Assembly (NCBI GenBank): GCA_015698285.1 | Contig: CP048685.1 | Location: 1,798,001 to 1,862,000, forward strand | Source: Candidatus Nitronauta litoralis | GTDB taxonomy: Bacteria; Nitrospinota; Nitrospinia; Nitrospinales; Nitrospinaceae | DNA length: 64,000 bases | Direction: 5' to 3' | Part shown: positions 1 through 64,000 of the stretch, piece by piece | Layout: every line of letters starts with the position of its first letter | How positions within the stretch are numbered: position 1 is the stretch's first letter | Made by a program: the position numbers and the translations under genes | Notes under the pieces: generated by a model | The model's input: only the letters and a program-made list of their open reading frames with translations | What the model was told of the DNA's origin: nothing | Databases searched by the model: none

Positions 1-624
1 TTCTGGGACAAGCGTCGCAAGGTGTATGAGGAGATGGATGAAAAGTTTGGCGAGGCGTTCCGACGCAAGTTGCAGGCACCGAATGTGTTTTGTGATCCGG
101 AGCTGAATCGCGAGGAATGTCTGCAGGGTGCCAGGACCTTGCATACATTGGCGGATAAACTTGCCGACCGGCCCTGGGGTAAAATCTGGATCAATCGCCA
201 CAACACGATTCTCTACAGTGATTATGAATCGGCGATTCGTTTTGATATTCAGCCTGCCGAGGCACTCAAGTTTTTTTCAAACAAGGTCACGCGGGCAGAG
301 GTTGAATCCAATGTGACGAAGGCCGAGGACTTTGAGAAAAAGTTGAAGAACAATTCAACCGGCCTGCGTGCGGTGTGTGATTTGCGTGGAATCGAGTCGA
401 AGTTATGTCTTGAGGGGTTCGAGCAGTTCGTGCAGTTTGTGAAATCCAATCGCGAATTCAAAGTCCCGGCACCCTGGGAAACGATCATGTTTGTCGATGG
501 CCGGCAACTGGGGCGGGTCAACTTCGCGCTCAACTCAAGCAGCCGCAGCAGCTACCTGTATTTCAATGCACGGTCCGGATTTAACGGACTTTCCGCGTTC
601 TTGAAACAGACGAAAAACAACTGA
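1..624 (+). CDS. Unknown protein, 5' end cut by the window
   Basis: The reading frame is open from base 1 to the TGA at 622-624. The first possible start in the window is a GTG at 22, but the codons before it (FWDKRRK) are in frame and protein-like, so the gene probably begins upstream. The visible part is about 207 residues, soluble, rich in charged residues, and has no signal peptide or membrane segment. I recognise no domain. The C-terminal half has a pattern of alternating hydrophobic residues (IMFVDGRQLGRVNFAL) suggestive of a beta-rich fold. It is convergent with fliW, with a repeat-rich gap of about 300 bases between them. Confidence 0.65.
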   Translation, partial: FWDKRRKVYEEMDEKFGEAFRRKLQAPNVFCDPELNREECLQGARTLHTLADKLADRPWGKIWINRHNTILYSDYESAIRFDIQPAEALKFFSNKVTRAEVESNVTKAEDFEKKLKNNSTGLRAVCDLRGIESKLCLEGFEQFVQFVKSNREFKVPAPWETIMFVDGRQLGRVNFALNSSSRSSYLYFNARSGFNGLSAFLKQTKNN

Positions 625-654
625 ATTATTTTGTGGGAAAGGACACCTGCAATT

Positions 655-780
655 TTGGCGGGTCCTTCTAAAACGAAAAGTCCGAGGCGAGATTCGGAGT
701 TTATCCGGAGCCTGTCGTAGGGTCACCTTCGGTTCCTCCGAATGACATTTCAACGAAGTTACAATCCTTAAATTTTTAAG
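655..780. repeat. Dispersed repeat, family A (degenerate copy)
   Basis: Contains the recurring pieces 'ggcgagattc', 'gagtttatccgga' and 'ctccgaatgacat' that appear in many other gaps of this window (for example 43165-43215 and 61370-61411). It fills most of the gap between the first gene and fliW. A run of ten G near 811-820 and a hairpin-like 'ccttgcgggg' follow it; nothing else coding is seen in 625-922. Confidence 0.5.
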
Positions 781-922
781 CATTCGCTGTCCGCAGAGGA
801 TAACCTTGCGGGGGGGGGGCTAATGGGCGGACCCTGTGGAGGTGCCAAAACTTTTTGAGCGTATTGAAAGATGCTTCTTGTTCGCCCCTTCGACAAGCTC
901 AGGGCAGGCTCTTGTGGAGGAC

Positions 923-1387
923 TTATGCCATCTGGGCGGTCTGGCCTTTGCGGACGTCTTCCGGGAGAAGGAAGTGGGCGGTGTCATAAGCGGGATTGGA
1001 CAACACGCACTGTTTCCCAACCAGGGTGCGCGTGTTGATGACAACCGGGGCAACGAGGTTGGCTGTCATTTTCGTGAAATCCTGCGGAATCCTGACGATC
1101 ACCAGCGTGCACAGGGCGTCTTTTTCGGTAGCACCGATGCAGGCTTTTTCTTCCGGTGACAGTTGGGGACGGTAATCCGGAACGTAGACGAAGGGGTCCG
1201 TGACCACGAAAGCCAGGTCCGGGTTTTTCAGTGATTGCAGCCATTGCAAGGGACATTCGACTTTGGCGTCGAATGGTAGCATGGCAAATTGTTTCTCTCC
1301 CTCGAAGCCATAGAGGCCTTCCGGGAATTTCAGAATTTCTTCGTCTTTTATCTCGAATGTTCCAAGGCGCGAGGATTGATAAGTCAT
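923..1387 (-). CDS. fliW: Flagellar assembly factor FliW
   Basis: 154 residues, the normal FliW length. The N-terminus (SRLGTFEIKDEEILKFPEGLYGFE) carries the family's F-P-x-G-L-x-G-F signature near residues 21-28, and the rest matches the FliW beta-barrel pattern, including NLVAPVVIN near residue 110. FliW binds CsrA and flagellin and relieves CsrA repression of flagellin translation. Its ATG overlaps the TGA-side end of csrA by four bases (1384-1387), so the two are translationally coupled. No flagellin gene lies in the window. The assignment is confident from family features; the regulatory role is by homology. Confidence 0.93.
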   Translation of the reverse strand: MTYQSSRLGTFEIKDEEILKFPEGLYGFEGEKQFAMLPFDAKVECPLQWLQSLKNPDLAFVVTDPFVYVPDYRPQLSPEEKACIGATEKDALCTLVIVRIPQDFTKMTANLVAPVVINTRTLVGKQCVLSNPAYDTAHFLLPEDVRKGQTAQMA

Positions 1388-1623
1388 GGTTTTAATTTAT
1401 TTTTTATCAATTGTGAGACCTGTGACGGGTCAAACTCGGTTGATGATGCGGCCGATACATTTTCATCCTTGATCTTGTTGAAAACCTCTTCCCGGTAGAT
1501 TTTGGTCTCCCGGGGGGCTTCGATGCCGAGACGGATGTTCCGCCCTTTAATATCTATAACGGTTATTTTCACATCTTCATTAATTTTAATGCTCTCGCCT
1601 ATCTTCCGTGTAAGCACAAGCAT
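1384..1623 (-). CDS. csrA: Carbon storage regulator CsrA
   Basis: 79 residues. The N-terminus MLVLTRKIGESI and the central IRLGIEAPRE motif (R44 region, needed for RNA contact) are textbook CsrA. It is an RNA-binding translational regulator acting on GGA motifs in mRNA leaders. It precedes fliW with a 4-base overlap, the arrangement of the FliW-CsrA partner switch. The C-terminus is slightly longer than in gamma-proteobacteria, as in flagellar CsrA of other phyla. A modest AAGG lies about 13 bases before the ATG. Confidence 0.96.
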   Translation of the reverse strand: MLVLTRKIGESIKINEDVKITVIDIKGRNIRLGIEAPRETKIYREEVFNKIKDENVSAASSTEFDPSQVSQLIKNKLKP

Positions 1624-1790
1624 GGTCCGGGCCTTGGAAAGGGTTGATTTTTATTCAATTTAACGGTTTGATTCTATCATACTGCCGAAATTTAGGGGGA
1701 AAAGCGGGATTGAGGGGGATTGTTTGACTCTGGGGCCTCAGATGTGCTAATTTCCCATTTCCTTTGACGCTTTCGCGTTTTTGACATATT

Positions 1791-1863
<73 letters not shown>

Positions 1864-2005
1864 CTCCTTTTTTCTTGGAGGGGAATTCATCTCCCCGGGA
1901 CTGCATTTCCGGATTTGGGTAAAAACTTTTTTGGGCCTCCACGATCGTTATCTTAATTGGAGATTCCCATAACAGGGAAAGCCCGGAAGTGGTAAGATAT
2001 TCATT

Positions 2006-2635
2006 ATGGATACTATAAAGAATACATTGTCATGGACTTTATTGGGGGCCTGCATGTTGCTCCTGGCGGCCTGTGGTGAACAGGGAAATGAAAACGTGCC
2101 AACAGATGTAGCGCCTAAATCTCCGATTGATGGCGCGCAAATGACCAGCTTGTCTGAGGGATCCAAAACACAGAACGGTCCCCCCAGTGAAGTCATGCGT
2201 CAGGCGGAAGGTTCAAGTTCCGATATCGAGGGTCACCCGGAAGTTGATCCAAACCAAAATGCCGTCACGCGTGAAGTGGTGGTGCCGCCTGCTGTTGACG
2301 GTAAATGGAAAGCAGTCAAGATCATGGTCCGCAACAAGGTGGACGAGGAAAAAAGCAAAATGCAAATGGTCGACCTCGGTTCAAGTTTTATGATCGACGG
2401 CGCACCACTCAAGGTAACGGTCGGTCCCTTCCTGCCAAACTTCGTGATGGATAAGGCGGTTTACACCTCCGGCGGCAATGAACTGGCCAATCCGGCAGTT
2501 CGTCTGGTGGTTGAAGAAGGCGACAAGACTCTGTTTGAAGGCTGGGCCTTTGCCAAGTTTCCGGGGATGTATGCCTTTGAGCACGAAACCTATTCCCTGC
2601 AGTTGATGGATTTTATCCCGGTTAATACCAGTTGA
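2006..2635 (+). CDS. DUF2155-like lipoprotein
   Basis: 209 residues with a lipoprotein signal peptide: charged N-terminus, hydrophobic core and lipobox LAAC with Cys23. Residues 25-90 are a low-complexity Ser/Pro/Asn linker. Residues 95-205 resemble DUF2155: a small beta domain with '[10 protein letters not shown]', 'LKVTVGPF' and the closing '[22 protein letters not shown]', close to the family's G-W-x-F-A-x-x-P ending. The likely location is the inner leaflet of the outer membrane or the periplasm; the function is unknown. It sits alone between two tRNA genes. DUF2155 is recognised from memory of the motif and not by search. Confidence 0.75.
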
Positions 2636-2685
2636 TTCAATAAAGAGTTCGTTGGGGACCCACCGCAGGTCCAGTTAAAAAACAG

Positions 2686-2759
2686 GCGCCCATAGCTCAG
2701 CTGGATAGAGCGACGGTTTGCGGAACCGTAGGTCAGAGGTTCGAGTCCTCTTGGGCGCA
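2686..2759 (+). tRNA. tRNA-Arg (GCG)
   Basis: Complete cloverleaf: acceptor GCGCCCA/TGGGCGC, D-arm GCTC...GAGC, anticodon stem ACGGT/ACCGT around TTGCGGA, so the anticodon is GCG. T-arm AGAGG TTCGAGT CCTCT; discriminator A; no encoded CCA. A GCG anticodon for CGN arginine codons is unusual, since most bacteria use ACG read as ICG. Confidence 0.92.
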
Positions 2760-2783
2760 CTTTTCATTTTGATGGCAACAGGC

Positions 2784-2824
2784 AACCCGGCAGGTGAACA
2801 AAACTGTCCGGGTTTCCTCTTTTT
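2784..2824 (+). terminator. Rho-independent terminator after tRNA-Arg
   Basis: AACCCGG (2784-2790) pairs with CCGGGTT (2808-2814), with an extra CAG/CTG inside, followed by a T-rich tract to 2824. It is placed 25 bases after tRNA-Arg and just before tRNA-Ser. Confidence 0.55.
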
Positions 2825-2838
2825 GTCCGAGCAGTATT

Positions 2839-2926
2839 GGAGAGGTGGCCGAGCGGTTGAAGGCGCACGCTTGGAAAGCGTGTGTAGGTCAAAAGCCTAC
2901 CGAGGGTTCGAATCCCTCCCTCTCCG
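2839..2926 (+). tRNA. tRNA-Ser (GGA)
   Basis: Class II tRNA of 88 bases: acceptor GGAGAGG/CCTCTCC, anticodon stem CACGC/GCGTG around TTGGAAA (anticodon GGA), long variable arm GTAGGTC-AAAA-GCCTAC, T-arm GAGGG TTCGAAT CCCTC, discriminator G, no encoded CCA. Confidence 0.95.
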
Positions 2927-3017
2927 CTTCCATTTCCCGCCAGCAGAATCCCCCTTAAAAAAATTTGATTGGCCAACCGTTTGAATTATTTCAGGTTTCT
3001 TCAATCGGATTCGCGTG

Positions 3018-3188
3018 ATGTGTAAGGCAGAACCGGTGACCTCTACAGTTGATTGGAAAAGGGAATCGGTATATTTGGAAGAATACTGGTTTCTTGATGA
3101 AAATGATGGGGTTTCAAAAACAAATCTCATTCGCTGCCCGGTTTATTTTAAATCACCACAGTTGGCTGGGATGGCGTTTATTCCATGA
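3018..3188 (+). CDS. Possible 56-residue protein, unrecognised
   Basis: ATG at 3018 to TGA at 3188. The predicted peptide looks protein-like (for example VDWKRESVYLEEYWFLDEND, then IRCPVYFKSPQLAG) but has no recognised family and only a weak upstream GGA. It lies in the 550-base gap between tRNA-Ser and the histidine kinase. The rest of that gap contains a perfect 10-bp inverted repeat (3256-3278) and otherwise nothing I can name. Confidence 0.28.
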   Translation: MCKAEPVTSTVDWKRESVYLEEYWFLDENDGVSKTNLIRCPVYFKSPQLAGMAFIP

Positions 3189-3255
3189 CAATAAAACAAT
3201 GGAATCCTGCCAGAATAGTACTTTGCGCCCCGCTTAAAAAGGGCATTTTTTCTTG

Positions 3256-3278
3256 AATCCAGAAGGCCCTTCTGGATT
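3256..3278. repeat. Perfect 10-bp inverted repeat
   Basis: AATCCAGAAG, a 3-base GCC loop, then CTTCTGGATT. There is no T-tract in the right place on either strand, so it is not a standard terminator. It lies 245-265 bases upstream of the histidine kinase start. Confidence 0.6.
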
Positions 3279-3521
3279 ACAAATAAATGCTTATTTAAGA
3301 AAAATTGGGCATGTATTTTCCAAATATTAATTTCTCCAAAAATCTTTTTCACTCAGGTCATTTTTATTTTAATTTCGCGTAACTATTTAGGATAGAATTG
3401 GTAAGAAATATTCGGACTTCCCTGTAAATGATGTGGGGAATATTTTCGTCGTCTACGAGTTCCTGCGTTTAAATTCGCATTGAATAAATTTTCTATTTCA
3501 AATTGTCCGGAAGGGCAAAAA

Positions 3522-4721
3522 ATGAATCTTGACGGTTTTGAAGTTGAAAAGTGGAAGGCTCCGGTAAATTTACTGGCAAAACTGTTGGGGGTATCCACGG
3601 TCCTTCTCACGAAATATGAAAAACCTTTTATTGAAGTTTTAGTTTCTTCGGAATCCGAAGGGAACCCGATAAAGGAAGGAATTCGGGTTGGAGAAGGTGA
3701 AAGTTTTTGCGGAGAAACTGCACGAAAAAATACTGAATTACAGATTCCTAATTCTAGAAAGGATCCCAAATGGGAAGACAACCCTATCCTGGATAAGGGA
3801 ATGATCGCCTATATTGGGCTGCCACTTTTATTGCCGGACGGTAAGGTCTTCGGAACTCTATGTGTTCTGGATAATAAGGAAAATAATTTTAATGAGGATT
3901 ATCGGGAACTGTTGAGGCAGTTCAGGGATATGGTGGAAGCCCAGCTTAAGCTGGTATATAGAAAAAACCAGGTGGTGCAAAGAAACCTTGATCTCGAAAT
4001 GATTCAGAATGATTTGATTGAAACCTCCAGGCTGTTAAAGGAGAAAAATGAAAGTCTTGAAGATTTCGTGAATTTTGTTTCGCATGATTTAAAAGAGCCA
4101 ATTCGAAAAATAAAATACTTTGGTGGACAGGCTCGGAATGAAACTGAAACAGAAAACTGCCGGGATAAATTGAGCAAGGTCTTGAACGCAGCAGACAGAA
4201 TGGAAAAGTTGATAGACAGTTTTCTGGAGTTGTCGCGTATCAATTCCAATGGAATCCAGTTTGAAAGAACTGATTTAAACACAGTTGTCATGGGGGTTTT
4301 GGATAATCTCGAAACTCTTCTTGGGAAAAACCAGGTGCTGGTAGAGGCAGGAAACCTCCCGGTCCTGGAAGCGCATTCCATATATATTGCTCAAATGTTT
4401 CAAAATCTGTTGATCAATGCGGTAAAGTTCAAAAAAGAAGGACAATCCGGTGTAGTAAAAATCAAAAGTTTTTGTCGGCCAGACGGAGGGTATGACATAC
4501 ATATAGAGGATGATGGTGTTGGGTTTGATATGAAATACGCTGACAAAATTTTTGAACCTTTGGCAAAACTCAAGAGTCCTTCTTCAAAGGATGGTTCTGG
4601 TCTGGGACTTGCGATTGTCAGAAAAGTGGTGCAATGCCATGGAGGCTCAATCAGGGCGGAAAGTAACCCCGGAGAAGGAGCCGTTTTCGTTATTTCCTTT
4701 CCGGCTTACCATCCCCGTTAG
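3522..4721 (+). CDS. GAF-domain sensor histidine kinase
   Basis: 399 residues from the ATG at 3522, which has GGAAGGG six bases upstream; a TTG at 3480 in frame is a weaker alternative. Residues 15-145 form a GAF domain (GESFCGETA, YIGLPLLLPDGKVFGTLCVLD). A coiled-coil linker (about 145-180) follows, then HisKA with the phospho-acceptor SHDLKEP (His188). HATPase_c carries an N box (NLLINAVKF, near 295), G1 (DDGVGFD, near 330), F box (KIFEPL) and G2 (GSGLGLAI, near 360). There is no membrane segment, so it is a cytoplasmic sensor. No receiver gene is adjacent, so it is an orphan kinase. The architecture resembles GAF/phytochrome-like kinases that lack the chromophore cysteine context. Confidence 0.88.
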   Translation: MNLDGFEVEKWKAPVNLLAKLLGVSTVLLTKYEKPFIEVLVSSESEGNPIKEGIRVGEGESFCGETARKNTELQIPNSRKDPKWEDNPILDKGMIAYIGLPLLLPDGKVFGTLCVLDNKENNFNEDYRELLRQFRDMVEAQLKLVYRKNQVVQRNLDLEMIQNDLIETSRLLKEKNESLEDFVNFVSHDLKEPIRKIKYFGGQARNETETENCRDKLSKVLNAADRMEKLIDSFLELSRINSNGIQFERTDLNTVVMGVLDNLETLLGKNQVLVEAGNLPVLEAHSIYIAQMFQNLLINAVKFKKEGQSGVVKIKSFCRPDGGYDIHIEDDGVGFDMKYADKIFEPLAKLKSPSSKDGSGLGLAIVRKVVQCHGGSIRAESNPGEGAVFVISFPAYHPR

Positions 4722-5123
4722 TCGCCCCAGAAAACGTTGTTTATAAGCTGATAGGAAGAGAGGTTTTGCGAGGGATGTCTTCTTCCATTATCCCCCCCGT
4801 GGACAAAATCTTAGGAAAAATATCTTGGCCGCGCTCCCTCTGGTCCCCTGCGATGACGGGTTTTTTGCCTTGGTTGCTAACAGACCGACACTAATGTGAT
4901 ACCGGGGCATGCAAAGGTCTCGTTTCAAACGGAACCGATAAATAAGTCAGCAGAAAAGCCTCTTGATTAACCTTGGGTTTGCAAGAGCCATTTCATTGAA
5001 AAATTGGGGGGGGAAGAAGTCCTCGAATTTTGGAAAAAACGTAGTATAATCCCCGAGAAGCCATCTGGAAGAGTCCGGATGGTTTATTAATTTCTAATTA
5101 TTCCTGTTTGAAAGGTCAACCTC
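4722..5123. other. Non-coding gap upstream of the ACP gene
   Basis: About 400 bases without a convincing ORF. It holds a 'gcaaaggtctcg' piece of the dispersed repeat family (near 4912) and a promoter -10 candidate near the right end (5045-5050). Confidence 0.4.
5045..5050 (+). promoter_or_regulatory. -10 element TATAAT upstream of ACP gene
   Basis: A perfect TATAAT lies 74 bases before the ACP start codon; no good -35 hexamer is visible 16-18 bases upstream, so this is only a partial promoter call. Confidence 0.35.
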
Positions 5124-5492
5124 TTGCCTTTGCCACCATTTACAGATGAAGATCGAGAACGTGCCAAAAAGCTGTTGAAAGGGTTCCCGGAAGGAACGGA
5201 AGACGCCTACTATAAATTCCGTGAAACAGGGGAAATTGAAGCTCTAAAAGTTCTGATTGGTGGTATGCTGGGCTTCTATCTACCTTCCGCGAACGAGAAT
5301 TACATGAAGGTTGTGGGAGGGGATGTCGATTTGCAAACTGTCGGAATTGACTCCCTGGGAATGACGGAGATGGTATTTCAGGTCGAAGAATTGTTCGACG
5401 TCTCCGTTGCCGATGAAGACATGGCCCAGGTCACCACACTGGATGAAATTTCGGTTTACATTAAAGAGCGTCTCGAAAAGGGAGACGACTAA
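5124..5492 (+). CDS. Acyl carrier protein with N-terminal extension
   Basis: 122 residues, about 40 longer than a housekeeping ACP. The phosphopantetheine attachment motif GIDSLGMTEM places the modified serine at Ser77, followed by an acidic helix (FQVEELFDVSVADEDM) typical of the ACP four-helix bundle. The extra N-terminal 45 residues are helical and charged. The start is TTG, with AAAGG about eight bases upstream. The ketosynthase starts 26 bases downstream, so the pair likely forms a dedicated acyl-assembly unit. The product is unknown; fabD, fabG and fabZ are absent from this cluster. Confidence 0.82.
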   Translation: MPLPPFTDEDRERAKKLLKGFPEGTEDAYYKFRETGEIEALKVLIGGMLGFYLPSANENYMKVVGGDVDLQTVGIDSLGMTEMVFQVEELFDVSVADEDMAQVTTLDEISVYIKERLEKGDD

Positions 5493-5518
5493 CTTCCCGC
5501 CTCCACCACTCAGGATTT

Positions 5519-6790
5519 ATGCCAAACCAGGTCGTTGTCACCGGTTTGGGCCTCATCACAAGCATAGGAAATAACAAGGCCCAGGTCACTGAAAGCTTAC
5601 GCGAGTTACGCCACGGATTCGAGAACATCACGTTCATGGACAACCCTCGAATTCCCGTTAAAGTTGTTGGATCCATCAAGGAATTCGATACGTCCTCACC
5701 CAACTGGGTGGAGTGGAAATACCCGGAACATTTCAATCTTGATGTCGATTACCTGAAATCGCTGTCTCCACACGGTCTACATTGCCTGTGCGCTATGTTA
5801 CATGCGGTGGAAGACTCCGGATTGAAAGAAGAAGAGGTCGCTTCCACTGAAACTGGTTTGTTCGCATCATCCGCCGGATCAACTTTTATGATGCGGAACA
5901 ATCTGGAAAGCCTGATTGCTACCAATGGAATGCGGATCAATCCGATGAGCGTCGTCGCTTCGGTCTCCGGTACTCTCAATTTTAATCTCGGGGCCTACTT
6001 TGGCATCCGTGGAGGAAACTGCGGATTTGTTTCTGCCTGTGCATCAAGCAGCCATGCTATTGGCTACGGGTTTGATGAGATTTATCTGGGACGACACAAA
6101 AGAATTTTTGTGGTTGGCGGAGAGGATCTGACTGCGGAGACTTATCTGCCATTTAACGGAATGCGGGCGTTGTCCCGCAACCCGGACCCCGATACAGCCT
6201 CGCGTCCCTTTGATAAAAAGAGGGATGGGTTTGTGGGCACCGGAGGGGGAGTGGCCATGGTCCTGGAAAATAAAGAAGATGCGGTTAAGCGCGGTGCCAA
6301 CATATACGCGGAATTGGTGAATTGGGGGCAGGCCTCCGATGGGTACAACATCGCCATGCCGCATCCGGAAGGCAGCGGACTGACACTCGCGATGAAAAAT
6401 GCACTCAAAGCCGCGAAGTTGAAACCGGAAGACGTGGACTATGTAAACGCCCACGCCACCAGCACACCACCGGGTGATCGCTCGGAAGCTCTTTCACTGG
6501 TCAATATCTTTGGAACTGACAAGGATAAGCGTCCGGCGGTGAGCAGTACCAAGGCGCTCACCGGGCATGGACTTTCCATGGCTGGCGTAATGGAAGCGGC
6601 GTTCAGTGTGATATCAATCAAGGAAGGATTTATCCCCGGCGCGGCACACATCTCGGAACCCGATCCGTTATGCGAACACATCACACTTCCCAAAGAAACC
6701 CTGGATCAGGCCCCGAAGAATGTGATCAGCAACAGCAGCGGCTTCGGCGGCAGTAACGTCTGCCTCGTTTTCAAAAAATGGGATGGGTGA
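5519..6790 (+). CDS. Beta-ketoacyl-ACP synthase (KAS I/II family)
   Basis: 423 residues, the usual KAS II length. It has the full thiolase-fold catalytic set: Cys174 in VSACASSSH, His312 in NAHATSTPPGD, Lys345 in SSTKALTGHGL and His350. It condenses malonyl-ACP with an acyl chain. It follows a dedicated ACP in a two-gene unit, which suggests a special fatty-acid or polyketide-like product; that is inference. The N-terminal 80 residues are more divergent than in FabF (WVEWKYPEHF is not standard). The stop TGA at 6788 is also the first part of a CCACC...GG hairpin repeat shared with two other genes. Confidence 0.88.
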   Translation: MPNQVVVTGLGLITSIGNNKAQVTESLRELRHGFENITFMDNPRIPVKVVGSIKEFDTSSPNWVEWKYPEHFNLDVDYLKSLSPHGLHCLCAMLHAVEDSGLKEEEVASTETGLFASSAGSTFMMRNNLESLIATNGMRINPMSVVASVSGTLNFNLGAYFGIRGGNCGFVSACASSSHAIGYGFDEIYLGRHKRIFVVGGEDLTAETYLPFNGMRALSRNPDPDTASRPFDKKRDGFVGTGGGVAMVLENKEDAVKRGANIYAELVNWGQASDGYNIAMPHPEGSGLTLAMKNALKAAKLKPEDVDYVNAHATSTPPGDRSEALSLVNIFGTDKDKRPAVSSTKALTGHGLSMAGVMEAAFSVISIKEGFIPGAAHISEPDPLCEHITLPKETLDQAPKNVISNSSGFGGSNVCLVFKKWDG

Positions 6791-6860
6791 CCACCTTGCG
6801 GCGGGGCTGACGGGCAACCTTATTAGCCGTATCACGGGTGTATTGATATAGCCGCTTTAC
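6785..6860 (+). repeat. Degenerate copy of the TGACCACC hairpin repeat
   Basis: TGACCACCTTGCGGCGGGG begins at the ketosynthase stop codon, followed by 'ttattagccgtatc', which matches 'ttattgagcgtatc' in the 161-bp repeat at 15881-16290. The same arrangement follows both lipoprotein genes. Confidence 0.65.
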
Positions 6861-6939
6861 CATAATCTTCCAGTGGGGCTAGATGAGTAACGGTAAAGGC
6901 AAATTGATGAGATGGGTTTTAATTTAAAAATATTCTGGG

Positions 6940-7119
6940 TTACGGAAATAAAATCGAATAACAAAAGATATATAAGGGTACCATTAGTATTAATGCCATT
7001 ATTTGAAGTTTTTTAACTCTGTTTTAAAATTTTGTTTGGGTTTCGAGTTGCAACTTCTGGTTGTCTCTGATTTCTTTTAGCAACTCCACGATCTCACCTG
7101 ATCTGTTCCCATCATCCAT
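6940..7119 (-). pseudogene. Small coiled-coil/membrane protein split by one in-frame TAA
   Basis: ATG at 7119 with a strong AAGGAG eight bases upstream; the AAGGAGAACT unit is duplicated in tandem. The first 31 codons give a charged helix (EIVELLKEIRDNQKLQLETQ) ending at TAA 7026-7024. The same frame continues for 27 codons with a basic stretch and a hydrophobic helix (LQIMALILMVPLYIFCYSIL), then TAA at 6942-6940. A short amphipathic helix joined to a C-terminal membrane segment is a common small-protein design, so the internal stop probably breaks one 59-codon gene. It lies 33 bases downstream of the next gene and is probably co-transcribed with it. Confidence 0.55.
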
Positions 7120-7152
7120 CCGTAGTTCTCCTTAGTTCTCCTTAAAATTTTA

Positions 7153-7776
7153 TTATTTAATCTCAATATATTCCACATCATCTGGAACGTCCCCGTAATA
7201 TTCGCGCACTTCCTTTAGGATTTCTTTCCGTGATAGATGCGTGATAGCAACACAGGCGCTATTCAATCCCAGAGAACATTTGAACTTGCCTTCACTGTTG
7301 ATGGTCCACACCACGGGGCTGTTTTCGTGGCTGGCCTCTGCCGAAAAGTTTTCTCGATTGCCGGACAGGAGTGTCACCGGTGCGACACCTTCGTCTTTTG
7401 GGCGATCACCTGGAGTCTGGCTGAAATAGTAGGGTGACTGCGAGACGTGTTCGAGGCTGCAGGGTTGATCCGCTTCTTCTCGTTCCCAGAATGTTTTGCA
7501 ATTGATAAATAAATCACGCAACTGACCCAGTGCCATGTTCTCCTGCCAGGGCTTGGTGTCAGGAAGTTCGATTTCAAATCCGGAAGAACTTTTTATTTTC
7601 GGGTTAGATGAAAACGGAAATTTCCAGAACAGAAACGCAATCGCAAAAAGCACAAGGGACCACGTAGTGATCACAGCACGTGCTGAATGTGTTTTCTTTT
7701 TCTTCTTCACAAAGCCCCCAGGCGGATGCTTCCAGTCTAGGGCTTTTGCGGGAAGTTGGGAAGGAGAACATAGCAT
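7153..7776 (-). CDS. Single-pass membrane protein with pilin-like C-terminus
   Basis: 207 residues. A lysine run (residues 24-28) precedes one membrane helix (about 35-53, ITTWSLVLFAIAFLFWKF), then a periplasmic domain. Four cysteines form two spaced pairs (NCK...QPC, FKC...SAC), suggesting disulfides. The segment FSAEASHENSPVVWTINSEG resembles the C-terminal sheet of minor pilins or PilA-like proteins, but there is no prepilin peptidase site. ATG at 7776 is used; a GTG at about 7710 just before the lysine run (after GGGGG) may be the true start. The function is unknown. Confidence 0.6.
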   Translation of the reverse strand: MLCSPSQLPAKALDWKHPPGGFVKKKKKTHSARAVITTWSLVLFAIAFLFWKFPFSSNPKIKSSSGFEIELPDTKPWQENMALGQLRDLFINCKTFWEREEADQPCSLEHVSQSPYYFSQTPGDRPKDEGVAPVTLLSGNRENFSAEASHENSPVVWTINSEGKFKCSLGLNSACVAITHLSRKEILKEVREYYGDVPDDVEYIEIK

Positions 7777-7784
7777 AACTCGAA

Positions 7785-7925
7785 AGCCCCCTGCTTCGCT
7801 TCCCCCTTCGGAGAAGGGGGATTATTGTATTACTTCTAAAGCAAAGCCGAGGTTCGGAGTTTACCCTTGTCGAAGTCGAAGGGGGGCCACCAGATTTCTG
7901 GCATTTGTTTAATACTATGCAAAGG
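7785..7925. repeat. Dispersed repeats, families C and A
   Basis: The piece 'cccctgcttcgcttccccc' with a short inverted repeat around 'cccccttcggagaaggggg' is followed by 'aaagccgaggttcggagttta' and 'ctatgcaaaggtct'. The same pieces recur at 13770-13860, 17740-17875, 39060-39090 and 61370-61515. No gene is present in this gap. Confidence 0.6.
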
Positions 7926-7942
7926 TCTTGATCAAAAGGGAA

Positions 7943-9919
7943 TCAGGTTTGAGATTGCAGGGCCGTGCGATAGCGTGACAGCGCCATGAGTGGGAAGAAC
8001 TGTCGATACATATGATAGCGAATGTAAAAATGACCTGGAAAACCGGTCCCGGTGAAATAATCTTCGTACCAGGAGCCGTCTTCCTGTTGCTGGTCAATCA
8101 GGTATTGCACACCTTTTGTGGCAGCGTTGCTACCCGCTTCGCCGGTTTCGATCAGTCCCATCAGGGCCCAGGCTGTCTGGGAACAGGTGCTGTGACCTTG
8201 TCCTCGCAGCTTGGGGTCGATGTATGAGTCGCAGGTCTCACCCCATCCGCCGTCTTCGTTCTGTTTGCTCTTGATCCAGTCGCTGGCTTTTTTGATGCGC
8301 GGCTGGGTCATGTCTTCTCCGATAGAACGTAAACCCATCAGCACAAGCCAGGTCCCGTAAATATAGTTCACTCCCCAGCGTCCCCACCAGCAGCCATCGT
8401 GTTCCTGTTCGCTGTAGATGAAATCGATTGCCTGTCGCACACGGGGTTCATCAGTGGGGTGACCGATGCGTCCCAGCATCCATAAAATGCGGCCGGTCAC
8501 ATCAACTGTGGGTGGGTCCAGCATGGCCCCGTGGTCAGCGAAAGGGATTTCGTTGAACAGTTCGTGGTCGTTGTCACGGTCGAAGGCCGCCCACCCGCCG
8601 TTGGTCGATTGCATACTGAACAACCAGTTGAGGGCGCGATCCATTTCCCGTTGCTTGTATTTTTCATCCTGAAGTTTGGCCCGATCGAGGGCCATGAGGA
8701 TTTCTGCCGTGTCGTCACAGTCGGGGTAGCTCTCGTTAAAAAATTCGAAGGCCCAGCCGCCCGCCGGGGTTCCGGGATTTTTAAACCGCCAGTCGCCGCG
8801 CCTTGTGACCTGTTTGGTCAACATCCAGTCGCAGGCCTGTACGATTGACGGATGGTCTTCCTGCACACCTGAATCCATTAATGCATTGGCGGCGATTGCG
8901 GTGTCCCATAAAGGAGAAACACAGGCTTGCAATAGTGTGTGATCTTCGCGGTCAATCAGGAACCGGTCCACCGCTTCAAATGCCCGGACCATGATGGGAT
9001 TGTCCAGCGAATACCCTTGAAGGTGGAGCGCGAGGATGGAGTTAAACATGGCAGGTTGAATGCCGCTGAAATCACCTTCGGGTTCCTGGTGGTCGAGAGT
9101 CCAGCGCAAGGCTTTTTTCATGGCTGCTTTACGCAAAGGTTTCCATCCCAGCTTTCCGAGAGTCTTGAGCGTTTTGTCGATAAACAGAAACGTGTTGGGC
9201 CAGTTCAGTCCCGGTTTTGTCGACTTCACACTGAGATCGCGGTCGGCTGGAGTGAACAGTTCCGGAACTGAATGTTCTTCGGAGAGTGGCCAGACCGGTT
9301 TGTGTGCGTACACCATAGTGAGTGGAACCACGGTACCCCGTGACCAGCTCGACATTTCATAGACATTGAAGTAGAACCAGTTTGGGAGCAGAATCAACTC
9401 GACCGGCATGACCGGAGTGTCATCCCAGGAACTTTGTCCGAGCATGGCAAGGAATATTTTGGTGAACACCCGAGCCGAGCGTACACCGCCAAGATCCTCG
9501 ATTACCTTGCGGGCTTTTGCCATGGCCGGGTCGTGAGGCGAAACGTCCAGCATCTTAAGCGCGATATAAGCTTCTATCGTGGCGCTGATGTCAGGAGGGC
9601 CGCCATAGAAAAGATCCCATCCGCCGTGCTCACGCTGGTTTTGAAGAAGGAAGTTACGGATTTTTTCACGCCGGTCCCGGTATCGGTCCTCAATGCCCAG
9701 AAAATGCATTAAAAAGACGAATTCAGCCGTAATGGTGGCATTAGATTCGAGTTCTTCTACCCAATAACCCTCTTTATATTGGGTCGAGAAATGATAGTCC
9801 CGTGCGGCCGCAATGGTGTTATCCAGCGCAGTGGAGTTTTGCTGTAAATTTTCCAGGGGAGAATCCAAATCCTGGTTTAATTCAGTGTCAGGGGTTGTAG
9901 GCTCTTCTGTCGATTCCAT
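7943..9919 (-). CDS. shc: Squalene-hopene cyclase
   Basis: 658 residues, the right size for the family. The protonating DxDD motif appears as DCDD at 400-403 (YPDCDDTAEI), and several QW repeats are visible (QREHGGWDLF, QSTNGGWAAF, QEHDGCWWGRWG, QNEDGGWGETCDSY, QQEDGSWYEDYF). It cyclises squalene to hopene/diplopterol for hopanoid lipids at the inner membrane. The first 30 residues are acidic and low-complexity. No other hopanoid (hpn) genes are adjacent. The ATG at 9919 has no strong ribosome site. Confidence 0.96.
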   Translation of the reverse strand: MESTEEPTTPDTELNQDLDSPLENLQQNSTALDNTIAAARDYHFSTQYKEGYWVEELESNATITAEFVFLMHFLGIEDRYRDRREKIRNFLLQNQREHGGWDLFYGGPPDISATIEAYIALKMLDVSPHDPAMAKARKVIEDLGGVRSARVFTKIFLAMLGQSSWDDTPVMPVELILLPNWFYFNVYEMSSWSRGTVVPLTMVYAHKPVWPLSEEHSVPELFTPADRDLSVKSTKPGLNWPNTFLFIDKTLKTLGKLGWKPLRKAAMKKALRWTLDHQEPEGDFSGIQPAMFNSILALHLQGYSLDNPIMVRAFEAVDRFLIDREDHTLLQACVSPLWDTAIAANALMDSGVQEDHPSIVQACDWMLTKQVTRRGDWRFKNPGTPAGGWAFEFFNESYPDCDDTAEILMALDRAKLQDEKYKQREMDRALNWLFSMQSTNGGWAAFDRDNDHELFNEIPFADHGAMLDPPTVDVTGRILWMLGRIGHPTDEPRVRQAIDFIYSEQEHDGCWWGRWGVNYIYGTWLVLMGLRSIGEDMTQPRIKKASDWIKSKQNEDGGWGETCDSYIDPKLRGQGHSTCSQTAWALMGLIETGEAGSNAATKGVQYLIDQQQEDGSWYEDYFTGTGFPGHFYIRYHMYRQFFPLMALSRYRTALQSQT

Positions 9920-10133
9920 TCAAATAAGTCTCTGGATTTATGGTTAATGCGGGTGGTTAAATAGGTGTTTTTAACGGATTTTAACCATTGGGAGTTAAAA
10001 CTGATCCGGAATTATTAAAAATCAGGGTCATTTGGGAAATGGTTTTTCATATAAGGGAAGAATACCTTAATCCATAAAAAATCCAAAATTAAAGAAAGAT
10101 GACCTCCAAATGACGGAATTTTCAGGTTTCTTA

Positions 10134-10163
10134 TTGACAAGAGACCTGAGAATTTCATAAGAT
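10134..10163 (+). promoter_or_regulatory. Sigma-70-type promoter for rplM-rpsI
   Basis: TTGACA (10134-10139), an 18-base spacer, then TAAGAT (10158-10163), 57 bases before the rplM ATG. The rest of the 300-base gap between shc and rplM shows nothing else recognisable. Confidence 0.55.
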
Positions 10164-10219
10164 ACTCCTTCTGTTTATTTACAATCAATCGCTTATTTGC
10201 GAGTCAATCCGGAAAATTT

Positions 10220-10648
10220 ATGAAAACGTTCTCCGCCAAACAGTCGGATGTGGTCAAAAAGTGGGTCGTGATCGATGCTGAGGGGCAGGCTGTAGGCCGT
10301 GTTGCCAGTAAAGCGGCTTCGATCATTCGCGGCAAGACCAAACCGATCTACACACCTCATGTCGACACTGGAGACAATGTCATCATTGTCAATGCAGCGA
10401 AGGTCAAAATGACCGGGAAAAAATGGCTGCAAAAAGAATATTACTGGTATACCGGACACCCCGGTGGACTCAGGTCTTTAAGAGCTGAAGAAATCCTGGC
10501 AAAAAAACCGTCCGACCTTTTAAAGGAAGCCATTAACGGGATGCTGCCCAAGAATCGTCTGGGGCGTACACTCCGGCTCAATTACCGAATTTACGACACT
10601 GCAGAGCATCCACACATCGGGCAAGAGCCTGAAGTGGTCACCATTTAA
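10220..10648 (+). CDS. rplM: Large-subunit ribosomal protein L13
   Basis: 142 residues, the standard L13 length. It has the conserved WVVIDAEGQAVGRVAS near the N-terminus, KxYTPHVDTGDNVIIVNA, the YYWYTGHPGGLRS loop and GMLPKNRLGR. It is followed 65 bases later by rpsI, the near-universal bacterial L13-S9 operon. The ATG at 10220 has CGGAAAA upstream, and a consensus-like promoter lies at 10134-10163. Confidence 0.97.
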   Translation: MKTFSAKQSDVVKKWVVIDAEGQAVGRVASKAASIIRGKTKPIYTPHVDTGDNVIIVNAAKVKMTGKKWLQKEYYWYTGHPGGLRSLRAEEILAKKPSDLLKEAINGMLPKNRLGRTLRLNYRIYDTAEHPHIGQEPEVVTI

Positions 10649-10713
10649 CAATCTGGCAAGAGGAGCGACTCGTTTCCTGAGCAAAGACCAGAAGCGAGAC
10701 GAATTGACACAAT

Positions 10714-11103
10714 ATGGAAGATAGATATTATGCCACCGGTCGAAGAAAAGAAGCTGTTGCGAAAGTATGGCTTCATCCCGGAAGCGGAAAAATCACCGTT
10801 AACAAACGGGAGCTGAGCACCTATTTTGGTCGACCGACCACGGAAATGATTGTTCGAAGACCTCTCGACATGACTGAAACCCAAGGGCAGTTTGACGTTA
10901 TTGCGACGGTTGTAGGTGGAGGATTGTCTGGGCAGGCAGGTGCGTTGCGCCTCGGTATTTCCAAGGCCCTGACCCTTTCTAATCCGGATCTGCGTCCGAC
11001 CTTGAAAAAAGCCGGGTTCCTCACCCGTGATCCCAGGGAAGTGGAACGTAAAAAATACGGTCAGCCCGGGGCTCGCAAGCGCTTTCAGTTCTCCAAGCGT
11101 TGA
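10714..11103 (+). CDS. rpsI: Small-subunit ribosomal protein S9
   Basis: 129 residues. It has the S9 hallmarks: [16 protein letters not shown] at the N-terminus, [19 protein letters not shown] in the middle and the basic tail [17 protein letters not shown], whose last residues (SKR) reach into the ribosomal P site. It is second in the rplM-rpsI operon. No extra domains are present. Confidence 0.97.
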
Positions 11104-11253
11104 TCTTCCCGATCAACTGAATCTTACGAATTTAAAATCAAGCGTACCCCGAAATGGGGACCCCGCTCTCAGGCTGTCTTTCAGCTTAAGGTCAATGGTC
11201 CCCTTGTATCGGCCCATGTCTTTTACTTTTAATCCATTTTACCTGGCATTGGC

Positions 11254-12291
11254 ATGATAAAAGCCTGTATCGCGGGAGCGACAGGGTATACCGGCCTGGA
11301 ACTCATCCGGCTCCTGTTGCAACACCCGGACATTCAAATTGAATATTTGACAGCCGACAGTAACAAGGGCAAGCAACTGTCCGAGGTCTGTCCTTCCATG
11401 GCTGGGATTTTCGATCCGGAACTTCTGGAACTGGAGCCCGATCTGGTTTCGAAATGCGATGTGGTGTTCCTGGCTTTGCCGCACACCGCTTCCATGGACA
11501 AAGTACCGGAACTTTTGAAAACGGGATGCCGGGTCATTGATCTCAGTGCGGATTACCGATTGCATGAGCAGGCGGTTTACGAATCCTGGTACAACACGAC
11601 ACACCAATCTCCTCAGTTGCTGGAACAGGCAGTTTACGGCCTGCCGGAATTGCATCGCGAAAAAATAAAGAACGCGAAGCTGGTAGCCAACCCGGGTTGC
11701 TATCCTACAGGTGCGATACTGGGTCTTGCGCCGTTGATGCAATGTGACTGGGCGACCCTGGATTCGGTAATTGCAGATTGTAAATCGGGTGTCTCCGGAG
11801 CGGGGAGAAAGTTGAATACAGGAACCCAGTTTTGTGAGGCCAATGAAGGTGTCAGTGCCTACGGGTTGACCACGCACCGGCACACTCCGGAGATTGAACA
11901 GGAGTTGAGTCAGCTCGCAGGCCGCTCATTAAACGTCGTGTTCTCACCGCACTTGATGCCCATGACGCGCGGAATTTTATCGACTCTGTACATTTCTACT
12001 AATAGAAAAGTAAGTGTCGATGAGGTGCGCGAACACTTTCAGAAATTTTACGAGGGCGAACCGTTCATTCGCATCCTCCCTCCAGGTAAATATCCCTCCA
12101 CTCAGGGTGTGGCTCGCTCCAACTTTTGCGATATTGGTTTTGCCGTTGATGAACGGACCAACCGGCTCATTATCGCCACTGCGATCGATAATCTGATGAA
12201 GGGTGCGTCCAGCCAGGCGGTTCAAAACTGTAACCTGATGTTCCATATTCCAGAAACACGAGGCCTTGAAGCGGCTCCAGGATTTCCTTAA
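11254..12291 (+). CDS. argC: N-acetyl-gamma-glutamyl-phosphate reductase
   Basis: 345 residues. The N-terminal Rossmann fold begins IAGATGYTGLELIRLL, and the active-site cysteine lies in NPGCYPTG (about residue 149), with HTPEIEQ and SPHLMPMTRGI downstream. It reduces N-acetylglutamyl phosphate to the semialdehyde, the third step of arginine synthesis. The gene is 150 bases after rpsI and directly before argJ, with four bases between the argC stop and the argJ ATG. Confidence 0.96.
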   Translation: MIKACIAGATGYTGLELIRLLLQHPDIQIEYLTADSNKGKQLSEVCPSMAGIFDPELLELEPDLVSKCDVVFLALPHTASMDKVPELLKTGCRVIDLSADYRLHEQAVYESWYNTTHQSPQLLEQAVYGLPELHREKIKNAKLVANPGCYPTGAILGLAPLMQCDWATLDSVIADCKSGVSGAGRKLNTGTQFCEANEGVSAYGLTTHRHTPEIEQELSQLAGRSLNVVFSPHLMPMTRGILSTLYISTNRKVSVDEVREHFQKFYEGEPFIRILPPGKYPSTQGVARSNFCDIGFAVDERTNRLIIATAIDNLMKGASSQAVQNCNLMFHIPETRGLEAAPGFP

Positions 12292-12295
12292 TAAA

Positions 12296-13510
12296 ATGAC
12301 AACACGAATCAAGAATTCAAAATCAGTGAACATCCCAGGATTTAAAGCGGGGGGCATCGCTTGCGGGATCAAGGATAGTGGGATCAAGGACCTTGCGTTG
12401 ATTTACTCCGACCTGCCCGCCGTAGCGGCCGGTGTGTTCACAAAAAACCAGGTGCGTGCTCCCAGTGTTGATCTGGATGAGGCGGTGCTTGCCAAAGGAC
12501 ATCCGATCCGGGCCATTGTGGTGAACAGCGGTAACGCCAATGCCTGCACAGGAAAAGAGGGCATGGACCATTGCCATACTGTCATAGAGAGCACGGCAAA
12601 GAATCTGGACATTGCCTCTAAAGAAGTGCTCATTGCGTCTACAGGAGTGATCGGGGTTCCTCTTCCTGTTGATAAGATTTTAAAAGGGTTGCCTCATTTG
12701 TCGCGGCACGTGTCTTCCAAAAGCTGGGAATTTGCGGCGGAAGGCATTTTGACCACAGATCTTGTTCCTAAAATGAAGTCTGTTGAGTTTGTGCTTGACG
12801 GAAAAAAAATCTCGATCGGAGGAATCGCCAAAGGCTCGGGTATGATCGCGCCCAACATGGCCACCATGCTCGGGTTTCTCGCAACCAATGCTTCTATTTC
12901 AAAGGATGCTCTACAGGAAGCACTGTCCATTGCTGCAGGCGATACCTTCAACCGCATCACCGTTGATGGTGAGTGTTCGACCAACGATATGGTGCTGGCA
13001 CTGGCCAATGGAAAAGCCGGGAATGCTGAAATCACTCCACGCTCAAAATCTTTCAATCAATTTACAGAGGCACTGACTCTGGTTTGCCGGGATTTATCGT
13101 TCATGATTGTAAAGGACGGGGAAGGAGCTTCGAAATTTGTTACCATCCTGGTCGAAGGAGCCCGGTCCAGAGAAGATGCGGAAGCCCTGGGGAAACGGGT
13201 TGCTGAATCTTTACTGGTAAAAACGGCGTTGTTCGGTGCTGACCCGAACTGGGGAAGGATCGTTTGCGCATTGGGCGATGCTGGGGTTCAGATCAAACCG
13301 GAGAAGGTAGCCATTTCTTTTAATGGAATGACTATCGTGGAGAACGGAGCGCCACTATCCGATATCTCCATGGCCAAGCTGAGAAAAAAAATGAAATGCC
13401 GGGAGGTTGAGATTGTTCTAAACCTCAACATGGGTAAGGCAAGTTGCCCCACCTACACTTGCGATTTGTCTTACGAATATGTTCGCATCAACGCAGAATA
13501 CACCACGTAA
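12296..13510 (+). CDS. argJ: Bifunctional ornithine acetyltransferase / N-acetylglutamate synthase
   Basis: 404 residues from ATG 12296; an upstream TTG at 12266 would overlap argC and adds residues that do not fit the family. ArgJ is a self-cleaving Ntn-like enzyme, and the cleavage motif is visible as MAPNMATMLGF-like IAPNMATMLGF with nucleophile Thr190. The NSGNANACTG motif near residue 77 also fits. It transfers acetyl from N-acetylornithine to glutamate, making arginine synthesis cyclic. It is coupled to argC. Confidence 0.96.
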   Translation: MTTRIKNSKSVNIPGFKAGGIACGIKDSGIKDLALIYSDLPAVAAGVFTKNQVRAPSVDLDEAVLAKGHPIRAIVVNSGNANACTGKEGMDHCHTVIESTAKNLDIASKEVLIASTGVIGVPLPVDKILKGLPHLSRHVSSKSWEFAAEGILTTDLVPKMKSVEFVLDGKKISIGGIAKGSGMIAPNMATMLGFLATNASISKDALQEALSIAAGDTFNRITVDGECSTNDMVLALANGKAGNAEITPRSKSFNQFTEALTLVCRDLSFMIVKDGEGASKFVTILVEGARSREDAEALGKRVAESLLVKTALFGADPNWGRIVCALGDAGVQIKPEKVAISFNGMTIVENGAPLSDISMAKLRKKMKCREVEIVLNLNMGKASCPTYTCDLSYEYVRINAEYTT

Positions 13511-13764
13511 AGCGACTGGCTTCGTTCGCGATAAAGTGTTCAGCGCGAAGGGATCAGGTTTTCTTCCGCAGATACCCACCGCTTTTTCTCAGATGACCGC
13601 AAGGTCCCTCTCTGGCGATGAGATCCAGATTGGACCGAAAATGGCAGAATTATCCAGGTCTGAAAAACTTCCTGTTGATCTTAAAATTCCGGTAGCGGCC
13701 CCTCAGGGGAGGAGAGCTTTGCATAAGTGCTTTCTGGATGGAAACAACAAGGAGGTCGCACTTC

Positions 13765-13862
13765 CCTTTGATTCCCTTCGACTTCGCTCAGGATAAACTC
13801 CGCGAAGAATCTCGCCTTTGCTTTTGATTTTAGAGTTATGCAAAGGTCCCCTCAGGAGAGGA
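13765..13862. repeat. Dispersed repeats, family A
   Basis: 'ttcccttcgacttcgctcaggataaactccgcgaagaatctcgcc' type sequence followed by 'ttatgcaaaggtcccctcagg'. The 350 bases after argJ (13511-13863) contain only this and degenerate repeat-like DNA. Confidence 0.55.
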
Positions 13863-13863
13863 G

Positions 13864-14022
13864 TCAGCGACTTCGATTGATTTGTTCTTCTGCCCACAGG
13901 AGTTGGTGATAAACCTTCAGGTTTTCATCCTGCAACTGCTGTTCGAGTTCTTTAGATAGGTTTTTCCGGTCTTTCTGGTTTTTGGGATTGCGTTTGGATG
14001 AAGTGGGTTTAGTCGCTTCCAT
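13864..14022 (-). CDS. Small highly charged protein (52 residues)
   Basis: ATG at 14022 with AAGGGAGA seven bases upstream and TGA at 13864-13866. The peptide is hydrophilic: a Lys/Asn/Arg-rich first half (SSKRNPKNQKDRKN) and a helical second half (LSKELEQQLQDENLKVYHQL, then LWAEEQINRSR). No family is recognised. The good ribosome site and coherent composition support a real small gene. It lies 151 bases downstream of the FlgO-like lipoprotein on the same strand. Confidence 0.55.
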   Translation of the reverse strand: MEATKPTSSKRNPKNQKDRKNLSKELEQQLQDENLKVYHQLLWAEEQINRSR

Positions 14023-14173
14023 GCTGAAATCTCCCTTAAAAATACGATGCTTAACAATAATTAGGGCTTTCCTGCCCTGTTTAAAGCTTGTCGGCTTTAT
14101 TTGAAAAATGCTTGACCCCCTTTTGGGGGTATTTTCGAGAAAATTTCCTGCCTGTTAATACCCTTTGGGTTGC

Positions 14174-14734
14174 CTAATAATGTCGTAACAATTCGACTGC
14201 AAAGCGTGTCCGGTTCAGGTGCTGGGTTGCAGATGAAATCACCTCACCCGTAGCCACGTCCACCAGTGCCAGATGGACGTCGATGTTGGTCCCGATGTCC
14301 CGCACCTTGCCATTCACAACGGCCTGAGCTTTCAGGGCTTTTCCAATTTTATGCAAGTCGTCATGCGTGTAGCGGAAAGAAGGTTTCAATTCCAGCTGTT
14401 CAAGAGTCTGGGTGACCTCCCCGCGTTGCGCCACGCGGAAATAACGGCTGCGGGTGATGGCTTCTACGACCCGGCTGGACATGTATTCACCGAGAACCGG
14501 CACCTGGTCGTTTTCATCTACCAGATCCATGACCACCACTTTGTTGATTTCGTATTCCTCGGCATCACGTGCCAGGTCTTCCACGAGGTCGATGGACCGG
14601 TCTTCGTAATAACCGGAATCGGTGTCAGGCTTGAACACCTTGGACCACATTTTGGAAGGAGCGAGTTTCACTTCACAGCCAGCCAGCATCAGAAAGGAGA
14701 GGAGCAGAGCCCAGATTTTTATAGATGGGTTCAT
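14174..14734 (-). CDS. FlgO-like lipoprotein
   Basis: 186 residues from the ATG at 14734, which directly starts the signal peptide; a further-upstream ATG at 14773 would put 13 extra residues before it. The lipobox LAGC lies near residue 20. The rest resembles the FlgO/LPP20-like domain: VVVMDLVDENDQ, then GEYMSSRVVEAITRSRYFRVAQRGE and KALKAQAVVNGKVRDIG...VHLALVDVATGEVISSA. FlgO proteins sit in the outer membrane and affect motility; CsgG-type and penicillin-binding-protein-activator (LpoB-like) lipoproteins share this fold, so the exact role is open. Confidence 0.75.
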   Translation of the reverse strand: MNPSIKIWALLLSFLMLAGCEVKLAPSKMWSKVFKPDTDSGYYEDRSIDLVEDLARDAEEYEINKVVVMDLVDENDQVPVLGEYMSSRVVEAITRSRYFRVAQRGEVTQTLEQLELKPSFRYTHDDLHKIGKALKAQAVVNGKVRDIGTNIDVHLALVDVATGEVISSATQHLNRTRFAVELLRHY

Positions 14735-15045
14735 AGCAGGTGTACCTTGCATGAGGTTTTTAAACGTGTACATGAACAGGATTATGCAAAGGCGGTGCCA
14801 GCATTTTCAGGGTTGTTGGGCAAGTGGAGATTCTTCATAAATCATTAAATTTAAATGGTTTTATTGGTTTTCTTGCTGTGGGGGCATTTAAAAGGTTGGT
14901 GGGAAAAGTTTGCCTATCGGGAAGATTTGCTGTCAAAATTCCAACGGGAGAGCCTGTTTTTTCCGGTCAGATGAAAATGACCAAAAAAACATGTTAGAGT
15001 TTTGAAGCCAACCCTTATTAAATAAATAGAAAGGTAATCGGGATT

Positions 15046-15882
15046 ATGAGGCGGATGATTATTGCGTTTTTGTGTTTGACAAGTTTTGTGGCTTGCGGTG
15101 GAACCTTATATGCTGAGGAACCCCTACCCGAAGATATGTCTCCCAGGGAAAAAACCTGGATGGGAGGAGATGCGAAACAGACTCGTAATGCCTATCTTTC
15201 TAAAAAAGACAAAGCTTTCCGCAAAATTGCAATTGACACTTCTTTTAAACAGGCCCTCTTAAAAGAAGCTGCCACCCCAAAAGGTGTTGTAAAAGACGAA
15301 GCCTCCTGCAAAAAGACACTCCGGCCTCTGGACGAAAAACACAAAGCCCTGCAGTATGAGGGTGGAATGTGGCAGGCGTTTGAGCGCTCTCCGGAAATCC
15401 GTTCGAATTCCAAAACCGGGATGCAGATCGATAGCAATCTAAACAAGCTGGCCCGGGCGGTGCAGCACCTTTGCGCCACCGCCAATGGTGTGCCCAAATC
15501 ATCTGTTGCAAGGATGATCGCCGACATCATCAAGGAAAAGGGGGGTAAGGAAGGAGCACGCCAGCATCTAATTGCCATGGGGCGAGCTAATAAGGATATC
15601 GATATCTGGTTCGATTATGAAGCGGCTGCAGAAAAATCGACCACCCGCAGGGTTTCTTTTGAGGCCATCGAAGGGTTGATGCGTAAATTCCAGACGCTCT
15701 TGAGTAGCTATGAAGACCTCTACAGGCACAAGGTCACCGCAGCTAATAAAGATCAATACCTTTCAAAATCCAAAACATTGCTGGCAGTGATCAACGATAG
15801 TCTCGTCAAGGTTCCTGAATTCGCCATGGCCCAGACGGAGGAAATGGCAGAGCCTCACATGAAATTCATCGGCGAACACTGA
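15046..15882 (+). CDS. Lipoprotein-like periplasmic protein, tandem paralogue 1
   Basis: 278 residues. It has a signal peptide with a lipobox-like FVAC near residue 17, although the following residues (GGTLYAEE) would also allow signal peptidase I cleavage. The mature part is helical and charged with a well-conserved centre (HLCATANGVPKSSVARMI, then KGGKEGARQHL). No known domain is recognised. It is a tandem paralogue of the gene at 16762: similar length, colinear throughout, and sharing a 65-base identical block at 15456-15520. The upstream 'gaaaggtaatcgggattATG' is also shared. The TGA stop is the start of the hairpin repeat that begins at 15881. Confidence 0.75.
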   Translation: MRRMIIAFLCLTSFVACGGTLYAEEPLPEDMSPREKTWMGGDAKQTRNAYLSKKDKAFRKIAIDTSFKQALLKEAATPKGVVKDEASCKKTLRPLDEKHKALQYEGGMWQAFERSPEIRSNSKTGMQIDSNLNKLARAVQHLCATANGVPKSSVARMIADIIKEKGGKEGARQHLIAMGRANKDIDIWFDYEAAAEKSTTRRVSFEAIEGLMRKFQTLLSSYEDLYRHKVTAANKDQYLSKSKTLLAVINDSLVKVPEFAMAQTEEMAEPHMKFIGEH

Positions 15883-16290
15883 CCACCTTGCGGTGGGGCA
15901 ACGTACAACCTGTCAAACAGTGCAACAGGGAGATTAAAACGATTTCTCCCGGCACCCACCTTGCGGTGGCAAACTTTATTGAGCGTATCGCAACAGTTTT
16001 TCTATTGCTGTGAGCCGAGCACCCGCTCGCCGTCCGCGGAGGACCACCTTGCGGTGGGGCAACGTACAACCTGCCAAACGGTGCAACAGGGAGATTAAAA
16101 CGATTTCTCCCGGCAACCACCTTGCGGTGGCAAACTTTATTGAGCGTATCGCAACAGTTTTTCTATTGCTGTGAGCCGAGCACCCGCTCGCCGTCCGCGG
16201 AGGACCACCTTGCGGTGGGGCAACGTACAACCTGTCAAACAGTGCAACAGGGAGATTAAAACGATTTCTCCCGGCACCCACCTTACGGTG
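15881..16290. repeat. Tandem repeat, 161-bp unit, two and a half copies
   Basis: Units start at 15881, 16042 and 16203, so the period is exactly 161 bases; the third copy ends near 16290. Each unit holds two CCACCTTGCGGTGG hairpins and a GGGAGA...TCTCCC hairpin. Copies 1 and 3 share 'ctgtcaaacagtgc' where copy 2 has 'ctgccaaacggtgc'. The array fills the gap between the two paralogous lipoprotein genes; degenerate single copies follow 6788 and 17593. Confidence 0.92.
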
Positions 16291-16294
16291 GAGA

Positions 16295-16500
16295 GCTTTG
16301 TGTTTCCCCAAAAACGAAAGCAAAGGCGAGGTTCTTCGTTTCGCTCAGCATGACAGGATGGCAGTTTTTAGTTTTGATTGATATGGGTTGCAGGTTGTGG
16401 TTTTTTAAAATACGCAATTCCCCAGCATGTCATTCTGATGAGACGTCAGGCGAAGAAGAATCTCGCCCTAGCTTTTGATTTTTGAGTTATGCATTAATAT
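16295..16500. repeat. Dispersed repeats, family A (two degenerate copies)
   Basis: 'gcaaaggcgaggttcttcgtttcgctcagcatgacagg' type sequence at about 16320-16357 and a second, more degenerate copy at about 16425-16490 ending 'gagttatgca'. No gene is seen in 16291-16761. Confidence 0.6.
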
Positions 16501-16761
16501 AGGATTTCTTCTTGCTCTCGTGAGTTCCGGAGCCCCCCCAGTCAGAATTTTTTAACCGACCCGATATTTTGTGTTTCCATTTCTTTGTCCATATCCCTTC
16601 CTAAACCTTGCTTTGATGTTTCTACGATAATCCTCCTTTCAGAGAGTTTTGCGATCAATTCCCCAAGGGTTGGCCTGTCATTCTGCTGCAGGTGAAAATG
16701 TCCCGGAAACATGATAAGGTCTAATAAAGCAACCCTTGTCGATAGAAAGGTAACCGGGATT

Positions 16762-17595
16762 ATGACGCGGTGGATTATTGTATTTTTGTGTTTGCCGAGT
16801 ATCGTGGCATGCGGAGGAACCGAGCAATCGCAGGAACCCCTGGCGATGCCTCCAAAAGAAAAAACCTGGGTCAAAACCGAGAGTGTGGAACAGACCCGGG
16901 AGGCTTATCTGGCCAGAGCAGATAAAGCCCCGCGTAAAATTTCTATCGATACCGCTTTCCAGCAGGCTCTCTTAAAAGAAGCCGCTCAACCCAAAGGAGT
17001 GGTTAAGGATAAAGCCTCCTGTGAGGCCGCCTTTCGTCCGCTGGAAGAAAAACGCAAAGTTCTGCAACGGTCTGGCGGCATGTGGCACGCCTTCGAACGT
17101 GTTGAAGAAATCCGCCCCTTTTCCAATACCGGTATGCAGATTGACAGCAACTTCAACAAGCTTGCCCAGGCGGTGCAGCACCTTTGCGCCACCGCCAATG
17201 GTGTGCCCAAATCATCTGTTGCAAGGATGATCGAAGGCATCATCAGGGACAAGGGAGGTAAGGAAGGAGCACGCCAGCATCTGGTCGATATGGGGCGGGC
17301 CAAAAAGGATATTGAAATCTGGCTTAACTATGAAGCATCTGCGGAAAAAGCCACTACACGTACGGTGCCTTATGAAACTATCGAAGGTCTCATCCGAAAA
17401 TTGCAGACCCTGCTGGATGGATACGAAGATCTCTATAACCGAAAAGTGACTGCAGAAGAAAAGGATGCATTCCTCTCGCAATCCAAAACCCTGTTGGCGG
17501 TGATCAGCGACAGTCTGGAGAATGTACCCGAACTTTCCATGGCATTGGCTGAAGATATGGCCGAACCCCACATCAAATTCACCGGCGAAATGTGA
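16762..17595 (+). CDS. Lipoprotein, tandem paralogue 2
   Basis: 277 residues from ATG 16762; this start matches the paralogue's start and its preceding 'gaaaggtaaccgggatt'. A signal peptide ends in the lipobox IVAC (Cys17), so it is probably an outer-membrane-anchored lipoprotein. It is helical and charged, with the same conserved centre as paralogue 1 (HLCATANGVPKSSVARMI). The first 50 and last 80 residues diverge more. The function is unknown and no neighbour gives a clue. The stop TGA again begins a CCACCTTACGGTGG hairpin. Confidence 0.78.
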   Translation: MTRWIIVFLCLPSIVACGGTEQSQEPLAMPPKEKTWVKTESVEQTREAYLARADKAPRKISIDTAFQQALLKEAAQPKGVVKDKASCEAAFRPLEEKRKVLQRSGGMWHAFERVEEIRPFSNTGMQIDSNFNKLAQAVQHLCATANGVPKSSVARMIEGIIRDKGGKEGARQHLVDMGRAKKDIEIWLNYEASAEKATTRTVPYETIEGLIRKLQTLLDGYEDLYNRKVTAEEKDAFLSQSKTLLAVISDSLENVPELSMALAEDMAEPHIKFTGEM

Positions 17596-17720
17596 CCACC
17601 TTACGGTGGGGTGACGCGCTGAACCTTTTTTGACAAAGAAATGATTTTAAAGCGCATCGCTGAGTGTTTTAAATTGACTGTGCTGAGACCGCCATCTCCT
17701 GGTGGGCAGTGAGTCGCCTT
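17593..17720 (+). repeat. Degenerate copy of the 161-bp hairpin repeat
   Basis: TGACCACCTTACGGTGGGG starts at the lipoprotein stop codon and is followed by 'aagcgcatcgctgagtgttttaaattgactgtgctgag', a degraded match to 'gagcgtatcgcaacagtttttctattgctgtgag' of the array at 15881-16290. Confidence 0.6.
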
Positions 17721-17734
17721 CAAATAGATAAAAT

Positions 17735-17908
17735 TTCACACGTCATTCTGAGCCCTTCGACAAGCTCAGGATAAACTCCGCAAAGAATTTCGCCTTTGCT
17801 TATAAGTTTGGGCTGATATGATATTCCCCCTTCCACGAAGGGGGAAGCGAAGCAGGGGGATTAATCTATTTCAGCCTATATTAAATTGTAGTCATGAAAA
17901 AGAAATCC
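17735..17908. repeat. Repeat cassette 5' of the DUF559 gene
   Basis: Family A (17745-17800) is followed by family C ('attccccctt...gaagggggaagcgaagcaggggg', 17820-17861) and a leader ending in the DUF559 start codon. The segment 17822-17908, including the first codons of the gene, is repeated at 18511-18598. Confidence 0.65.
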
Positions 17909-18307
17909 TCTAACCCTTTTATCCCCTACGATAAATCTCTTAAGGAAAAGGCGAGGAAGCTTCGCAATAATTCAACACCAGCGGAAAAAGAGTTTTGGGC
18001 GATTCTCCGTACCATGCCCTTTTTCAAACGATACTATTTCACTCGACAAAAACCATTAGGAAACTTTATCGTCGATTTTTACTGCCATAAATTAAAGCTG
18101 GTCATTGAAATTGATGGTGATACACATGGTACAGATACTGCGAAGTCGTATGATCAGAAAAGGACGCATTGGCTGGAAGGTCAAGGATTGCAGGTCATTC
18201 GTTTTTCAAATCGTGATGTGTTGAATTGCATCAACGGTGTGATGGAAACGCTTGAAGGGGTTATTGAAAGAATAACAGGGGAAGAATCCCCCCAGCCCCC
18301 TTCGTAG
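17894..18307 (+). CDS. DUF559 (Vsr-like endonuclease fold) protein
   Basis: 137 residues. It has the DUF559 pattern: an N-terminal helix (ARKLRNNSTPAEKEFWAIL), the core FIVDFYCHKLKLVIEIDGDTH with acidic residues expected of a PD-(D/E)xK-type site, then VIRFSNRDVLNCINGV. These proteins resemble the very-short-patch repair endonuclease fold, but their biological role is poorly defined. Repeat DNA flanks it on both sides: the last codons (EESPQPPS) lie inside the 3' repeat 'cagcccccttcgtagaaggggg', and the start region is duplicated at 18578-18598. Confidence 0.85.
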   Translation: MKKKSSNPFIPYDKSLKEKARKLRNNSTPAEKEFWAILRTMPFFKRYYFTRQKPLGNFIVDFYCHKLKLVIEIDGDTHGTDTAKSYDQKRTHWLEGQGLQVIRFSNRDVLNCINGVMETLEGVIERITGEESPQPPS

Positions 18308-18459
18308 AAGGGGGAGCAAAAACCAGCCCAGAGTTTTGGATAATAAAAGGTTTCCCACCGCAATGTGTTTGCCGCAGGATAGGTAGTGATTTAATTATGG
18401 TGATGAAATGCGCAAAAAAACACATTAAATTTATAATTACTAAACTTATAGTAGGCTCC

Positions 18460-18598
18460 GCTCAGCGAAGTGAAGAATCTAGCCTTGGGTTTTATGGGGG
18501 TAGGACAATATTCCCCCTTGTAAAGGGGGAAGGCGAAGCCAGGGGGGTTTTTCATCTTCAGTCTGTCTTGTGAAATGGTAGTCATGAAAAAGAAATCC
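18460..18598. repeat. Second copy of the DUF559 leader cassette, gene absent
   Basis: 'gaatctagccttgggttttatggg' (family A), then 'attcccccttgtaaagggggaaggcgaagcc' (family C), then a leader ending with the same 21 bases as those around the DUF559 start codon (18578-18598 versus 17888-17908). The frame stops soon after, so only the cassette's 5' end is present. Confidence 0.65.
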
Positions 18599-18628
18599 CC
18601 ACACATTGATTTGCAGACCTTGCGGAGG

Positions 18629-20305
18629 CTACTTTTGTAACGTCAGCTTCTTATACTTTGACCGTCTATTTTCTTCGCGGCCGCCGAGTTCTTTCTTGCG
18701 CGTTTGCTGATACTCTTCAAAATTCCCCTCATACCAGCGAACTTTGTTATCACCCTCAAACACGAGCAGGTGCGTGCAGATGCGGTCCAGAAAAAACCGG
18801 TCATGGCTGATGACGAGTACGCATCCGTTGAAATTAAGGATGGCGTTTTCCAGATTGCTCAATGTCGTCACGTCGAGGTCGTTGGTCGGTTCATCCAGCA
18901 GCAGCACGTTGCCGGATCGACGCAGTAGTTTGGCGAGGTGTACGCGGTTTCTTTCACCACCCGAAAGTTTGCCGACTTCTTTCTGTTGATCGGTGCCGCG
19001 AAAGTTAAAACGCGATACGTAGGCGCGTGATTTCAGTTTGCGTCCGGCGATTTCGATTTCTTCATCACCCTGTGTGATTTCTTCAAACACGGTTTTGTCG
19101 GAGGCCAGGTCGTCACGATGCTGATCGACATAGGACAAGGCGACGCTTGAACCGACTTCCAGTGTGCCGGCGTCGGGTTTCTCTTCGCCAACGATCATGC
19201 GGAACAATGTGGTCTTGCCGGTGCCGTTAGGTCCGATCAAACCGACGATCGCGCCGCGCGGAATGGAAAAGTCGAGTCCCTCAATCAGTGGGTTGCCGTT
19301 GAACCCTTTGCAAAGTCCGCTGGCGACGATAACTTTCTCGCCGAGGTTCGGGCCGGGTTGTATCTGGATGTCGAGCGAGTTGTCGTCCGCTGTCTGCTGG
19401 CTTTGCGAAAGTTTTTCGTAATCGCTGATGCGGCTTTTGTTTTTGCCACGACGACCTGCCGGAGTAGCGCGAATCCATTCGAGTTCTTTCTCAAGTCGTT
19501 TTTGCATGCCGGAGGCGGCCTTGTCTTTTTGCCGCAGGCGTTCAGATTTTTGTTCCAGCCAGGAAGAGTAGTTGCCTTCAAACGGAATACCTCTTCCGTT
19601 GTCGAGTTCAAGAATCCATTTGGTGATGTTGTCGAGGAAGTAACGGTCATGGGTCGAGACCAGAACGTTGCCCGGGAATTCCTGCAGCGTGTTCTCCAGC
19701 CAGGCCACCGTTTCTGCATCCAGATGGTTGGTCGGCTCATCCAGCAGGATGATGTCCGGTTTCTGCAAAAGGAGTCGGCATAGGGCAACACGCCGGGCTT
19801 CACCTCCGGAGAGCGTTCCCGCTGGCTGATCATCCGCCGGGAGAACCAGAGCATCCATCGCAATCTCGACCTGACGGTCCAGTTCCCATCCGTTGACCGC
19901 ATCGATTTCATCCTGCAGTCGCCCCATCTTTTCCATGGCTTTTTCCATCTCGTCGTCTTCCATGGGATTGGCCATGCTGGCGCTGACCTCATTGAATTCG
20001 TCGATCATTTTTTTGATGTCGCTGAATGCTTCTTCAACAACCTGCCGGACGGTTTTGTCCTTGTCGAGATGGGGTTCCTGATGAAGGAAACCGATTTTGG
20101 TTCCCTTCAGGGGTTCCGCCCGGCCATCGAATTCCTTGTCTTCCTGCCCCATGATGCGAAGCAGGGTGGTTTTGCCGGAGCCGTTTTCGCCGACGATGCC
20201 GATTTTGGCTCCGTGGTAAAAACTGAGGTTGATATTTTCCAGGACCTTTTTATGTCCGTAGGTTTTGGTCAGTTGACTGATGGAGAAAATGTATTCGCCT
20301 GCCAT
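18629..20305 (-). CDS. ettA: Energy-dependent translational throttle protein EttA (ABC-F)
   Basis: 558 residues, matching EttA (about 555). It has two ABC ATPase domains with Walker A GENGSGKTT and GPNGTGKTT, signatures LSGGEARRV and LSGGERNRV, and Walker B LLDEPTNHLD and LLDEPTNDLD. The inter-domain linker (RPGRRGKNKSRI-type PAGRRGKNKSRIS) and the arm insertion in domain 1 are EttA-like. It acts on the ribosomal E site to regulate entry into elongation according to ATP/ADP. It starts 24 bases after the methyltransferase stop, so the two are likely co-transcribed. Confidence 0.93.
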   Translation of the reverse strand: MAGEYIFSISQLTKTYGHKKVLENINLSFYHGAKIGIVGENGSGKTTLLRIMGQEDKEFDGRAEPLKGTKIGFLHQEPHLDKDKTVRQVVEEAFSDIKKMIDEFNEVSASMANPMEDDEMEKAMEKMGRLQDEIDAVNGWELDRQVEIAMDALVLPADDQPAGTLSGGEARRVALCRLLLQKPDIILLDEPTNHLDAETVAWLENTLQEFPGNVLVSTHDRYFLDNITKWILELDNGRGIPFEGNYSSWLEQKSERLRQKDKAASGMQKRLEKELEWIRATPAGRRGKNKSRISDYEKLSQSQQTADDNSLDIQIQPGPNLGEKVIVASGLCKGFNGNPLIEGLDFSIPRGAIVGLIGPNGTGKTTLFRMIVGEEKPDAGTLEVGSSVALSYVDQHRDDLASDKTVFEEITQGDEEIEIAGRKLKSRAYVSRFNFRGTDQQKEVGKLSGGERNRVHLAKLLRRSGNVLLLDEPTNDLDVTTLSNLENAILNFNGCVLVISHDRFFLDRICTHLLVFEGDNKVRWYEGNFEEYQQTRKKELGGREENRRSKYKKLTLQK

Positions 20306-20329
20306 GATGTTTGGTTTCGGGGAGTGAGG

Positions 20330-20995
20330 TTAAGAGGTGCGGTAAAGGACAAAGTCCAGATCGTCTCGATAAACGAGTTCGATCGCGCAGTTATCAGCGA
20401 GCCATTGGAGCGTCCCGCTGCCGTAAAACCCGATATGGGTTGGATCGTTTTTATAATACCAGTCTTTGAAAATTTCAAGGTCCGGTTTGCCACCGGTCTC
20501 CGGATAAAATCGGGTCATGATGGCCAGATACCCACCCGGTTTGAGAACACCCAGAATACGATCGATTTCTGATGCCGGTGAATCCAGATGCTCGAACGTT
20601 TCCGTTGAAATGACCGCATCAAATTGTTTGCCAGCGTCCCAATCGGGAAAGAAAAATTTGTCGTAGACCGAAGCTGAGTAGCCCTGTCTTTCCAATAGAG
20701 TTTTCAGGACCGGTTCGTAGCCGCAGCCAAAGTCCAGTACCGTGCCGGACTTCGGTCCGTATTTTTTTAAAAGGTCCAGTTTGGTTTCGAACATTTGGAC
20801 ATAGCCCTCATTCTCCAGACTGTTTTCATGTTCGAGATAGCGTTTCTTTTCCTCGCCAGGTGAAAGATGGTGACTCGAAGGGACAAAAATGTAGTGACAT
20901 TGGGTGCAGAGAAAAAAGTCGCGATCACGCGAATGATGAAACCGGTCGGCCGGGCCATTACAAAGCGGGCAGTTCATGTGAGGATTTTGCCACAT
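20330..20995 (-). CDS. SAM-dependent methyltransferase with N-terminal zinc ribbon
   Basis: 221 residues. Residues 7-40 carry a CxxC...CxxC zinc ribbon (NCPLCNGPADRF, FLCTQCHYIF). Residues 75-205 are a class I methyltransferase: motif I VLDFGCGYEPVL, motif II-like FDAVISTETFEHL and motif III VLKPGGYLAIMT. The substrate is unknown; zinc-ribbon methyltransferases of this layout modify lipids, proteins or small molecules. It may start at the second methionine (20977). It is upstream of ettA on the same strand. Confidence 0.83.
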   Translation of the reverse strand: MWQNPHMNCPLCNGPADRFHHSRDRDFFLCTQCHYIFVPSSHHLSPGEEKKRYLEHENSLENEGYVQMFETKLDLLKKYGPKSGTVLDFGCGYEPVLKTLLERQGYSASVYDKFFFPDWDAGKQFDAVISTETFEHLDSPASEIDRILGVLKPGGYLAIMTRFYPETGGKPDLEIFKDWYYKNDPTHIGFYGSGTLQWLADNCAIELVYRDDLDFVLYRTS

Positions 20996-21082
20996 TTAAT
21001 GGATATTGGTAAGGAGACATTTGTGTAAGGCCGTATAACTTTATAAATTAAGAATTGTCGAGTTTTAGAAAGTTGTTCTGTT

Positions 21083-21175
21083 ATCCCCTCCCCTTTAAAG
21101 GGGAGGGTGCGGGAGGGGTTATCAATACAACCTCCCCTGTATCCCCTCCTTTTAAAAGGAGGGGAAGAATATTGT
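21083..21175. repeat. Palindromic element, family B
   Basis: Contains CCCTCCCCTTT/AAAGGGGAGGG, then GGGAGGGGTT...AACCTCCCC, then CCCCTCCTTTT/AAAAGGAGGGG: three nested or adjacent inverted repeats in 93 bases. Similar elements lie at 33043, 39122 and (inverted) 59889. It sits between the methyltransferase and efp; the rest of that 400-base gap is A/T-rich and featureless apart from the efp promoter. Confidence 0.8.
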
Positions 21176-21309
21176 AAGAAAACCTGGGTTTTTATTTTCT
21201 TTTACAAAGACCTTCTTTTGTAAGTAGAGATTGTTTGAGTCTGGTATTGCTTTGTTTTCTCAAAAATCTTCCATTGAAGATGTCCAATGAGATGTATCGT
21301 TTTTATTCA

Positions 21310-21339
21310 TTGGAAAACGCGCTGGGGCCGGGCTATAAT
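21310..21339 (+). promoter_or_regulatory. Promoter upstream of efp
   Basis: TTGGAA (21310-21315), an 18-base spacer and a perfect TATAAT (21334-21339), placing transcription start near 21346, about 50 bases before the efp ATG. Confidence 0.5.
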
Positions 21340-21394
21340 CCGAAATCACGGATCAAATAATTTAACTTTTAAAACTCTTTTATCAGGAATCGAA

Positions 21395-21967
21395 ATGGTA
21401 GCTTACGTCAACGGCAACGGCATCCGCCCTGGCTATGTCATTATCTATAATAAGGATCTTTACCGCGTCATGTCGGCGGAACACCGCACACCGGGCAACA
21501 AGCGGGCCTTTTGCCAGGCCAAGCTGCGCAATTTAAATAATGGTAATCAGACAGAAGTGAAGTTCCGCGCGGACGAACAGGTGGAACGCGCCAGTCTGGA
21601 ACAGATCGAAATGGAATACCTCTATCAGGATACTTCCGGCTATTGTTTCATGAATTGTGAGACTTACGACCAGTTGTTTCTGGATGAATCGGCAGTTGAA
21701 GGGGTAAAAGCCTACCTGCTTCCCAACACAAAAGTGGTGGTCGAGTTTCATGATGAAAAACCCATCGGTATCGATCTGCCGGAAACAGTTGAACTGATCG
21801 TAACCGACACCGAGCCGCCTCTCAAAGGAGCCACCGCCTCTGGCAGTGGCAAACCGGCGACCCTGGAAACCGGACTTGTCGTCACCGTTCCGAACTTCAT
21901 CGAAGTTGGCGAAAAGGTGAAAGTTTCAACTACATCCGGCCAGTATCAGGAGCGGGCCAAGGGATAA
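21395..21967 (+). CDS. efp: Translation elongation factor P
   Basis: 190 residues from the ATG at 21395, which has CAGGA about eight bases upstream; an earlier in-frame ATG (21287) adds 36 residues unlike EF-P. Three domains are present, with the KOW-like N-domain, EVKFRADEQVERASLE in the middle and the C-terminal ETGLVVTVPNFIEVGEKVKVSTTSGQY signature. EF-P relieves ribosome stalling on proline runs. The tip loop reads HRTPGNKRAF: the residue at the E. coli Lys34 position is Asn35, so EpmA-type lysylation is not expected. Lys36 is adjacent. Confidence 0.95.
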   Translation: MVAYVNGNGIRPGYVIIYNKDLYRVMSAEHRTPGNKRAFCQAKLRNLNNGNQTEVKFRADEQVERASLEQIEMEYLYQDTSGYCFMNCETYDQLFLDESAVEGVKAYLLPNTKVVVEFHDEKPIGIDLPETVELIVTDTEPPLKGATASGSGKPATLETGLVVTVPNFIEVGEKVKVSTTSGQYQERAKG

Positions 21968-22197
21968 GGGGTTTTTCTTCCGTTGAGTTAAATGCCCGGT
22001 CCGCGTCCACGTTAAAAACCTCGCCTACCCCCTGTAGTTCAACTCTTTGAAGAAAAACGTGTTATTCTTTTTTTTGTTGCATTGAATTGGCGTTGAATAC
22101 GGAGTAAACTAGACTGACGTTCTGCAGATCATCTGTGGGATTACCAGGCTTGCAATACGCCGTCCCCCCGTTTGACACATCATTAGGAAACTCACCC

Positions 22198-22950
22198 ATG
22201 CCTGAAATTGGTTCCGTTGCTCCTCTCGGTATTATGGAAATGGTTTTGCGATCCAGTTGGGTTGCGCAGGCCGTCCTGATTCTTCTGGTTATCTTCTCTG
22301 TCGTTTCCTGGGCCATTATCCTGACCAAATGGTCGGGGTTTCGCAAGGCTCAGAAAGAAGATAAAAAATTCCTCGACGTCTTTCACAAGAGTGAAAGCCT
22401 TACCAATATTTATAACCTGTCGCGGGAGCTGAAACACAGCCCTGTAGCGCGTGTCTTCCTGACCGGTTACCACGAATTGTATGTGTTCCAGGAGATGGCC
22501 CGAGACGAAAGAAAAAACGGATCGGATGTGCTGAGTCAGGTTGATTTAAAAGGAATTGAGCTTGCGCTCAACAAAGCCGTCAATCGGGAAGTGGAGCGGC
22601 TGTCGGGCAAACTGGATGTTCTGGCGACCACCGGCAGCACAACTCCTTTCATTGGATTGTTCGGAACGGTCTGGGGCATCATGCATTCGTTCCGGGTGAT
22701 TGGTGTCAAGGGTTCGGCCAGTATTGGCGGAGTTGCGCCGGGTATCGCAGAAGCCCTTATCGCCACTGCCGCCGGTCTTTTGGCCGCCATTCCTGCCGTA
22801 ATCTTTTATAACCTGCTGAACAACCGCGTGAGAATTCTTGGCGGAGTGATGGATGACTTTTCCCGAGACTTCGCCTACATGGCTGAGAAAAACTTCATGG
22901 AGCCGTCGAAGGTACGGCGTCAACCTGAAACTGAAATGTCGGTGGAATGA
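22198..22950 (+). CDS. tolQ: Tol-Pal system proton channel subunit TolQ
   Basis: 250 residues from ATG 22198 (AGGAAA nine bases upstream); a GTG/other start at 22135 is unlikely. It has three membrane segments in the MotA/TolQ/ExbB pattern: one near residues 20-42 (AVLILLVIFSVVSWAIIL) and two near 145-215 with TTGSTTPFIGLFGTVWGIMHSF and IAEALIATAAGLLAAIPAVIFYN. With TolR it forms the proton-driven motor that energises TolA for outer-membrane constriction during division. Its end overlaps tolR by four bases. Confidence 0.93.
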   Translation: MPEIGSVAPLGIMEMVLRSSWVAQAVLILLVIFSVVSWAIILTKWSGFRKAQKEDKKFLDVFHKSESLTNIYNLSRELKHSPVARVFLTGYHELYVFQEMARDERKNGSDVLSQVDLKGIELALNKAVNREVERLSGKLDVLATTGSTTPFIGLFGTVWGIMHSFRVIGVKGSASIGGVAPGIAEALIATAAGLLAAIPAVIFYNLLNNRVRILGGVMDDFSRDFAYMAEKNFMEPSKVRRQPETEMSVE

Positions 22951-23354
22951 TGCGGCGTGATCGCGATTACAGGTTAATGGCTGATATCAATGTGACGCCG
23001 TTGGTCGATGTGATGCTGGTGCTGCTGGTCATTTTCATGATCACCGCACCCTTGATGCAACACGGTATCGATATTGAACTGCCACAGGAGACAACGTCAG
23101 CGGTGCAGGTATCGGACAAGACCCCGACGATTTCCCTGAAACCCAACCGGTCAATTTACTGGGATAAAGACAAGGTTTCTACCTTGCCAAACCTGACCGA
23201 AAAGCTTAAGCGGTACCAGTCTTCCAAAAAGGATGGGGCGATTTATTTCAGGGCAGACCAGTCACTGGATTACGGATTTGTGATGAAAGTCATGGCCACC
23301 ATTCGCCGTGCCGGCGTACAGAATATTGGCATGATCACTGAACCTGAACAATGA
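22947..23354 (+). CDS. tolR: Tol-Pal system protein TolR (ExbD/TolR family)
   Basis: 135 residues. The single N-terminal membrane helix holds the proton-path aspartate in VTPLVDVMLVLLVIFM (Asp about 22), followed by a periplasmic domain ending with GFVMKVMATIRRAGVQNIGMITEP. It overlaps both neighbours with ATGA junctions, so tolQ-tolR-tolA are translationally coupled. The ExbD versus TolR choice rests on the surrounding tolA, tolB and pal. Confidence 0.92.
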   Translation: MMRRDRDYRLMADINVTPLVDVMLVLLVIFMITAPLMQHGIDIELPQETTSAVQVSDKTPTISLKPNRSIYWDKDKVSTLPNLTEKLKRYQSSKKDGAIYFRADQSLDYGFVMKVMATIRRAGVQNIGMITEPEQ

Positions 23355-24751
23355 GTCACGCACAACCCCAACCTGTTTCCAGATACAACGAGATGCTGGT
23401 GCTCTCGGTCTTTATTCATTGCCTGATTCTAGGGAGCATTATGTTCATCCCGACATCCAACTGGAAAAACAAGGTGGTGAAGCCCGCAACCCTGCAGGTA
23501 AAGTTTATCGAAAATCCGGGAGTGAAACCCTCCAGGCCGGTGCCGCCCAGGCCTGTCGAGACTAAAGTGAAACCAGCGGTCCAGAAGCAACCACCGCCAT
23601 TGGCTAAAAAACCGATTGCAAAGCCAATAAAAAAAGCCGCCTCCGCGAAACCGGTGAAGAAAGTAGCGGTCAAGAAGCCGAGTAAAATCAAGAAGCCGGC
23701 ACCGGTTAAAAGCCAATCGGCAAAACCGGTGGCCAAACCCAAAAAAACACCCGTCCGTTCGGTTAAGAAAATTCCAGAGAAGCCTGCTCCGGCTCCAAGG
23801 CCCGTGATCGTGCCTCCAGCGTCTCAATCGAAAGACCTGTTCAAGGAATTGGACCAGGTGGCATCGCTTCCCAAGAAAAAAGCGGTTCCTGTAAAGCCCA
23901 AAAAGACGGACTCATTTTTAGAAGAGCAGGTCAGGGAACTTGAGGCCTTGAAAGCCTCAAATATTTCTCCCAGGGTGACCCGCAGGACACAGATCGAGGT
24001 ACCGGCTCTGGAAAAATTTCCGAATGCTTCGGCAAGCATTGCAGCAGAGAAACATAAAAAGTTTCAGGAGTTGCTGGCTACCGAGGCAGAGGCAAATCCG
24101 GTGGTTGCGTCAGGAGCCAGTAAGTCCCGTCCCAAGGTAATGGAAGACCTGGAGTCAATTTCCCAGTTAAGGGCGGAGCGGACGGTGATCCCGTCACCCG
24201 CGACCATACCTAAAACTTTGCCGGCAAATTCCGGGGTTGCCCAGACCAGGGAGATGGAGAGTATCAAGCAGGAGCTGGCTTCCCTCAGTGAGGGCGAAAT
24301 CAAGGTGGATATCAAAGTGGGCGCTCCGGCAAAAAAGGACTCCTCTGCTCCCGCGTTTAAAAGTCAGACGCGCGGACTTAGTGCCCTGGATCCGACCAAA
24401 AATTATGTCGTGGCTACATTGCCAATGAAGCTGACCAAGCCACCGGCGGGGGGGTCTCCTGAAGCTGACCGGCTTTCTGAATATGTGGCGACGATTCAGG
24501 AAATTGTCTATAGCAATTGGAAAAGCCCTGTTGGGGCAGAGCATAACCAGGTGCGCGCTTCCTTTGTCGTTTTCCCTGCCGGGAAAATTGATCGTCCATC
24601 ACTCGTTCAAAGTTCTGGAAATGAAGTGCTGGATAATCTTGCGCTTCGAGCGATCAGCGCGTCTGAACCGTTTCCTCCATTCCCAAAGGAATTGAAGGAG
24701 CCGAATCTCCACATCGTCGTTCATTTTCGTTATGTTTACCAGGAAGAGTAG
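23351..24751 (+). CDS. tolA: TolA-like protein (TonB C-terminal fold)
   Basis: 466 residues. It has one N-terminal membrane helix (about 18-36, LVLSVFIHCLILGSIMFIP), a long Pro/Lys-rich stretch (about 50-155, with many PVKK/KPxAKP units), an Ala/Glu/Lys-rich helical region, and a C-terminal TolA/TonB domain (about 375-466: EIVYSNWKSPVG, VVFPAGKIDRPSLVQSSGNEVLD, SEPFPPFPKEL). It links the TolQR motor to Pal/TolB. The Pro/Lys stretch is more TonB-like than E. coli TolA. The domain is duplicated in the next gene. Confidence 0.88.
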   Translation: MSHAQPQPVSRYNEMLVLSVFIHCLILGSIMFIPTSNWKNKVVKPATLQVKFIENPGVKPSRPVPPRPVETKVKPAVQKQPPPLAKKPIAKPIKKAASAKPVKKVAVKKPSKIKKPAPVKSQSAKPVAKPKKTPVRSVKKIPEKPAPAPRPVIVPPASQSKDLFKELDQVASLPKKKAVPVKPKKTDSFLEEQVRELEALKASNISPRVTRRTQIEVPALEKFPNASASIAAEKHKKFQELLATEAEANPVVASGASKSRPKVMEDLESISQLRAERTVIPSPATIPKTLPANSGVAQTREMESIKQELASLSEGEIKVDIKVGAPAKKDSSAPAFKSQTRGLSALDPTKNYVVATLPMKLTKPPAGGSPEADRLSEYVATIQEIVYSNWKSPVGAEHNQVRASFVVFPAGKIDRPSLVQSSGNEVLDNLALRAISASEPFPPFPKELKEPNLHIVVHFRYVYQEE

Positions 24752-25292
24752 GGCAAGTCTGGTTTCTGCCTGTTTATTGACGGCAGTGCTGTTTGGAGAC
24801 TGCCAACAGGTTGTGGCGGAGTCCGATGCTTATATTGAACAAGCAGCTCCACTGGAAGCCGAGGAGGATATTTCGATAAGTCAGTCCGGTCCTTCAGCAC
24901 CGGAATCTGTTCCTCCCGATTATCTGGAGGACCCGGTAGACATATCGAAAATGTCCCTTGTCGGAGCACTTTTGTTTTCAAAGTATGTGCACGAGGTGAA
25001 GGACAAGATATTTAAAAACTGGGGTTCACCGGAAGGCGCGGCGAATGCCCGTTTACTTGCCTCGGTTCGGGTTTTCCCAAAGGGAAACATAGACCACCCG
25101 ACCCTGGTGCAAAGTTCAGGGAATAAAAAATTGGATCATCTGGCCCTTGAAGCCATTCGAGCTTCTGAACCGTTCCCGCCATTTCCAAAGGAACTCAGGG
25201 AACCTAACCTTAAAATTGTCGTCCACTTTGACTATGTCTATTATGAAGAAGAATTCCAGGAAAATGAGCTTTCGAAAGAAGAGTTTTTTTAA
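24732..25292 (+). CDS. Secreted TolA/TonB C-terminal domain protein
   Basis: 186 residues. It has a cleavable-looking signal peptide (about 1-29, ASLVSACLLTAVLFGDC, then VVAES), a short acidic linker and a TolA/TonB C-terminal domain (about 80-175: KIFKNWGSPEG, RVFPKGNIDHPTLVQSSGNKKLD, SEPFPPFPKELREPNLKIVVHF). This domain is closely similar to the end of the preceding tolA gene, so it arose by duplication. It lacks the membrane helix that would couple it to TolQR, so it may be a free periplasmic competitor or partner. It overlaps tolA by 20 bases and the start of tolB downstream. Confidence 0.82.
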   Translation: MFTRKSRASLVSACLLTAVLFGDCQQVVAESDAYIEQAAPLEAEEDISISQSGPSAPESVPPDYLEDPVDISKMSLVGALLFSKYVHEVKDKIFKNWGSPEGAANARLLASVRVFPKGNIDHPTLVQSSGNKKLDHLALEAIRASEPFPPFPKELREPNLKIVVHFDYVYYEEEFQENELSKEEFF

Positions 25293-26616
25293 TCTGCTAC
25301 AAAGCGGTTTATTTATAGCCACATTGATTTTCGGCACGAAGCTGGTTTTTGCGCAATCTGATGTTCTCATTGACCTTTCAATGGAGACCCAGCCGGAAGT
25401 CCGTATTGCTGTGCCTGAATTTGAACAGTTAAAGGGCAGCAGTGATTCCAGCGGTCTGGGTCGTGAGGGTCGCGAAATTCTAGAGAACGATCTCAAGTTG
25501 TTTGAGTTGTTTCAGCCCGTACGCCACAGCGCCTACAGTTCGCAGGCTTCTCGAGAGCGTGGAACTGGCAAGGTCGACTATTCCGAATGGAATGGTCTCG
25601 GTGTGCAATGGTTGATTAAGACCCAGTACCAGGTTGCCAGTTCCGGCAGCAATGTTTTTATCTTTCGGCTTTATGACGTGGTCAACGAACGTTTCATTGT
25701 AGGCAAACGGTATCGGGGCAAGCGCCAGTGGGTCAGGCGTATGATGCATCGCTTTGCAGACGAAGTCATGGCTCAATTGACCGGCAAGCGTGGGGTTGCG
25801 GAAACCCAGATCGCTTTTCTGGCGCAGCAGGGAAAAAGTGGAAAAGAAATGTATGTGGTGGATTTCGATGGTTACAACTTGAAGAAGGTGACGCGTGAAC
25901 AATCGGTCATGCTGGCGCCCGACTGGTCTCCGGATGGGAAAGCCATTGTGTTTACTTCCTATCGCGATCACAACCCTGATCTGGTGATGGTTGATCGCTC
26001 AGGTAAAAAACGGAAAGTGTTGTTGCAACTTCCCGGTCTTAACAGCGCGCCCGCGTGGTCTCCCGATGGAGAGAAAATTGCGCTGGTGCTCAGTAAGGAT
26101 CAAAACTCCGAGATTTATCTGCTCGACAAATTTGCTAATCTCAAACGGCTCACCAAGCACTTCAATATCGACACTTCCCCGGCGTGGTCTCCGGACGGAA
26201 GAAAAATTGCTTTCGCTTCGGACCGATCCGGAACCGGTGCTCCACAGATTTTTATTATGGATGCCCGTTCGGGCGATAGTGGTGGGGTGAAGCGGATTTC
26301 ATTTTCTGCTTCCTATAATGACAATCCGGCGTGGTCACCAACCGGTGACAAGATTGCCTATACCGCTTTAGTGAACCGCAAGTTCCAGGTCAAGATATAC
26401 GATCTGGAAAAAAACCAGACTTATGACCTGACGACCGGAGGGGGAAATAAAGAAGCGCCAGCCTGGTCCCCGGATGGACAGTTTGTGGCCTACCGGGTGG
26501 AAAAAGGCGGAAACTCGACCATCCATATTAAACGTGTGGGATCGAAAAAAAGCCGTTCCTTGACGTTTCCGCCGTTGACAGCGTTGAGTCCAACCTGGTC
26601 ACCCTATTCACGGTAG
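25240..26616 (+). CDS. tolB: Tol-Pal system beta-propeller protein TolB
   Basis: About 458 residues from ATG 25240; ATG 25264 is an alternative and the true start is uncertain because the gene overlaps its predecessor by 50 bases. It has a signal peptide (FFNLLQSGLFIATLIFGTKLVFAQ), an N-terminal TolB domain (VRIAVPEFEQL, LGVQWLIKTQYQV), then six propeller blades each with a W-S-P-D-G motif (DWSPDGKAIVF, AWSPDGEKIAL, AWSPDGRKIAF, AWSPTGDKIAY, AWSPDGQFVAY, TWSPYSR). It is periplasmic and interacts with Pal and TolA. Confidence 0.95.
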   Translation: MMKKNSRKMSFRKKSFFNLLQSGLFIATLIFGTKLVFAQSDVLIDLSMETQPEVRIAVPEFEQLKGSSDSSGLGREGREILENDLKLFELFQPVRHSAYSSQASRERGTGKVDYSEWNGLGVQWLIKTQYQVASSGSNVFIFRLYDVVNERFIVGKRYRGKRQWVRRMMHRFADEVMAQLTGKRGVAETQIAFLAQQGKSGKEMYVVDFDGYNLKKVTREQSVMLAPDWSPDGKAIVFTSYRDHNPDLVMVDRSGKKRKVLLQLPGLNSAPAWSPDGEKIALVLSKDQNSEIYLLDKFANLKRLTKHFNIDTSPAWSPDGRKIAFASDRSGTGAPQIFIMDARSGDSGGVKRISFSASYNDNPAWSPTGDKIAYTALVNRKFQVKIYDLEKNQTYDLTTGGGNKEAPAWSPDGQFVAYRVEKGGNSTIHIKRVGSKKSRSLTFPPLTALSPTWSPYSR

Positions 26617-26992
26617 AAAAAAGTGGTGAGGTCCAAAACTTTTGAAAAATCAGGGGTTTCAGCCCTCTTACATTTACAAGGGGAATAAATATGTTTACGT
26701 AGAAGGGCTTGTACGAAAACCCGATTTGCTTTAAAATAATGGCTGGGTACCCGCAACCCTTTGAATTAATTGCTTGTGACGAATCCCCGGAAAAGGGGTG
26801 TGTGGGTTTCCCAATCTCCCGCGGGGAGTGGTTTAATGAGGTTAAATTTCTTAAAATTTGTTTAAATTAATATTTCCAGTTTGACGGAAATCTGGATCAT
26901 GGTTCGGCCTCCAGATACGGGTCGGATACCCGGTGTGGATAGGCTGTTCTCTTGGATTTCCAACTTTCAAATTTTCAAAGAGGTCCAAAGCT

Positions 26993-28027
26993 ATGAAGTT
27001 GACGACGAAGAAAAGTTTTACAAGAAGCATTATCGGTCTTGGAATGGCACTGCTGGTAACGGGATTTGCCGCAGGGTGCTCCAAGCAATTGTTACCGCCT
27101 GAGATTGAGGCAAATAATGGCGGCTCCGGCATGATGACCGGGCTGTCTGATAATGGCGGCGGCATCAATGAGGGTAATGTTGGAGGCGGAAATGCCGGTG
27201 GAAGCGGAAGCCCGATTGAAGGTGGTTCTGCAGGACAGGGTTTTAATATCAATGAGCAGAATGAAGGTTTTTCTGGAAGCAGTGGTTCCAACGGTGCCGG
27301 TGACCCGATGTTTATTCAGGAAGGAAATATTGCCGAAAGTGACATGGGTCATGCAGGCTCCGGACCTGAATTCTCTGGCAGCGGTGATCAGGATTTCGGT
27401 TCAGGCTCCGGGATGCCTGGAGATGGATATACCGGGAAAGCTCCGAGGGATGGCATGGCCTCTTCGGATTCAAGTGGCGGTTCGTTCGATAATTTCGGCA
27501 CAGGAGCCCAGGCTGGTGGTACCGGGCCTCTTGGAGAGGGCACTTCGAAACTGGATCATCCGGCTGGAACCCATCATCCTTTTCATGAAGGTCCAAACGG
27601 TGGCTCCACAGGATCTTCCGTAGGTGCTGGTAGCTCTGGGGGTATGGGAGGCATGGATCCACAAGAAGCCCGTCTGGCAGATTTTACTGATACCACGGAT
27701 TTGAGTGATATCCATTTTGCCTACGATCAATACGATCTTACAGAGGAAAGTAAGCAGATTCTGCGCACCAATGCTGAATGGATGAAGTCCAATCCGTCGG
27801 CTCGAATCGAAATTCAGGGGCATTGTGATGAACGCGGAACAAATAACTACAATCTCGGACTGGGTGAACGCCGTGCTCTGAGCACCAAGAAATTCCTCAC
27901 AGCCCTGGGTGTTGATGCCAACCGCATTTTTACCATCAGCTATGGCGAGGAAAAACCATTTTGCTTTGATAGCAATGATGCCTGCTGGAATGAAAACCGG
28001 CGCGCTCATTTCATGGTTGCTCGTTAG
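26993..28027 (+). CDS. pal: Peptidoglycan-associated lipoprotein Pal with a long Gly/Ser linker
   Basis: 344 residues from ATG 26993 (GAGGT nine bases upstream). The lipobox GFAAGC places the lipidated Cys at 29. Residues 35-225 are Gly/Ser/Asn/Asp-rich low complexity. Residues 235-344 are an OmpA-like peptidoglycan-binding domain: IHFAYDQYDLTEES, RIEIQGHCDERGTNNYNLGLGERRA, ISYGEEKP and ENRRAHFMV. Typical Pal is about 170 residues, so the linker doubles its length. A gap of 376 bases separates it from tolB, with small GC hairpins but no clear promoter; a strong terminator follows. Confidence 0.93.
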   Translation: MKLTTKKSFTRSIIGLGMALLVTGFAAGCSKQLLPPEIEANNGGSGMMTGLSDNGGGINEGNVGGGNAGGSGSPIEGGSAGQGFNINEQNEGFSGSSGSNGAGDPMFIQEGNIAESDMGHAGSGPEFSGSGDQDFGSGSGMPGDGYTGKAPRDGMASSDSSGGSFDNFGTGAQAGGTGPLGEGTSKLDHPAGTHHPFHEGPNGGSTGSSVGAGSSGGMGGMDPQEARLADFTDTTDLSDIHFAYDQYDLTEESKQILRTNAEWMKSNPSARIEIQGHCDERGTNNYNLGLGERRALSTKKFLTALGVDANRIFTISYGEEKPFCFDSNDACWNENRRAHFMVAR

Positions 28028-28068
28028 TCGTTTCACCGACAACACTATCATTAGTTCTCTTCGTCGTT

Positions 28069-28109
28069 CGGCCGCAATGGGGATGTTCTCATTGCGGCCG
28101 ATTTTTTTT
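28069..28109 (+). terminator. Strong rho-independent terminator after pal
   Basis: CGGCCGCAATG (28069-28079) pairs perfectly with CATTGCGGCCG (28090-28100), a 10-base loop between them, followed by A then eight T (28102-28109). It closes the tolQ-to-pal cluster. Confidence 0.93.
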
Positions 28110-28437
28110 GCCCTGTCCGGTGTGCGTTAAGATGCCTGTAATCGTTCAAGAAATTTTTTTGACGCCAAATAACACCTCATCTGTTGAGAAAGAAAAGTCA
28201 GTTTCCCGGTTTTCTCCAAAAGTCAGGCTGGGCCTTCAATTTAGCTGACTTTAGATTTTAGAATCTTCAGGCATTTCGTGGTACGCTAAAAATTCTCAGG
28301 GGATTTCCCCGGCAATTAATTAAATTCAATCCCCACCGCAGCAAAGAACCAAACTTAAACCTCAAGAATGTCTGTTCCATGTTTCCCGTCAGCGGTGCGC
28401 AAGCACCCCATCGTCAACTCCTTTCCGGAAGTGAACT
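28110..28437. other. Non-coding gap upstream of the coiled-coil gene
   Basis: About 330 bases after the pal terminator. A TTGACG-like hexamer occurs near 28158 without a good -10 partner. Nothing else is recognisable; the downstream gene therefore probably has its own promoter here. Confidence 0.35.
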
Positions 28438-29976
28438 ATGAAACGCCTTTTTAACTTTTTTTGGATCTGTACTTTCCTGTCTTTGGTTTTGGGGGTGAAT
28501 CCCTCTTCAGCCCAGTTATTTGGCAGTGATGAAAAAAACTGGGAGAAAGTTTTAATTGAACTAAAAAAAATTAATGCCCGGCTGGTGTCATTGCACAACA
28601 AGGATTTGCCGACGTTGCACCACAATCAGGCTGAAATGATGGATCAGGTTGGAAGCCTGCGCAGCATGTTGCCTTCTATCCAGGGAAAAATGGAAGAACT
28701 GAGATCCAACCAGTCGGAGCAATTGACTTCGGTGCAGGCACGTATTGGGCAGATCGAAACGTTCGTTCAGGGTGAAATGACCCGGCAGGCGGACCTGCAA
28801 AAAGGCGAGATGAACGGATTTAAAGTCGATGTGGCTGCTAAATTTGACCAACTCCGCCAGGGGATGGCGCAGGATATGGAGCAACTCGCCGCATCCAACC
28901 AGGGTCAGTTCGATCAGATGACCCAGAATAACCAGGCCGCGCTGGATGCGATGAAGCTCCAAATGGACAAGCAGGCCGACATGACCGTAAAAGTAATCGG
29001 CCAACTGACCAAAATTGTGGACGCCAATGCCAATCAGTTCCAAACACTCAATACCCGTCTGGACAGTCTTCAGCAAATGATTACCGCTAACTCTCAGGCA
29101 TTGAATGCAGGTTTTGTTTCGATTGAATCCAATAATCGCGTGGTCAACGCCAACACGGATACCATCACCCGTGTACTCAAAAAAGGATTCACGGAACAGG
29201 AAAAAGTCCAAGCCGCTGTCGCTTCCATTGGTACTGAAATGTCCAAGGCCGGAGGGAATATCAAGTTGACACGGGATGCTATCGGAGCACTCAAGGACAT
29301 ACTCGATCCCAAACTGGATGTGATAGCCAATGGCCAGGCGGCCTTACAATCCAATATGCTGGGTGGACAAAAACATATCGCTGACCAGGTAGGAGCGATA
29401 CAGTCCGGTCAGGTACAAATCACCGAGCGTTTTAACAAACTGGTCGAAACAACCCAGGCGATGCTAACGCGTTCCGGCCAGGTGGGAGAACGGCTGAACC
29501 AGCTTGGAGGAAAGCTTGAAACGGGTCAGGGCGATGTGCAGTTGAACAACCAGAAGCTGGGGAAACTCATTGACATCCTGAAAGCCATGGCGCAGGAGCA
29601 ACAGAAGTTTGACCACTTGATCACAGGCCAGGGTCAGATCCAAACAGCCCTCGCAGGAGACAAACAGAAGATCGAGAATATAATCCTCGGCCTCGGGCAG
29701 GTTCACAAGATGGTTTCGGGTGAAGAGCAGAAGTTGAACCAGCTGATCAATGGGCAGAACGAAGTTCGTAAAGCGGTCATCGCTTCTTCTGCGCAATCCG
29801 GGCAGGTGTTGTCGGCAAGTCTGCAGGTGGAAAAAGCGGTGTCCGGAACTTCCGCAAGGATGGAACAAATCCTCAAAGGCAATCAGGTATTCAAGGATGC
29901 TCTCGTTGATTTAAGGAAGAAAGCTAATGTCAACATTTCACGTAATGATGCTATCCTTAAGGCCCTGAAACCGTAG
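28438..29976 (+). CDS. Large periplasmic coiled-coil protein
   Basis: 512 residues. A signal peptide (FFWICTFLSLVLGVNPSSAQ, residues 7-26) is followed by an almost wholly helical protein, Gln-rich, with repeated G-Q and L-x-x-I patterns (for example LITGQGQIQTALAG, ILGLGQVHKMVSG, LINGQNEVRKAV spaced about 28 residues). No known enzymatic domain is recognised. Its place directly after tolB-pal, where many genomes carry the coiled-coil/TPR protein CpoB (YbgF), suggests a related envelope function, but it lacks visible TPRs. GGAAGTG lies before the ATG. Confidence 0.78.
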   Translation: MKRLFNFFWICTFLSLVLGVNPSSAQLFGSDEKNWEKVLIELKKINARLVSLHNKDLPTLHHNQAEMMDQVGSLRSMLPSIQGKMEELRSNQSEQLTSVQARIGQIETFVQGEMTRQADLQKGEMNGFKVDVAAKFDQLRQGMAQDMEQLAASNQGQFDQMTQNNQAALDAMKLQMDKQADMTVKVIGQLTKIVDANANQFQTLNTRLDSLQQMITANSQALNAGFVSIESNNRVVNANTDTITRVLKKGFTEQEKVQAAVASIGTEMSKAGGNIKLTRDAIGALKDILDPKLDVIANGQAALQSNMLGGQKHIADQVGAIQSGQVQITERFNKLVETTQAMLTRSGQVGERLNQLGGKLETGQGDVQLNNQKLGKLIDILKAMAQEQQKFDHLITGQGQIQTALAGDKQKIENIILGLGQVHKMVSGEEQKLNQLINGQNEVRKAVIASSAQSGQVLSASLQVEKAVSGTSARMEQILKGNQVFKDALVDLRKKANVNISRNDAILKALKP

Positions 29977-30080
29977 GACCTGTTGAGTCACGGGCGGAAG
30001 CAGCACGTACAGCAACAAGTCGCTGATGTTTTTTAACAGGGCATGAAGGTGCTGCCCTCTTCAAAATTTTTTGCTGCACT

Positions 30081-31460
30081 ATGGCACGAACAAAAACTGA
30101 ATACGTTTGCCAGAGCTGTGGTCACAAAGTCCCCAAGTGGCTAGGCAAGTGCCCGGAGTGCGGCGATTGGAACACCTTTGCCGAGGAGGTCACTCGCCCA
30201 GCCTCTTCCTCTGCTAAACTGCGCAGCCGTTCCAACACTACCGCGCCTCCCAAAGTAATGTCGATCACGGATGTTGCCCCGGCCTCGTCTACGCGATTAG
30301 GCTCCGGAATCGGCGAACTCGATCGGGTTCTGGGCGGCGGCCTGGTCCCCGGTTCCCTGATCCTTCTGGGTGGTGATCCAGGGATTGGAAAATCTACTCT
30401 GGTGTTGCAAAGCCTGTTTGAAATGGCCAATGCAGGCAATCCGGTACTCTATGTTTCCGGCGAAGAATCTCCCGAACAAATCCAACTGAGAGCCAGCCGG
30501 CTCAACCGCCTTTCCGAAAACTTTCGCGTTTTTTCTGAAATCTGCCTGGAAGATATTCTTCGTGTTCTTGATGAAGAGAACCCGTCTGTTCTTGTGCTCG
30601 ATTCCATTCAGACTTTTCACACAGCAGATCTCCCTTCAGCTCCGGGCAGTGTGGGGCAGGTGCGCGAGGTGGCTTTCAAGGTATTTCAGGAATGCAAAAG
30701 CCGCGGACTGCCAGTCTGGATCATCGGTCACATTACAAAAGAAGGAGCGATTGCCGGACCCAAATCGCTTGAGCATATTGTCGACACGGTGCTCTACTTC
30801 GAAGGGGAACGCGGCAATCATTTCAGAATTTTAAGAGCGATCAAAAATCGTTTTGGCGCAACACCCGAGATGGGGGTGTTCGAGATGAGCGACGAAGGCT
30901 TGAGGCCGGTGGAAAATCCTTCTGAATTGTTTCTGGCGGAACGACCGGCAGAGAGTCCGGGTTCCGTTATTGTCACCACCCTGGAAGGAACGCGTCCACT
31001 GCTGGTCGAAGTGCAGGCCCTGGTCAGCTCCTCCGCATCGGTAGGCATACCCCGCCGCATGGCCTCGGGTGTTGATCCCAACCGCATGTCCCTGCTGGTG
31101 GCCATCCTTGAAAAACGGCTGGGATTGCACTTGCAGGGTGAAGACATTTTCGTCAATATTGCGGGAGGATTAAAAGTGGCGGAACCGGGAATTGATCTCG
31201 GGTTGGCGGTCGCCATCGCCGGCAGTTTTCAGAACAAAGCGATTGATCCTTCGACCGTGTTGATTGGCGAGGTGGGGTTGACCGGAGAGGTACGTTCGGT
31301 AGGTCAGCTTGAAATCCGCTTGCATGAAGCGTCCCGCCTGGGTTTCACCCGTTGTCTGGTGCCCAAGGTGAACAAGAACGCCAACCTCAAGCCGCCAGCC
31401 GGATTACAGTTGGTGCAGGTGGCCTCTCTGGAACAGACTTTCGATACCGTGTTTGAATAG
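30081..31460 (+). CDS. radA: DNA repair protein RadA
   Basis: 459 residues. The N-terminal zinc finger CQSCG...KCPECGDW (residues 10-30) is followed by a RecA-like ATPase with Walker A GGDPGIGKST (Lys104), Walker B VLVLDSIQT, the RadA-specific KNRFG motif (near 250) and a Lon-like C-terminal domain (VNIAGGLKVAEPGIDLGLAVAIAGS). It promotes branch migration during recombination. It is the first of a compact group with ispD nine bases downstream. Confidence 0.96.
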   Translation: MARTKTEYVCQSCGHKVPKWLGKCPECGDWNTFAEEVTRPASSSAKLRSRSNTTAPPKVMSITDVAPASSTRLGSGIGELDRVLGGGLVPGSLILLGGDPGIGKSTLVLQSLFEMANAGNPVLYVSGEESPEQIQLRASRLNRLSENFRVFSEICLEDILRVLDEENPSVLVLDSIQTFHTADLPSAPGSVGQVREVAFKVFQECKSRGLPVWIIGHITKEGAIAGPKSLEHIVDTVLYFEGERGNHFRILRAIKNRFGATPEMGVFEMSDEGLRPVENPSELFLAERPAESPGSVIVTTLEGTRPLLVEVQALVSSSASVGIPRRMASGVDPNRMSLLVAILEKRLGLHLQGEDIFVNIAGGLKVAEPGIDLGLAVAIAGSFQNKAIDPSTVLIGEVGLTGEVRSVGQLEIRLHEASRLGFTRCLVPKVNKNANLKPPAGLQLVQVASLEQTFDTVFE

Positions 31461-31469
31461 GATGAAAAC

Positions 31470-32186
31470 ATGAGCGGTTGGCAACATGTTGCAGCGATCA
31501 TCACCGCAGGCGGACGAGGTGTTCGTATTGGGGGGGATGTACCCAAACAGTTTCTGGAACTGAATGGGAAACCGATCCTCGAACATACACTCGAAAATTT
31601 CAAGACGACCGGTCTGCTCGATGAAGTGGTATTGGTGGTGCCAGCAGACTCGGTAACACAGGTAGAGCAGGACTATAAAAGGTTTGATGGCTGGCTGACC
31701 CGCGTGGTGGCCGGGGGTTCTGAACGACAGGACTCCGTTGGCAACGGGTTGGATGCCCTGGGTCCGGAAGCCGATATCGTGCTGGTTCACGACGGGGTCC
31801 GCCCGTTTGTGACTTACGAGATGCTGTATCAATCCATCGAAACCGCGCACGCGGAAGGTGGTGCAATCTGTGCTATTCCTGTGAGCGACACTTTGAAACG
31901 CGCAGACGAAAAAGGCGTGGTGTCCGAGACGGTGGACCGCCAGGGTTTGTGGCGTATGCAAACTCCACAGACATTTTCCCGTCCGGTTTTAAAAGAAGCA
32001 TTCGACCAGGCCCGGTCCGATGGATTTTATGGCACCGATGAAGGTATGCTGGTAGAACGTATCGGGCGGCCGGTAAAACTGGTGACCGGCTCCGAGTTCA
32101 ATATCAAGATCACCCGTCCTGAAGATCTGGTGCTGGGACAACGCATCGCCGCTTTCTGGCAGGACTATGTGAGGCAGACGCAATGA
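31470..32186 (+). CDS. ispD: 2-C-methyl-D-erythritol 4-phosphate cytidylyltransferase
   Basis: 238 residues. It starts with the nucleotide-binding loop AIITAGGRGVRIGGDVPKQF, followed by LVHDGVRPFVT, VSDTLKRA and WRMQTPQTF, all diagnostic of IspD. It makes CDP-methylerythritol in the MEP isoprenoid pathway, which would feed squalene and hopanoids made by Shc. AGGATG lies seven bases before the ATG. No ispF follows; instead a small membrane gene overlaps the end by four bases. Confidence 0.95.
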   Translation: MSGWQHVAAIITAGGRGVRIGGDVPKQFLELNGKPILEHTLENFKTTGLLDEVVLVVPADSVTQVEQDYKRFDGWLTRVVAGGSERQDSVGNGLDALGPEADIVLVHDGVRPFVTYEMLYQSIETAHAEGGAICAIPVSDTLKRADEKGVVSETVDRQGLWRMQTPQTFSRPVLKEAFDQARSDGFYGTDEGMLVERIGRPVKLVTGSEFNIKITRPEDLVLGQRIAAFWQDYVRQTQ

Positions 32187-32425
32187 AAAGTTTTCTGGTG
32201 GCAATGGCTGGCCTGGTCAGCCTGATATACTTGGTAAATCCAGGCGCAGGAATTATTGAAATCATTCCGGACAACATGCCGATAATTGGTAATCTCGATG
32301 AAGGTACCGCCGCTGCTGTCCTGCTGGCCGCGCTTCGCTATTATGGAGTGGATCTCACCGGTTTTCTCCGTAAGGGAATTAAAGAGCCTGATGAAAAAGA
32401 TTCCCCGGAAAACGACAGGAAATGA
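32183..32425 (+). CDS. Small membrane protein, DUF1232-like
   Basis: 80 residues, overlapping ispD by ATGA. It has an N-terminal hydrophobic segment (FLVAMAGLVSLIYLVNPGAG) and the core IIPDNMPIIGNLDEGTAAAVLLAALRYYG, which resembles the P-x-D-x-I-P-D-x-I-P-x-x-G-x-x-D-D pattern of DUF1232 (YkvA-like) membrane proteins. The C-terminus is charged and cytosolic-looking. The function is unknown. Confidence 0.72.
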   Translation: MKSFLVAMAGLVSLIYLVNPGAGIIEIIPDNMPIIGNLDEGTAAAVLLAALRYYGVDLTGFLRKGIKEPDEKDSPENDRK

Positions 32426-32537
32426 TTTTCATTTGCTCCGCTTCCTCTGAAATGGCATCTAATCCTTGATCAACAAATACGCCATCCGTTACCTGGCCCA
32501 ACTCATTTTTCGAAAAATCACTGGAAGGAGAATCCCC

Positions 32538-32975
32538 ATGTTATCCGTAGGTACAGAAGCCCCCGATTTCCTGGTCAACGATCACAACGGCAACCGCATT
32601 AACCTTAAGGAACTGCGCGGAAAGAAGGTCATCCTCTGGTTTTATCCAAAGGCGGACACCCCCGGCTGTACGATGGAAGGAAAAGGCTTCCGGGATGACT
32701 ATATGAAACTTCAGGCCAAAAACACGCAGGTGTTAGGGGTCAGCCTGGACAATGAAGCCGACAACAAGGCCTTCGCGGAAAAGTTTGAATTTCCTTATCC
32801 GTTGTTGTGTGATGTGGGCCGCGAAATTTCCATGGCGTATCATGCCATTCAGAGCAAGGACGATGGCTACGCCAACCGGATCACTTACGTGATCGACGAG
32901 CAGGGAATAATTGCCGAAGCGATTGAAGAGGTGGACACCAAAACCCATTCCAGTGATTTGTGCTCACGCCTGTGA
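32538..32975 (+). CDS. bcp: Thioredoxin-dependent peroxiredoxin, Bcp/PrxQ type
   Basis: 145 residues from ATG 32538 with AAGGAG eight bases upstream; an earlier frame extension from 32466 is not needed. The thioredoxin-fold core has the active site YPKADTPGCTMEGKGFRD with peroxidatic Cys44. The resolving cysteine five residues later in E. coli Bcp is replaced by Lys, so this is a one-Cys-like or alternative-resolving form; another Cys occurs in LLCDVGREI. It reduces hydrogen and organic peroxides. Confidence 0.93.
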   Translation: MLSVGTEAPDFLVNDHNGNRINLKELRGKKVILWFYPKADTPGCTMEGKGFRDDYMKLQAKNTQVLGVSLDNEADNKAFAEKFEFPYPLLCDVGREISMAYHAIQSKDDGYANRITYVIDEQGIIAEAIEEVDTKTHSSDLCSRL

Positions 32976-33042
32976 GCGGGATGAATTTGTAGAAGATCAA
33001 AATCCTGTATAGGTGGGGATAAATCGAAAGGTTTAATTTTTT

Positions 33043-33124
33043 CCCTCCCCTTGTAAGGGGAGGGTGTGGGAGGGGGCATGAATACAACCTCCCCTGTATC
33101 CTTTCCTATATTAAGGAGAGGAAG
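33043..33124. repeat. Palindromic element, family B
   Basis: 'ccctccccttgtaaggggaggg' then 'gggaggggg...aacctcccctgtat' and a degraded 'cctttcc...ggagagg' arm: the same layout as 21083-21175. It lies in the gap before the DHS-like gene. Confidence 0.75.
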
Positions 33125-33271
33125 TTTAGATAAAATTTCCGTTTTTTTTGATTTATTAATGCTCCGTATTAAATAACACGCATCCCGTAATCTCAGTGAA
33201 TAAACAAAGCCGAGGCTTGACCACCAAGGCCGGGGCAGATACTATACGGGTTTTTTAACACTGGAGTTGAA

Positions 33272-34384
33272 ATGGCCTACAAGGATTATATTAAGTTCGT
33301 CAATAAGCTGAGTCAGAAGGAACGCAGCACCAAGCGTTCCATCATGCGCGAACCGATTTCCCAGGTCGATTTCGACAAGATCAAAAATGTCGCCGACCTT
33401 GTCGATGCCTATAAAGACTCTTCCATCCAGGCCCGCAACGTAGGCACCTGCGCAGATATTTTCGTCCGTATGCTTCAGGATAAAGAACGACCCACTATCA
33501 TGCTGGGTCTGGCCGGACCCCTCATCGCCGCAGGCTTGAGGAAGGTGTTGCGCGACATGATCCACCACAACATGGTGGACGTGATTGTTTCAACCGGTGC
33601 CATTCTCTACCAGGATTTTTATCAGGCCCTGGGCGCCCAGCATTTTCGCGGCTCGGCAGAAGCAGACGACACGGTTCTTCGCGACCTGTTGATCAACCGG
33701 ATTTACGACACCTATGTCGACGAAGAGAAGTTTGCTGAATTCGATTCGCTCATTGGGGAATTTGCAGACAGTCTGGAGCCGCGTTCGTATTCGTCCCGGG
33801 AATTCATTGGTAAATTGTCTGAGGTGGTAGACGACAAGAATTCGATTCTGGTGACAGCCCGTAAGAAAGGCGTGCCCATCTTTTGTCCTGCGATCAGTGA
33901 TTCGAGTATCGGGATAGGCCTGACCGAGCATTACTTCCAGGCGAAGAAAAACGGAAGACAGCCCATCACCATCGATACGATCCGCGATAATTACGAAATC
34001 ACACAGATGGTGGTGAAGTCCAAACGCACCGCCGCGTTTTATGTCGCAGGCGGGGTGCCTAAAAATTATATTAACGATTCGATTGTGATGTCTTATGTTT
34101 TTGGCAAAAGTACCGGCGGACACAAGTACGCACTGCAAATGACCACCGATTCCCCGCACTGGGGCGGGTTGAGCGGCAGTACCCTGGCCGAAGCGCAGTC
34201 CTGGGGGAAAATCAACAAGAAGGCCAACTTCTGCCAGGCCTTTGTCGAGCCCAGTGTCTCCCTCCCTCTTATCGCCGGCTACGCCATGCAGAAAAAAGCA
34301 GCCAAAGCCCGCTCCCGACTTTCGATCAAATGGAATGGCGACAAATTAAAAGAACTGAAAGTGGTTAAGAAGAAAGCCCGTTAG
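33272..34384 (+). CDS. Deoxyhypusine synthase-like protein
   Basis: 370 residues. It has the DHS fold signatures: MLGLAGPLIAAGLRKVL, the VDVIVSTGA motif, PIFCPAISDSSIG, the NAD-binding AGGVPKNYI loop, and SWGKI carrying the lysine equivalent to the DHS imine-forming residue (Lys313). In eukaryotic DHS the loop reads KHH, with a histidine essential for deoxyhypusine transfer; here it is KNY. That argues for a different acceptor, such as the polyamine-making (homospermidine-type) activity proposed for bacterial homologues. ATG 33272 has GGAG seven bases upstream. Confidence 0.87.
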   Translation: MAYKDYIKFVNKLSQKERSTKRSIMREPISQVDFDKIKNVADLVDAYKDSSIQARNVGTCADIFVRMLQDKERPTIMLGLAGPLIAAGLRKVLRDMIHHNMVDVIVSTGAILYQDFYQALGAQHFRGSAEADDTVLRDLLINRIYDTYVDEEKFAEFDSLIGEFADSLEPRSYSSREFIGKLSEVVDDKNSILVTARKKGVPIFCPAISDSSIGIGLTEHYFQAKKNGRQPITIDTIRDNYEITQMVVKSKRTAAFYVAGGVPKNYINDSIVMSYVFGKSTGGHKYALQMTTDSPHWGGLSGSTLAEAQSWGKINKKANFCQAFVEPSVSLPLIAGYAMQKKAAKARSRLSIKWNGDKLKELKVVKKKAR

Positions 34385-34418
34385 ATTTACTATTCTTTGC
34401 CCGCAAAAATTTTAGTAC

Positions 34419-35600
34419 TCAGGACTCATCCATATAGAATTTAAAATCGGTATAGCCTTTCTTTTCAAAAGAATACCACGAACTCATATCAGCTTCCTCG
34501 GCTAGAGGCCAACCGTTTCGAAATCGATCTACAAGATCGGGATTACTGATAAAGTGACGGCCAAATGCTATCAAATCAGCTTTGTTTTCCTTAACAGCGT
34601 TTTCTGCTGTTTCCTGAGTATAGCCACAGTTTCCTATGATTGGCCCTGAAAAAACTTCCCGGAATTCATTTAACACCATGGGCTCTCCAAGTTCATGAAA
34701 ACCAAATGCAAGACCATCAATGACATGAAGGTAGGCCAATCCAGTTTTATCCAGTTGCCTTGCTAAATAGATAAATGTTTCCCTGAAATCAACAGAACCC
34801 ATGTCGTTAAAATTTCCATTTGGACTTAGCCGGACTCCCACTCTGTTCGCTGGCCAGACTTCTGTTACCGCCGTCACTATTTCAAGTAGTAATCGACAAC
34901 GATTCTCCAAACTTCCCCCGTATCGGTCTGTGCGTTTGTTGGTTTTAGATTGCAGAAATTGATCCAGGAGGTATCCATTTGCGCTATGGATTTCTATTCC
35001 ATCGAAACCCGCCTCCTTAGCCCTAATGGCCCCTTTTCTGTGGTCTTCGACAATTGCGGGAATTTCACTTTCTTTGAGAGCTCGAGGGGTTTCGAAATCC
35101 TTCTTCCCCTCAGGAGTATGTATGTATTCCCCGTTTATTTTTATTGCAGAAGGAGCAACAGGGAGTTCTCCATCATGGAAAGCACTGTGCGAGGCACGAC
35201 CTGTATGCCACAACTGTAAAAATATTATTGACTCATGGTCGTGAACTGCCTTGGTGATTTTTTTCCAGGCTTGGCTCTGTTCTTCATTGTAAATTCCTGG
35301 CGAATTGATCCAGCCGATTCCCTGTTTTGAAATTACAGTAGCCTCCGAAATGAGAAGCCCTGCTGTTGACCTTTGCACATAATATTCTTCCATTAAGTCG
35401 TTCGCCATTCGTTCCCTTCCCGCTCGGGCTCTTGTCATAGGTGCCAAAACCACCCTGTTTTTCAACGTAAGGTCTCCTATTTGAAAAGGGCTGAGTAATT
35501 TTTTTGATTCCCTATTTTGATAGGGAGTGCGGGCGTCGTGATTTTCCAGAACTTCGCGAGCACTGTTGTTAACTTCGGGTTCCAATAAATGTTTTGCCAT
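34419..35600 (-). CDS. Old yellow enzyme family NADH:flavin oxidoreductase
   Basis: 393 residues from ATG 35600 with AAGGAG seven to eight bases upstream. It is a TIM-barrel FMN enzyme: LKNRVVLAPMTRAR at the N-terminus, the substrate-activating HTGRASH, GFDGIEIHSANGYLLDQFLQ, the tyrosine of TDRYGGSLENRCR and GFGRHFI-like AFGRHFISNPDL. It is NemA-like and probably reduces activated alkenes or nitro compounds. It carries a 37-residue N-terminal extension before the barrel. It is divergent from the DHS-like gene and follows the cysteine hydrolase on the same strand. Confidence 0.9.
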   Translation of the reverse strand: MAKHLLEPEVNNSAREVLENHDARTPYQNRESKKLLSPFQIGDLTLKNRVVLAPMTRARAGRERMANDLMEEYYVQRSTAGLLISEATVISKQGIGWINSPGIYNEEQSQAWKKITKAVHDHESIIFLQLWHTGRASHSAFHDGELPVAPSAIKINGEYIHTPEGKKDFETPRALKESEIPAIVEDHRKGAIRAKEAGFDGIEIHSANGYLLDQFLQSKTNKRTDRYGGSLENRCRLLLEIVTAVTEVWPANRVGVRLSPNGNFNDMGSVDFRETFIYLARQLDKTGLAYLHVIDGLAFGFHELGEPMVLNEFREVFSGPIIGNCGYTQETAENAVKENKADLIAFGRHFISNPDLVDRFRNGWPLAEEADMSSWYSFEKKGYTDFKFYMDES

Positions 35601-35629
35601 GGTTTCGCTCCTTTTGGGTATCAGTAAAA

Positions 35630-35650
35630 CCCCCCTCAATAAAGAGGGGG
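35630..35650 (-). terminator. Hairpin between cysteine hydrolase and ene-reductase genes
   Basis: On the minus strand CCCCCTC (35650-35644), a 6-base loop and GAGGGGG (35637-35631), followed by GTTTTAC. It may terminate the upstream hydrolase transcript; it also resembles the dispersed family C repeat, so the role is uncertain. Confidence 0.4.
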
Positions 35651-35833
35651 ACTCTTGATTTGTTAAAACGAAAGGGAATTGCCTCTCGGGTTCTGGAAAT
35701 TAACAGACTGGAAAAACCACTGGTTTTCGGAACAGGGTTTTCCTTTATCCATTTATATCCAGAGGTGACGGTCTCTCCTGCATCCCTTCCGTCTCAGGGG
35801 GAATAAAATCTTCCGACAGTTGACTGATGTTTA

Positions 35834-36526
35834 TTAAGAAGATGCCGTTGCTAATTCTCTTTGTGAAATAAAAGCTACAGCCTCCTCAGTGGACCAGACG
35901 GTATTGGCAAGGAATCGAAAATTGGTTGTGGCTGCATCATAACCATTGCCTTCCGGAACCTTTGCGGCGGCAGTTGCATCCTTAACAACAGCAACTTCGA
36001 ATCCCTGCTCCAGTAACTCTCTCAGGTGGCTTTCGACACAGAGATTGGCGGACATTCCGGCAAGAATAACCCTGTCGATTCCTCGCTTTCGCAATTGCAG
36101 AACGAGGTCGTTGGTTTCTGGTCCATACACTTTGTGAGGGCTAACTACGATGGTATTTTCATTTTCAATATACGGTTTGTAACGCTCCAGCCAATCTGGA
36201 CCTGAACCCTTAAAGCCTTCAAGATTCAGAGGACCTTTACGGTCGAACATCTGGATACTGTGCATTAGCTTCTCGAGGGATCCCTCGAACTTCCAGCCAT
36301 GGTCGGTGGGATAGTAGTAATGAGGAGAGATGAAAGTTGGAAGTCTGTTTTCTTTTGCGGCCTGGAATAAAGCTTCAATATTGTTGACTGTATTGTTTTC
36401 CTGAACGCTTTCTCCGACCACACCCCAAGCCACTCCCTGGGGGCTCAAAAAATCATTTTGTGGGTCGGTGACGACGAGGGCCGTGTTTTTTGCTTCTACC
36501 TGCATACCTGGGTTGGGAAGTGGCAT
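35834..36526 (-). CDS. Isochorismatase-family cysteine hydrolase
   Basis: 230 residues. It has the cysteine hydrolase triad in context: Asp21 in VVTDPQNDF, Lys in VVSPHKVYG and Cys in LAGMSANLCVESHLREL. The cis-peptide region is typical. Substrates of close relatives include isochorismate, nicotinamide and N-carbamoyl compounds; the substrate here is unknown. AAGGAG precedes the ATG. A terminator-like hairpin separates it from the OYE gene. Two 13-bp direct repeats (36699 and 36747) lie about 170-230 bases upstream and may be regulatory. Confidence 0.88.
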   Translation of the reverse strand: MPLPNPGMQVEAKNTALVVTDPQNDFLSPQGVAWGVVGESVQENNTVNNIEALFQAAKENRLPTFISPHYYYPTDHGWKFEGSLEKLMHSIQMFDRKGPLNLEGFKGSGPDWLERYKPYIENENTIVVSPHKVYGPETNDLVLQLRKRGIDRVILAGMSANLCVESHLRELLEQGFEVAVVKDATAAAKVPEGNGYDAATTNFRFLANTVWSTEEAVAFISQRELATASS

Positions 36527-36698
36527 GGTGATTCTCCTTCGTTTACTTGAATTTAATAATGGTGTCTTCAGGGTTGATTCCTTGGATAACGAGTCAAAAT
36601 CATCCAGGTAAAAGCAGTATCCGTGCCAAAAATAAAATGGTTCGATAAGTCGTTTAAAAACAATAATTTGAATGTTTTGTGGGGTGTTGAAAAATTAA

Positions 36699-36759
36699 CG
36701 AAATTTCATTATTTACGAGATTTAAAAAATAAAAGCTAAGGATTGGCGAAATTTCATTA
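36699..36759. promoter_or_regulatory. Paired 13-bp direct repeats, operator-like
   Basis: CGAAATTTCATTA occurs at 36699-36711 and 36747-36759, each with an internal GAAATTTC palindrome and 48 bases apart. They lie upstream of the cysteine hydrolase gene (minus strand) in an A/T-rich gap; a role as repressor or activator sites is inference. Confidence 0.4.
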
Positions 36760-36859
36760 ATTTTGAGGCGGGATGCAGAAACACCAGGGCAATGAAGCCG
36801 GATTCAAGGAACAACCCTCAACCAGAACATTTCCCGAAAAATTTAAAGAGGTCTTTAAT

Positions 36860-36985
36860 CTGATTATCGTCGGTTACGCCATGCAGAAAAAAGCATCAAA
36901 GAATCGCACTCGGCTGTCCGTCCAATGGGACGGCGATCAATTAAAAGAGCTGAAAGTCGTTTAGAAAAAGGGGCGTTAGATTTAA
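36860..36985 (+). pseudogene. 3' remnant of a second DHS-like gene
   Basis: The segment encodes GYAMQKKASKNRTRLSVQWD and DQLKELKVV, closely matching the last part of the intact DHS-like protein at 33272-34384. It then hits TAG where the intact gene continues 'aagaagaaagcccgttag'; the 3' flank (ggcgttagattta) is still alignable. The 29 codons before it in the open frame have no DHS similarity, so only about 35 codons of the old gene remain. Confidence 0.82.
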
Positions 36986-37073
36986 AATTTTTTTATTAAG
37001 GCTAAGGGGGCTAACTTGAGGGCGGCTTTCGGTCAGAAGCGGGCATTAAGATTTTATACTGACCTAAATATCC

Positions 37074-38468
37074 CTAGGTATATCTCTTAGCAGCTTCACG
37101 GCCAGGATCTGTTAATTGATAGGCAGCTGTGTATCTTGTTCTGCCAGGAACAGGCTCAAGTAATCCATTTTTAACTAGGTCCTGTAAAATACGCTTCATT
37201 CTATTTTCCGATTCGATAAAACATATTTCTCTTGCATGTCTATTTGCGATTTCTTTGTTTGACATTAAATATTGGAGGATTGATTCCTCCGGTGTCGCTA
37301 GCGTTTCATGCTTCAATGTAACTTTCACATAGCCGCCAGCTTGTTTAATAATTGGTGGCTTGAGTTTTAAGTTTCTCATTGATTCAAAAGCTGTATTTAG
37401 TCCTTCACCTACATCTTTATTTGGTGGATCAGGAAACTTATTAATTAGCCTTACTAAGCCCGGATTTCTAGCAAAACGCTCAGAAAGAATGTTCTCCACT
37501 GTTACGTGTCCCGGTAGAGTCCCTGGACTTAACACTTCGACCCTATTGTCAAAAATTCTTATGTGAATGTCGTCTGTAATTGAATAGTCCCTGTGAATTA
37601 TCGCGTTGGTTAAGATTTCGTGGATGGCTTCATGTGGATAATTTACGGGGATTAATCCATCGCTTGTTTGTAATCGAACCGACTCTATGATTCTTGTTGT
37701 GTTTGCTACTGACGATATTATTTGTTGATATATGCAGCCTTCAATTGATAACGGATCAAAATCCAAAGTCTCTCTAGTTCCTTCTGCATTTGAAGTTTTG
37801 TATCTATAAATTTTTAATCCGCTACGCTTTGGAAGAATCGCTTGAGGTTCTTCTGAAAATAGCAGAATTGCTGATACCGTTGGCTTCCCATCTGATAAAA
37901 GCATTTGTTTTTTTAACCAAGAAGCTGGTTCCCCAGTAGGGACCACTTCAAGCATAAACTCTATTATATGTTCTGAATTACTAACAACGTCTTCTGGGCA
38001 ATTAATAAGTTCCGTTTCAAACGAAGTGAGGCCCTTATCTCTACGAAGTGACTGTAGGCGTTCCTCGTCAGTTACTGGAAGACTTTGCGCTCCACGACGT
38101 ATATAAACTTTGGTATCACTCGCAACTTTCAAATCGCGTGATTTTGCAATTTGCACTTTTAGAACTAAGCCTACGGAGTCGTCATTAGATAGAAATTCAT
38201 ATTGAAAATCATTGCTTAGCGGGAATAACTCTTCAAAAACCTGAATATGGGCATTAGCAGATTCAATATTGTCAAATCCTCGCCATTTTCTAGGTTCATC
38301 ATCAATACCTATAAACAGATCACCACCTTCGGCATTTGCAAAGGCAGCAATGGCTTTGGTTAATTTGCCAGGAGAAACCTCTATACACTTTAGATCGCAA
38401 AAATGGCTTTCCGTTATATTAAGAAGCTTGTCTTTTTCTGCATCAGATATTTTTATTGTATTAATCAT
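37074..38468 (-). CDS. AlbA_2 / HATPase_c_4 regulator-like protein
   Basis: 464 residues. The N-terminal AlbA_2 (Schlafen-type) domain, residues 15-130, includes SPGKLTKAIAAFANAEGGDLFIGIDDE. The middle has the HATPase_c_4 motif HEILTNAIIHRDYSI and NRVEVLSPG(TLP)G (residues 285-320), and the C-terminus looks like a winged helix. Such proteins are often annotated as RecG-related or transcriptional regulators, and some act in phage defence or toxin systems. The gene is clearly more AT-rich than its neighbours, suggesting transfer. It lies between the DHS remnant and an IS element. Confidence 0.85.
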   Translation of the reverse strand: MINTIKISDAEKDKLLNITESHFCDLKCIEVSPGKLTKAIAAFANAEGGDLFIGIDDEPRKWRGFDNIESANAHIQVFEELFPLSNDFQYEFLSNDDSVGLVLKVQIAKSRDLKVASDTKVYIRRGAQSLPVTDEERLQSLRRDKGLTSFETELINCPEDVVSNSEHIIEFMLEVVPTGEPASWLKKQMLLSDGKPTVSAILLFSEEPQAILPKRSGLKIYRYKTSNAEGTRETLDFDPLSIEGCIYQQIISSVANTTRIIESVRLQTSDGLIPVNYPHEAIHEILTNAIIHRDYSITDDIHIRIFDNRVEVLSPGTLPGHVTVENILSERFARNPGLVRLINKFPDPPNKDVGEGLNTAFESMRNLKLKPPIIKQAGGYVKVTLKHETLATPEESILQYLMSNKEIANRHAREICFIESENRMKRILQDLVKNGLLEPVPGRTRYTAAYQLTDPGREAAKRYT

Positions 38469-38690
38469 ATTTTCTGGTATTCCTGTCCCACCTACCGAAG
38501 CTGCTAAAAAAACTAGATGTAAGGATTAAAACGTTCAAGGTTCCCTTTGGGTCGTTTGCAGGTTAATGACTCCTTCTATCTATAGCCTGTAAGAATTGCA
38601 CATTTTACAACTCGCCCTCGCCATTTTACCCGAAATATCGGAAAAGGGAATGGGAAGGTATTTTAAATTAAACTTGTACTTTCCCAGCTA

Positions 38691-39014
38691 TCAATCAAAT
38701 TCAATATCATCCATTCCCTTATAACCCAGCATGTTGTATTCCTTGAATTCGAGGGGTTCCACTGCCGAGGGATAAATCGTTTCCACAAAGCGGCGGGTTG
38801 CAGGGGAGTTCTGATGTTTCGTGATGGCCTGTTCGTCTTCGAAAATCATGATGTGGAGAAAGCGGGTTTCGTCCACGGGTTCCTGCATGGCCATGTAGAG
38901 CAGAGTCGAGGGTTCGTTGGCTTTGATATAGGTCACAAACTGGGCAACGGTTTTACGGCATTGTTCCAGTTGGTCCTTGCGCACCTGATAGCGCGCGCTC
39001 ATGCATACGGGCAT
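38691..39014 (-). CDS. ABM-domain (putative quinol) monooxygenase
   Basis: 107 residues from ATG 39014 with AAAGGA eight bases upstream; the longer ORF from 39107 reads through repeat DNA. It has the small ferredoxin-like ABM fold: ARYQVRKDQLEQCRKTVAQFV, then TLLYMAMQEPVDETRFLHIMIFEDEQAITKHQNSPATRRFVE. Members include YgiN-type quinol monooxygenases and heme-degrading proteins. The exact substrate cannot be told from sequence alone. It stands alone. Confidence 0.78.
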   Translation of the reverse strand: MPVCMSARYQVRKDQLEQCRKTVAQFVTYIKANEPSTLLYMAMQEPVDETRFLHIMIFEDEQAITKHQNSPATRRFVETIYPSAVEPLEFKEYNMLGYKGMDDIEFD

Positions 39015-39054
39015 GATATGTCCTTTCTTGATTGAGGCATTTGCGTAACTGATA

Positions 39055-39255
39055 AATCTCCCTGCTTCGCTTCCCTCTTTTAAAGAGGGAATATTGGTTA
39101 AACCCAAAATCAGCCGATTTTTTCCTTTCCTTGGAAGGGGAGGGTGCGGGAGGGGTTATCAAAACAACCTCCGATTTATCCTCTTCTTAAAAAAGAGGGA
39201 ATGTTGTTTCACTCTCGAAACCTGGAAGCCCCCTGCTTCGCTTCCCTTTCGTCGA
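39055..39255. repeat. Dispersed repeats, families C and B
   Basis: 'cctgcttcgcttccctcttttaaagaggga' (39060-39090), a family B element (39122-39201) and another 'ccctgcttcgcttccctttcgtcgacaagcttagga' piece (39230-39265). The IS3 element inserted at the right end of the last piece. Confidence 0.7.
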
Positions 39256-39325
39256 CAAGCTTAGGACTGAACTTCCCCTGAAAAAGTGGACACATCGAGT
39301 AATATGTATAAAGCATATTGGAGGT

Positions 39326-39619
39326 GTGTCAATGGTGAGGAAGCGTCGTAGTTTCAGTAAGGAATTCAAGTTGGAAGCGGTTGGTTTGGTTCTTGAGGGG
39401 AATAGTAGCATAGCGCAGGTATCTCGCGATCTTGGTATTCGTGCTTCCCTTCTTGGTCGTTGGAAGCAGGAATATGAGCAGGAGCAAGCCATTACCGTTC
39501 AGGAGAAGCTGACTCCTGAAGAGGAATTGAAGCAGTTGAGAAAAGAGAACGCGCAGCTTCGAATGGAGCGAGACATATTAAAAAAAGCGGCAGTCATCTT
39601 TTCGAAGGATTCCCAATGA
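39326..39619 (+). CDS. IS3-family transposase OrfA
   Basis: 97 residues. It has a helix-turn-helix DNA-binding domain ([20 protein letters not shown], then [19 protein letters not shown]-type pattern [19 protein letters not shown]) followed by a leucine-zipper helix ([20 protein letters not shown]). It binds the IS ends. The run TTA AAA AAA GCG near codon 85-88 contains the slippery A7 that would let ribosomes shift -1 into OrfB. The stop overlaps the OrfB start (39616-39619). Confidence 0.95.
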
Positions 39620-40479
39620 GGTACGGGTTTATACGGGACCATCGAGAAGCATTTCCAGTGAACCAGATGTGCCGGGTGCTGGGAGTGGGCAGAAGTGGGT
39701 TCTATGCCTGGCTGAATCGCCCCGAGAGCCTGAGGAGCCGTGAGAATCGCCGGTGGGTAGATGAGATCAAGAAGGTTTATAAAAAGAGCCGCCAGACTTA
39801 TGGAAGTCCCCGTGTTCATGCGGATTTAAAAGACAAGGGACACGTCATAGGCAAACACCGTGTGGCTCGTCTGATGCGTCTGAATCAGATGGTTTCTAAA
39901 CACAAAAGAAAGTACAGGGTGACGACGGACTCCAGACATAATCACCCGGTAGCTCAGAACAAACTCAAGCGGAAGTTTAATGTTTCCGGCCCCGGTCAAT
40001 GCTGGGTATCTGATATCACATATATCCCGACTCGGGAAGGCTGGTTGTATCTGGCGGTGACGTTGGATTTATTCCACCGCAAAGTGATCGGCTGGGCTAT
40101 GGATCGTTCGATAACCCGTTGGTTGGTAATGAGGGCTTTGAATATGGCGATCAACAACGGCACCTTGAAACCCGGGTTGGTTCATCATTCTGATCGAGGA
40201 GTCCAGTACGCCTGCAACGACTTTCAAAGTCTGCTGAAGGCTCATGGAATCGAGTGCAGTATGAGCCGTAAAGGAGACTGCTGGGATAATGCCGTAGCTG
40301 AGAGCTTTTTCCGTACTCTCAAAGTGGAACTCACTCATAACCGGAGATACAAAACCCGTCAGGAAGCCCAGGCGGATATTTTTGAATACATCGAAGTGTT
40401 TTATAATCGGCAACGCCGTCACTCATACCTCGGTTACCAAAGCCCGGTCGAGTTTGAGAATAGGGCCTTCGCCTCTTAA
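39616..40479 (+). CDS. IS3-family transposase OrfB (integrase core)
   Basis: 287 residues. HTH_21 region near residues 45-100 ([30 protein letters not shown]), then the rve integrase core with the DDE triad: Asp in WVSDITYI, Asp in [11 protein letters not shown] and Glu in [14 protein letters not shown]. All three are present, so the element is likely active when fused to OrfA. The terminal [24 protein letters not shown] is standard. Confidence 0.96.
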
Positions 40480-40514
40480 TTAACTGTCCACTAATTCAGG
40501 GGAAGTTCAGACCG

Positions 40515-40770
40515 GTTCTAGGCTCAGGGTGGCAAATTAAGTCAAAGTCCAAGGCGAGATTCTTCTTTGCCTGAAGGCTCATCAGAATGACATGCGATAG
40601 TTTTCGGATTTAATAAAATATCAGCCTATCAATCAACATCCTTCATGCTGAGCCTGCGAAGCATCTTGCCTTGGACTTTGTTTTTGGTTTTGGGTAAATA
40701 CAATTTTCCCTCTTTTTAAAGCCGGTCCCGAGCTTGCCGAAGGGAAGTGCGGTCTCCAAACTTTTGGCAT
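40515..40770. repeat. Dispersed repeats, family A, right of the IS element
   Basis: 'ggttctaggctcaggg' continues the target repeat split by the IS; 'aaagtccaaggcgagattcttctttgcctgaaggctcatcagaatgacat' (40540-40594) and 'catgctgagcctgcgaagcatc' follow. No gene is present between the IS and the CDF transporter. Confidence 0.6.
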
Positions 40771-40820
40771 TTGATTTTATGCTTATTCAAACCACTCTTC
40801 TACTCAGAAGCTTGATTGGA

Positions 40821-42020
40821 TCATACGTCGAGATAAACCCGGGCGCATTGTATCTCTTCAACGGCTTCCAGCTTTTCCCGAACTTCTTTTAATATGGAAG
40901 CGTACTGATCTGCGGGCAAATCCAGGTCGGGTTTCAAAATGGCTTCCACCAACACGTCCCCACTATAGAAATGCAATCGCAGGCGCGTGGGAGTCAATCG
41001 ATCCGAAAAAGGTTCCAGAGCGGCGGCGGCCAGTCGTCGCAGCTCCAGAGAATCGGTTTGATAAACAGGCTCAATACCGTCCGGTTCTTCGGTATCAATG
41101 TGGACCAGAATGTCTTCGACATCGGAAAATTTATGGATCAATCGTTTGCGCAGGTTTTCGCCAATGTGATGCCCTTCGGTAACCGAGCACTCCGGGTCAA
41201 CCAGGGCGTGCAGGTCGATGAGCACTTCGCCTCCAACCTTGCGGCTCCGCACATCGTGCAGGCTGATGACTCCCGGAATTTCCCTGGCCGCTTCGATGAT
41301 GGCATCAAGGTCTTCATCATCAATGGCGGTGTCCATCAGGTCACTGACACCTTCTTTGGTGATATCAACCCCGGACTTGGCGATCATCAGGGCGACCACG
41401 ATTCCGGCGAGTGGGTCCATGATGGGGTAGCCTGCAATGGCGCCGCCAATGCCAACCAGTGCGGCAATGGAGGAGAGGGCGTCGGAACGATGATGCCAGG
41501 CATTGGCGATGAGGGTTGGGCTGTTTTCTTCTTCTCCAATTTGCCGCGTGTACCGGAAAAGCCATTCTTTTATCAGGATGGAAATAAAAGCAAATCCCGC
41601 TGCGATTTCCATCGCGGTGCGATCCACGACAAATGATTTCATCCCTCCAAAATCTTCGAGAAACGAATGGCCGACTTTGTCGGGTTGCATCAGAAACTGA
41701 ATGGAGACCCAGGCCAGTCCAATTCCCGCCAGCAGGACACACAACCCGATGAAAGAGGACCCGATGCTCTCCGCTTTGCCGTGTCCGTAAGGGTGATTGG
41801 GGTCTCGCGGCAGACGGCCGATTTTATAGGTCAACAGCGCAATACCATCCGTTGCCAGATCCGACAAGGAATGGAAGGCATCGTTCAGGAGCGCAGGACT
41901 TCCGCCTAGAACACCGCCGATCAGTTTAATACACGATAATCCCACATTCCCCGCCGCCCCAATCAAAATGACTTTTACACCGGGGGAGATCGATCGGATT
42001 ATTTTTCGAAGCGGTATCAT
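40821..42020 (-). CDS. Cation diffusion facilitator (CDF) transporter
   Basis: 399 residues. It has six membrane segments in the first 215 residues with the metal-site motifs NDAFHSLSDLATD (TM2) and NAWHHRSDALSS (TM5), plus the HPYGHGKAE loop. The C-terminal cytoplasmic ferredoxin-like domain (IDLHALVDPECSVTEGHHIGE, DVEDILVHIDTEEPDG) is followed by a second, degenerate ferredoxin-like stretch (about 320-399). It probably exports divalent metals such as Zn, Fe or Mn by proton exchange. The start overlaps the mutY stop by four bases. Confidence 0.92.
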   Translation of the reverse strand: MIPLRKIIRSISPGVKVILIGAAGNVGLSCIKLIGGVLGGSPALLNDAFHSLSDLATDGIALLTYKIGRLPRDPNHPYGHGKAESIGSSFIGLCVLLAGIGLAWVSIQFLMQPDKVGHSFLEDFGGMKSFVVDRTAMEIAAGFAFISILIKEWLFRYTRQIGEEENSPTLIANAWHHRSDALSSIAALVGIGGAIAGYPIMDPLAGIVVALMIAKSGVDITKEGVSDLMDTAIDDEDLDAIIEAAREIPGVISLHDVRSRKVGGEVLIDLHALVDPECSVTEGHHIGENLRKRLIHKFSDVEDILVHIDTEEPDGIEPVYQTDSLELRRLAAAALEPFSDRLTPTRLRLHFYSGDVLVEAILKPDLDLPADQYASILKEVREKLEAVEEIQCARVYLDV

Positions 42021-43123
42021 CTGGTTTTTTTCCCGGGTTTGGGTGAACCGTTTTGCATTAAATGTTTCACTATTTTAACGTTTGCCGCAGGGTACGGGTA
42101 GTGGTCCAGTTCAGCCGGTCGCACCCATTTCCATTGTTCGCACTCAGTGGCTCGGATGCGGCCCCTGGTTAATTCACATTCAAACACGTGCAGAGTGACG
42201 CGGAACTGGGTGTAAGTGTGCCGAATGGTGAGAATTTTTTCGTCCGGGGTGATGGCAATACCAAGCTCCTCCTGGATTTCCCTCACGAGCGCAGCCTCTG
42301 CCGATTCTCCTTTTTCCAGTTTACCACCGGGGAACTCCCACAGGCCGCCCATCAAACCTTTGTGCGGTCTTTGTTGGATAAACACCTTCCCGTTCCGTTT
42401 GATCACAGCCGCGCTCACTTCGATCTTTTTTGAAGGCATTTTTGGTTTGGGCGGTGGGTATTGATCCTGTTCCTTGTGCAGGGCGGCATCGCAATTTTTT
42501 AAAAGCGGGCAGACCAGACACAAGGGTTTTTTAGGGAGACACACCGTGGCGCCGAGTTCCATAACGGCCTGGTTAAAATCGCCGGGCCTTTTTTTTGGAA
42601 CCAGGAGGGCCGCCTGTTCCCAAAGTGCTTTTTCAGATTTGGGTGCCGCGCCGTTTTCTTTGATGCGGAACAGGCGTGACAAAACACGTTTGACGTTTCC
42701 GTCCAATACGGGAACCGCCTGATTAAAAGCAATGCTGGCGATCGCGCCTGCGGTGTAGCGCCCGATCCCAGGCAGTTGTTTCAGGTCTTCAAAAGTATCT
42801 GGAATGGTGCCCTTGTTTTCCTGCTCGACCCATTGCGCAGCCTTGTGCAGGTTACGCGCACGGGAGTAGTAGCCCAGGCCCTCCCAGTGTTTCAAAACTT
42901 TCGACAAGGGAGCCTTCGCCAGTTTTTGTATGGTCGGGAAGGATTTCATCCAGCGATTGTAATAGGGAATTACCGTTGCGACCTGTGTCTGCTGCAGCAT
43001 GATCTCTGAAACCCAGATGCGGTAAGGGTCGAGGTTCTCACGCCAGGGCAGGTCGCGTTGCTGGGTGTCGTACCATTTCAAAAGTGGTTTTGAGATGGAA
43101 GCTGGTTTGAAGAGTTGGGACAT
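42017..43123 (-). CDS. mutY: A/G-specific adenine glycosylase
   Basis: 368 residues from ATG 43123; a further start at 43177 would lie in repeat DNA. It has the catalytic Glu40 in WVSEIMLQQTQV, the helix-hairpin-helix LPGIGRYTAGAIASIAF, the catalytic Asp in VPVLDGNVKRVL and the [4Fe-4S] ligands CLPKKPLCLVCPLLKNC. The C-terminal Nudix-like domain (GGLWEFPGGKLEKGES) recognises 8-oxoguanine. It removes adenine opposite oxidised guanine. Its end overlaps the CDF gene. Confidence 0.96.
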   Translation of the reverse strand: MSQLFKPASISKPLLKWYDTQQRDLPWRENLDPYRIWVSEIMLQQTQVATVIPYYNRWMKSFPTIQKLAKAPLSKVLKHWEGLGYYSRARNLHKAAQWVEQENKGTIPDTFEDLKQLPGIGRYTAGAIASIAFNQAVPVLDGNVKRVLSRLFRIKENGAAPKSEKALWEQAALLVPKKRPGDFNQAVMELGATVCLPKKPLCLVCPLLKNCDAALHKEQDQYPPPKPKMPSKKIEVSAAVIKRNGKVFIQQRPHKGLMGGLWEFPGGKLEKGESAEAALVREIQEELGIAITPDEKILTIRHTYTQFRVTLHVFECELTRGRIRATECEQWKWVRPAELDHYPYPAANVKIVKHLMQNGSPKPGKKTR

Positions 43124-43159
43124 GTTCAGAGGCTGTCCGAAAAGAGGGCTTTGCGTAAC

Positions 43160-43345
43160 CCGGAAATTAAAGTCCAAGGCGAGATTCTTCGCTTCGCTCA
43201 GAATGACAGGTTATTGATTTAATGTGTCACATTCAAGAATGCGAATAGCGGTTCTTGAAAAAAAGAGACTTGTCTCAATCTGTCGAAGTGCAGCCTCCTT
43301 ATTGTTTCCATTTTAGTAGCACTTATGCAAAAGTCTGGTCCGAAG
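43160..43345. repeat. Dispersed repeats, family A
   Basis: 'aaagtccaaggcgagattcttcgcttcgctcagaatgacagg' near 43172-43213, 'cattcaagaatgcgaatagcggttcttgaa' and 'cacttatgcaaaagtct'. The same three pieces occur in the same order at 61370-61515, so this is a composite repeat of about 160 bases. Confidence 0.75.
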
Positions 43346-43373
43346 AGGGGGTGTGGTGATGAAAAAACAGGGA

Positions 43374-44039
43374 TTACACGCCGATGGTGTCTTTGCCCCA
43401 GATGTGTTTGTGCAGTTGGGTCTGCATGCGAACCGGTAACTGGTCTTCAAGAATCCACTCGGCCAGTTCGCGCAGGTCCAGTTGTTCAAAAACCGGAGAC
43501 ATCAATATACCTGCCTTGTCCTGAAGTTGATGCCGCTGAATCATGGATCGTGCCCATTCGTAATCTGTCCTGTCTTGCAGAACGAATTTGATTTCGTCTT
43601 TGGAATTCAGATGTTCAAAATTTTCCAGGCGGTTTTTATCCACTTCGCCACTGCCCGGGGCTTTCAGATCTACAATTTTGATGACCGCTTCCGGTACCCG
43701 GTCGAGTAGCAGCGATCCGCCGGTTTCCAACATGACGGTGTAATCGAGATCGATGAACGCCTGCATCAGGGAATACACACCTTCCTGTAGCAGGGGTTCA
43801 CCGCCGGTGACTTCGACCAGTTTTCGCGTGGTCGGCGACTTGCCAACATTTCCAAATAACTTTTCGACAGCGGCAACAACCTCCTCTTGCGTCATTGCTT
43901 TTCCGCCATGGAATGCGTATTCGGTATCGCACCAGGTGCAGCGCAGGTTGCAACCGGTCAACCGGACAAACGCGCAGGGCAGCCCGGCGTGACTGGATTC
44001 CCCTTGAATGCTTTTGAAAATTTCAGTGATCTGGAGCAT
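43374..44039 (-). CDS. queE: 7-carboxy-7-deazaguanine synthase
   Basis: 221 residues from ATG 44039 (an upstream methionine at 44057 is possible). It is a radical SAM enzyme with the cluster motif in LTGCNLRCTWCDTEYAFHGG, preceded by the QueE start IFKSIQGESSHAGLPCAFVRL, and VTGGEPLLQ downstream. It makes CDG from CPH4 in queuosine/7-deazaguanine synthesis. QueC, the next enzyme, is encoded at 61845-62534. It is on the same strand as and downstream of the B12/radical-SAM gene. Confidence 0.95.
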   Translation of the reverse strand: MLQITEIFKSIQGESSHAGLPCAFVRLTGCNLRCTWCDTEYAFHGGKAMTQEEVVAAVEKLFGNVGKSPTTRKLVEVTGGEPLLQEGVYSLMQAFIDLDYTVMLETGGSLLLDRVPEAVIKIVDLKAPGSGEVDKNRLENFEHLNSKDEIKFVLQDRTDYEWARSMIQRHQLQDKAGILMSPVFEQLDLRELAEWILEDQLPVRMQTQLHKHIWGKDTIGV

Positions 44040-44107
44040 GGACCTATTGTACTCCAAGTGCGAGAGGGCTTCATCTGCAATGTGTTTACAGGAAGTTGTG
44101 GGAGGGG

Positions 44108-45538
44108 TCAGACACCCATGCGTTGCGCGAGAATTTTGGTACCCATGCGGGCCTTGGCGGTGAAGTCGGACCAGGATTTCAGCTTGGTGATCTGTTTCAT
44201 CAGGTAGGCGGGGCTTCTATAAAAACGTGCGTGGCATTCATCCTGAAGCTTTCGCAATTCTTCTTCGGAAAAATCCTTGTTCCAGAACCGGATTTTAAAA
44301 TCAGCAGACGGGTTTTCGGCGAAGGTCTGCCAGTAATCGTTGGGCACGATGCCTTCATCCAGCATCCGGAAATACAATTCGGTTTTAGGGTAGGGGGTGC
44401 AGATCGAAAACTGGGCGTAGTCCGGCTTGAGTCGTTTGGCAAAATCGACGGTGTCCAGCATTTCTTGTTTCGTTTCATGCGGGATACCGATCATCATGTA
44501 CGCAAAGAAACCGATACCCGCTTCGCGCGTCCATTTGCAGGCGCGTTCGATCTTGTCTCGTCCCTGACCTTTTTCGAGATAATCCAGGTGCCGTTCGGTG
44601 CCGGATTCAATTCCATAATGGATGCGGTAGCAACCGGCACTTTTGAGGGCTTTCAACAATTCCGGTGTGACGGTGTCGACGCGTGCTGAAATTTTGAAAT
44701 GAAATTTCAAGCCGCGTTCAACGATGAGTTCGCAGAGACGCAGCAGGAATTTTTTGTTGATGGTGATGGTGTCGTCGACAAAAAACAGATCATCGAGTCC
44801 GAGTTCCACCAGTTGTTCGATTTCAGCGATTACATTTTCCGGCGAGCGTTCGCGGAACTTTGTTTTCCGTATATCGCAGAAGGTGCAAGCCGCCGGGCAG
44901 CCTCTTGTCGCCTGTATGGTGAAGAACTGCCGGCCTTCCTTGATGATGTGCTGGTAGCGGGTGACATCGACCAGGTGCCGGGCAGGGAAGGGTAGTTCGT
45001 CCAGATCCAGCAGGTCGGTTTCCGGCGCGTTGACCACGGCTTCGCCATCACGCATGAAGCCAAGTCCATTAATGGAAGATAACTTGTCAGACAAAGCGCC
45101 GTCTTCTTCAAGCGTCTCCATGAGCCTTGTGAAGATTTTCTCTCCCTCGCCAAAGACAACGAAGTCGACCTCCGGAAGGTTGAGGGTTTCCTTCGGATAC
45201 AGGTTGACGTGGGGTCCACCGAGACAGATTTTTATATTGGGGTTTTCTCGCTTTAATATTCTGGCTGTTTCAAGTGCATCGAGCAGGTTGAACGTCATGA
45301 TGCTCATCGCGACAACATCCGGTTTGAGCACCCTCACTTTTTCCAGCAGTTCCGCCTGTGATACGCCTTCCGGAGGACAGTCGATGAAGGCCGGACGTTT
45401 GCCGAGTGCGCGTTCGTACCACGCGGCGACATACATCAACCCGAGCTTGGGATAATAGCCCTTTCCGCCTTCCAGTGCTTTCGGCACAGAAGATTCGAGA
45501 GATACTGTTTCTGGGGGTACGAGGAACAGGACGTCCAT
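44108..45538 (-). CDS. B12-binding-domain radical SAM protein
   Basis: 476 residues. Residues 1-150 form a cobalamin-binding-type Rossmann domain (KPDVVAMSIMTFNLLDALETA, CLGGPHVNLYP, FVVFGEGE). The radical SAM cluster motif is CPAACTFC (Cys214, 218, 221 in TRGCPAACTFCD), then FFVDDTITINKKFL, ISARVDTV and YGIESGTERHLDYLEKG. This class methylates or rearranges unactivated carbons or makes ring closures; hopanoid methylases belong to it, but I see no motif that assigns a specific substrate. It is followed by queE. Confidence 0.86.
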   Translation of the reverse strand: MDVLFLVPPETVSLESSVPKALEGGKGYYPKLGLMYVAAWYERALGKRPAFIDCPPEGVSQAELLEKVRVLKPDVVAMSIMTFNLLDALETARILKRENPNIKICLGGPHVNLYPKETLNLPEVDFVVFGEGEKIFTRLMETLEEDGALSDKLSSINGLGFMRDGEAVVNAPETDLLDLDELPFPARHLVDVTRYQHIIKEGRQFFTIQATRGCPAACTFCDIRKTKFRERSPENVIAEIEQLVELGLDDLFFVDDTITINKKFLLRLCELIVERGLKFHFKISARVDTVTPELLKALKSAGCYRIHYGIESGTERHLDYLEKGQGRDKIERACKWTREAGIGFFAYMMIGIPHETKQEMLDTVDFAKRLKPDYAQFSICTPYPKTELYFRMLDEGIVPNDYWQTFAENPSADFKIRFWNKDFSEEELRKLQDECHARFYRSPAYLMKQITKLKSWSDFTAKARMGTKILAQRMGV

Positions 45539-45648
45539 GAGATGCTATTCAGGTCTCAAAAGATTAAAGAATGGCACGCGAAAATTTCGCTTTATTTCAA
45601 GGCTATAAATAGATATTGTAGCCTTTCGTTTCCCATTCCAGAAGAAAA

Positions 45649-46614
45649 ATGAAACCACTTGTCACCATCACACAGATATTTCCGGAGACCGCAATCGACC
45701 GCCTGCGTGAAAAGTTCGAAGTGCGTTATCACGACAGCGGGCAATCGCTGAGCCCGGAAGCCCTGGGTCAGGCCGCTGCCGAAAGTGCAGCAATGGTCAC
45801 TTATTTATCGGACAAAATCGACCAAAGCATTATTGCGCAGGGCCGAAGCCTCAAGATTATTTCCAATTACGGGGCCGGATTCAACAATATCGATGTTGCG
45901 GCGGCGCGTGACAAAGGCATTTTCGTCACCAATACCCCCGGTGTGCTGCACGAAACCACAGCCGACCTGACCTGGTCGTTGATCCTGGGAGCGGCGCGTC
46001 GGATTGTTCCGGCGGATCGCTACACCAGGGAAGGCAAATTTCACGGATGGGGGGCGAAACTTTTCTTAGGGCACGATGTTTATGGAAAGACGCTAGGGGT
46101 TATCGGTTGTGGAGAAATTGGAAGTGCCGTTGCCCGGCGGGCTGCCGGATTCAATATGCGTGTGTTGTATCACCAGCGTAGTCGACTGGCGGAGGCGAAG
46201 GAACAAGAGCTGGGAGCAGAATTTGTTGCGCTCGAAGAAATCATTCGGGAATCTGACTACCTTACTCTGCATGTGCCCCTCACCGATGAAACAATGTATA
46301 TGATCGGCGAAAAAGAAATCAATATGATGAAACCGGACGCTTATCTGATCCACACCGCAAGAGGGAAAGTGGTCAACGACAAGGCCCTGGTTGCCGCGTT
46401 GAAAGAAAAGCGTATCGCCGGAGCCGCGCTGGATGTTTTTGAAGACGAGCCAGAGTTAACCGAGGGACTGACCGAACTCGACAACTGCGTGATCCTGCCG
46501 CATATCGGAAGCGCCAGTTATGATACCCGTGACACCATGGCCCAGCTTGTGGCCGACAACATTATAGATGCCCTGGAAGGCCGCACCCCACGCACACTCG
46601 TTCCGGGCTGGTAG
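45649..46614 (+). CDS. D-isomer-specific 2-hydroxyacid dehydrogenase (glyoxylate/hydroxypyruvate reductase type)
   Basis: 321 residues. It has the NAD(P)-binding GVIGCGEIGSAVARRA near residue 150, with the catalytic Arg in IHTARGKVVND, Glu in DVFEDEPELTEGL and His in ILPHIGSAS. The N-terminal substrate domain includes KIISNYGAGFNNIDVAAARDKGI. It likely reduces glyoxylate, hydroxypyruvate or a similar 2-keto acid. It stands alone, divergent from the radical SAM gene and convergent with the MATE gene. Confidence 0.93.
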   Translation: MKPLVTITQIFPETAIDRLREKFEVRYHDSGQSLSPEALGQAAAESAAMVTYLSDKIDQSIIAQGRSLKIISNYGAGFNNIDVAAARDKGIFVTNTPGVLHETTADLTWSLILGAARRIVPADRYTREGKFHGWGAKLFLGHDVYGKTLGVIGCGEIGSAVARRAAGFNMRVLYHQRSRLAEAKEQELGAEFVALEEIIRESDYLTLHVPLTDETMYMIGEKEINMMKPDAYLIHTARGKVVNDKALVAALKEKRIAGAALDVFEDEPELTEGLTELDNCVILPHIGSASYDTRDTMAQLVADNIIDALEGRTPRTLVPGW

Positions 46615-46643
46615 ATTCAAAACCTATATTTTTATTTGTTCGT

Positions 46644-48002
46644 TCATTTTTTTTGTTCCCCGTGGGGAAGCATCCATTTGTTCGATTGGAATCGCCACAC
46701 CATGATGAAGCTTTTGATCACATTGATGCCAAGATAAATCCACCACGCCACCATATGGGAACCGGGTGCGAATTTTACCAGAAGAGCACAGATGATTGCA
46801 GGTAACAGCAGGCAGGTGCCGCTGATGACCATTGGTGATACTGTATCGCGTGCCCCTTTGAGTCCGCCGGAAAACGCAAACGATATCCCATTTGCGATCA
46901 TGTATAGGCCGAGGCCCCGCATCATTTCAACCGACATTTCCAGGATTGCCGGGTCCGCTCCCTCTGATTGAATGAACACGCCGGCAAGTTGTGGTGCCGC
47001 TACCAAAAGCAGGATGGCGAGGCCGCAGGTGTAGGTCAGGTTCAGTTGTGTGCTGGAAAGAACGGTTCGCTTGACCCGGTCGGGTCGACCCTGCCCGGTG
47101 TAGCGACCGGCCAGGCTCATGGTCGCCAGTTCGGCGGCGAACAGGGGCAGGATAAAAAATGTTTCCCAGGTGAGGACGATACTCAGGCTGGCGGCTGGGA
47201 TGGGTCCGTAAATGGTGAAACAGAACAGGAAGAAATTGAATCCTGCCATTTGCAGAAAAAAATCAAAGCCATTAAACGCACCCACCCGCCAGAGTGATCT
47301 CAAAATTTCCGGATTGATTTGGAATAATCGAGGTCCCTTAAAAAATCCTCTTTCCCGGTTTCGCCAAAGCCATCCCCCGAGTGACAATAAAATGATGCCT
47401 TCGCTCATCAAGGTTGCGATCGCTGCGCCTTGCACCCCCATGGCAGGAAAACCGAAATTCCCGAAGATTAACGTGTAGTTGAGAGGAAGATTGACCAGCA
47501 ACCCTGTGATAGAGGCAATGGCAACGGGTCGCGTATGCCCGATCCCTGATAGAAAACTTGCAACGACAACACGACCGATAACTAGAAATCCTCCCGCCAT
47601 TAGAACCCGGTAGTAAGACTGTTCCAGAGGGATCTGGTTTTCAGGGTGACCGCTGTTTGAAAAAATAAATTCACCTGCGGGAATCAAGGTCCAGCACAGT
47701 GGCAAAGCGAGGAGCGCGATCCATAATCCCTGAAACAACGTGCGGCCGGCTTTTTCAATTTCATTGCTGCCAACGTACTGTCCCGCCAGAGCAGAGATAT
47801 AAGCGCAAAGGCCGAACAGGAATGCCAGCAGGGTCCATACCGTATTGGCGGCGACGAACGATGCAGCGGTGTACTCGGGACCCAGGTGCGAAAGAAACCA
47901 GCGGTCGCAGAACGTCATCAGGAATTCGAGCATCTCCGAGAGCACCAGGGGAAATCCAAGATAAAGCATTTCCCTGATACCGCCTTCACCACGCCAATGC
48001 AA
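46644..48002 (-). CDS. MATE-family efflux transporter
   Basis: 452 residues with about 12 membrane segments in two bundles. MATE signatures are visible: EMLEFLMTFCDRWFLSHLG near the start, SALAGQYVGSNEIEKAGRTL and the pseudo-repeat LATMSLAGRYTGQGRPDRVKR in the second half. It exports drugs or metabolites by Na+ or H+ exchange at the inner membrane. The substrate is unknown. It ends 30 bases from the dehydrogenase gene, so the two are convergent. Confidence 0.92.
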   Translation of the reverse strand: MHWRGEGGIREMLYLGFPLVLSEMLEFLMTFCDRWFLSHLGPEYTAASFVAANTVWTLLAFLFGLCAYISALAGQYVGSNEIEKAGRTLFQGLWIALLALPLCWTLIPAGEFIFSNSGHPENQIPLEQSYYRVLMAGGFLVIGRVVVASFLSGIGHTRPVAIASITGLLVNLPLNYTLIFGNFGFPAMGVQGAAIATLMSEGIILLSLGGWLWRNRERGFFKGPRLFQINPEILRSLWRVGAFNGFDFFLQMAGFNFFLFCFTIYGPIPAASLSIVLTWETFFILPLFAAELATMSLAGRYTGQGRPDRVKRTVLSSTQLNLTYTCGLAILLLVAAPQLAGVFIQSEGADPAILEMSVEMMRGLGLYMIANGISFAFSGGLKGARDTVSPMVISGTCLLLPAIICALLVKFAPGSHMVAWWIYLGINVIKSFIMVWRFQSNKWMLPHGEQKK

Positions 48003-48230
48003 AATACAATTCTTTCGTTAAAAAGTTGGAGAGATTTTGGAATTTCCGGGCACAAACGAAATAGACTTTTCGTCCTTATAAATCCACCGCCAGTGTAACT
48101 CAGTACCGGGTTTCGGTATTAAATCAAACAGGGATGAATGGACATATAAAATATTTTGACTCTAAATATCTCTTGAATATGTTGCAATGAAATAGATTAG
48201 AAGGGAATTTCGTTGTGGCTGAAAGATTTT

Positions 48231-49328
48231 TTATACGTTAAATCTGAAATGCATAATATCACCGTCTTTCACAATATATTCTTTTCCTTCCAGGCGCATT
48301 TTCCCTGCTTCTTTCACCGCCTGCTCTGATTTGAATTCGACCAGGTCGTCAAAGTGAAACACTTCAGCGCGGATAAATCCCTTTTCAAAATCGGTGTGGA
48401 TTTTCCCCGCCGCCTGAGGGGCTTTGGAGTTTTGCTTGATTGTCCACGCACGGTTTTCTTTTTCGCCAATAGTGAAAAAAGTGGCAAGCCCAAGTAACTG
48501 ATACCCGGCATGAATCATTCGGTTGAGTCCGGTTTCTTCCAGTCCCATTTCTTCAAGAAAAACCTGCCGTTCTTCCGGGTCCGAGATTTCCATGATTTCA
48601 TTTTCCAGTTTTCCCACCAGAGTCACGGTCTCGGCGCCTTCTTCCGCTGCCAGTTTGCGGATTGCTTCGGCGTGTTCTCCATCAGATTCGCTGGAGTCCT
48701 GAATATTGCAGACGTATAACACCGGTTTGGCAGTCAACAGGTTCAGGGATTTATAGAAAGATTGATCGTCTCCCCGGTCGAAAATGCAGGTGCGGGCGGG
48801 TTTACCATCGCCGAGAGTTTTTATGAGTTGATCCAGAACAGCCACCTGTTGTCTGGCATCCTTGTCTCCCGAGCGGGCGAGTTTCGCTATTTTGATTTGA
48901 CGTTTCTCAAGCGATTCCAGGTCTGCAATCTGCAGCTCCGTATTGATAATTTCCACATCCGATGTCGGGTCGACCCGATCCATAACGTGGGGGATATTAC
49001 CATCTTCAAAACAACGCACTACGTGCGCAATGGCATCGACCTCACGGATGTTTGCGAGGAACTGGTTGCCCAGTCCTTCCCCCTTGGAAGCCCCTTTGAC
49101 CAACCCTGCAATGTCGACAAAATGCATACTCGTCGGCACTTTTTTCTGGGCGGTGACAAATTTTTCAATTTTATCCAGACGTGGGTCCGGTACGTCGACA
49201 ACCCCGACGTTAGGGTCGATTGTAGTGAATGCGTAGTTACCGGACTCCGCACCGGCCTGGGTGAGTGCATTGAAGATAGTCGATTTGCCAACGTTAGGCA
49301 GGCCGACGAGACCACAGGTAAAACCCAT
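48231..49328 (-). CDS. ychF: Redox-regulated ATPase YchF (OLA1)
   Basis: 365 residues. It has the G1 motif [18 protein letters not shown] at the N-terminus, a TGS-type C-terminal domain ([30 protein letters not shown]) and the characteristic [13 protein letters not shown]. It is an Obg-family P-loop protein with preference for ATP, bound to ribosomes and stress regulation. It follows the NarK-like gene by five bases, so the two are probably co-transcribed, although their jobs look unrelated. Confidence 0.96.
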
Positions 49329-49333
49329 AACGA

Positions 49334-50764
49334 TTATGCTCCGCGTTTGTTGTTGAACGATGAATGTGGTTTATCAAATGAATCCAGAAACACAATACAG
49401 ATGGTGACGAATGCTGCGAACCCGGAGATGAAGAAAAAGAAAGTGGAGGCATCTACAAAGGTCAGTACCGTCAGAAACAGAACCGCGCCCACATTACCAT
49501 AAGCTCCGGCAAGACCTGCTAATTGCCCTGTCAGATCCCGGCGGATAAGTGGGACCATTGAGAAGCAGGCCCCGTTGCCGGTTTGAATCAGGATGGAGCA
49601 AACTACGGCAAGACCGAGTGCAACATTGACCGGCCACGCCGAGGTAATATAGCTCATCAACCAGTAACAAATCCCCGCGTTAGCAACCAGGAAAAATAAA
49701 ACTCGCCGCCTGCCCAGTTTGTCAGCAAGTAATCCACCACAAGGCCGTGTGATGAGATTGAAGGCAGCAAAACAGGATCCTAACACACCGGCGGTCGTGA
49801 CTGAGAACGCAAAGGTGTTTTCGAGAAACTCCGGGAACATGGAAATGACTGCGAGCTCCGAGCCAAAGGTGAGAGCATAGACCAGGCTCAATATCAGGAT
49901 TTGTTTGAAAGCGTAATCCCGTTCCGGCTGGGAAGGGCTGGCCAGGTTGTCCAGGTTGGAACGGACACAGGTCACGGCATTCCAGGCGAACAATCCTGAA
50001 AAGACGAATAGAATGCTCCAGAATTGTGAGGGAGTCAGCCAGACTGCCGGGGGTATCGTCAGTTTGAACACGAGAAAACCAAGAGCTGTGTAAACTGGAA
50101 CCAGCATTATGATTTGCAGGAACAGGTCTCCTTTGGAACTGACCTCAATGGCCTGTTCCATACCGAGCCGGAATCCGTTGCGGGGCCCTTCTTTGTCCCG
50201 GGCCAGCAAAAAGTAGCCAAACGCCCACAAGAGACAAGCTGCGCCGGTCAGGAAAGAAGCGATACGCCATCCCATTTCGGGTGCAAAAAAAGAAGCGATC
50301 AGGGGTAACCCGAAAACAGCGGCGGCTGCACCGAAGTTGCCCCAGCCTGCGTAAATCCCCTGGGCAAAACCCATCGACTCGCGAGGGAACCATTCTGCGA
50401 TCATTTTGATACCGACGACGAAACCTGCGCCGGCGACTCCCATCAACAGACGTGCGATGAGCAGGTCGTTAAAATCCTGGGCCAGGGCAAACATGAAAGA
50501 CACAGCACCAGAGTAAATCAGAATGGACACGAACACGCGTTTGGGGCCAAGTGCATCCACAAGAGAGCCGATGACGATACGGGCTGGAATCGTGAGCGCG
50601 ACGTTGGCAATCATCAATACGCGAATCTGGCCTTCATCCAGAAACATGGTGCTGGCCAATGTAGTGTTGAAAGGAGCGAAATTAAACCAGGAGACAAAGG
50701 TCAGGAAAAAGGCGATCCAGCTTAAATGCAGAATGGCCTGTTGAGACTGGTTAAATCCGGGCAT
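49334..50764 (-). CDS. NarK-like nitrate/nitrite transporter (MFS, NNP family)
   Basis: 476 residues with 12 predicted membrane segments. The NNP signature is visible twice: GFAQGIYAGWGNFGAA near residue 135 and IQTGNGACFSMVPLI near residue 395, plus LGPKRVFVS and the GGLLADKLGRRRVLF MFS loop. This supports nitrate/nitrite transport or exchange, which fits a nitrogen-cycling organism; direction and substrate are inferred. The extended loop of residues 265-285 is charged. It is followed by ychF and preceded by a small lipoprotein gene. Confidence 0.82.
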   Translation of the reverse strand: MPGFNQSQQAILHLSWIAFFLTFVSWFNFAPFNTTLASTMFLDEGQIRVLMIANVALTIPARIVIGSLVDALGPKRVFVSILIYSGAVSFMFALAQDFNDLLIARLLMGVAGAGFVVGIKMIAEWFPRESMGFAQGIYAGWGNFGAAAAVFGLPLIASFFAPEMGWRIASFLTGAACLLWAFGYFLLARDKEGPRNGFRLGMEQAIEVSSKGDLFLQIIMLVPVYTALGFLVFKLTIPPAVWLTPSQFWSILFVFSGLFAWNAVTCVRSNLDNLASPSQPERDYAFKQILILSLVYALTFGSELAVISMFPEFLENTFAFSVTTAGVLGSCFAAFNLITRPCGGLLADKLGRRRVLFFLVANAGICYWLMSYITSAWPVNVALGLAVVCSILIQTGNGACFSMVPLIRRDLTGQLAGLAGAYGNVGAVLFLTVLTFVDASTFFFFISGFAAFVTICIVFLDSFDKPHSSFNNKRGA

Positions 50765-50800
50765 TGAGGAATGAGTATTGAGGAATGAGTGAGGTGGGAG

Positions 50801-51112
50801 TCAGTTGCCCGGCATGGAAGACATCATCTGGTGAGTTTGAACCACTCCTGATTTGTCGAACACGATGGTGAAGTTTTTGGAAGAATCATTGCCGGCTACG
50901 GTGTAGGTATTGGTTTCGTAAATCCATATCTCCGACCCGTTTTGTAAGCCGGTTTTAAAGGGTTTCCCGAACAGACCCAAAACTTCTGCCTTGGTTGTGG
51001 TGCCATTTTTGACAGTGGCTACGAGGGCGTGGTCAAAATCTTTTCCTACTGTGGCGCAAGCCGACATCAAAAGACAGGCGAGTAGAATTATGATTTTAAA
51101 AATCGGGTTCAT
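50801..51112 (-). CDS. Small BamE/SmpA-like lipoprotein
   Basis: 103 residues. It has a signal peptide with lipobox MSAC (Cys19) followed by a small alpha/beta domain with the SmpA/BamE pattern: NGTTTKAEVLGLFGKP then EIWIYETNTYTV and FTIVFDKSGVV. BamE is part of the outer-membrane protein assembly complex, but many paralogues of this fold are stand-alone lipoproteins. It precedes the NarK-like gene; its direct partner is unknown. Confidence 0.8.
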   Translation of the reverse strand: MNPIFKIIILLACLLMSACATVGKDFDHALVATVKNGTTTKAEVLGLFGKPFKTGLQNGSEIWIYETNTYTVAGNDSSKNFTIVFDKSGVVQTHQMMSSMPGN

Positions 51113-51165
51113 CGTGTGTGTTGAGGCCTAAAGGGAGTTCTGGGTTATTTGATTTATTATTTTAC

Positions 51166-52695
51166 TCACGTTTTAATGCTGTATTGCTCCTGATGGAGCT
51201 TGGGGTTGACCATAACCTGAAATTCAAGATGGTACAGGTTTTCCAACTCATCAAGGTAAGCGCTTTCTTCTTCAAAAAGAAGTTCGTATACCGCTGGATG
51301 AACTTCGATTGAAAGGCTTTTTTTATGGATGTTATTGGCTCCAATGCGTTGCAGGGCCCGAATGATTTCATAACAAACCGTCGCCGGAGATTTGATATGC
51401 CCCTTGCCTTCGCAGTAAGGGCAGGGGTCACTCAGGATCTGGCTCAGGCTGCCGCGGACCCGTTTACGGGTCATTTCGACCAGGCCGAGGTCAGATATTT
51501 TAAGAATGTTGGTTCGTGACCGGTCGTTTTTCAATTCCTGTTGCAACGAGTTCCAGACTGTTTCCTTGCTTTCCTCTTTGGTCATGTCGATGAAGTCGAC
51601 GATAATGATACCGCCAATATTCCTGAGGCGCAGTTGGTAAACGATTTCCTTGACTGCTTCCAGATTAGTTTTAAGAATGGTTTCTTCGGGATCGGTGTGA
51701 CCCACAAACTTTCCGGTGTTGACATCCACAGCAGTGAGGGCTTCTGTCTGGTCGATGGTGATGAAACCACCTGACTTCAGCCAGATTTTTCTTCCTAATG
51801 CACGATTGATTTCCACTTCAATTCCGTAATGGTCGAAAATGGGAACGGCTTCCTTATGCAGTTCTATTTTGTCGACGATATGCGGTAAATAGGTGGAACA
51901 GAATTCGATACATTTTTCGTAATCTGTTTTCGAATCGATGACCAGTCGATCAACATTCTCTGTGAAAATGTCCCGAATGGAACGGGCGATCAAGTTGAGG
52001 TCTTCGTATAAAAGCGCGGGGGCCTGGGAGTCGTCGAAGCGGTCCCCGAGCATATCCCATTGACGGTGGAGGAACCGGATGTCCGGTTCAAAATCCTCTT
52101 GGTTCCGACCCTGCCCTGCGGTTCGAACAATATAGCCTTCAGAAGGTCGGCCGATTTCTCCCACGATTGATTTCAGACGTTCACGCTCTTCTTCGTCTTC
52201 GATGCGTCGCGAAACACTGATTTGGTTGACTGTCGGCATATACACCATGTAACGCCCGGGTAGAGTCACGAACGTGGTGATTCGGGCCCCCTTGGTACCC
52301 AGCGGATTCTTTGCCACCTGCACCATGATTTCCTGGCCTTCGTGCAGCAGGTCCTGGATTGGGATTCCCCGGTCAATTTCGCGAGGACTGCGATCCATAT
52401 CAGGAGGATTGCCACCTGAGTTCAAACTCTCAGATTCATCTTCATCCGCCTCATAATCCAATAAGTCGATGATATCTATATCACCGACGTAAAGGAACCC
52501 GGCTTTTTCCAGGCCGACATTTACAAACGCGACTTGCATGCCCGGCAGGATTTTTGTCACCACTCCTTTATAAACATTTCCAACGATCCCCTTCTTGGCC
52601 TTGTGCTCAATAAACAACTCGACCAACTGATTGTTTTCCATCAGGGCTACGCGGATTTCCCGGGGATTGGAATTGATGATGATTTGTGATGACAT
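51166..52695 (-). CDS. rng: Ribonuclease G/E family endoribonuclease
   Basis: 509 residues, close to RNase G length. It has an N-terminal S1 domain (GIVGNVYKGVVTKILPGMQVAFVNVG) interrupted by an acidic insert (about 80-110), the catalytic DNase-I-like region with TAVDVNTGKFVG and IIIVDFIDM, and the Zn-link CPYCEGKGHI near the C-terminus. No long C-terminal scaffold is present, so this is RNase G-like rather than full RNase E. It processes rRNA and mRNA. Confidence 0.94.
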   Translation of the reverse strand: MSSQIIINSNPREIRVALMENNQLVELFIEHKAKKGIVGNVYKGVVTKILPGMQVAFVNVGLEKAGFLYVGDIDIIDLLDYEADEDESESLNSGGNPPDMDRSPREIDRGIPIQDLLHEGQEIMVQVAKNPLGTKGARITTFVTLPGRYMVYMPTVNQISVSRRIEDEEERERLKSIVGEIGRPSEGYIVRTAGQGRNQEDFEPDIRFLHRQWDMLGDRFDDSQAPALLYEDLNLIARSIRDIFTENVDRLVIDSKTDYEKCIEFCSTYLPHIVDKIELHKEAVPIFDHYGIEVEINRALGRKIWLKSGGFITIDQTEALTAVDVNTGKFVGHTDPEETILKTNLEAVKEIVYQLRLRNIGGIIIVDFIDMTKEESKETVWNSLQQELKNDRSRTNILKISDLGLVEMTRKRVRGSLSQILSDPCPYCEGKGHIKSPATVCYEIIRALQRIGANNIHKKSLSIEVHPAVYELLFEEESAYLDELENLYHLEFQVMVNPKLHQEQYSIKT

Positions 52696-52880
52696 AGTTT
52701 TTCTGATTGGGTCGGGGTCAGTCTATTCTGATCTTCAGATTACATGAAAATTGTTCAAAACGCCTGGAAGCTCCCTTAAAAGGGGCTAAGTTTCGAAAAA
52801 TAGATCCTTATCGATGCCAGGAGTTTAAAAAATTATAACACGGTGAAGCTACCAGCCCTACCTAAATCAAGGGGTTGGAG

Positions 52881-53981
52881 CTAAAGAAGCGATCGGCGAG
52901 CCTCGATATTAAGTAAAAGTCCCAAGGCAAAGAAGGTCGTGAGGAGCGATGAGCCTCCATAACTGAACAGGGGCAGGGGAATCCCGGTTATTGGGAATAT
53001 ACCGATCGTCATGCCAAGGTTATAAATGATATACAGGCTCAGATAGCCGGTGATGCCAATAGCCATGAAAAGGCCGAAACGGTCGGCTGCCCGGTAGGCG
53101 ATATTGAGTCCCTTAAGAATCAGGATGAGAAACAGGGTGAGCAAAACCGCGACACCAAAAAAACCGGTCTCTTCTGCAAATACAGAAAAAATAAAGTCGG
53201 TGTGTTTTTCCGGGAGAAAGTTTAACCGGCTTTGTGTGCCGGCCAGGAGTCCCTTGCCCCAGAATCCGCCAGAGCCGATCGCGATTTTGGACTGGATGGT
53301 CTGATAGCCCGCGCCCAGGGGATCCATTTCCTGATTGAGAAAAGTCATGATGCGGGCCTTTTGGTAATCCTTTAAAAAAAACCAGCCCATGGGCGTGAGA
53401 ACTGTGCAGATACCGATCAGCTTGTAAAGCGTACTGGGCTTGAGTTCTACGGCAATGACAAATATAAAGAAGATTGCAGCAATGATCATGGCAGTGCCAA
53501 GATCCGGTTGCTTGTAGATCAGCCAACCCATGGCCCCGGTGAACACGGCGGGTAAAAACAGATCTTTAAACTCATACTGGCCTGAAGGTTTTACGGTTTC
53601 AAAGTACTTGGCCAGCACGATCACCATGGATAATTTAGCCAATTCAGAGATTTGCAGATTGACCGGGCCGAGTTGTAGCCAACGTCGCGAACCGGAGACT
53701 GTAGTTCCAAAGAACAGCACCAGAATCAACGCTGCCAGAGTCAAAAAATAGATTAAATAGGCATATCGACTCAGCAGTCGGTAATCGATGAGAACGGCTA
53801 CAATCAACGCGACCAGGCTGCACAGGAGCCAGTATATTTGGCGAATATAGAGGTTTTGGAAGAAAGGTTCAGGTCGACCGTGATTTGCGCTGTAAACCAT
53901 GACCACTCCCATAATGGAGATGGTCAGTATCAAGGCCAGATACCACCAGTTGAAATGAAATGCTCCGCGGCGTTCGAACAT
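52881..53981 (-). CDS. rodA: Rod-shape-determining peptidoglycan glycosyltransferase RodA
   Basis: 366 residues with about ten membrane segments (SEDS family). Characteristic motifs: VVMVYSANHG after TM1, GSRRWLQLGPVNLQISELAKL, the QPDLGTAMI motif, and SYGGSSLLTTFFALGLLLNIEARR at the C-terminus. It polymerises glycan strands for elongation with PBP2. Downstream on the minus strand is a 185-base gap then rng; mrdA (PBP2) is not adjacent. Confidence 0.95.
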   Translation of the reverse strand: MFERRGAFHFNWWYLALILTISIMGVVMVYSANHGRPEPFFQNLYIRQIYWLLCSLVALIVAVLIDYRLLSRYAYLIYFLTLAALILVLFFGTTVSGSRRWLQLGPVNLQISELAKLSMVIVLAKYFETVKPSGQYEFKDLFLPAVFTGAMGWLIYKQPDLGTAMIIAAIFFIFVIAVELKPSTLYKLIGICTVLTPMGWFFLKDYQKARIMTFLNQEMDPLGAGYQTIQSKIAIGSGGFWGKGLLAGTQSRLNFLPEKHTDFIFSVFAEETGFFGVAVLLTLFLILILKGLNIAYRAADRFGLFMAIGITGYLSLYIIYNLGMTIGIFPITGIPLPLFSYGGSSLLTTFFALGLLLNIEARRSLL

Positions 53982-54928
53982 GGTGAAAGGATTGTAACAT
54001 AAGGTTCTTACATATATTTTTACCAGGAGGCCGGAACAAGGGCAAGGTGTTCAGGGATTTTTGAAGTCCGGTTTTTTCTTCTATCTCTGCGAACATTGAA
54101 AAATTTCCTTATTTGCCATATGATTTTTAATATACTGAGCGGTTAACAAGATGCCTTTAAGGCCCAAAATGACTGAAAATATTCGTTCCGATTTATTGCC
54201 TGTTAATTAATCGGGAAACGTTAACCCATTTAGTTTGAAATAGTTACTCTGGCGGGGGCGTAGGTTTTTAACAGGTTTTTAACGTTCTATGTGGATTATG
54301 TTAGGGTTCATTTTATGGGTACCTTTTAGTCCAGAGAACATGGGGGTTTCAGGAGTTGGTACCAGTATCCTTCAATAAATTTAGGGAATTTTGAGGTGAT
54401 GGGGAAGAAAAGCTAGTCTTTAAAGGGGCAAATAAAAGGTGGCTGGTTGCAAAACTGGCGTGCATAGCAATGGCGTATGTTTCAGGCTCGTCAAAAAATT
54501 GACAGCAAAATCAGCCTGATATTACTGTGTGTGCGGGAGGGGACATTTTAAAATTGAGAAATGTTCTCAATAAAGGCGTGTAGGACAACGGGGTTGCTTA
54601 TGCCAATAAGTCCCCAACCCAAATTGCGCCTGTTTTTAAGGGGAATTTCCAGTTCCATTTTTTCATAGTTTCAGATTGTGGAAAACATTCCAGACAAAAT
54701 TTTTATAGAAGTTCATAATTTTAATTTGGAACGAAATTTTTAACTATCCAATTCTTTTAGTTTATTTATCTATATCACAAGACCGGATCCCCGTACAGTT
54801 GGTTTTTGCTTTCCTGGTATTTTCCATCAACTCCAATAGTTCACATTTTATCCACAGGGTTCAGAGTCAAGAAATGAACTATAATAATGCGAGGATTTAC
54901 GTAGGGATGCTTTGCTTTTCACAGGCCC
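53982..54928. other. Long AT-rich non-coding region with DnaA-box-like sites
   Basis: 947 bases with no convincing ORF. Two sites match TTWTNCACA exactly: TTATCCACA (54848-54856, plus) and TTTTCCACA (minus, 54687-54679). Two more have one mismatch: TAATCCACA (minus, 54298-54290) and CTTTTCACA (54915-54923). An AT-rich stretch lies at about 54690-54780. The pattern resembles a replication-origin region, but no dnaA, dnaN or other usual origin marker gene flanks it. Confidence 0.4.
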
Positions 54929-55858
54929 TTAAATATCTTTCATATTACTATTCGGAATAAACCGGGCCATATCAGCGGGCAATGGAGAGGTAAATTTCAT
55001 CGTTTTGCCATCATCCGGGTGGCATAGCTCCAGTCGGTGGGCGTGCAAAGCCTGACGGTCAAGGTCCAGGCTCAGACCCTTGGACCGGCCGCCATATAAT
55101 GGGTCTGCCAGCACCGGATGGCCCAATGATGCAAGGTGGACCCGAATCTGATGGGTTCTCCCCGTTTTGGGGAATAATCGGACAAGGTCACATTTTTCCA
55201 GGCTAAGTGCCACTTCGTAAGCGGTTTCCGCCTGCCTGCCTTCGCCGCCGGTTGCAGCTGCCATTTTCTTCCGGTCTTTGGGGTGTCTTCCAATCGGTGA
55301 CCGGACAATTCCCTTTGGGGGTTTTAAGTGACCTTGAGCAAGAGCCAGATATACCTTTTTTATTGTACGGTCCTGAAACTGTTTTTGAAGCGAGACCAGG
55401 GCCTTGTCCGTTTTGGCCACGACGATCAGTCCGCTGGTGTCTTTATCCAGACGGTGGACAATGCCCGGCCGTTCCACTCCTCCGATCCCTTTCAGGTCGT
55501 TGCAGTGAAATAACAGCGCGTTAACCAATGTCCCGTTGGGATGTCCGGGTGCGGGATGCACCACCAGTCCCGCAGGCTTATCAATCACAATCAGGTGATC
55601 GTCTTCATGTTGAATACTGAGCGGGATATCCTCGGCCTCGACCTCAAGTGGGGCGGGTTCGGGGATGTCGAGTTCCACATGGTCGCCACTTTTTACCCGA
55701 TAATTGGCTTTTGCCGGTTGCTGGTTGACTCTTGCCCGACCTTCTTCAATGAGCTTTTTAATGAAATTTCGGGAAACATCGGCCTGGGCTTCGGTCAGGT
55801 AGACATCCAGCCTTTTTTTTTCACACGCCGAATCGATATCAAATTCAAGTTGCTGCAT
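54929..55858 (-). CDS. rluD: 23S rRNA pseudouridine synthase, RluD-like
   Basis: 309 residues. It has an N-terminal S4 RNA-binding domain (RLDVYLTEAQADVSRNFIKKLIEEG), then the RluA-type catalytic core with Asp138 in GIVHRLDKDTSGLIVVAKT, ALAQGHLKPPKGIV and RTHQIRVHLASLGHPVLADPLYGG. It modifies uridines of helix 69 in E. coli; here the specificity is by homology. It is on the minus strand toward the AT-rich gap. Confidence 0.93.
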   Translation of the reverse strand: MQQLEFDIDSACEKKRLDVYLTEAQADVSRNFIKKLIEEGRARVNQQPAKANYRVKSGDHVELDIPEPAPLEVEAEDIPLSIQHEDDHLIVIDKPAGLVVHPAPGHPNGTLVNALLFHCNDLKGIGGVERPGIVHRLDKDTSGLIVVAKTDKALVSLQKQFQDRTIKKVYLALAQGHLKPPKGIVRSPIGRHPKDRKKMAAATGGEGRQAETAYEVALSLEKCDLVRLFPKTGRTHQIRVHLASLGHPVLADPLYGGRSKGLSLDLDRQALHAHRLELCHPDDGKTMKFTSPLPADMARFIPNSNMKDI

Positions 55859-55961
55859 TTTTTAGTGAATGAAAAATATATTTGAATTAATGGGCCCGCC
55901 CTTTAACTTAATTAGAAAGACCCAGTTTAATAACTCCACATTGTACCCGGAAAAAGGAGGC

Positions 55962-56852
55962 TCCATGAAGAACAGATCGCGTTTAATGCTAACTCTATTA
56001 GGTCTGCTGGTCACCCTGCCTGCGTTTGCCGGACCGGAAAGGCTGACCGATGCGCGGGTGATGTTCACAGAAGTTAAAGACACGCGGACAACGGGTCAGT
56101 TTTTCGGGGAATGTGAAGTCGAAATTAAAGTGATGGGTCGCGCTGTGGCAAAAGCATTGGGTATCCGGAGTGTGGAAGTGACCTACGCAGTGGACGATAC
56201 GGGAATGATTTTGGTGAATAAAGATCGGAACAATATCAGCAGCTTTTTCCGTCCCAACGAAGGAGCATCGTCACTGACCCATAAGGTAAGCCTGAAAAAC
56301 CCGGCACGTTCAGCTCACTATATCCAATCCTTGAAGGGAACCATCGAACTTTACAGTCCAACAGATAAAAATGGGGGAATGATTGAGATTGCAAACTTCA
56401 AAAACTCTGCAGGCAAGCCCCTGGCAGAAGCTGAATTGAAGCCGCATGGTATTTCCATCATGTACCTCACCAAAGAAATCCTGGAAAAACGGAAAAAGGA
56501 ACAGATGGAAAAAGCACGCCAGAAAGCAAGCAAGGAGATGGACAAAATTGGCGAGGAAATGGGGCAGGCCTTTATGAATATGTTTGAAGGCATGCTCGGC
56601 GGGATGATGGGAGGCGACAAGTTTTCCCTGCATCTTTGGGTAAAAGACCCGGATAAGAAGGTGGTGGATATTCAGTTCCTTGATGCATCGGGAACCAAAA
56701 TCAAAACGTCATCGCGCAGCAGTATGGGGGAAATGCGTCAGGTCGGGTTTGATGTATTACCCGGTCCCGATACGAAACTTCTGGTGTATCTGGCCACGCC
56801 GGAGTCTATCCGCTCCGTAAAGTTTTCCCTGGATCAGATTCCATTGCCGTAG
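55962..56852 (+). CDS. Secreted protein of unknown function
   Basis: 296 residues from ATG 55962, chosen because AAGGAGG lies six bases upstream and it begins a clean signal peptide (LMLTLLGLLVTLPAFA, cleavage after residue 18-20). The mature protein is beta-rich at both ends, with a highly charged helix in the middle (about residues 170-200, Lys/Glu-rich) followed by a Met/Gly-rich turn (GEEMGQAFMNMFEGMLGGMM). No domain is recognised. It stands alone, so the role is unknown. Confidence 0.72.
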   Translation, partial: SMKNRSRLMLTLLGLLVTLPAFAGPERLTDARVMFTEVKDTRTTGQFFGECEVEIKVMGRAVAKALGIRSVEVTYAVDDTGMILVNKDRNNISSFFRPNEGASSLTHKVSLKNPARSAHYIQSLKGTIELYSPTDKNGGMIEIANFKNSAGKPLAEAELKPHGISIMYLTKEILEKRKKEQMEKARQKASKEMDKIGEEMGQAFMNMFEGMLGGMMGGDKFSLHLWVKDPDKKVVDIQFLDASGTKIKTSSRSSMGEMRQVGFDVLPGPDTKLLVYLATPESIRSVKFSLDQIPLP

Positions 56853-57083
56853 AAGATGTTATTGACCAGGAAAGCTTTCAAAATTCACCATCCCCAAAAA
56901 TTACAGCCACATTTTTGTTTTACTATTTAGATCCTTGATGTTTCATGATGAGTATTTTCTGCTCGGCTTAAGTCCATCTCCGGCAAAAAACTTTTGCCTT
57001 GAATTTTAGAGAATTTAAAAACAATTGCCGAAAATGGAAGTAGAATGTTCTAAAAAATAAAACTTCTATTAAAAAGGTCTAAA

Positions 57084-57569
57084 TTGAAATCCATCGATCA
57101 AAAGCAATGGCAGGAGTTTGTTGACAAATCCGGGATGGTGATGCCGGGGAAGGGGCCATTCATTGGTCCGGCGCTCAGTTTTAAAGATCCGGCAACCAGA
57201 AAAATGGTGATCCATTTCACGGACAGGGATTTTCCCGTAGGTTTCAGCCGGAAACTGGGTGTCCTGCTTTCTGGTCAGGAGGCCTGGTATTTGTTTCCCC
57301 GTAAATGCTTTTTCCCAATCGAGCTATACGAAACCAATGAAATTTCAAATTTAAAACATCACCTGGTACAGGAGTGGTGCAAACTGCTGGATGATGAACA
57401 TGATTTGTATGTTGTGGGTGCAAGCGGTGATGTGATCATTTCCTATGGTCATCTTTTCATGGATGAAGGACTCAAGGTTTTCATTCAAAACCCGGAACTG
57501 GCAGAAACTCTTCTTGCTCTGTTAATTGATTCGGGTGCAAATGCTGAATTAATTTCCCCAACGCCATAA
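57084..57569 (+). CDS. Unrecognised soluble protein
   Basis: 161 residues, probably starting with TTG at 57084 (AAAGG seven bases upstream). It has no signal peptide or membrane helix. The sequence looks like a compact alpha/beta protein (VIHFTDRDFPVGFSRKLGVLLSG, then LYVVGASGDVIISYGHLFMD). I do not recognise a family. It precedes the broken membrane gene and the unknown gene at 58068, so this is a short run of orphan genes. Confidence 0.6.
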   Translation: MKSIDQKQWQEFVDKSGMVMPGKGPFIGPALSFKDPATRKMVIHFTDRDFPVGFSRKLGVLLSGQEAWYLFPRKCFFPIELYETNEISNLKHHLVQEWCKLLDDEHDLYVVGASGDVIISYGHLFMDEGLKVFIQNPELAETLLALLIDSGANAELISPTP

Positions 57570-57590
57570 CTATTCCAAGAGCATAAAAGA

Positions 57591-57997
57591 ATGGGAAACG
57601 CTTCGCCTTGTCGGCGCTAGCGGTGTTTGTTTGTGCCTTCGTTTTTCAAATGCAGTTTCATGGATTTATTTTAAAGGGACTTTATGAAAGCACAGTCCAG
57701 TGAAGGCGCACTGAGCAGGAAATGCAGGGTTTTATGGGGTGGGAGATGCGGCCCAATTGTTTTTTTGCGGTGATGTTTTCCTGGCTGTTTGTCAGTTTTA
57801 TAAAAATTGAGTCCACTGGAGATGGAATTCGTTTCGGGTTGTTAATGGGCCTCCTCCTCGGTGGTGTGCAGTTTGGTTGTTACCCCTATATTCCAATCCC
57901 ATTTACTCTGGCCGGAGCATGGTCCATCGGAGCTGTTATTGAAGGAACAGTTCCTGGTCCGATACTCGCCTCAATGAATAAACCCAAGTCAGCTTGA
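57591..57997 (+). pseudogene. Membrane protein gene broken by an in-frame TGA (and possibly a start indel)
   Basis: In the frame of 57593 the DNA reads FALSALAVFVCAFVFQMQFH then GFILKGLYESTVQ, a TGA at 57701-57703, then RRTEQEMQGFMGWEM and three further hydrophobic segments ending at 57997 (GLLMGLLLGGVQFGCYPYIP). The two halves together match a known small four-helix membrane protein pattern (HGxxLxxLYxxTxxxWRxxxEM). The only nearby ATG (57591) is one base out of frame next to a GGG run. Part 2 (57722-57997, 91 codons) could still be made from its own ATG. Confidence 0.6.
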
Positions 57998-58067
57998 CAA
58001 TCCAACATAAGTCCATTAAAATCAATGTGTTATCTGGATTTTTTCTCTCCTGGGAAAGGAAAGTGCA

Positions 58068-58922
58068 ATGAACAGAAGTCTGCTCGCCATCGGTCAGGAT
58101 CTGGCAGAAAACCCAAGCTGGTGGAAAAGAATCCGGCACAGCAAGTTCGCCGATCCATTTAGGAGAAAGTCGGCCAGAAGGATCGGAACCAAAGCTCTCA
58201 GTCTTACAGCTTCCATTCTGATTCCCATTCCGGTGGTTAAAGGTCTGGTGATGGGTGCAGTAAAGGTGGGGCTCGCCCAGGCACGTAAAGTCCAGATCAA
58301 ATATAAAACTGGAAACGACCAGGGAAAGTTTACTCATAAAGGGACTGAGCACACGACCCTAAAAGGCAAAGACCAGAGCAAACTGGATGACAAACTCGCA
58401 CACGATGTTAAATGGGGTTGGAAAGCTTTAGATATAGAAGGTATGGACCGGTATCGGTGGAAGGTCAAGCATGGGGTGGAGATGCTCAACGATACCTATG
58501 AAAAAGCCAGGAGGCACGAAGGCAGTACGGCATCAATTTGTAACGATTGGGCACGGGCCATCGCAAAATATTATTATCTGGAAAAACGAACCACGATACT
58601 AAGGGAAAAAGCTGAGGTCATTAAGGCATTGGCCCAGGCCACGATCGATTGGGTTGACAAGGTTCAGCAGGATTTGGCCAACAGCAATATAAAAAACAAA
58701 CTGACTGACAAAGCTGCTGAAATCAGTGCTCATGCTGATAAAGGTGATTCCCACCAGGATTGTGACGACAAGTTTTGTGTGTTTGAAAGTAAAAGAAGAT
58801 TCTGGTCGAAACACAAAAAAATAACAAAAGGGGTTCAAACCATAACTTCTTTTACGGCAGGGAATATAGCAGACCCGGTCGAATCGAATACCATTTACGG
58901 TAAGAAATACTGGAAAGGGTGA
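58068..58922 (+). CDS. Unrecognised protein, 284 residues
   Basis: ATG at 58068 with GGAAAG upstream. The N-terminal 45 residues are basic, then a weakly hydrophobic segment (LSLTASILIPIPVVKGLVMGAV, about 45-66), then a Lys-rich helical body (about 90-225) and a Cys/Asp-rich patch (DSHQDCDDKFCVFE). No family is recognised; the layout of a short membrane-active segment with a basic charged body is seen in some secreted toxins and in membrane-associated proteins, but nothing here proves either. No immunity-like neighbour is obvious. Confidence 0.65.
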   Translation: MNRSLLAIGQDLAENPSWWKRIRHSKFADPFRRKSARRIGTKALSLTASILIPIPVVKGLVMGAVKVGLAQARKVQIKYKTGNDQGKFTHKGTEHTTLKGKDQSKLDDKLAHDVKWGWKALDIEGMDRYRWKVKHGVEMLNDTYEKARRHEGSTASICNDWARAIAKYYYLEKRTTILREKAEVIKALAQATIDWVDKVQQDLANSNIKNKLTDKAAEISAHADKGDSHQDCDDKFCVFESKRRFWSKHKKITKGVQTITSFTAGNIADPVESNTIYGKKYWKG

Positions 58923-59123
58923 GGGTTCCCTCCTTAAAAATTTCAACCATCTGCCCCATCCTCGATTGGATTTTTCGACCCCACGCCAGTGGGGGTTAGA
59001 TGCAAACCACCCTGTAAAATAATACGAAGCTCATTGAGGGGATTGTTCCCTCAATAAAGTTGAGCCCGTGGCTCCGGCGCGGGCCTGTTTTCGTCGTCCC
59101 CACGTTAGTTGGTTTTTGTCACT

Positions 59124-59145
59124 CCGGCGTAAGCCGGTTATTTTT
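59124..59145 (+). terminator. Hairpin plus T-tract between convergent genes
   Basis: CCGGC (59124-59128), loop GTAA, GCCGG (59133-59137), then TTATTTTT on the plus strand. It is placed between the gene ending at 58922 and moaB (minus strand), whose TAA lies inside the T-tract. A second GC hairpin (GCCCG...CGGGC then CTGTTTT) precedes it near 59065-59090. Confidence 0.5.
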
Positions 59146-59656
59146 CGAGGAGGCGTGGCATCAGTTCCACCAGATTGCATGGTGAATGGGTGCTGTCGAG
59201 TTGATGTACCAGGATTCCATCCCATGCATCCTTGCAGGCCCCGGTCGAACCGGGCAGTGCAAACAGGAAGGTCCCGTTGGCAACCCCACCAGTTGCACGC
59301 GACTGGATGGTCGAGGTTTTAATGCCCTGGTAGCTCAGCCACCGGAACAGTTCGCCGAAGCCCGGAATGGATTTTTCGTAAAGTTCTTCGAACGCTTCCG
59401 GAGTCACATCGCGCCCGGTAACCCCCGTGCCGCCTGTAGCGATCACCACATCCACTTCCGGAGACGCGATCCATTCTTTGAGTGCCGCCTGGATGAGCGG
59501 TATCTCGTCTTTGATGATGCGCTTTTCGACCACGTTGTGGCCGGCACCCTTTGCCCTGTCCACCAGGGTATTGCCTGATTTATCGTCTTCATCGGTGCGC
59601 GTGTCCGACACTGTGATGATCGCGATGTTCACTGCCTTTTTTACCTTTGAAACCAT
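59138..59656 (-). CDS. moaB: Molybdenum cofactor biosynthesis protein MoaB/Mog-like
   Basis: 172 residues from ATG 59656, which has GGAG eight bases upstream; the longer ORF from 59749 has no such site. It has the MPT-binding motif VVIATGGTGVTGRDVTPEAFE and FALPGSTGACKDAWDGIL, with NIAIITVSDTRTDEDDKSG at the start. It adenylates molybdopterin or assists moco assembly. That fits a genome needing molybdoenzymes such as nitrite oxidoreductase, though no such gene is in this window. It stands alone, convergent with the preceding gene. Confidence 0.93.
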   Translation of the reverse strand: MVSKVKKAVNIAIITVSDTRTDEDDKSGNTLVDRAKGAGHNVVEKRIIKDEIPLIQAALKEWIASPEVDVVIATGGTGVTGRDVTPEAFEELYEKSIPGFGELFRWLSYQGIKTSTIQSRATGGVANGTFLFALPGSTGACKDAWDGILVHQLDSTHSPCNLVELMPRLLEK

Positions 59657-59888
59657 GTCGCTTCTCCATAGAAAATTGAGCCGACATGTTAGCAATCCGG
59701 CAAGCCCACTGCAATACCCTTTGATAGTGGGGAGATATTCATTTGGCATTTATATAGTTTAGGAAATTTGTGAATAAGCGTTATTGCTTTGTCTCCCTTT
59801 TCAAGGGAAAGCTTTACATATTTCCAGAAGAATGGCCGATTTACTCCCAATGTTTTCTCCTTGTAGAACTGCTATTCGCGTTCTTGAT

Positions 59889-59969
59889 TCCCCTCCTTAA
59901 AAAAGGAGGGGATATAGGGGAGGTTGTGTTCATGACACCTCCCGCACCCTCCCTTTTAAAGGGAAGGGA
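59889..59969. repeat. Palindromic element, family B (inverted orientation)
   Basis: 'cccctccttaaaaaaggagggg', then 'ataggggaggttg', 'acacctcccgcaccctccc' and 'ttttaaagggaaggg': the same element as 21083-21175, in the opposite direction. The rest of the 500-base gap between moaB and the SDR gene is otherwise featureless. Confidence 0.75.
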
Positions 59970-60156
59970 ATGAAATGGTTTTCGAAAGGGTACGTTTTAA
60001 ATAAACTTTAGTAGGGGGGCTCAGGTACAAGAAATTTTCTAATCTTGTGAGTAGTCACAGCCGGTTGTTTAAAACACTCATGCATTATATGAATGAAGTG
60101 GGTAAATTCAGCATCTTCCTTTATGCTATATAAAGAAGACGAAATAAGGAGACTCA

Positions 60157-60876
60157 ATGCCCACAGCACTCATCACAGGTGGAGCCGTCCGGATTGGCCA
60201 GGCGCTGGCACAGCGACTCGCCCATCGCGGCTACAACATCGCCCTGCATCATGGAAAATCGGATCCTGCCGACACGCTCGCCTATCTGGACTGCACCATG
60301 GTGACGACGAAGGCTTATCCCTGTGACCTGAGCGATTTGTCGGCAGTAGAATCGTTGGTGGAGTCCGTCAAAAAGGATTTTGATGATTTGGAAATACTCG
60401 TTAATTGCGCGGCCAACTTTATCCAGGAGAATGTGGAGACCACCAGCATGGAAACGCTCGATCGGACCTTGAATGTGAACTTGAAGGCTCCCTTTATCCT
60501 GATGCGTGAATTTAAAAGACTTGTAGGCTGTGGTCAGATTGTCAATATTCTCGACGAACGTATTGAAAAAAACATCCCGACCTTCGCCGCGTATTCCGTT
60601 TCGAAAGTGGGCCTCGCGCATCTGACCAAACTGGCGGCGGTTGAGTGGGGCGAAACCGTGCGGGTCAACGGAATTGCACCGGGACTCATCCTGCCACCGC
60701 AGGGACAGGGGCCAGAGTATATGGAAAAGAACAAAGGCAACGTTCCGATGAACCGCCACGGTTCAGTAGACGACCTTGCCAAAGCTCTCGATTATCTGCT
60801 CGATTCAGAATTTGTGAACGGCGAGATATTGTTTGTCGATGGCGGGGAAAGTCGTGGAAAGAAATATAATGGATAA
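60157..60876 (+). CDS. Pteridine-reductase-like short-chain dehydrogenase
   Basis: 239 residues. It is a classical SDR: nucleotide motif TGGAVRIG (residues 8-14), NCAANF in place of NNAG, and the catalytic pair Tyr146 and Lys150 in AAYSVSK. The TGGA-x-RIG start and the NILDERIEK segment before the active site are features of pteridine reductases (PTR1/FolM type) rather than FabG. It probably reduces a pterin or a similar substrate. A gap of 28 bases leads to the EF-hand gene. Confidence 0.85.
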   Translation: MPTALITGGAVRIGQALAQRLAHRGYNIALHHGKSDPADTLAYLDCTMVTTKAYPCDLSDLSAVESLVESVKKDFDDLEILVNCAANFIQENVETTSMETLDRTLNVNLKAPFILMREFKRLVGCGQIVNILDERIEKNIPTFAAYSVSKVGLAHLTKLAAVEWGETVRVNGIAPGLILPPQGQGPEYMEKNKGNVPMNRHGSVDDLAKALDYLLDSEFVNGEILFVDGGESRGKKYNG

Positions 60877-60904
60877 TAGACCTTGGGCAAGACGGTAATC
60901 AGAT

Positions 60905-61159
60905 ATGAAAAGTTTTTTTAGGATTTTTATGGGTGTTTTCATTGGGGTAGGAGTGATCTGTTTTTTTGGAATTGCCTATGGTGTTTTCTCTAGAGACTAT
61001 AAGGTAGAACAAATGGATTGGGATCAGAACGGTGAGGTAACTTTAACTGAAATTTCCCAAGCCTCTGACATCGATGTTAGGTTCGTAAAGGTCCAGGGAA
61101 AATTGTGCAAGGATTACTATTTTCTAAAAGATGGATTGACTGTAAAAATTGAATGTTGA
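60905..61159 (+). CDS. Single-pass membrane protein with an EF-hand loop
   Basis: 84 residues. It has one N-terminal membrane helix (about 6-29, RIFMGVFIGVGVICFFGIAYG), then one EF-hand calcium loop DWDQNGEVTLTE (Asp38, Asp40, Asn42, Gly43, Glu49 in the correct positions) and a short C-terminal beta stretch with two cysteines (GKLCKDYYFLKDGLTVKIEC). It may sense calcium or be a calcium-stabilised envelope protein; the partner is unknown. It follows the SDR gene by 28 bases and is probably co-transcribed. Confidence 0.7.
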   Translation: MKSFFRIFMGVFIGVGVICFFGIAYGVFSRDYKVEQMDWDQNGEVTLTEISQASDIDVRFVKVQGKLCKDYYFLKDGLTVKIEC

Positions 61160-61237
61160 GAAAAGATAAATTTGCTTAAAGAGATTTCCCACAGGTCGGT
61201 TCGGTGGCGAAACCATTCGGAATTACACAGCAAAAAC

Positions 61238-61275
61238 TGGATTGCTTCACCGCTTTCAGCGGTACGCAATGACGG
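61238..61275. repeat. Dispersed repeat, family D (first copy)
   Basis: 'ctggattgcttcaccgctttcagcggtacgcaatgacg', with a CCGCTTT/CAGCGG hairpin. The second copy is at 61647-61684, differing by one base (ggttcgc versus ggtacgc). Confidence 0.8.
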
Positions 61276-61365
61276 GGTATCTGGTCCTTATGACCAACCT
61301 CTTTTTTCATTGGAGTAGTTCCAGGGAAAAGATTCAATATCGGGAGGACTTCCTTAGAAAAGAGA

Positions 61366-61520
61366 AACAAAAAGCAAAGGCGAGATTCTTCGCTTCGCTC
61401 AGAATGACAGTGCTTTGATTTTATGTGTCACATTCAAGAACGCGAACAGCGGTTCTTGAATCTGTCGAAGGGGGCCTCTTTATTGGTTTCATTTGAATGC
61501 ACTTATGCAAAGGTCTCCTT
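61366..61520. repeat. Dispersed repeats, family A (composite copy)
   Basis: 'gcaaaggcgagattcttcgcttcgctcagaatgacag' (61375-61411), 'cattcaagaacgcgaacagcggttcttgaa', 'cacttatgcaaaggtct': the same three blocks in the same order as 43160-43335. Confidence 0.75.
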
Positions 61521-61646
61521 CAGGGAAGGGGGTGGCTGATGCACGGAAGAAAGCCTTCGCCATGACCAAAGACCCGTCATCGCGAGCGACTCCAGGGAGC
61601 GACGCGATCCAGAGTTTTTGATTGCTACCTCAAGGTCATTGAACGG

Positions 61647-61684
61647 CTGGATTGCTTCACCGCTTTCAGCGGTTCGCAATGACG
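61647..61684. repeat. Dispersed repeat, family D (second copy)
   Basis: Nearly identical to 61238-61275. Between them and after, 61160-61844 holds only these repeats and no convincing gene. Confidence 0.78.
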
Positions 61685-61844
61685 AGATGCCTAGCCTTTT
61701 GAGCCGGGGTTCCAATGTGCGGCCCTGAGGTTTGCCTGTCTAGGGTTAGTCTCTTAATGACACAAGAGATTTAAAAATGTCACCCTGAGCTTGTCGAAGG
61801 GGGGGCTCCTCTTTATCAAATCAAGAAATACCCGTTAAGAAAAT

Positions 61845-62534
61845 TCAATATTGGATAGGATCCTCCACCCCGGCTTCTTTAAATCCTTTCAACCTAAGGA
61901 AACAACTGTCACAATTGCCGCAGGATTTGCCTTCATCATCTGGTGCATAGCAACTATGTGTCAGTGAATAGTCCACGCCCAGCTCTAGCCCTTTCTTCAC
62001 AATATCGGCTTTGCTCATCTTTGAGAGTGGCGTGTGTATTTTGAATCGACTGCTGCCTTCAACCCCTGCCTTGGTGGCGAGGTTGGCTAGTGTTTCAAAC
62101 GCGCTGATGAATTCCGGGCGGCAATCCGGGTAGCCGCTGTAATCAATCGCATTCACGCCGATAAAAATATCTTCGGCTCCGCAAACTTCCGCCAGTGCAA
62201 GGCAGTACGATAGAAATATGGTATTGCGTGCTGGAACGTAGGTGATGGGTATCCCCTCACTCATTTCATCCGTTTCGCGACCTGTCGGTACTTCGATCTC
62301 ATCCGTCAGGGCGGACCCACCGAACTGGCGGAGGTCAATTTGGACCACCCTGTGGTCCTCCACCCTGAATGCACGGGCCACACGGGTTGCCGCTTCCAGC
62401 TCCACCCGGTGCCGTTGGCCATAATCAAAGCTCAGTGCAACCGTTTGAAAACCTTCGTGTTGTGCGATTGCCAGCACGGTTGTGGAATCGAGCCCGCCAC
62501 TGAGCAAAACCACTGCTTTTTTTGGTCTGGAAAT
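61845..62534 (-). CDS. queC: 7-cyano-7-deazaguanine synthase, apparent ATT start
   Basis: 229 residues if translation starts at ATT 62534, or 222 from GTG 62513. AAGGAGG at 62546-62540 lies five bases before the ATT, and the resulting N-terminus [19 protein letters not shown] matches typical QueC; no ATG or GTG is in frame between that site and 62513. The P-loop SGGLDSTT, and zinc ligands near the C-terminus (Cys pattern [21 protein letters not shown]), are clear. It converts CDG to preQ0, following QueE (43374-44039). A TATAAT lies 22 bases upstream of the ribosome site. Confidence 0.92.
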
Positions 62535-62562
62535 GACATCCTCCTTGTAATTTTGAGGGGGT

Positions 62563-62593
62563 ATTATATACTAACGCGCTTATACTAGCTCAA
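62563..62593 (-). promoter_or_regulatory. Promoter upstream of queC
   Basis: TTGAGC (62593-62588), a 19-base spacer and TATAAT (62568-62563) on the minus strand. The leader would be too short for a preQ1 riboswitch. Confidence 0.4.
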
Positions 62594-62628
62594 AGTCCCT
62601 CCATTAAATGATAAGGGGCCACGAGGCT

Positions 62629-62648
62629 CCCTTGTTGTAAAACAAGGG
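62629..62648. repeat. Perfect 8-bp hairpin between queC and ffh
   Basis: CCCTTGTT (62629-62636), loop GTAA, AACAAGGG (62641-62648). There is no following T-tract on either strand, so it is not a clear terminator. It may act as a divergent-gene insulator or belong to the ffh leader. Confidence 0.5.
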
Positions 62649-62736
62649 TGTGCGAGTAGCCCTTCGGAAATTTTCGGGATTTTTGAAGTCACCCAGAAAG
62701 TGTACCTGTTTAACCCGCTTGAAAGGATTACCGCGG

Positions 62737-64000
62737 ATGTTTGAAAACCTGTCCGGTCGTTTAGAGGACATTTACAACAAAATTAAGGGACGCGGCAAGC
62801 TCAAGGAAGCTGATGTCGATGAGGCGTTGAAGGAAATCCGGGTTGCCCTGATCGAAGCCGACGTTTCCCTGCCCGTTATCAAGGATTTCCTCGAGCAGAT
62901 TCGCGAAAAAGCGATCGGTCAGGAAGTCATGGAGAGTCTCACTCCGGGCCACATGATGGTCAAGGTGGTGAATGAAGAATTGATTCTCCTGTTTGGTGAT
63001 GCCGCAGTGGGTGTGCAGATATCCCCGGAACCACCGACGATCATCCTCATGGCCGGATTGCAGGGATCGGGTAAAACCACGACCTGCGGCAAGCTGGCAC
63101 GTATGCTCAAAAAGGACGGCAAGAACGTCCTGCTGGTTCCAGCAGACGTGTATCGTCCGGCGGCTATTGAACAGCTCAATGTACTGGGACGTGATCTGGA
63201 AATCGACGTGTTCCAGGCCGGTGATGAAAAAGACCCGGTCGCTATCTGTAAAAATGCCGTGGCTCAGGCGCGTAAGGATGTGAAAGGCGTGGTCATCCTC
63301 GATACCGCAGGTCGTCAGCAGGTCGATGACGAGTTGATGGAAGAGTTGCGCAAGATCAAGGGTGCAACCGATCCGCATGAAATATTGTTTGTGGCCGATG
63401 CCATGATGGGTCAGCAGGCGGCGGAAGTTGCCAAAACGTTCCACGATGCCGTTGGCCTCGATGGTGTGGTATTGACCAAGATGGATGGTGACGCGCGTGG
63501 TGGTGCCGCGCTGTCGATCAAATCCGTAACCGGCAAGCCGATCAAATTCATCGGAACCGGGGAAAAGCTGGATGCGTTCGAAGCATTCCACCCGGACCGG
63601 ATTGTCTCCCGCATGCTCGATATGGGTGATGTGCTCACCTTTATCGACAAGGCACAGGAGGCGTATGACCTGGAGCAGAGTAAAAAGCTCCAGAAGAAAA
63701 TCAAAAAGAACGAATTCGATTTTGACGATTTCCGCGATCAGCTTCGGCAGATTAAAAAGATGGGATCGATGCAGCAGATGCTGGCGATGATCCCCGGAGC
63801 CAGCAAGTTGCTCAAGGGTGTTGAGGTGGATGAGTCGCAGTTCACCCGTATTGAGGCCATGATCGATTCCATGACTCCTTACGAGCGGGCGAACCATCAG
63901 ATGATCAACACCAGCCGGAAAAAACGGATTGCCCAGGGGAGTGGAACCCAGGTCAACGAGGTCAAACGGCTTCTTAAGCAGTTTGTCCAGATGAAAAAAA
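62737..64000 (+). CDS. ffh: Signal recognition particle protein Ffh, 3' end cut by the window
   Basis: At least 421 codons are visible from ATG 62737, with AAGGA nine bases upstream. Order: N domain (MFENLSGRLEDIYNKIKGRGKL, VALIEADVSLPVIKDF), G domain with GLQGSGKTTTCGKLA, DTAGRQQVDDELM and TKMDGDARGGAALS, then an M domain starting (SMQQMLAMIPGASKLLK). Full-length Ffh is about 440-450 residues, so 20-30 codons lie beyond the right edge. It binds signal peptides and, with FtsY, delivers ribosomes to the membrane. Confidence 0.97.
   Translation, partial: MFENLSGRLEDIYNKIKGRGKLKEADVDEALKEIRVALIEADVSLPVIKDFLEQIREKAIGQEVMESLTPGHMMVKVVNEELILLFGDAAVGVQISPEPPTIILMAGLQGSGKTTTCGKLARMLKKDGKNVLLVPADVYRPAAIEQLNVLGRDLEIDVFQAGDEKDPVAICKNAVAQARKDVKGVVILDTAGRQQVDDELMEELRKIKGATDPHEILFVADAMMGQQAAEVAKTFHDAVGLDGVVLTKMDGDARGGAALSIKSVTGKPIKFIGTGEKLDAFEAFHPDRIVSRMLDMGDVLTFIDKAQEAYDLEQSKKLQKKIKKNEFDFDDFRDQLRQIKKMGSMQQMLAMIPGASKLLKGVEVDESQFTRIEAMIDSMTPYERANHQMINTSRKKRIAQGSGTQVNEVKRLLKQFVQMKK

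Follow-up and report, generated by a model that had tools for sequence, protein, structure and literature searches.

A probable family of short interspersed palindromic repeats in Nitrospinaceae, often placed directly behind stop codons and locally amplified between two paralogous genes

The tandem array between two paralogous genes of Candidatus Nitronauta litoralis is, as read from its sequence, a local head-to-tail amplification of two joined interspersed elements. These elements probably belong to a short, non-coding interspersed DNA repeat family of the Nitrospinaceae, and this estimate applies jointly to the whole of our best explanation, including the mode of spread and placement described below. 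Bacterial palindromic repeats cluster near the 3′ ends of genes. What stands out here is that a large share of the copies follows a stop codon with no nucleotide in between, and most of these point the same end toward the gene. A literature search, which covered few subscription papers, retrieved no description of this repeat family. The window analysed is a stretch of 64,000 nucleotides and part of a single contig of 3,921,641 bases.

TRF on the window returned an array at 15881-16291 with a period of 161, 2.6 copies and a 97% match, in agreement with the 161-bp tandem repeat of a preliminary description. Tandem expansion, as assumed there, is also evident from the near identity of the units: there are 3 mismatches between units 1 and 2 over 161 positions (98% identity), and 1 over 89 between unit 1 and the partial unit 3. 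The period of the unit starts given before (15881, 16042 and 16203) is correct but the phase is not: the upstream gene's TGA includes the GA at 15881-15882, which leaves 15883 as the first base of the repeat proper. Unit 1 is thus preceded by the stop TGA, units 2 and 3 by GGA. Every full unit contains the palindrome CCACC-TTGC-GGTGG twice (at 15883 and 15956, then 161 nt further on) and one GGGAGA/TCTCCC stem (15928-15933 pairing with 15945-15950 in unit 1). The three hairpins per unit seen before are indeed all present, but two more palindromes at the unit end, CGAGC-ACCC-GCTCG and GTCC-GCGGA-GGAC, had been missed. Because covariance models of type A (R1) and type B (R2) elements each match one part of the unit, the unit is a dimer of a type B (73 nt) and a truncated type A element (88 nt), giving 161 nt (Table 1).

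Table 1 Paralogous genes, array units and further elements in the window (window coordinates).
Feature	Position	Strand	Details
Degenerate type A	802..900	+	R1 48.4 bits
Type B directly behind stop of ORF 5519-6790	6791..6864	+	R2 67.1 bits; G000:C1:1804791-1804864
Paralogue A, predicted lipoprotein	15046..15882	+	278 aa; stop TGA 15880-15882 adjoins array
Unit 1, type B element	15883..15955	+	Palindrome 15883-15896 and type B body; R2 E 1.2e-18; offset 0 from stop
GGGAGA...TCTCCC stem inside unit 1 type B	15928..15950	+	
Unit 1, truncated type A	15956..16043	+	Palindrome 15956-15969; core TTGAGCGTATCGCA 15979-15992; terminal palindromes 16016-16029 and 16032-16044
Unit 1 truncated type A, R1 partial match	15954-16022	+	
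Unit 2 (type B and truncated type A)	16044..16204	+	Differs from unit 1 as given in the text
Unit 3, partial; array end	16205..16291	+	Type B and second palindrome, the last of the array (loop TTAC, not TTGC)
Paralogue B	16762..17595	+	Predicted lipoprotein; 277 aa from ATG 16762; ORF open from 16711
Single type A directly behind paralogue B stop	17596..17694	+	R1 57.6 bits

Both types open with a CCACC-TNGC-GGTGG-type palindrome, which they have in common together with GGCTAACGGGC. Type B is about 73 nt long. Type A, with about 97 nt, consists of the 5′ palindrome, the core TTGAGCGCATCGCAAAATG and a closing palindrome of the same kind, and this anatomy is fixed among copies from the own genome (G000) and from its congener G002, the sister species and the genome richest in elements: relative to the core, the 5′ palindrome lies at -52/-51 and the 3′ palindrome at about +32. 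In the window, the palindrome with at most one mismatch has 8 matches (0.07 expected), and the exact 14-mer occurs 19 times in the whole own genome, the reversed control never. R1 matched 25 times in the own genome, at least 99 times in G002, 6-36 times in each genome of two neighbouring genera (g2/g3) and a few times further out; by this model, type A is present in most Nitrospinaceae genomes examined. There was no R1 match in G001, an incomplete genome; G002 and most of the relatives are metagenome-assembled genomes. R2 had 20 matches in the own genome and 127 in G002, although some of the weaker ones span only the head common to both types. The core TTGAGCGCATCGCA is also found in many copies in G002. 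Thus, copies elsewhere in the genome and in related genomes, by which the preliminary description proposed to judge the repeat, were found in number.

Members of the family occur singly, as mosaics and as tandem arrays of element length, with periods of 96, 92, 97 and 161 nt in the own genome and of 74, 86, 102 and 94 nt in G002. The own-genome arrays include loci unrelated to the paralogues (period 96 at 1122172; period 92 with about 4.9 copies at ~1363161-1363471). A run of five type B elements with a period of 70 was seen in G002 (G002:C17:1459-1812).

The position of the elements relative to genes was determined at 213 gene ends in fetched stretches of G000 and G002, with gene ends assigned by a home-made codon scorer and palindromes searched within 150 nt. 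A family palindrome followed within this distance at 85 of the 213 gene ends, and in 22 of these 85 the first palindrome was at offset 0 from the stop; every other offset had three cases at most. At gene starts, an upstream palindrome was found in 10 of 136 cases and none was within 11 nt. The 5′ palindrome faces the stop in 20 of the 22 offset-0 cases and the 3′ palindrome in two; TAA, TAG and TGA as well as several different stems are represented. One of the 22 (window 59138-59749, minus strand, stop TAA at 59138-59140, followed at 0 nt by CCGGC-TTAC-GCCGG-AGTGACA) probably belongs to another palindromic family with the same placement.

A second sample consisted of all 136 whole-genome matches to CCACCTNNCGGTGG, which were not selected by location. 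TAA, TAG or TGA preceded 34 of the 136, TGG none. Of the stop-triplet cases, 30 were checked: in 17 the triplet terminates an ORF of at least 80 codons (one, L332, possibly a chance frame), and in most of the others the TGA or TAA lies inside the elements' own linkers. Overall, no constant tag precedes the palindrome: besides stop codons, GCA, GGA, CAC and other triplets are found there. The link to stop codons that had been proposed for this one array turned out to be strong and to hold across the family. The palindrome is also located at the 3′ end of three tRNA genes of the own genome; since no tRNA lies near elements in the fetched stretches of G002 and other relatives, the tRNA link rests on these three loci. 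At window 2760-2830, a type B-like tail (GGCAACAGGCAACCCGGCAGG) that lacks the palindrome lies downstream of a tRNA-Arg.

Orthologues of genes with a stop-abutting element were aligned between G000 and G002, and in about ten pairs the element is on one side only. It is present in G002 and absent in G000, with the stop at the same codon or very close to it, at L163, L167, L175, L172, L094, L090, L187, L188, L169 and L191; L192 and L014 have it in both species. As the orthologue without the element keeps its stop, this codon is part of the gene and not something that the element brings along. Past the stop, the sequences of the pairs are too diverged for reading the 3′ junction or a target duplication, and some pairs could stem from loss of the element instead of gain. 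The tandem segment at L188 seems to include the last codon and stop of the gene (CCCCTAA), a duplication that suggests how stop triplets enter mosaics.

RNAalifold found only a 3-pair helix, in the core, on the element alignment and, therefore, pairing was counted on the named palindrome structure. With this structure 70% of the cells are paired, compared to 33-44% for slid versions, and two-sided changes in stems amount to 36 cells against a shuffled mean of 21; such values for pairing or covariation were reached by none of 500 shuffles. The stems fall into discrete types, mainly CCACC/GGTGG and CCCAC/GTGGG on the 5′ side and GACC/GGTC, GTGC/GCAC and GTCC/GGAC on the 3′ side, and the exceptions comprise 11 G-U and 9 A-C, hardly any excess. 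Discrete stem types and the small G-U excess speak for palindromes that would be kept or exchanged as DNA modules rather than as an RNA fold.

In our reading, the family probably spread as non-autonomous elements, mobilised by a putative enzyme. Their preference for the base next to a stop codon is observed, and targeting would account for it. Slippage, or unequal recombination of nearly identical units, may produce the head-to-tail copies, and the B+A dimer behind paralogue A would have grown to 2.6 copies once the two genes were already duplicated and divergent. In the host, a stop-adjacent hairpin may slow terminating ribosomes, by analogy to known stop-proximal REP hairpins, or may instead cap the 3′ end of the mRNA. 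A Y1 transposase gave no match in G002, but this genome is about 94% complete and the absence is no proof; Y1_Tnp was also absent in G001 and G004-G008. The own genome has a single Y1 gene, which is flanked by an unrelated repeat: the locus (L058, G000:C1:2899809-2900138 plus flanks) encodes a RAYT-like Y1 transposase and the flanking repeat is TGTAGTCAAGTAAAGACTTGACCCC.

The placement could also reflect selection and not targeting. Palindromes would then land anywhere downstream of genes, and stop-adjacent hairpins would be retained because they are useful to the host in translation termination, by slowing ribosomes or by capping the mRNA 3′ end. The spike at exactly 0 nt and the 5′ palindrome facing the stop in nearly all of these cases would fit, and REPs less than 16 nt from the stop are reported to downregulate translation (PMC12306157, citing Liang et al. 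2015). However, a useful window of 15 nt would not yield a spike at a single position, the orthologues in the sister species manage without an element at the same stop, and the stem exceptions lack an RNA-type G-U bias. We regard selection as a possible but rather unlikely cause. Similarly unlikely, though still to be reckoned with, is an enzyme that inserts the element 3′ of any TAA, TAG or TGA, with copies inside genes being purged, which would leave those behind gene stops and intergenic triplets. The frequency of stop triplets in the location-independent sample and the lack of TGG would fit, and among the non-gene cases many do lie behind TGA or TAA of linkers that belong to the elements themselves, while another repeat supplies the TGA in one case. 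Outside the own linkers, however, only about 3 non-gene triplets stand against 17 gene stops, although intergenic DNA offers far more of them; moreover, in two cases it is the 3′ palindrome that touches the stop, and the tRNA ends are without the triplet.

It is tempting to speculate that these miniature elements are steered to stop codons, and to tRNA 3′ ends, by a mechanism that senses where translation or a mature RNA ends. A single-strand transposase with target specificity, cutting behind stop triplets, could act in this way, or the element could be joined to RNA 3′ ends by an RNA-templated route; we consider this specific proposal doubtful. If true, the elements would have a safe haven, as insertions there would leave all host proteins unharmed. 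Since many elements abut stops, mostly with the same end, and are present or absent at stops shared between sister species, targeting and selection can be tested directly against each other. Real targeting would point to an unknown mobilising activity in ecologically important marine nitrite oxidisers, real selection to hairpins with a role in terminating translation or at the 3′ ends of mRNAs.

The best reading of the family is that of a new, REP/BIME-like mosaic repeat without the GTAG/CGTC tag. Like REPs and BIMEs, the elements are short GC-rich palindromes, extragenic, present in many copies, in mosaics and tandem clusters, and preferentially at gene 3′ ends. Unlike these, which have the tag and a RAYT, they lack the tag, no RAYT was found in the copy-rich genome, and their bodies are fixed at ~73 or ~97 nt; for want of tag and cognate transposase, the family was not classed with the RAYT/REP system. 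GTAG REPs often provide the TAG stop of the flanking ORF (PMC3733652, PMC2817692), whereas here the stop (TAA, TAG or TGA) is the gene's own and the palindrome begins at offset 0. With REPINs and bacterial MITEs the family shares a presumably non-autonomous nature, a constrained size and palindromes or inverted ends, but no parent transposon or target duplication was identified for it; type A has inverted ends that resemble each other only in part (CCACCTTGCGGTGGGGCTAAC vs CGGACCTTGCGGTCAGCCAAC). The BOX elements of pneumococcus are modular repeats whose modules are amplified head-to-tail, and in both respects the present family would resemble them; BOX elements are not known to be tied to the nucleotide that follows a stop codon. 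Integron attC sites are likewise palindromic sites directly behind gene stops, but the present elements are scattered in either orientation around ordinary genes and tRNAs; an identity with attC was rejected, as the integron integrase (TIGR02249) stayed below cut-off in G000 and G002. Repetitive hairpin-forming elements in intergenic DNA are also known from organelle genomes (PMC2800124), a mere resemblance.

According to the preliminary description, the array could form a structured RNA or might have mediated the gene duplication, which is now very improbable. The array does sit between paralogues, and as a 451-nt sequence it outscores its shuffles in folding (z = -3.25), a value that is inflated by the tandem palindromes; one unit has a z of -1.38, with 24 of 200 shuffles folding as well, and a search with Rfam 15 covariance models (E <= 5 and 0.1) gave no match. 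Together with the missing G-U excess, this does not bear out an RNA. An intrinsic terminator was rejected as well, the stem being GC-rich without a T run: the next 10 nt contain 1.46 T on average, 1 of 120 palindromes is followed by at least 5 T, and a terminator scan was not above shuffles.

As for the duplication, the paralogues are 69% identical in protein and 73% in coding DNA, compared to the 98% of the array units, and only one element follows gene B. The duplication must therefore predate the array, which is unlikely to have mediated it, and the arrays at unrelated loci come without gene duplication. The duplication itself postdates the split from G002 (support 93/89). The proteins gave no Pfam family over cut-off, and the named relatives of paralogue A are from Nitrospinota, nearly all Nitrospinaceae/Nitrospina, with a few records labelled Nitrospirota/Nitrospirae. 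A 65-base tract at window 15456-15520 is identical in paralogue B, likely due to past gene conversion. That the tandem copies are an assembly artefact is hardly credible, since the units carry private differences, comparable arrays exist at several loci and in a second genome, and Nanopore reads entered the co-assembly if the source is, as we infer, Nitrospinae strain EB, whose published closed genome of >3.9 Mbp is based on Illumina and Nanopore data (PMC8026999).

Other repeats are found close by. Copies of a TGTCATTCTGAGCG...AGAATCTCGCC interspersed repeat are located at window ~16310-16480 and 17740-17790, and in G002 (L340) a palindrome of the element family lies behind the TGA of such a repeat. 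A DUF559 gene at window 17894-18307 has CCCCCTTC/GAAGGGGG inverted repeats on both sides.
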